Source: Clostridia bacterium (lineage in GTDB: Bacteria > Bacillota > Clostridia > Oscillospirales > CAG-272). Taken from it: 10,212 bases of DNA. A model generated the notes under the pieces. That model was not told where the DNA came from and ran no database searches. It worked only from the letters and a program-made list of their open reading frames with translations. The translations under genes and the position numbers were made by a program. Shown piece by piece: positions 1 through 10,212 of this stretch. How positions within the stretch are numbered: the first letter of the stretch is position 1; each line of letters starts with the position of its first letter. Location of the stretch: positions 1 to 10,212 of the forward strand of contig JAFTIV010000110.1 in assembly GCA_017456685.1 (NCBI GenBank), given 5' to 3'.

Positions 1-254
1 ATTTGCTTCTTTTTCTCGCTTGAGGTGGACACTCTATAGGAGTTACCCTCGATATATCTTCCAACAAAGAACAAAATGCCAAGAAGCGCGCACGCCATTG
101 AGGCAATTATTGCGATTTGATGAATTCTATATATATGAGTAAGTATAAAAATAGGTAAAATAGCCACGCCAACAAGCCATGGTGACACCACCAAAATCAC
201 ATGTATTATTGATTTGATTATAGATAAAGGGGTGCGTTTTTCCTTCGATTCCAT
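1..254 (-). CDS. Small membrane protein, N-terminal part, cut by left window edge
   Basis: An open frame runs leftward from an ATG at 254-252 to the window edge without a stop, giving 84 codons. The start is supported by an AAGGAGA ribosome binding site about seven bases upstream (around 262-268) and by a consensus promoter at 306-334. The protein begins MESKEKRTPLSIIKSIIHVI: a short charged N-terminus, a hydrophobic segment at about residues 12-40, a short turn (THIYRIHQ), and a second hydrophobic segment at about 46-67 (IIASMACALLGILFFVG). A charged tail follows (SSEKKKQ at the edge). This predicts two membrane helices, with the positively charged N-terminus probably in the cytoplasm. I do not recognise a family, and the remainder lies outside the window. 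A competing 62-codon frame at 127-315 lacks such a start signal and I do not call it. Confidence 0.72.
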   Translation of the reverse strand, partial: MESKEKRTPLSIIKSIIHVILVVSPWLVGVAILPIFILTHIYRIHQIAIIASMACALLGILFFVGRYIEGNSYRVSTSSEKKKQ

Positions 255-305
255 TTGTTTTCTCCTTTTTGCGCTCGTTTTTCAAAATTAGAGTCCTATA
301 GACTA

Positions 306-334
306 ATTTTAACATCTTTCGCTGATATTGTCAA
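306..334 (-). promoter_or_regulatory. SigA-type promoter of the left-edge membrane protein gene
   Basis: Reading the minus strand, TTGACA (334-329) is followed by a 17-base spacer and TAAAAT (311-306). TGT directly precedes the -10 box, giving an extended -10. Transcription would start near position 299, leaving a leader of about 45 bases before the ATG at 254. An imperfect palindrome, AGTC-5 bases-GACT (292-304), lies at the predicted transcript start. Confidence 0.8.
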
Positions 335-346
335 TATTTTATATAT

Positions 347-394
347 AAAAGCGCTCCCGCGCGAGGTGTTTTTTGCAATTTGGCGGGTGCTTTT
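347..394. other. GC-rich inverted repeat between operon terminator and left promoter
   Basis: The arms CCCGC (356-360) and GCGGG (383-387) pair. They are extended by GC/GC (353-354 with 389-390) across a T/T mismatch, and by AAAA (347-350) with TTTT (391-394) after a two-base bulge. The loop is 22 bases. On the plus strand the right arm runs into six T residues, as in an intrinsic terminator, yet no plus-strand gene lies upstream. A related pair, GGTGTTTTTTGC (365-376) and GGTGCTTTTTTGC (386-398), forms an imperfect direct repeat. It could be a spare terminator, a decayed element or chance. Confidence 0.3.
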
Positions 395-419
395 TTGCGT
401 CAAAGCTACAGCAAGGCAC

Positions 420-453
420 AAAAAAACAGCCACAAGAGGCTTGTAGCTGTTTT
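420..453 (-). terminator. Intrinsic terminator of the rhamnosidase-kinase-CotH operon
   Basis: The stem AAAACAGC/GCTGTTTT (423-430 with 446-453) continues inward as ACAAG/CTTGT (432-436 with 440-444) across one C/A mismatch, with a 3-base loop. On the minus strand the hairpin begins 14 bases after the CotH stop codon and its descending arm runs into seven T residues (426-420). The A-rich arm on the other side would also give plus-strand transcripts a short U run, so it may work in both directions. Confidence 0.85.
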
Positions 454-467
454 CTATTTTAGCTTAT

Positions 468-2594
468 TTAGCTTACGGGGTAGGTTTCGAGAAGGAAGTT
501 AAGGCTCTTTTCAAGATAGTCTCTTGTAAATTCCACCTGCTCTGCCCAGGTTTCAAGCTCTACAATGTATGCAGGGTCCCAGTTATTGGGGCTCCAAAGG
601 TGCTCATTACCCATTACATCTGTCCATTTTTCAAAGTTCTTCTCGAACGCGTCCTCCTTGTCGTAGGCATAGATATAGCACTCGTCAAGGGTTTGCTGAA
701 TAGTGAGCTTATTATCTCTTAATTGCTGACCGACAAGCAAGCGAAATTCCTCGTGCTCCAAAAGACCCTTGAACCACGGATTTTTGTTTCTTGCCCAGAG
801 ATAATTATATTTTTGAACATCGCTTCCCTTGTGGCTTACATTGCCAAGACACATATCAAAATCCCACACAGGTCCGCACTTAAGCTTTCCGCCTGCGTCC
901 TTGTACATATAGAAGCTTGAATAATCAACATCGGGGTTTTTGAATAGCTCAAAGATGATATATGCCTGTGCAAAGGATTCGACATCTACAAGCTCCTTAA
1001 CCGCCTCGTAGTCTGCTCCGTTGATTGCCGAGAGTGAGCTTTTTAGGTAGTTTTCGATAAAGGCTCTATGTGTAACGGATATACCGACAATATCGGGGGA
1101 CTTGATTGAGTATTTTCTGCTCGAATTTAAGCTATCGGGTACTACCACACATATTCCGTCGCCCCAGCCGTCCATCTCTACAAGGTTGCCTGTATCGACG
1201 ATGCTTTGGTCCTCGACCTCGCTTATTTCAACGCGGTTTTCATTGACCTCTACCTGCTCGCAAAGCAGATATACGCCTTTATAATCACCGTTTAAATAAA
1301 CCTCTACAAGCTGGCTATCGGGTGAGCTTTCAAGAGCTGACAGCGCCCTTGCCGTCTTATAAGCAAGGTGATTTCTTATAAGGCTTCTGTCGAAATGATT
1401 TGCAAGAAGCACCCAGTCCTTGCCCTCGCCAAAGTCAAAGAGGTCAGTCCTTTTATCAAATTTAATTTTGTAGGGCTTCTTTTCGAAATGGGTCCAGGTA
1501 GAGTTTCCCCTACCCTTTATTTGTGCAGAGGCTCCAAGAATAAATGTATCTCCATCGAGGTCATAAATTGTCACATCACACTTTAAATATGTGGTTTTTG
1601 AGGTGACATTTGCGCCCCCTTCGGTATCTATTGAGATAACAGGAAGTCCGCTACTCTCTCTGCCAAAATATGCCTTGAGCTTTACGCTTTGGCTTGCGGT
1701 AAAGAACATTCTTGGGTCTGTTGAGCCATCGCTCCAGCCAAGGAATTGATAGCCCTGAAGTGGCTCGGCAATTACGGCAAATATAGGCTCGCCCTCATCA
1801 ACCATTTGAACAGCCTCGCCCTTGATTACGCCCTTGTCCTCGTCGCAAACAAACTCAATTGTGTAGTATTTGCTAAAGATAGCAGTGTAAACAACATCCT
1901 TGGTTATTACATCGTGCCTTCTCTCTGTCGGCTTGCCATCGTCCCAGCCCTTAAAGCGGTAGCCCGCCTTTGGTGCAGCCTGAACGAGCCTTGAGGTTGA
2001 GCCGTAGGTAAGCTCCTGATAGGCTCTGCCCTCGATTTCTTGAATGTATCCGCCCTCACCAGCTACATATTCAACGCTTACCTTATTTGAAAAAAGCGCG
2101 GTTATAGTTTTATCTCCGCTTACAAGGTCGGCTCTTGATAGCTCCATAGAGCCATCATCCCAGCCGAGGAAGCGGTAACCCTCGAGAGGTGCTACTGTAA
2201 CCTGCTCGGTTGTTTGCCCGTGCTCAAGCGTTTGAATTGCGTTTCCTGTAATTACACCACCCTCAGGGCACGCATAGGTTATGGTTCCGTAGCTTATTTT
2301 TTCGAATTTTGCCTTAAATGTGGCACTCTGTGTGAGTGTATCGGTGCGAGTCGTAGCGGTCGAGCCGTCGTCCCAGCCAACGAAGCGATAGCCCTTTTTG
2401 GCTCTTGCGAGCACGGCATCAAAGCTCGCACTCTCGCCAGAGGCAACCTCCTTAGTCTGCTGAGCAACACCTACAATGCTTCCGCCCTCGCCCGCTACAT
2501 ATTCGACGCTTATGCTCGTCGTCTTATCTCCGCAAGAGAAAAGAAGCGATGTAAGCATCAAAATCGAAAATGCCAATATAAGTAGCTTTTTCAT
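468..2594 (-). CDS. Lipoprotein with four InlB-like repeats and a CotH kinase domain
   Basis: This 708-residue protein is predicted to be anchored outside the membrane: MKKLLILAFSILMLTSLLFS is a lipoprotein signal peptide and C21 in LFSC would carry the lipid. Four repeats of about 70 residues follow (about 26-311), each carrying GYRFxGWDDG or a variant (68-77, 139-148, 211-220, 281-290), as in InlB B-repeat/Listeria-Bacteroides repeat domains. Residues ~318-690 match the CotH family (spore-coat CotH; atypical protein kinases). Motifs include KGRGNSTW (360-367), LLANHFDRSLIRN (396-408), VEVYLNGDYKGVYLLCEQV (430-448) and GPVWDFDMCLGN (574-585), whose acidic pair is the likely metal/active site. 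The start is set by AGGAAGGA nine bases or less upstream. It lies 15 bases after the kinase stop and is the last gene of the operon. Substrate is unknown; surface protein phosphorylation or a structural role in glycan contact are both possible. Confidence 0.9.
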   Translation of the reverse strand: MKKLLILAFSILMLTSLLFSCGDKTTSISVEYVAGEGGSIVGVAQQTKEVASGESASFDAVLARAKKGYRFVGWDDGSTATTRTDTLTQSATFKAKFEKISYGTITYACPEGGVITGNAIQTLEHGQTTEQVTVAPLEGYRFLGWDDGSMELSRADLVSGDKTITALFSNKVSVEYVAGEGGYIQEIEGRAYQELTYGSTSRLVQAAPKAGYRFKGWDDGKPTERRHDVITKDVVYTAIFSKYYTIEFVCDEDKGVIKGEAVQMVDEGEPIFAVIAEPLQGYQFLGWSDGSTDPRMFFTASQSVKLKAYFGRESSGLPVISIDTEGGANVTSKTTYLKCDVTIYDLDGDTFILGASAQIKGRGNSTWTHFEKKPYKIKFDKRTDLFDFGEGKDWVLLANHFDRSLIRNHLAYKTARALSALESSPDSQLVEVYLNGDYKGVYLLCEQVEVNENRVEISEVEDQSIVDTGNLVEMDGWGDGICVVVPDSLNSSRKYSIKSPDIVGISVTHRAFIENYLKSSLSAINGADYEAVKELVDVESFAQAYIIFELFKNPDVDYSSFYMYKDAGGKLKCGPVWDFDMCLGNVSHKGSDVQKYNYLWARNKNPWFKGLLEHEEFRLLVGQQLRDNKLTIQQTLDECYIYAYDKEDAFEKNFEKWTDVMGNEHLWSPNNWDPAYIVELETWAEQVEFTRDYLEKSLNFLLETYPVS
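1662..2519 (-). repeat. Four tandem InlB-like repeat units inside the CotH lipoprotein gene
   Basis: The units span about residues 26-98, 101-169, 172-242 and 246-311, and the GWDDG motifs recur every 70-72 residues. Units 1 and 3 share the opening VEYVAGEGG, whereas units 2 and 4 start ITYACPEGG and IEFVCDEDKG. The DNA behind the unit 1 and unit 3 openings is 29 of 32 bases identical (2481-2512 against 2049-2080), much closer than to units 2 and 4. That suggests the pairs arose by duplicating a two-unit block or by gene conversion. Confidence 0.8.
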
Positions 2595-2609
2595 TTTAAT
2601 CCTTCCTTT

Positions 2610-4082
2610 TTAGAATTGAGCATAAATGCCCCTTAGCGCGGGGTAAATTTGCTTGAAGAGCTTGTATTTATTATCATAATATGCGGTCAATTTTTCGTTT
2701 GGTAAAATGCTGTCCTTGATTTGCACGAGAGAGTCGATTGCCTCGTCAAGAGAGGAATACTCGCCACAGCCGACCATGGCAAGGATTGCACCACCATATG
2801 ATGGACCCTGCTCGGTTACAGGTCTTTGAACCTCTATTCCAAGAACATTTGCGACAACGGTGCGCCAAATTTCGTTCTTTGCACCACCGCCACAGATAAG
2901 GCTTTTTTCAATTTTTACGCCACTTGCCTTAGCCACCTCTACACAATCACGAAGCGCGAATGCAACACCCTCCATAATCGCAAGAAGCATATGCTTTCTT
3001 GTGGTATTAGGACGCATACCGATGAATGCTCCTCTTGCACCTGCGTCGTTATGAGGGCTTCTCTCGCCCATAAGGTATGGAAGAAAATAAACCTCGTTTT
3101 CGTAAATTATATCGAAAAGTCCCTTTTGCTCGCCTACATAGTCATCGCTTTCAAGAATGTTCTCCATCCACCACTTATTACACGATGCGGCAGAAAGAAT
3201 ACAGCCCATTAGATGATATTTGCCTGTTGCGTGGCAGAAGCTATGAAGGGAGTTATTTTCATCAACCGAGAAGGTATCCTTGGAGATAAAGACCGTTCCG
3301 CTTGTTCCAAGGGAAATATTGCACGAGCCGTCCTTTATTGTGCCTGTGCCTATTGCGGCAGCCGCGTTATCGCCTGCGCCCGCACATATAACAACGCTCT
3401 CGCTAAGCCCTACCCTGTGTGCGATTTCGGGCTTTATTTTGCCTATAGGCTCATAGGACTCGTAAAGCGTTGGAAGCCACTGGCGCTTGATATGGCAGAT
3501 TTTTGTCATTTCGTCACTCCAGCACTTATTCTTTACATCTAAAAGAAGCATTCCGGATGCGTCCGAATAGTCAGTTGCGTGGACTCCGCTAAGAACATAT
3601 GCAACATAATCCTTAGGAAGCATAAGCTTGCTTATTCTCGCAAAGCACTCGGGCTCGTTTTCCTCAACCCACAAAATTTTAGGCGCGGTAAAGCCCGCAA
3701 AGGAAATGTTTGCAGTATATGATGAAAGCGTCTGCTTTCCTACCTCACTATTTAGGCGGTCGCTCTGCTCCTGTGTTCTTCCATCATTCCAAAGAATTGC
3801 GGGACGAATTACCTTATCGTTTTCATCAAGAATTACAAGACCGTGCATCTGTCCGCCAAAGGAAATTCCCTTAACGCTTGATTTGTCCTGACCCTCAAGA
3901 AGCTCGCAAAGCCCGTCTATTGTCTGTGTTGCCCAGTCCTCGGGATTTTGCTCACTCCAGCCACTCTGTGGATAGGAAATAGGATAATCCCTGCTTACAC
4001 TATTTAAAAACTCTACATTTGCCCCAACAAGAAGCATCTTTACAGACGATGTGCCGAGGTCTATTCCAATATAACTATTCAT
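2610..4082 (-). CDS. xylB: Xylulokinase-type FGGY carbohydrate kinase
   Basis: A 490-residue cytoplasmic kinase of the FGGY family, full length for xylulokinase, which makes D-xylulose 5-phosphate from D-xylulose and ATP for the pentose phosphate pathway. The N-terminal lobe opens with the phosphate loop GIDLGTSSVK (6-15). GGQMHGLVILD (76-86) and LWNDGRT (97-103) are typical of xylulokinases and form the sugar site. GAGDNAA (235-241) carries the likely catalytic base D238. SLGTSGTVF (257-265), LPYLMGERSPHND (334-346) and the ATP-site motif GGGAKNEIWR (398-407) follow. The ribosome binding site is AAAAGGA before the ATG. It lies 50 bases downstream of the rhamnosidase with no terminator between. 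Next to a rhamnosidase one might expect rhamnulokinase, but the MHG and WNDGRT motifs favour a xylulokinase-like enzyme; the true substrate is not proven by sequence. Confidence 0.93.
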   Translation of the reverse strand: MNSYIGIDLGTSSVKMLLVGANVEFLNSVSRDYPISYPQSGWSEQNPEDWATQTIDGLCELLEGQDKSSVKGISFGGQMHGLVILDENDKVIRPAILWNDGRTQEQSDRLNSEVGKQTLSSYTANISFAGFTAPKILWVEENEPECFARISKLMLPKDYVAYVLSGVHATDYSDASGMLLLDVKNKCWSDEMTKICHIKRQWLPTLYESYEPIGKIKPEIAHRVGLSESVVICAGAGDNAAAAIGTGTIKDGSCNISLGTSGTVFISKDTFSVDENNSLHSFCHATGKYHLMGCILSAASCNKWWMENILESDDYVGEQKGLFDIIYENEVYFLPYLMGERSPHNDAGARGAFIGMRPNTTRKHMLLAIMEGVAFALRDCVEVAKASGVKIEKSLICGGGAKNEIWRTVVANVLGIEVQRPVTEQGPSYGGAILAMVGCGEYSSLDEAIDSLVQIKDSILPNEKLTAYYDNKYKLFKQIYPALRGIYAQF

Positions 4083-4132
4083 ATCTTGTTCCTTTTCTGC
4101 TTATTTTGCCTTATTATTTGCAAAAGCGCGTT

Positions 4133-6274
4133 TTAAAATACATATGAGCCCGCCTCAAGGGTATGGCTTTTACCTTCAATTATGACAGTTGCCTTAACGG
4201 GAGTTGTAATCTCGTATCTAAAGCCGTCGCCCTCCTTGTACCACGCAGAGGACACCTCTCCGTGTCTTGTTTCAATTTTTGCGCTAAGCCAGTCAAGCCT
4301 TTTGGTTGGATTTGGCGCGATAAGCACCTGCTCAAAGCCAGGCTTTTCCTCTATCGTTTGAATTCCACAGGCAACTCCATATACCCAATCAGCAACGCTT
4401 CCGTAGGCGTAATGATTAAATGAGTTCATATCCTTGGACCAGAACTCGCCCTTGTCGTTTATGCCGTCCCAATGCTCCCAAACGGTGGTTGCACCCTGCT
4501 TAACAGAATAGAGCCACGAGGGGTAATTTTCTTGAAGAAGAATATCGTATGCAAGCTCTGTATAGCCGTTTTGTGATAGCGCATGCAAAAGGTATGGCGT
4601 ACCAACAAAGCCCGTCTGTAGCCTCTTACCGTTTGCCTTAAGCATATTGGCAAGCTGATTTGCCACAGCCTTTTTATTGTCTGTCAAATCGAAGTACAAG
4701 GCGAGCACACACTCGGTTTGAGTTTTATACTCCGTAAAGGTCTCTCTTGCTCTTTTTAAAATTCTCTTATAAAGTGCCTCGTATTTCGAAACATTTCTGC
4801 CAAGCACCTTGCCTGCCTTTACCACAAGGCTTGTGGAGTGTGCATAAAAGGCTGTTCCTATGATATCAAGGCTTGTCGAGCCTACATAGCTTCCAGCAGG
4901 GGCATCAAGTCCAAGCCAGTCGCCAAAGTGCCAGCATCCGTACCAAAGATCCTTTTTCTTTGTGATTTTTCCTATCTCGTCAACATAGGTGCACATTGAC
5001 TTGAATTGCTTTCTTAGTATGCTCTTATTGCCGTAGGTTAGGTAAATTTGCCAAGGGCAAACGGTTGAGGCATCGCTCCACGCAGCGGTTGAGCTACCTG
5101 GCTTTTCGTGAACCTGTGGCACTACAAAGGGTATAAGTCCCTCTCTTTGCTGCTCAAGCCAGAGGTCAGCAAGCCATTTTTCGAAGAACCTTTCAACATC
5201 GTAGTTATACGATGCGGTGCGCACGAAAACCTGTGCATCGCCCGTCCAGCCCAGTCTCTCGTCCCTTTGCGGGCAATCGGTTGGAATGTCAAGGAAGTTT
5301 CCTCTTTGACCCCAAATTATATTTGAAAAAAGCTTATTAAGAAGCTTGCTTGACGAATTAAGATAGCCTGTGCGCTTCATTTGTGAATGAATTACAATCG
5401 CCCTTATGCTATCAAGGGTAAGTGTGTCGGGGAAGCTATTTACCCTTATATATCTAAAGCCCCAAAAGGCGAGGCGTGGCTTGTGGGTCTGGTGTCCGTC
5501 GGCACAAATATATTCAAATTCAGCCTTAGCACTTCTATAGTTCTCTGTATAAAGATTTCCGTCCTTGTCAAGAACCTCGGCAAAGGAAAGCGAAACGCGC
5601 TCTCCCGCCTTGGCATCAAGCTCGATTTCAAAATAGCCAGTGAGATTTTGATTAAAGTCGATAACCGTCTCGCCCTTGGGGGTTGTAAAAATGCGATGAG
5701 CACGAATTTTTTGTTGCTCTATCACCTTCTCGCCCTGTTGCCTTACAATCTCGACAAAGGAGCAATCCTGAACGCATACGGGTCCAAAGCTCTCGCTTGC
5801 GGTTGCATCATAATGCTCGCCATCATAAAAATCGCTCATTGTGATTTTGCTAAGCGATGTCTCCCACTCCTCGTCTGTGCGAATGTAGCTTATCTCTCCG
5901 TCGAGATATACAAGCTCAAGCTCACAAATGATAGCGGGGTGAGTGTCCTTAAGCTCTGTGCGATTGCGCTCATTTATTCTGCCCTTGAACCAGCCCGCGC
6001 CAAGAGTAACGCGGAGCTCATTTTCAGCGCTTATAAGCTCTGTTACATCGTACTCCTGTAGCTGTACTCTTTTGTAAAAGGTCCAGCCAGGGGCGAAGAT
6101 AAAGTCTCCTACGCGCCTTGAGCCAAGCTCAGCAACATAACAGCCAAGCGAGGTTATTCTAAGGGTCGCGCTCTTTACGGGCTTGTTAAGAGTAAATTTG
6201 CGTCTAAAGACGGGGCAAATTGTCTCGTCATGATATTTAGGATAGGTAATCCATTTTGCGTTTTCAAGTAGCAT
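4133..6274 (-). CDS. GH78 family alpha-L-rhamnosidase, cytoplasmic
   Basis: This 713-residue glycoside hydrolase of family GH78 (inverting) should release terminal L-rhamnose from glycosides or pectin-type oligosaccharides. Residues ~1-165 are beta-rich and resemble the rhamnosidase N-terminal sandwich domain; ~190-300 form a second beta domain. The (alpha/alpha)6 barrel (~305-640) contains the family signature DIPTDCPQRDERLGWTGDAQ (329-348), with candidate catalytic acids D333, E339 and D346. WSDA (399-402), FGDWLG (450-455) and TTVWEHWDG (596-604) follow; E600 is the likely partner acid. A beta C-domain (~645-713) ends the protein. There is no signal peptide, so substrates must be imported. 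It is shorter than many GH78 enzymes (often about 900 residues), apparently because it lacks an extra N-terminal module. The start has AGAGGA about eight bases upstream. It is the first gene of the operon, 36 bases downstream of the predicted transcription start. Other GH78 substrates are possible. Confidence 0.93.
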   Translation of the reverse strand: MLLENAKWITYPKYHDETICPVFRRKFTLNKPVKSATLRITSLGCYVAELGSRRVGDFIFAPGWTFYKRVQLQEYDVTELISAENELRVTLGAGWFKGRINERNRTELKDTHPAIICELELVYLDGEISYIRTDEEWETSLSKITMSDFYDGEHYDATASESFGPVCVQDCSFVEIVRQQGEKVIEQQKIRAHRIFTTPKGETVIDFNQNLTGYFEIELDAKAGERVSLSFAEVLDKDGNLYTENYRSAKAEFEYICADGHQTHKPRLAFWGFRYIRVNSFPDTLTLDSIRAIVIHSQMKRTGYLNSSSKLLNKLFSNIIWGQRGNFLDIPTDCPQRDERLGWTGDAQVFVRTASYNYDVERFFEKWLADLWLEQQREGLIPFVVPQVHEKPGSSTAAWSDASTVCPWQIYLTYGNKSILRKQFKSMCTYVDEIGKITKKKDLWYGCWHFGDWLGLDAPAGSYVGSTSLDIIGTAFYAHSTSLVVKAGKVLGRNVSKYEALYKRILKRARETFTEYKTQTECVLALYFDLTDNKKAVANQLANMLKANGKRLQTGFVGTPYLLHALSQNGYTELAYDILLQENYPSWLYSVKQGATTVWEHWDGINDKGEFWSKDMNSFNHYAYGSVADWVYGVACGIQTIEEKPGFEQVLIAPNPTKRLDWLSAKIETRHGEVSSAWYKEGDGFRYEITTPVKATVIIEGKSHTLEAGSYVF

Positions 6275-6316
6275 TTTAGTGTCCTCTTTAATATTTTTAA
6301 ATATATTTCTATTTTT

Positions 6317-6345
6317 ATTTTAACATTATTTACAGGTATTGTCAA
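6317..6345 (-). promoter_or_regulatory. SigA-type promoter of the rhamnosidase operon
   Basis: On the minus strand TTGACA (6345-6340), 17 bases and TAAAAT (6322-6317) form a near-perfect promoter with TGT before the -10 box. Transcription would start near 6310, giving a leader of about 36 bases. That is too short for a riboswitch, and I see no clear operator palindrome or cre-like site around it. The -35 box begins 8 bases after the U tract of the preceding terminator. Confidence 0.82.
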
Positions 6346-6353
6346 TAAAAAGC

Positions 6354-6382
6354 AAAAAAGACTGCATAGAAATGCAGTCTTT
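6354..6382 (-). terminator. Intrinsic terminator of the TIM-barrel epimerase gene
   Basis: A perfect 11-base-pair stem, AAAGACTGCAT (6357-6367) with ATGCAGTCTTT (6372-6382), has the loop AGAA. On the minus strand it starts about 10 bases after the stop codon at 6393 and runs into six T residues (6359-6354). It insulates this gene from the rhamnosidase operon. Confidence 0.92.
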
Positions 6383-6392
6383 ACTTGATTTG

Positions 6393-7244
6393 TCAGTCCC
6401 AGTAGCCGAGATTCGGCTTTGGCTTAGAAATAATTGTTATGGGCTTATTTTCAAACACTTCCCTCGCGTTTTTAGCAAAATCCTCACAGGTCAAGGGGCG
6501 TTCTCTTATAATTGTATTTGGGCACTCAAAATCAATTTCATAAAGCCAAGGGCCATTATAGTTAGCCCTCTTTAGAGCCTCAAGAATTGCCTGCCAGTTG
6601 AGCTTGCCCTCACCAGGTAGCCAATGGCGCTCGTTTACAAAATCGTAGTCCGAAATATGCGTTGTAACAATTTTGTCGCCGAGAGTGTCGATAAAATCGA
6701 CAGCATCCTCTGTAAGCAGATGGTTCGTGTCAAAGCAAATTTTAAGGTCTGGGTGTGCCGAAATAAGCTCTTGCATATCGGCAATTGTATTACCAAGACA
6801 GCTTCTTGGCAAATCCTCAACCGCAAGGGTAGCACCAAGCGAGGTCGCGCACTCGGCAAGCTCCGCAAGGCTTTTCTTTGCAATTTTCATTCTTTCGGGG
6901 CGCTCTGTGTCGCTAATTGGCTCTCCGCTTGCATGAATTACAAAAAGCTTAATACCTATGTCGCGCGCTTTTTTCATAACACCCTTAAGGTAGATAACCG
7001 AGCGCTCGGCAAGCTCAGGGCTTGATATATCTATGTATTGAAATGGACAGAACGGAAGATGGAAGGACCAAAGCTCAACCCCGTATTCATCGGCAAGCGA
7101 GCGATAAAGCTCAAAATTAAGCTCCTCACAGTCCGCTATGCTTGAGCGACTTATCTCCATTGCCTTAATTCCGTTATCTCTGTAAGCCTCGAAAAGCTCC
7201 TCACATGCTATCTTTCCACAGCTTGAAAGTCCTATCTTAAACAT
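6393..7244 (-). CDS. Sugar phosphate isomerase/epimerase-type TIM-barrel protein
   Basis: A 283-residue cytoplasmic protein of the AP endonuclease 2/xylose isomerase-like TIM-barrel superfamily, usually annotated sugar phosphate isomerase/epimerase. Candidate divalent-metal ligands sit at the expected strand ends: E143 (AVEDLP), D172 and H175 (CFDTNH), H196 (TTHISD) and E236 (LYEID). H62 and H104 lie on earlier strands, and HWLPGEGKLNW (207-217) is the usual active-site loop late in the barrel. Length is typical. The ATG has AAAGAGGTG five bases upstream. The gene is a single-gene unit with its own promoter (7274-7302) and terminator, just upstream of the rhamnosidase operon on the same strand, so it fits a carbohydrate role. 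The exact substrate (ketose epimerisation, inositol-type or another sugar) cannot be read from the sequence. Confidence 0.88.
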   Translation of the reverse strand: MFKIGLSSCGKIACEELFEAYRDNGIKAMEISRSSIADCEELNFELYRSLADEYGVELWSFHLPFCPFQYIDISSPELAERSVIYLKGVMKKARDIGIKLFVIHASGEPISDTERPERMKIAKKSLAELAECATSLGATLAVEDLPRSCLGNTIADMQELISAHPDLKICFDTNHLLTEDAVDFIDTLGDKIVTTHISDYDFVNERHWLPGEGKLNWQAILEALKRANYNGPWLYEIDFECPNTIIRERPLTCEDFAKNAREVFENKPITIISKPKPNLGYWD

Positions 7245-7273
7245 AATTACACCTCTTTCAATTTACTAATATA

Positions 7274-7302
7274 ATTTTACCACACACGCGCACCTGTGTC
7301 AA
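7274..7302 (-). promoter_or_regulatory. SigA-type promoter of the TIM-barrel epimerase gene
   Basis: TTGACA (7302-7297), a 17-base spacer and TAAAAT (7279-7274) on the minus strand, with TGG immediately before the -10 box. The predicted start near 7267 leaves a leader of about 23 bases before the ATG at 7244. The spacer is GC-rich and alternates purine and pyrimidine (GTGCGCGTGTGTG), unlike the A/T-rich surroundings. Confidence 0.8.
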
Positions 7303-7321
7303 TAAAAACGCAAAATTTCTT

Positions 7322-7350
7322 AAAAAAAGAAGCACTCGGCAGAGTGCTTC
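7322..7350 (-). terminator. Intrinsic terminator of the acidic lipoprotein gene
   Basis: A perfect nine-base-pair stem, GAAGCACTC (7329-7337) with GAGTGCTTC (7342-7350), has the loop GGCA. On the minus strand it begins 11 bases after the TAG stop and is followed by seven T residues (7328-7322). Confidence 0.93.
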
Positions 7351-7361
7351 CTTGATTTTAA

Positions 7362-8183
7362 CTATTGCACCTCGGGGAAATCCTCGCAACCAGGAATAGG
7401 TGTTACGGTAACTGCTGTGCCAACCTTGTTTATTTCCACAGAAACACTCGCGCTGATTGTTGCGTCTTGACCCTCAATGTTAACATTCTCGATTGAGATA
7501 TCTGTATTTGCTGACTTTATGTAGCCGTTCTTCGCAATTACAAGCTCTACCTCAATGTCCGAAATCTCGACCTCGTCAGCATCAGCAACAACGCCCTCGC
7601 TCTCGAGATAGCCCTTTATTGTCTCATATACCTCAGGGTAAGCGCTTTCGGTAATTGCAAGAGTAAGTGTCTTGCCAGACTCCTCGCTCTTAACATCAAT
7701 ATCATCAAGAATTGCCTTTGGAATTTCTCTTACAACATCGTCAAAGGACTCCGGAATTTCTGGAATTTCCGCATCTGCCTCGTCGTAAGGGGTCTTGTAG
7801 CCTACTCCGTCCTCGACAATATACATCCACTCGCCATCGGTGTACATCTTCATGCTTGTGCTCTCGCCCATTACATTAGCGGAGAGCTCCATATACATAG
7901 CCTGCTCGTTAGCCTTAATAGAAGCTGTTACAGGAATTGTAAGTGTCATTCCGCTTACTGCAACTGATACATTGAGTGTAAGTGTTGCATCTACGCCTGC
8001 GAGCTCAGCTGTAGCTGTAAGTGCCTCCGAAAGAAGCTTAGCGTTGCCTGTAAGCTCGCTCTCGCTTGAGCTTTCCTCGTCATCATCATCGTCATCGTCG
8101 CTTCCGCCAAGCTCGCACGAGAAGAGCGCAAATGATGAAAGAAGCATGCAAAGAACAAGTATAATTGATAATAGCTTTTTCAT
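7362..8183 (-). CDS. Acidic lipoprotein, LolA/LppX-like fold suspected
   Basis: This 273-residue protein starts with a lipoprotein signal peptide (MKKLLSIILVLCMLLSSFAL) and has C23 in LFSC as the likely lipidated residue. An acidic, serine-rich tether follows, with seven aspartates in a row (29-35), then EESSSESE. The mature part (about 44-273) alternates beta strands, with a segment EQAMYMELSANVMGESTSMKMYTDGEWMYIVEDGVGYKT-like in pattern (long strands carrying a YTDGEWMY hairpin at about 113-120). That resembles the curved-sheet lipoproteins of the DUF6612/LppX-LolA type found in Bacillota; this is a fold guess, not a motif match. It would sit on the outer face of the membrane. The ATG has AAGGAGA about six bases upstream. 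It is a single-gene unit between a strong promoter and a strong terminator. Function is unknown. The aspartate run comes from a GAT/GAC triplet tract at 8079-8099 that could vary in length by slippage without shifting frame. Confidence 0.85.
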   Translation of the reverse strand: MKKLLSIILVLCMLLSSFALFSCELGGSDDDDDDDEESSSESELTGNAKLLSEALTATAELAGVDATLTLNVSVAVSGMTLTIPVTASIKANEQAMYMELSANVMGESTSMKMYTDGEWMYIVEDGVGYKTPYDEADAEIPEIPESFDDVVREIPKAILDDIDVKSEESGKTLTLAITESAYPEVYETIKGYLESEGVVADADEVEISDIEVELVIAKNGYIKSANTDISIENVNIEGQDATISASVSVEINKVGTAVTVTPIPGCEDFPEVQ

Positions 8184-8210
8184 TGTTTTTCTCCTTGAAA
8201 AGTGAAATTT

Positions 8211-8223
8211 CAGACTCCGTCTG
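8211..8223 (-). promoter_or_regulatory. Short palindrome at the predicted 5' end of the lipoprotein transcript
   Basis: CAGAC (8211-8215) and GTCTG (8219-8223) are perfect inverted repeats around a three-base loop. The predicted transcription start, seven bases past the -10 box at 8231-8236, falls at about 8224, so the RNA would begin with this hairpin. It could protect the 5' end or be an operator overlapping +1. Confidence 0.4.
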
Positions 8224-8230
8224 TTCTTTT

Positions 8231-8259
8231 ATTGTAGCACAGATGATTGCTTTTGTCAA
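8231..8259 (-). promoter_or_regulatory. SigA-type promoter of the acidic lipoprotein gene
   Basis: On the minus strand TTGACA (8259-8254), 17 bases and TACAAT (8236-8231), with TGC before the -10 box. The leader would be about 40 bases and contains the palindrome at 8211-8223 and a strong AAGGAGA site. Confidence 0.82.
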
Positions 8260-8268
8260 CCCAAAATA

Positions 8269-8319
8269 TTTTTTGCTTAAATATGCTTTTGCCCATTATT
8301 TTAAGAAAAAAGCAAAAAA
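8269..8319. promoter_or_regulatory. Inverted repeat in the divergent intergenic region
   Basis: TTTTTTGCT (8269-8277) and AGCAAAAAA (8311-8319) are nine-base inverted arms 33 bases apart, with a second pair CTTAAA (8276-8281) and TTTAAG (8300-8305) nested inside. The element lies between the two divergent promoters, directly before the symporter -35 box at 8323. It may be a regulator site, though both arms are A/T-rich and chance pairing is plausible. Confidence 0.3.
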
Positions 8320-8322
8320 AGG

Positions 8323-8351
8323 TTGCTATTGTGTCGGTTTTATGATATACT
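8323..8351 (+). promoter_or_regulatory. SigA-type promoter of the symporter gene
   Basis: TTGCTA (8323-8328), a 17-base spacer and TATACT (8346-8351), with TGA before the -10 box (extended -10). The -35 box is weaker than in the minus-strand promoters of this window. Transcription would start near 8358, about 34 bases before the TTG start codon. Confidence 0.72.
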
Positions 8352-8391
8352 AATACATATTTTTATATAAAATGATTGAGAGGTATTTATT

Positions 8392-9969
8392 TTGAACTGG
8401 GAACTTTTTGTATTGATTCTCTATTTCTCAACAATGCTTGGAATAGGAATCTTTATGTTCATTCGCTCAAGGAGCAAAACCGACAAGGATTATTTTCTTG
8501 GTGGAAGAAGCACCGGCCCTTGGGTAACTGCAATGAGCGCGCAGGCGTCTGATATGAGCGCTTGGCTTCTTATGGGACTTCCTGGAAGCGTTTTGGCCTT
8601 TGGTCTTGGACAAATTTGGATAGGCATAGGTCTTTTAATCGGCACCGCACTTAACTGGATACTTATTGCTAAAAGACTTCGTTGCTTCTCGCAGGCTACA
8701 AATGACTCGATTACCGTGCCACAATATTTATCTAATCGCTTTGCCACGAAGAGCAAGGGGCTTCAGGTATCGTGTGCGATAGTTTTCCTCGTTTGCTTCA
8801 CCATTTATGTTGCATCTGCATTTGTTGCGGGCACTGATGTGTTTGTTACCCTTTTTCCTAACCTTGAAAGATGGGTTGCAATGCTCATTTTCGCAGCAAT
8901 TCTTATCATCTATACCTTCCTCGGCGGATACAAGGCTGTTTGTTGGACAGACTTTTTCCAAGGACTTTTGATGCTCGCTGCTGTTTTGGCTGTACCACTT
9001 ATTATGGTATTTGCAGGAGACCTTGAGTTCTCGCTTCTTAGCAACGAAATCATCTCTGTCGGTGGAAATTCATATGCCTTTAACACAAATATGTTCTCCG
9101 ATTTTAGAGAAATCATAAATGGTCTTGCTTGGGGTCTTGGCTACTTTGGTATGCCTCATAGTATCGTCCGCTTTATGGGCATTAAGAAGGCATCTATGGT
9201 TAAGAAATCCGAAATCGTTGCCATCAGCTGGGTAACCCTTGCCCTTTCTGCAGTAGTTTTAATTTCCGTATTTGGCAGAGCCTTTGTTTTAGATGGTGTA
9301 AGCCTTGGAGAGCTTCTCCTTTATGGCGATTCTCAAAAATTGATATTTATTACTCTTGCAAGAGAACTATTCCCTGCGATAATTGCTGGACTTCTGCTCT
9401 CGGCTATCATAGCGGCTTCTATGTCAACCGCTGACAGCCAGCTTCTTGTTGCATCCTCATCCTTTACATCCGACATCTATAAGCCTCTAATCCGTAAGAG
9501 TGCACGCGACAAGGAAACTCTTTGGGTTGGTCGTGGGGTAGTTGTTCTTATTTCGATTATCGCATTTGTAATCGCAGCTGTTGGTGGTAGCGGAGCACAG
9601 GCGATTATGAATCTTGTTGAGTGCGCTTGGGCAGGCTTCGGCTCTGCGTTTGGTATGGTAATCATTCTCTCTGTATTCTGGAGACGCTTTACCTACAAGG
9701 GTGCGCTTGCGGGAGTTATCACAGGTGCGCTTGTTGACCTAATATTCCTTATGTTCTTCACAGATACCGCAACAACCTTTATTAGTGGCTACACATTCTT
9801 TATCGACACAGGTGTTTACGAGCTTATTCCTGGCTTTATCGCAAGTGCAATTGCCTCGGTTTCCGTAACCCTTCTTGACAAGGAGCCCTCTAAGGAGGTT
9901 ACCGACATATTCGACAACGCTATGTCACTTGCCAACAATAACGAGGAAACGGCTTCCGTTGAAGCATAA
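8392..9969 (+). CDS. putP: Sodium/proline symporter, SSS family
   Basis: A 525-residue membrane transporter of the sodium:solute symporter family that should take up proline with Na+. The PutP hallmark YFLGGRSTGPWVTAMSAQAS (34-53) followed by DMSAWLLMGLPGS (54-66) carries the conserved Asp D54 of the Na+ site. The second half of that site is SMSTADSQL (343-351), with S345 and T346 matching the sodium-binding serine and threonine of E. coli PutP. About 13 hydrophobic segments run from residue 5 to ~495, and a soluble acidic tail of about 30 residues ends the protein. The start is TTG: GAGAGG lies eight bases before it, and the nearby ATG at 8372 runs into a stop after seven codons. It is transcribed away from the lipoprotein gene and alone. 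Other SSS substrates cannot be excluded, but the motif match to proline carriers is close. Confidence 0.93.
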   Translation: MNWELFVLILYFSTMLGIGIFMFIRSRSKTDKDYFLGGRSTGPWVTAMSAQASDMSAWLLMGLPGSVLAFGLGQIWIGIGLLIGTALNWILIAKRLRCFSQATNDSITVPQYLSNRFATKSKGLQVSCAIVFLVCFTIYVASAFVAGTDVFVTLFPNLERWVAMLIFAAILIIYTFLGGYKAVCWTDFFQGLLMLAAVLAVPLIMVFAGDLEFSLLSNEIISVGGNSYAFNTNMFSDFREIINGLAWGLGYFGMPHSIVRFMGIKKASMVKKSEIVAISWVTLALSAVVLISVFGRAFVLDGVSLGELLLYGDSQKLIFITLARELFPAIIAGLLLSAIIAASMSTADSQLLVASSSFTSDIYKPLIRKSARDKETLWVGRGVVVLISIIAFVIAAVGGSGAQAIMNLVECAWAGFGSAFGMVIILSVFWRRFTYKGALAGVITGALVDLIFLMFFTDTATTFISGYTFFIDTGVYELIPGFIASAIASVSVTLLDKEPSKEVTDIFDNAMSLANNNEETASVEA

Positions 9970-9989
9970 ATCAAAAAGCAGAGATTTAA

Positions 9990-10021
9990 TAGCGTGATAC
10001 TCTTAACGGAGTATCACGCTA
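9990..10021 (+). terminator. Strong hairpin after the symporter gene, no U tract
   Basis: TAGCGTGATACTC (9990-10002) and GAGTATCACGCTA (10009-10021) form a perfect 13-base-pair stem with the loop TTAACG, 20 bases after the stop codon. There is no run of T after it, so it is not a classic intrinsic terminator. Each arm contains a 7-of-9 match to the 9-mer of the adjacent array (CGTGATACT against AGTGATATT), so it may be the first, head-to-head member of that array. It could still protect the 3' end of the symporter mRNA. Confidence 0.6.
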
Positions 10022-10023
10022 AC

Positions 10024-10193
10024 TCTATTCGCCTTCGGCGAGTTCTATTGCTACGCAGTGATATTCGGCTTACGCCGAGTGATATTTGCTTCGCAAGTTT
10101 ATAGGCGAATAGAATATCACTGAAGCCGTAAGGCTTCAATATCACTGTCGTTGTGCGACAATATCACTCTTTGCGTCAGCAAAGAATATCACT
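10024..10193. repeat. Array of small hairpins separated by the 9-mer AATATCACT in two orientations
   Basis: The 9-mer occurs four times directly (10113-10121, 10138-10146, 10160-10168, 10185-10193) and twice inverted as AGTGATATT (10057-10065, 10078-10086), every 21-25 bases. Between copies are small hairpins: TTGC/GCAG-type (10047-10059), TCGGC-TTAC-GCCGA (10065-10078), TTGC-TTC-GCAA (10086-10096), TGAAGCC-GTAA-GGCTTCA (10121-10138), TGTCG-TTGTG-CGACA (10146-10160) and CTTTGC-GTCA-GCAAAG (10169-10184). A further hairpin TCGCC-TTC-GGCGA lies at 10029-10041. TCTATTCGCCT (10024-10034) and AGGCGAATAGA (10103-10113) are 11-base inverted arms that could close over the left half. Stems differ in sequence but keep pairing; the loop TTAC in an inverted unit is the reverse complement of GTAA in a direct unit. 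I see no coding frame. It resembles a compound palindromic-repeat element rather than a CRISPR. Confidence 0.85.
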
Positions 10194-10212
10194 TTATACC
10201 AACAGAAAAGAG
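10194..10212. other. Right edge after the hairpin array
   Basis: The final 19 bases (TTATACCAACAGAAAAGAG) lie past the last 9-mer copy. No further 9-mer or hairpin is visible here, so the array may end at about 10193, but the window stops too soon to tell whether another gene or more units follow. Confidence 0.3.

Follow-up and report, generated by a model that had tools for sequence, protein, structure and literature searches.

Hairpin arrays in terminator loops of a Clostridia bacterium are probably mobile elements related to 23S rRNA intervening sequences

INTRODUCTION

Near the end of a 10,212-nt contig from a Clostridia bacterium (the window, i.e., the whole stretch of DNA analyzed here), a sodium:solute symporter gene is followed by an array in which one constant 9-mer alternates with hairpins, and the question is what this array is and what maintains it. 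An earlier note on this DNA, which recognized no named family, suggested a mobile or self-amplifying palindromic element resembling REP/BIME in its logic, a structured RNA, or a site read by a protein specific for the 9-mer. The source genome is a 1.43-Mb draft in 208 contigs (63.7% complete).

Two previously described entities proved relevant. Gut-1 has been described as a probable non-coding RNA represented by human gut sequences only (PMC2864571). Intervening sequences (IVSs) of 23S rRNA replace the tetraloops of helices 9, 25, and 45, and the protein S23p (intervening-sequence protein, IVP) is a toroidal homopentamer whose function is given as not known (PMC4990558). An earlier account of the element itself was not found in the open-licence literature, judged by titles and abstract beginnings.

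RESULTS

Organization of the array

The linker AATATCACT occurs in six exact copies, four direct (starting at 10113, 10138, 10160, and 10185) and two inverted (10057 and 10078), just as the earlier note had placed them, and all four stems that it named are present in the window. With one mismatch allowed, the window contains 10 matches, where 200 shuffles gave 2.59 on average and never more than 7. Folded as RNA, 10015–10200 reaches −69.6 kcal/mol, while shuffled versions average −40.8 (z −6.8); folded as DNA, the same region has a z of −6.6. The element extends beyond the stretch of linkers and hairpins in both directions, from ~9985 to past the contig end (10212). Its array is asymmetric, with a 5′ half that has inverted linkers and is closed by long-range pairing (10025–10033 with 10104–10112), followed by a 3′ half of three hairpins with direct linkers. 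The features are as follows.

8392..9969, + strand: sodium:solute symporter gene (PF00474, E 1.5e-86), whose terminator holds the insertion; in a congener, the orthologue is followed by an intact terminator
9973..9984, + strand: 5′ arm AAAAAGCAGAGA of the interrupted rho-independent terminator; its exact complement TCTCTGCTTTTT follows the element's 3′ end on contig C15
9990..10021, + strand: lead hairpin TAGCGTGATACTC-TTAACG-GAGTATCACGCTA, the element's first part
10020..10090, + strand: 5′ half of the array, Gut-1-like (RF01706, 46.5 bits, E 4.3e-8, below the gathering score of 50)
10025..10033, + strand: X, CTATTCGCC, a 5′ strand with two possible partners (pair conservation in 20 aligned elements)
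10037..10042, + strand: local partner of X, GGCGAG (aligned elements)
10057..10065, − strand: linker AATATCACT, inverted (exact match)
10065..10078, + strand: hairpin TCGGC-TTAC-GCCGA (fold)
10078..10086, − strand: linker AATATCACT, inverted (exact match)
10086..10096, + strand: hairpin TTGC-TTC-GCAA (sequence)
10104..10112, + strand: X′, GGCGAATAG, distal partner of X, closing the 5′ half (aligned elements)
10109..10194, − strand: 3′ half, Gut-1-like on the opposite strand (RF01706, 40.2 bits, E 1.7e-6, below the gathering score)
10113..10121, + strand: linker AATATCACT (exact match)
10122..10137, + strand: hairpin GAAGCC-GTAA-GGCTTC (sequence, fold)
10138..10146, + strand: linker AATATCACT (exact match)
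10147..10159, + strand: hairpin GTCG-TTGTG-CGAC (sequence)
10160..10168, + strand: linker AATATCACT (exact match)
10169..10184, + strand: hairpin CTTTGC-GTCA-GCAAAG (sequence, fold)
10185..10193, + strand: linker AATATCACT (exact match)
10194..10212, + strand: start of the element's conserved 3′ block, cut by the contig end; the block continues in C74, C183, C190, and C15

Elsewhere in the window, the minus strand of 468–8180 carries genes for a CotH-type protein, an FGGY kinase, an alpha-L-rhamnosidase, a TIM-barrel isomerase-like protein, and a DUF6612 protein, possibly a rhamnose-related cluster.

Interspersed copies and kinship with Gut-1

The array forms the structured portion of an element of ~320 to 430 nt that is interspersed in the draft genome. 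A similarity search gave 21 matches, three of them second matches of the lead hairpin, and thus 18 places on contigs. Many contigs break off within the repeat, so that some of these places probably represent the halves of a single copy (e.g., the window and C15), and the count of complete copies is limited by the draft state and by repeats at contig ends. A lead hairpin of the same or another sequence precedes the array at 16 of the 18 places, i.e., at all those with the 5′ end on the contig (by eye). The pattern AATATCACT-N15-35-AATATCACT occurs 21 times in the genome, and its reversed-reading control does not occur. The dispersed copies support the mobile palindromic element proposed earlier, a reading that had been staked on the pattern recurring in the genome and in relatives; it is present in both.

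Both halves of the window's array match the Rfam Gut-1 model (RF01706) over its full length (1–77 of 77), one on each strand, with the three hairpins and the linkers included, at 46.5 and 40.2 bits, i.e., below the gathering score of 50. On the question of a named family, the earlier note therefore needs correction, as the 5′ half of the array aligns end to end with the model and scores just below the cut-off. In contrast to Gut-1 as filed, this unit is here one half of a mobile element. Across the genome, Gut-1 matches were found at 51 places (22 at or above the cut-off) with 150 of 186 candidates scored, and among 14 control genomes, the model matched in one (Escherichia coli), below the cut-off. 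Copies with the linker GATTTCAA are numerous among the 20 best Gut-1 places; L064, L068, L079, and other Gut-1-type arrays with this linker lie outside terminator loops and adjoin other repeats.

Conservation of pairing across copies

To describe the fold across copies, we aligned 20 elements of the window's linker type out of 22 candidates, leaving out the near-identical L023 and L029. Eight of the nine X:X′ long-range pairs are kept in all 20 elements and the ninth in 17, and the outermost pair is CG in 11, AT in five, and TA in four. The 3′ hairpins are swapped wholesale, with 45 distinct segments among the 20 elements, 37 of which form a perfect stem of at least 4 pairs, compared with 10% of shuffled segments. 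The earlier proposal that stems vary while pairing is kept thus holds from copy to copy, in support of a unit maintained by its structure.

Insertion into the loops of rho-independent terminators

We compared the sequence just before the lead hairpin with its complement after the element. Seven copies have their two ends on a single contig (C39, C74, C98, C163, C183, C184, and C190; inserts of 323 to 425 nt), and all seven were found to sit in the apical loop of a rho-independent terminator with both arms kept. The exactly complementary arms are 11 to 14 nt long, have their own sequence in each copy, start A-rich, and are followed by a T-tract; when arms from different loci were paired as a control, 40 of 42 pairs did not exceed 10 nt, and two reached 11 and 13 nt. 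One of these copies, C98, has another linker, GATTTCAT, and unchanged outer ends. The elements also show imperfect inverted ends (by eye).

The remaining 11 places are cut by contig ends. For two pairs of contigs, however, the arms match across the gap, namely the window (AAAAAGCAGAGA) with C15 (TCTCTGCTTTTT) and C107 with C88; C15 also begins inside the window's array. We infer that the two members of each pair join into a single copy. The window's copy, seen across two contigs, would accordingly share the loop location of the seven complete copies, and the data come close to proving that its site is the terminator separating the symporter gene from the convergent gene that comes next, the second terminator arm being on C15.

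Seven of nine loci lie between convergent genes (judged by open frames), so insertion orientation is unusable as a sign of insertion at the RNA level. By the same open frames, C163 is co-directional and C107/C88 is read only from the 3′ side; C107 also contradicts the idea that every copy follows the stop of an open reading frame. Loop insertion was likewise rejected as a general rule for Gut-1 arrays: of the 13 that could be judged among the 20 best Gut-1 places, two (L063 and L078, already counted among the loop insertions) were positive, and one other place, L073, has a 12-nt complement without a T-tract.

Insert-free terminators in congeners

Joined flanks were searched against 28 congeners. 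For C163, the two flanks are present together with an intact terminator (loop of 4 to 6 nt) in four of them (L174, L203, L176, and L204); in six more that aligned (L182, L186, L191, L206, L207, and L208), the flanks enclose other sequence or the terminator is missing altogether. Since L186, which is orthologous to the C163 locus, holds a different array with the linker AATATCGT, this spot may have been hit more than once. The C183 stem recurs in congener G100 (L175), capped by a three-base loop, and for C98, the insert-free site is found in L205. The flanks of C74 adjoin in L222 with a terminator-like hairpin (by eye), and for C190, L220 has the intact terminator after the upstream gene, with the downstream flank 647 nt further on. 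No empty site was seen for C39 or C184 among the 28 congeners. The window's own locus, if it continues on C15, is free of an insert in congener G118, where the symporter gene leads into an intact terminator and then, as judged by eye, into the gene found downstream of the element on C15.

These sites bear on whether the array might instead be a host RNA with a cellular function, such as a non-coding RNA or a 3′ UTR regulator, rather than a mobile element. The strong conserved fold with compensatory changes would suit such an RNA, and the Gut-1 family was first filed in Rfam as an sRNA. A host RNA nevertheless fits poorly with congeners that lack the insert at the same loci, with 51 Gut-1 places in one draft genome, and with copies that follow different genes from one copy to the next, and we consider it very unlikely.

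An IVP gene behind longer arrays

In longer forms of the element, the array is directly followed by a gene that encodes the 23S rRNA intervening-sequence protein (IVP/S23p, PF05635). In the window's own genome, all three IVP matches are preceded by an array; that of C136 has the window's linker and was also called by our detector, and those of C118 and C16 have other linkers and were recognized by eye. The IVP gene is absent from the window and from all seven complete copies. IVP-bearing copies of the window's linker type include C136, L097, L254, and L256, of which the latter three sit in terminator loops. Terminator-type arms were not seen for five more such copies (L109 and L117, within 700 nt; L255, L257, and L258), and several other IVP-bearing copies come after a tRNA terminator instead. 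In L109 and L117, the sequence after the IVP gene resembles the 3′ block of the short copies (by eye); the window type may therefore have arisen from the IVP-bearing form by deletion.

Among 98 genomes of the family, 59 contained a total of 156 IVP matches. We studied 93 loci (three from the window's genome and 90 others, taken best-scoring first, with one short match passed over). With a strict detector, 45 arrays were called, of which 36 lay no more than 250 nt ahead of the IVP match, and 34 of the 93 loci had an array within 500 nt upstream; a laxer detector found one at 48 of 93 loci and in 6 of 409 displaced windows. In 46 of the 93 loci, a same-strand tRNA gene ended fewer than 600 nt upstream; in two, a tRNA was present within 600 nt downstream. 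In loci from named gut Clostridia (the best 80 of 580 relatives, partly of the same species), an array was present in 38 of the 70 with enough upstream DNA, an upstream tRNA in 32 of the 70, and a downstream tRNA in none of the 80. Seven of the 70 passed an automated loop test; we read L254 and L256 as insertions into a loop and L308, L313, and L328 as having a terminator copy on either side, and consider L268 and L301 doubtful.

Tandem repeats precede the IVP gene in 20 of the 93 loci, with a period of 7 (19 loci) or 14 (one locus) where periods of 6 to 16 were allowed. L124, L135, L150, L157, L158, L165, L170, and others have tandem heptamers, often in five copies, and in L124, L150, L157, and L165, the 5′ arm of a tRNA terminator has a second complementary arm further down (by eye). 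Successive elements stand behind a tRNA or gene in L098, L153, L308, L313, L209, and L210, sometimes with different linker types, and terminator copies are repeated in L098, L153, L308, and L313. Open reading frames behind the IVP gene encode a methyltransferase, an S51 peptidase, and a nucleotidyltransferase (L256, L117, and L210) and may be cargo. General target duplication was rejected: long direct repeats flank 12 of 105 IVP loci (0 of 96 displaced windows), and these cases are partly tandem neighbours plus one repeated tRNA gene. Phages or plasmids showed no sign of being the main vehicle, with five loci in a viral collection and 25 plasmid records below 60% identity; one unannotated faecal phage record holds part of an array.

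Linker type follows the IVP tree

Linker labels, assigned from the DNA to 75 of 88 proteins by array linker or heptamer type (in part by eye and with the proteins known, close variants being pooled), required 13 changes on the IVP tree for 11 classes, where the minimum possible is 10 and the lowest of 1,000 shuffles was 43. Without the heptamer class, 12 changes were needed, compared with a shuffled minimum of 35. Thirteen rows had been left unlabelled, including the detected arrays L092, L133, and L152 and the heptamer tandems L086, L087, and L166; with these six labelled too, the tree required 14 changes for 12 classes over 81 rows (shuffled minimum, 47). The clades include a window-type AATATCAC clade and a AACTTCAC clade.

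The protein and its array are therefore stably bonded. Recognition of the linker by IVP is the likely reason, judging from sequence comparisons, although the two may merely travel as one unit. Because linker type follows IVP clade, a protein that reads the 9-mer, one of the readings offered in the earlier note, is our best guess.

Candidate mobility enzymes

Counts of Gut-1 and IVP matches are correlated across the 98 family genomes (rho 0.69, p 4e-15; the genomes are related and the points not independent), with both present in 51, IVP alone in eight, Gut-1 alone in 16, and neither in 23. The Gut-1 counts are lower bounds, as no more than 42 candidates were scored per genome (at least 40 for the window's genome, compared with 51 in the fuller scan).

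The earlier note had looked to a REP-associated tyrosine transposase (RAYT). REP, BIME, and REPIN sequences share with the present element dispersed palindromes, opposite orientations, and non-autonomous units (PMC3116915), and differ from it in that we find no RAYT, a precise insertion into loops, and another protein partner. As a REP/BIME or REPIN moved by a RAYT (Y1) transposase, the element would have its many interspersed palindromes in two orientations explained, and Y1_Tnp does occur in 37 of the 98 genomes, with a weak positive correlation to Gut-1 (rho 0.22, p 0.026). PF01797, however, had no match in the window's genome (63.7% complete) or in G027 and G089, which are 96–97% complete and have Gut-1 arrays, and Gut-1 tracks IVP far more closely than Y1_Tnp. 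The RAYT suggestion is thus unsupported, and we regard this origin as highly improbable.

Group IIC introns use a reverse transcriptase, and such an enzyme (PF00078) was sought as a partner. It had no match in the window's genome (63.7% complete), G027, or G089, and was rejected, being present in only 3 of the 29 genomes of the genus (1 of the 11 nearly complete ones). These introns resemble the element in using intrinsic terminators as targets but insert after the terminator motif (PMC4424553), whereas the window type splits the loop.

A further alternative is a MITE-like element moved in trans by a transposase or recombinase, with IVP a passenger that has another role, e.g., binding the element RNA. 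Imperfect inverted ends, non-autonomous copies, short forms that encode no enzyme, and neighbours that are possible cargo (the methyltransferase, S51 peptidase, and nucleotidyltransferase) could all be accommodated in this way. Against it, IVP recurs directly behind arrays and its clade predicts the linker, and the two mobility enzymes sought were absent from the window's genome and weakly correlated or rare elsewhere. We therefore consider a MITE-like origin unlikely, though the most serious of the alternatives.

IVP loci outside the family

In a sample of the phylum, 50 of 249 genomes (the window's included) had an IVP match, 43 of them over the cut-off. Thirty IVP loci from outside the family yielded a single array call, a low-complexity tandem (L223); many of the 30, though not all, have short inverted flanking repeats (by eye). 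Six loci picked by eye and run against Rfam proved to be inside genes for 23S rRNA (four) or RNase P RNA (two). In the latter two (L245 and L248, 1229–2003, from two Bacillota genomes), the IVP element is inside a class A RNase P RNA gene, which the introduction of PMC4990558 does not name as an IVS site. Solved relatives of IVP are 2rld (E 1.7e-43) and, weakly, 2gsc (E 0.004).

DISCUSSION

Related copies occupy the tips of terminators, congeners have such terminators free of inserts at several of the loci, and IVP genes stand directly behind the longer arrays. We conclude that the window's array is probably a non-autonomous mobile element of the 23S rRNA IVS kind, for which IVP made by longer copies would read the linkers and aid placement in hairpin tips. 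Like the IVSs, the element has longer copies that encode the same protein family, and it replaces a hairpin loop while the arms are kept. It differs from them in its target, a transcription terminator between protein genes, in its many interspersed copies, in its internal hairpin array with constant linkers, and, for the window's copy, in the lack of an IVP gene; that copy follows the symporter gene rather than lying in an rRNA gene.

In the mechanism we propose, IVP from the longer copies would recognize the constant linkers, single-stranded between the hairpins, and would gather both half-arrays. It would then help to lodge the element in hairpin tips, while host enzymes would do the cutting and joining; that IVP drives mobility in addition to reading the linker is what the sequence comparisons lead us to propose. 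Because both terminator arms survive, the host gene would keep its terminator and the insertion would be tolerated, much as rRNA helices tolerate IVSs.

More tentatively, 23S rRNA IVSs, Gut-1 RNAs, terminator-loop elements, and tRNA-terminator cassettes could be local forms of one bacterial superfamily of hairpin-tip elements, a possibility to which we give somewhat less than an even chance. A non-enzymatic pentameric protein would read, and co-evolve with, words of 7 to 9 nt (bare heptamer tandems or hairpin-spaced linkers) and direct the element to hairpin tips without a transposase or reverse transcriptase of its own.

The proposed reading ties together three orphans, namely the Gut-1 RNA, the IVP/S23p family, and the hairpin repeats of gut Clostridia. 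It would give IVP a role that can be tested, along with a definite list of candidate cognate words, and the landing site is named as the terminator tip, where insertion leaves the signal of the host gene intact. The insertions in rRNA may then be no more than the visible part of a general occupation of hairpin loops.
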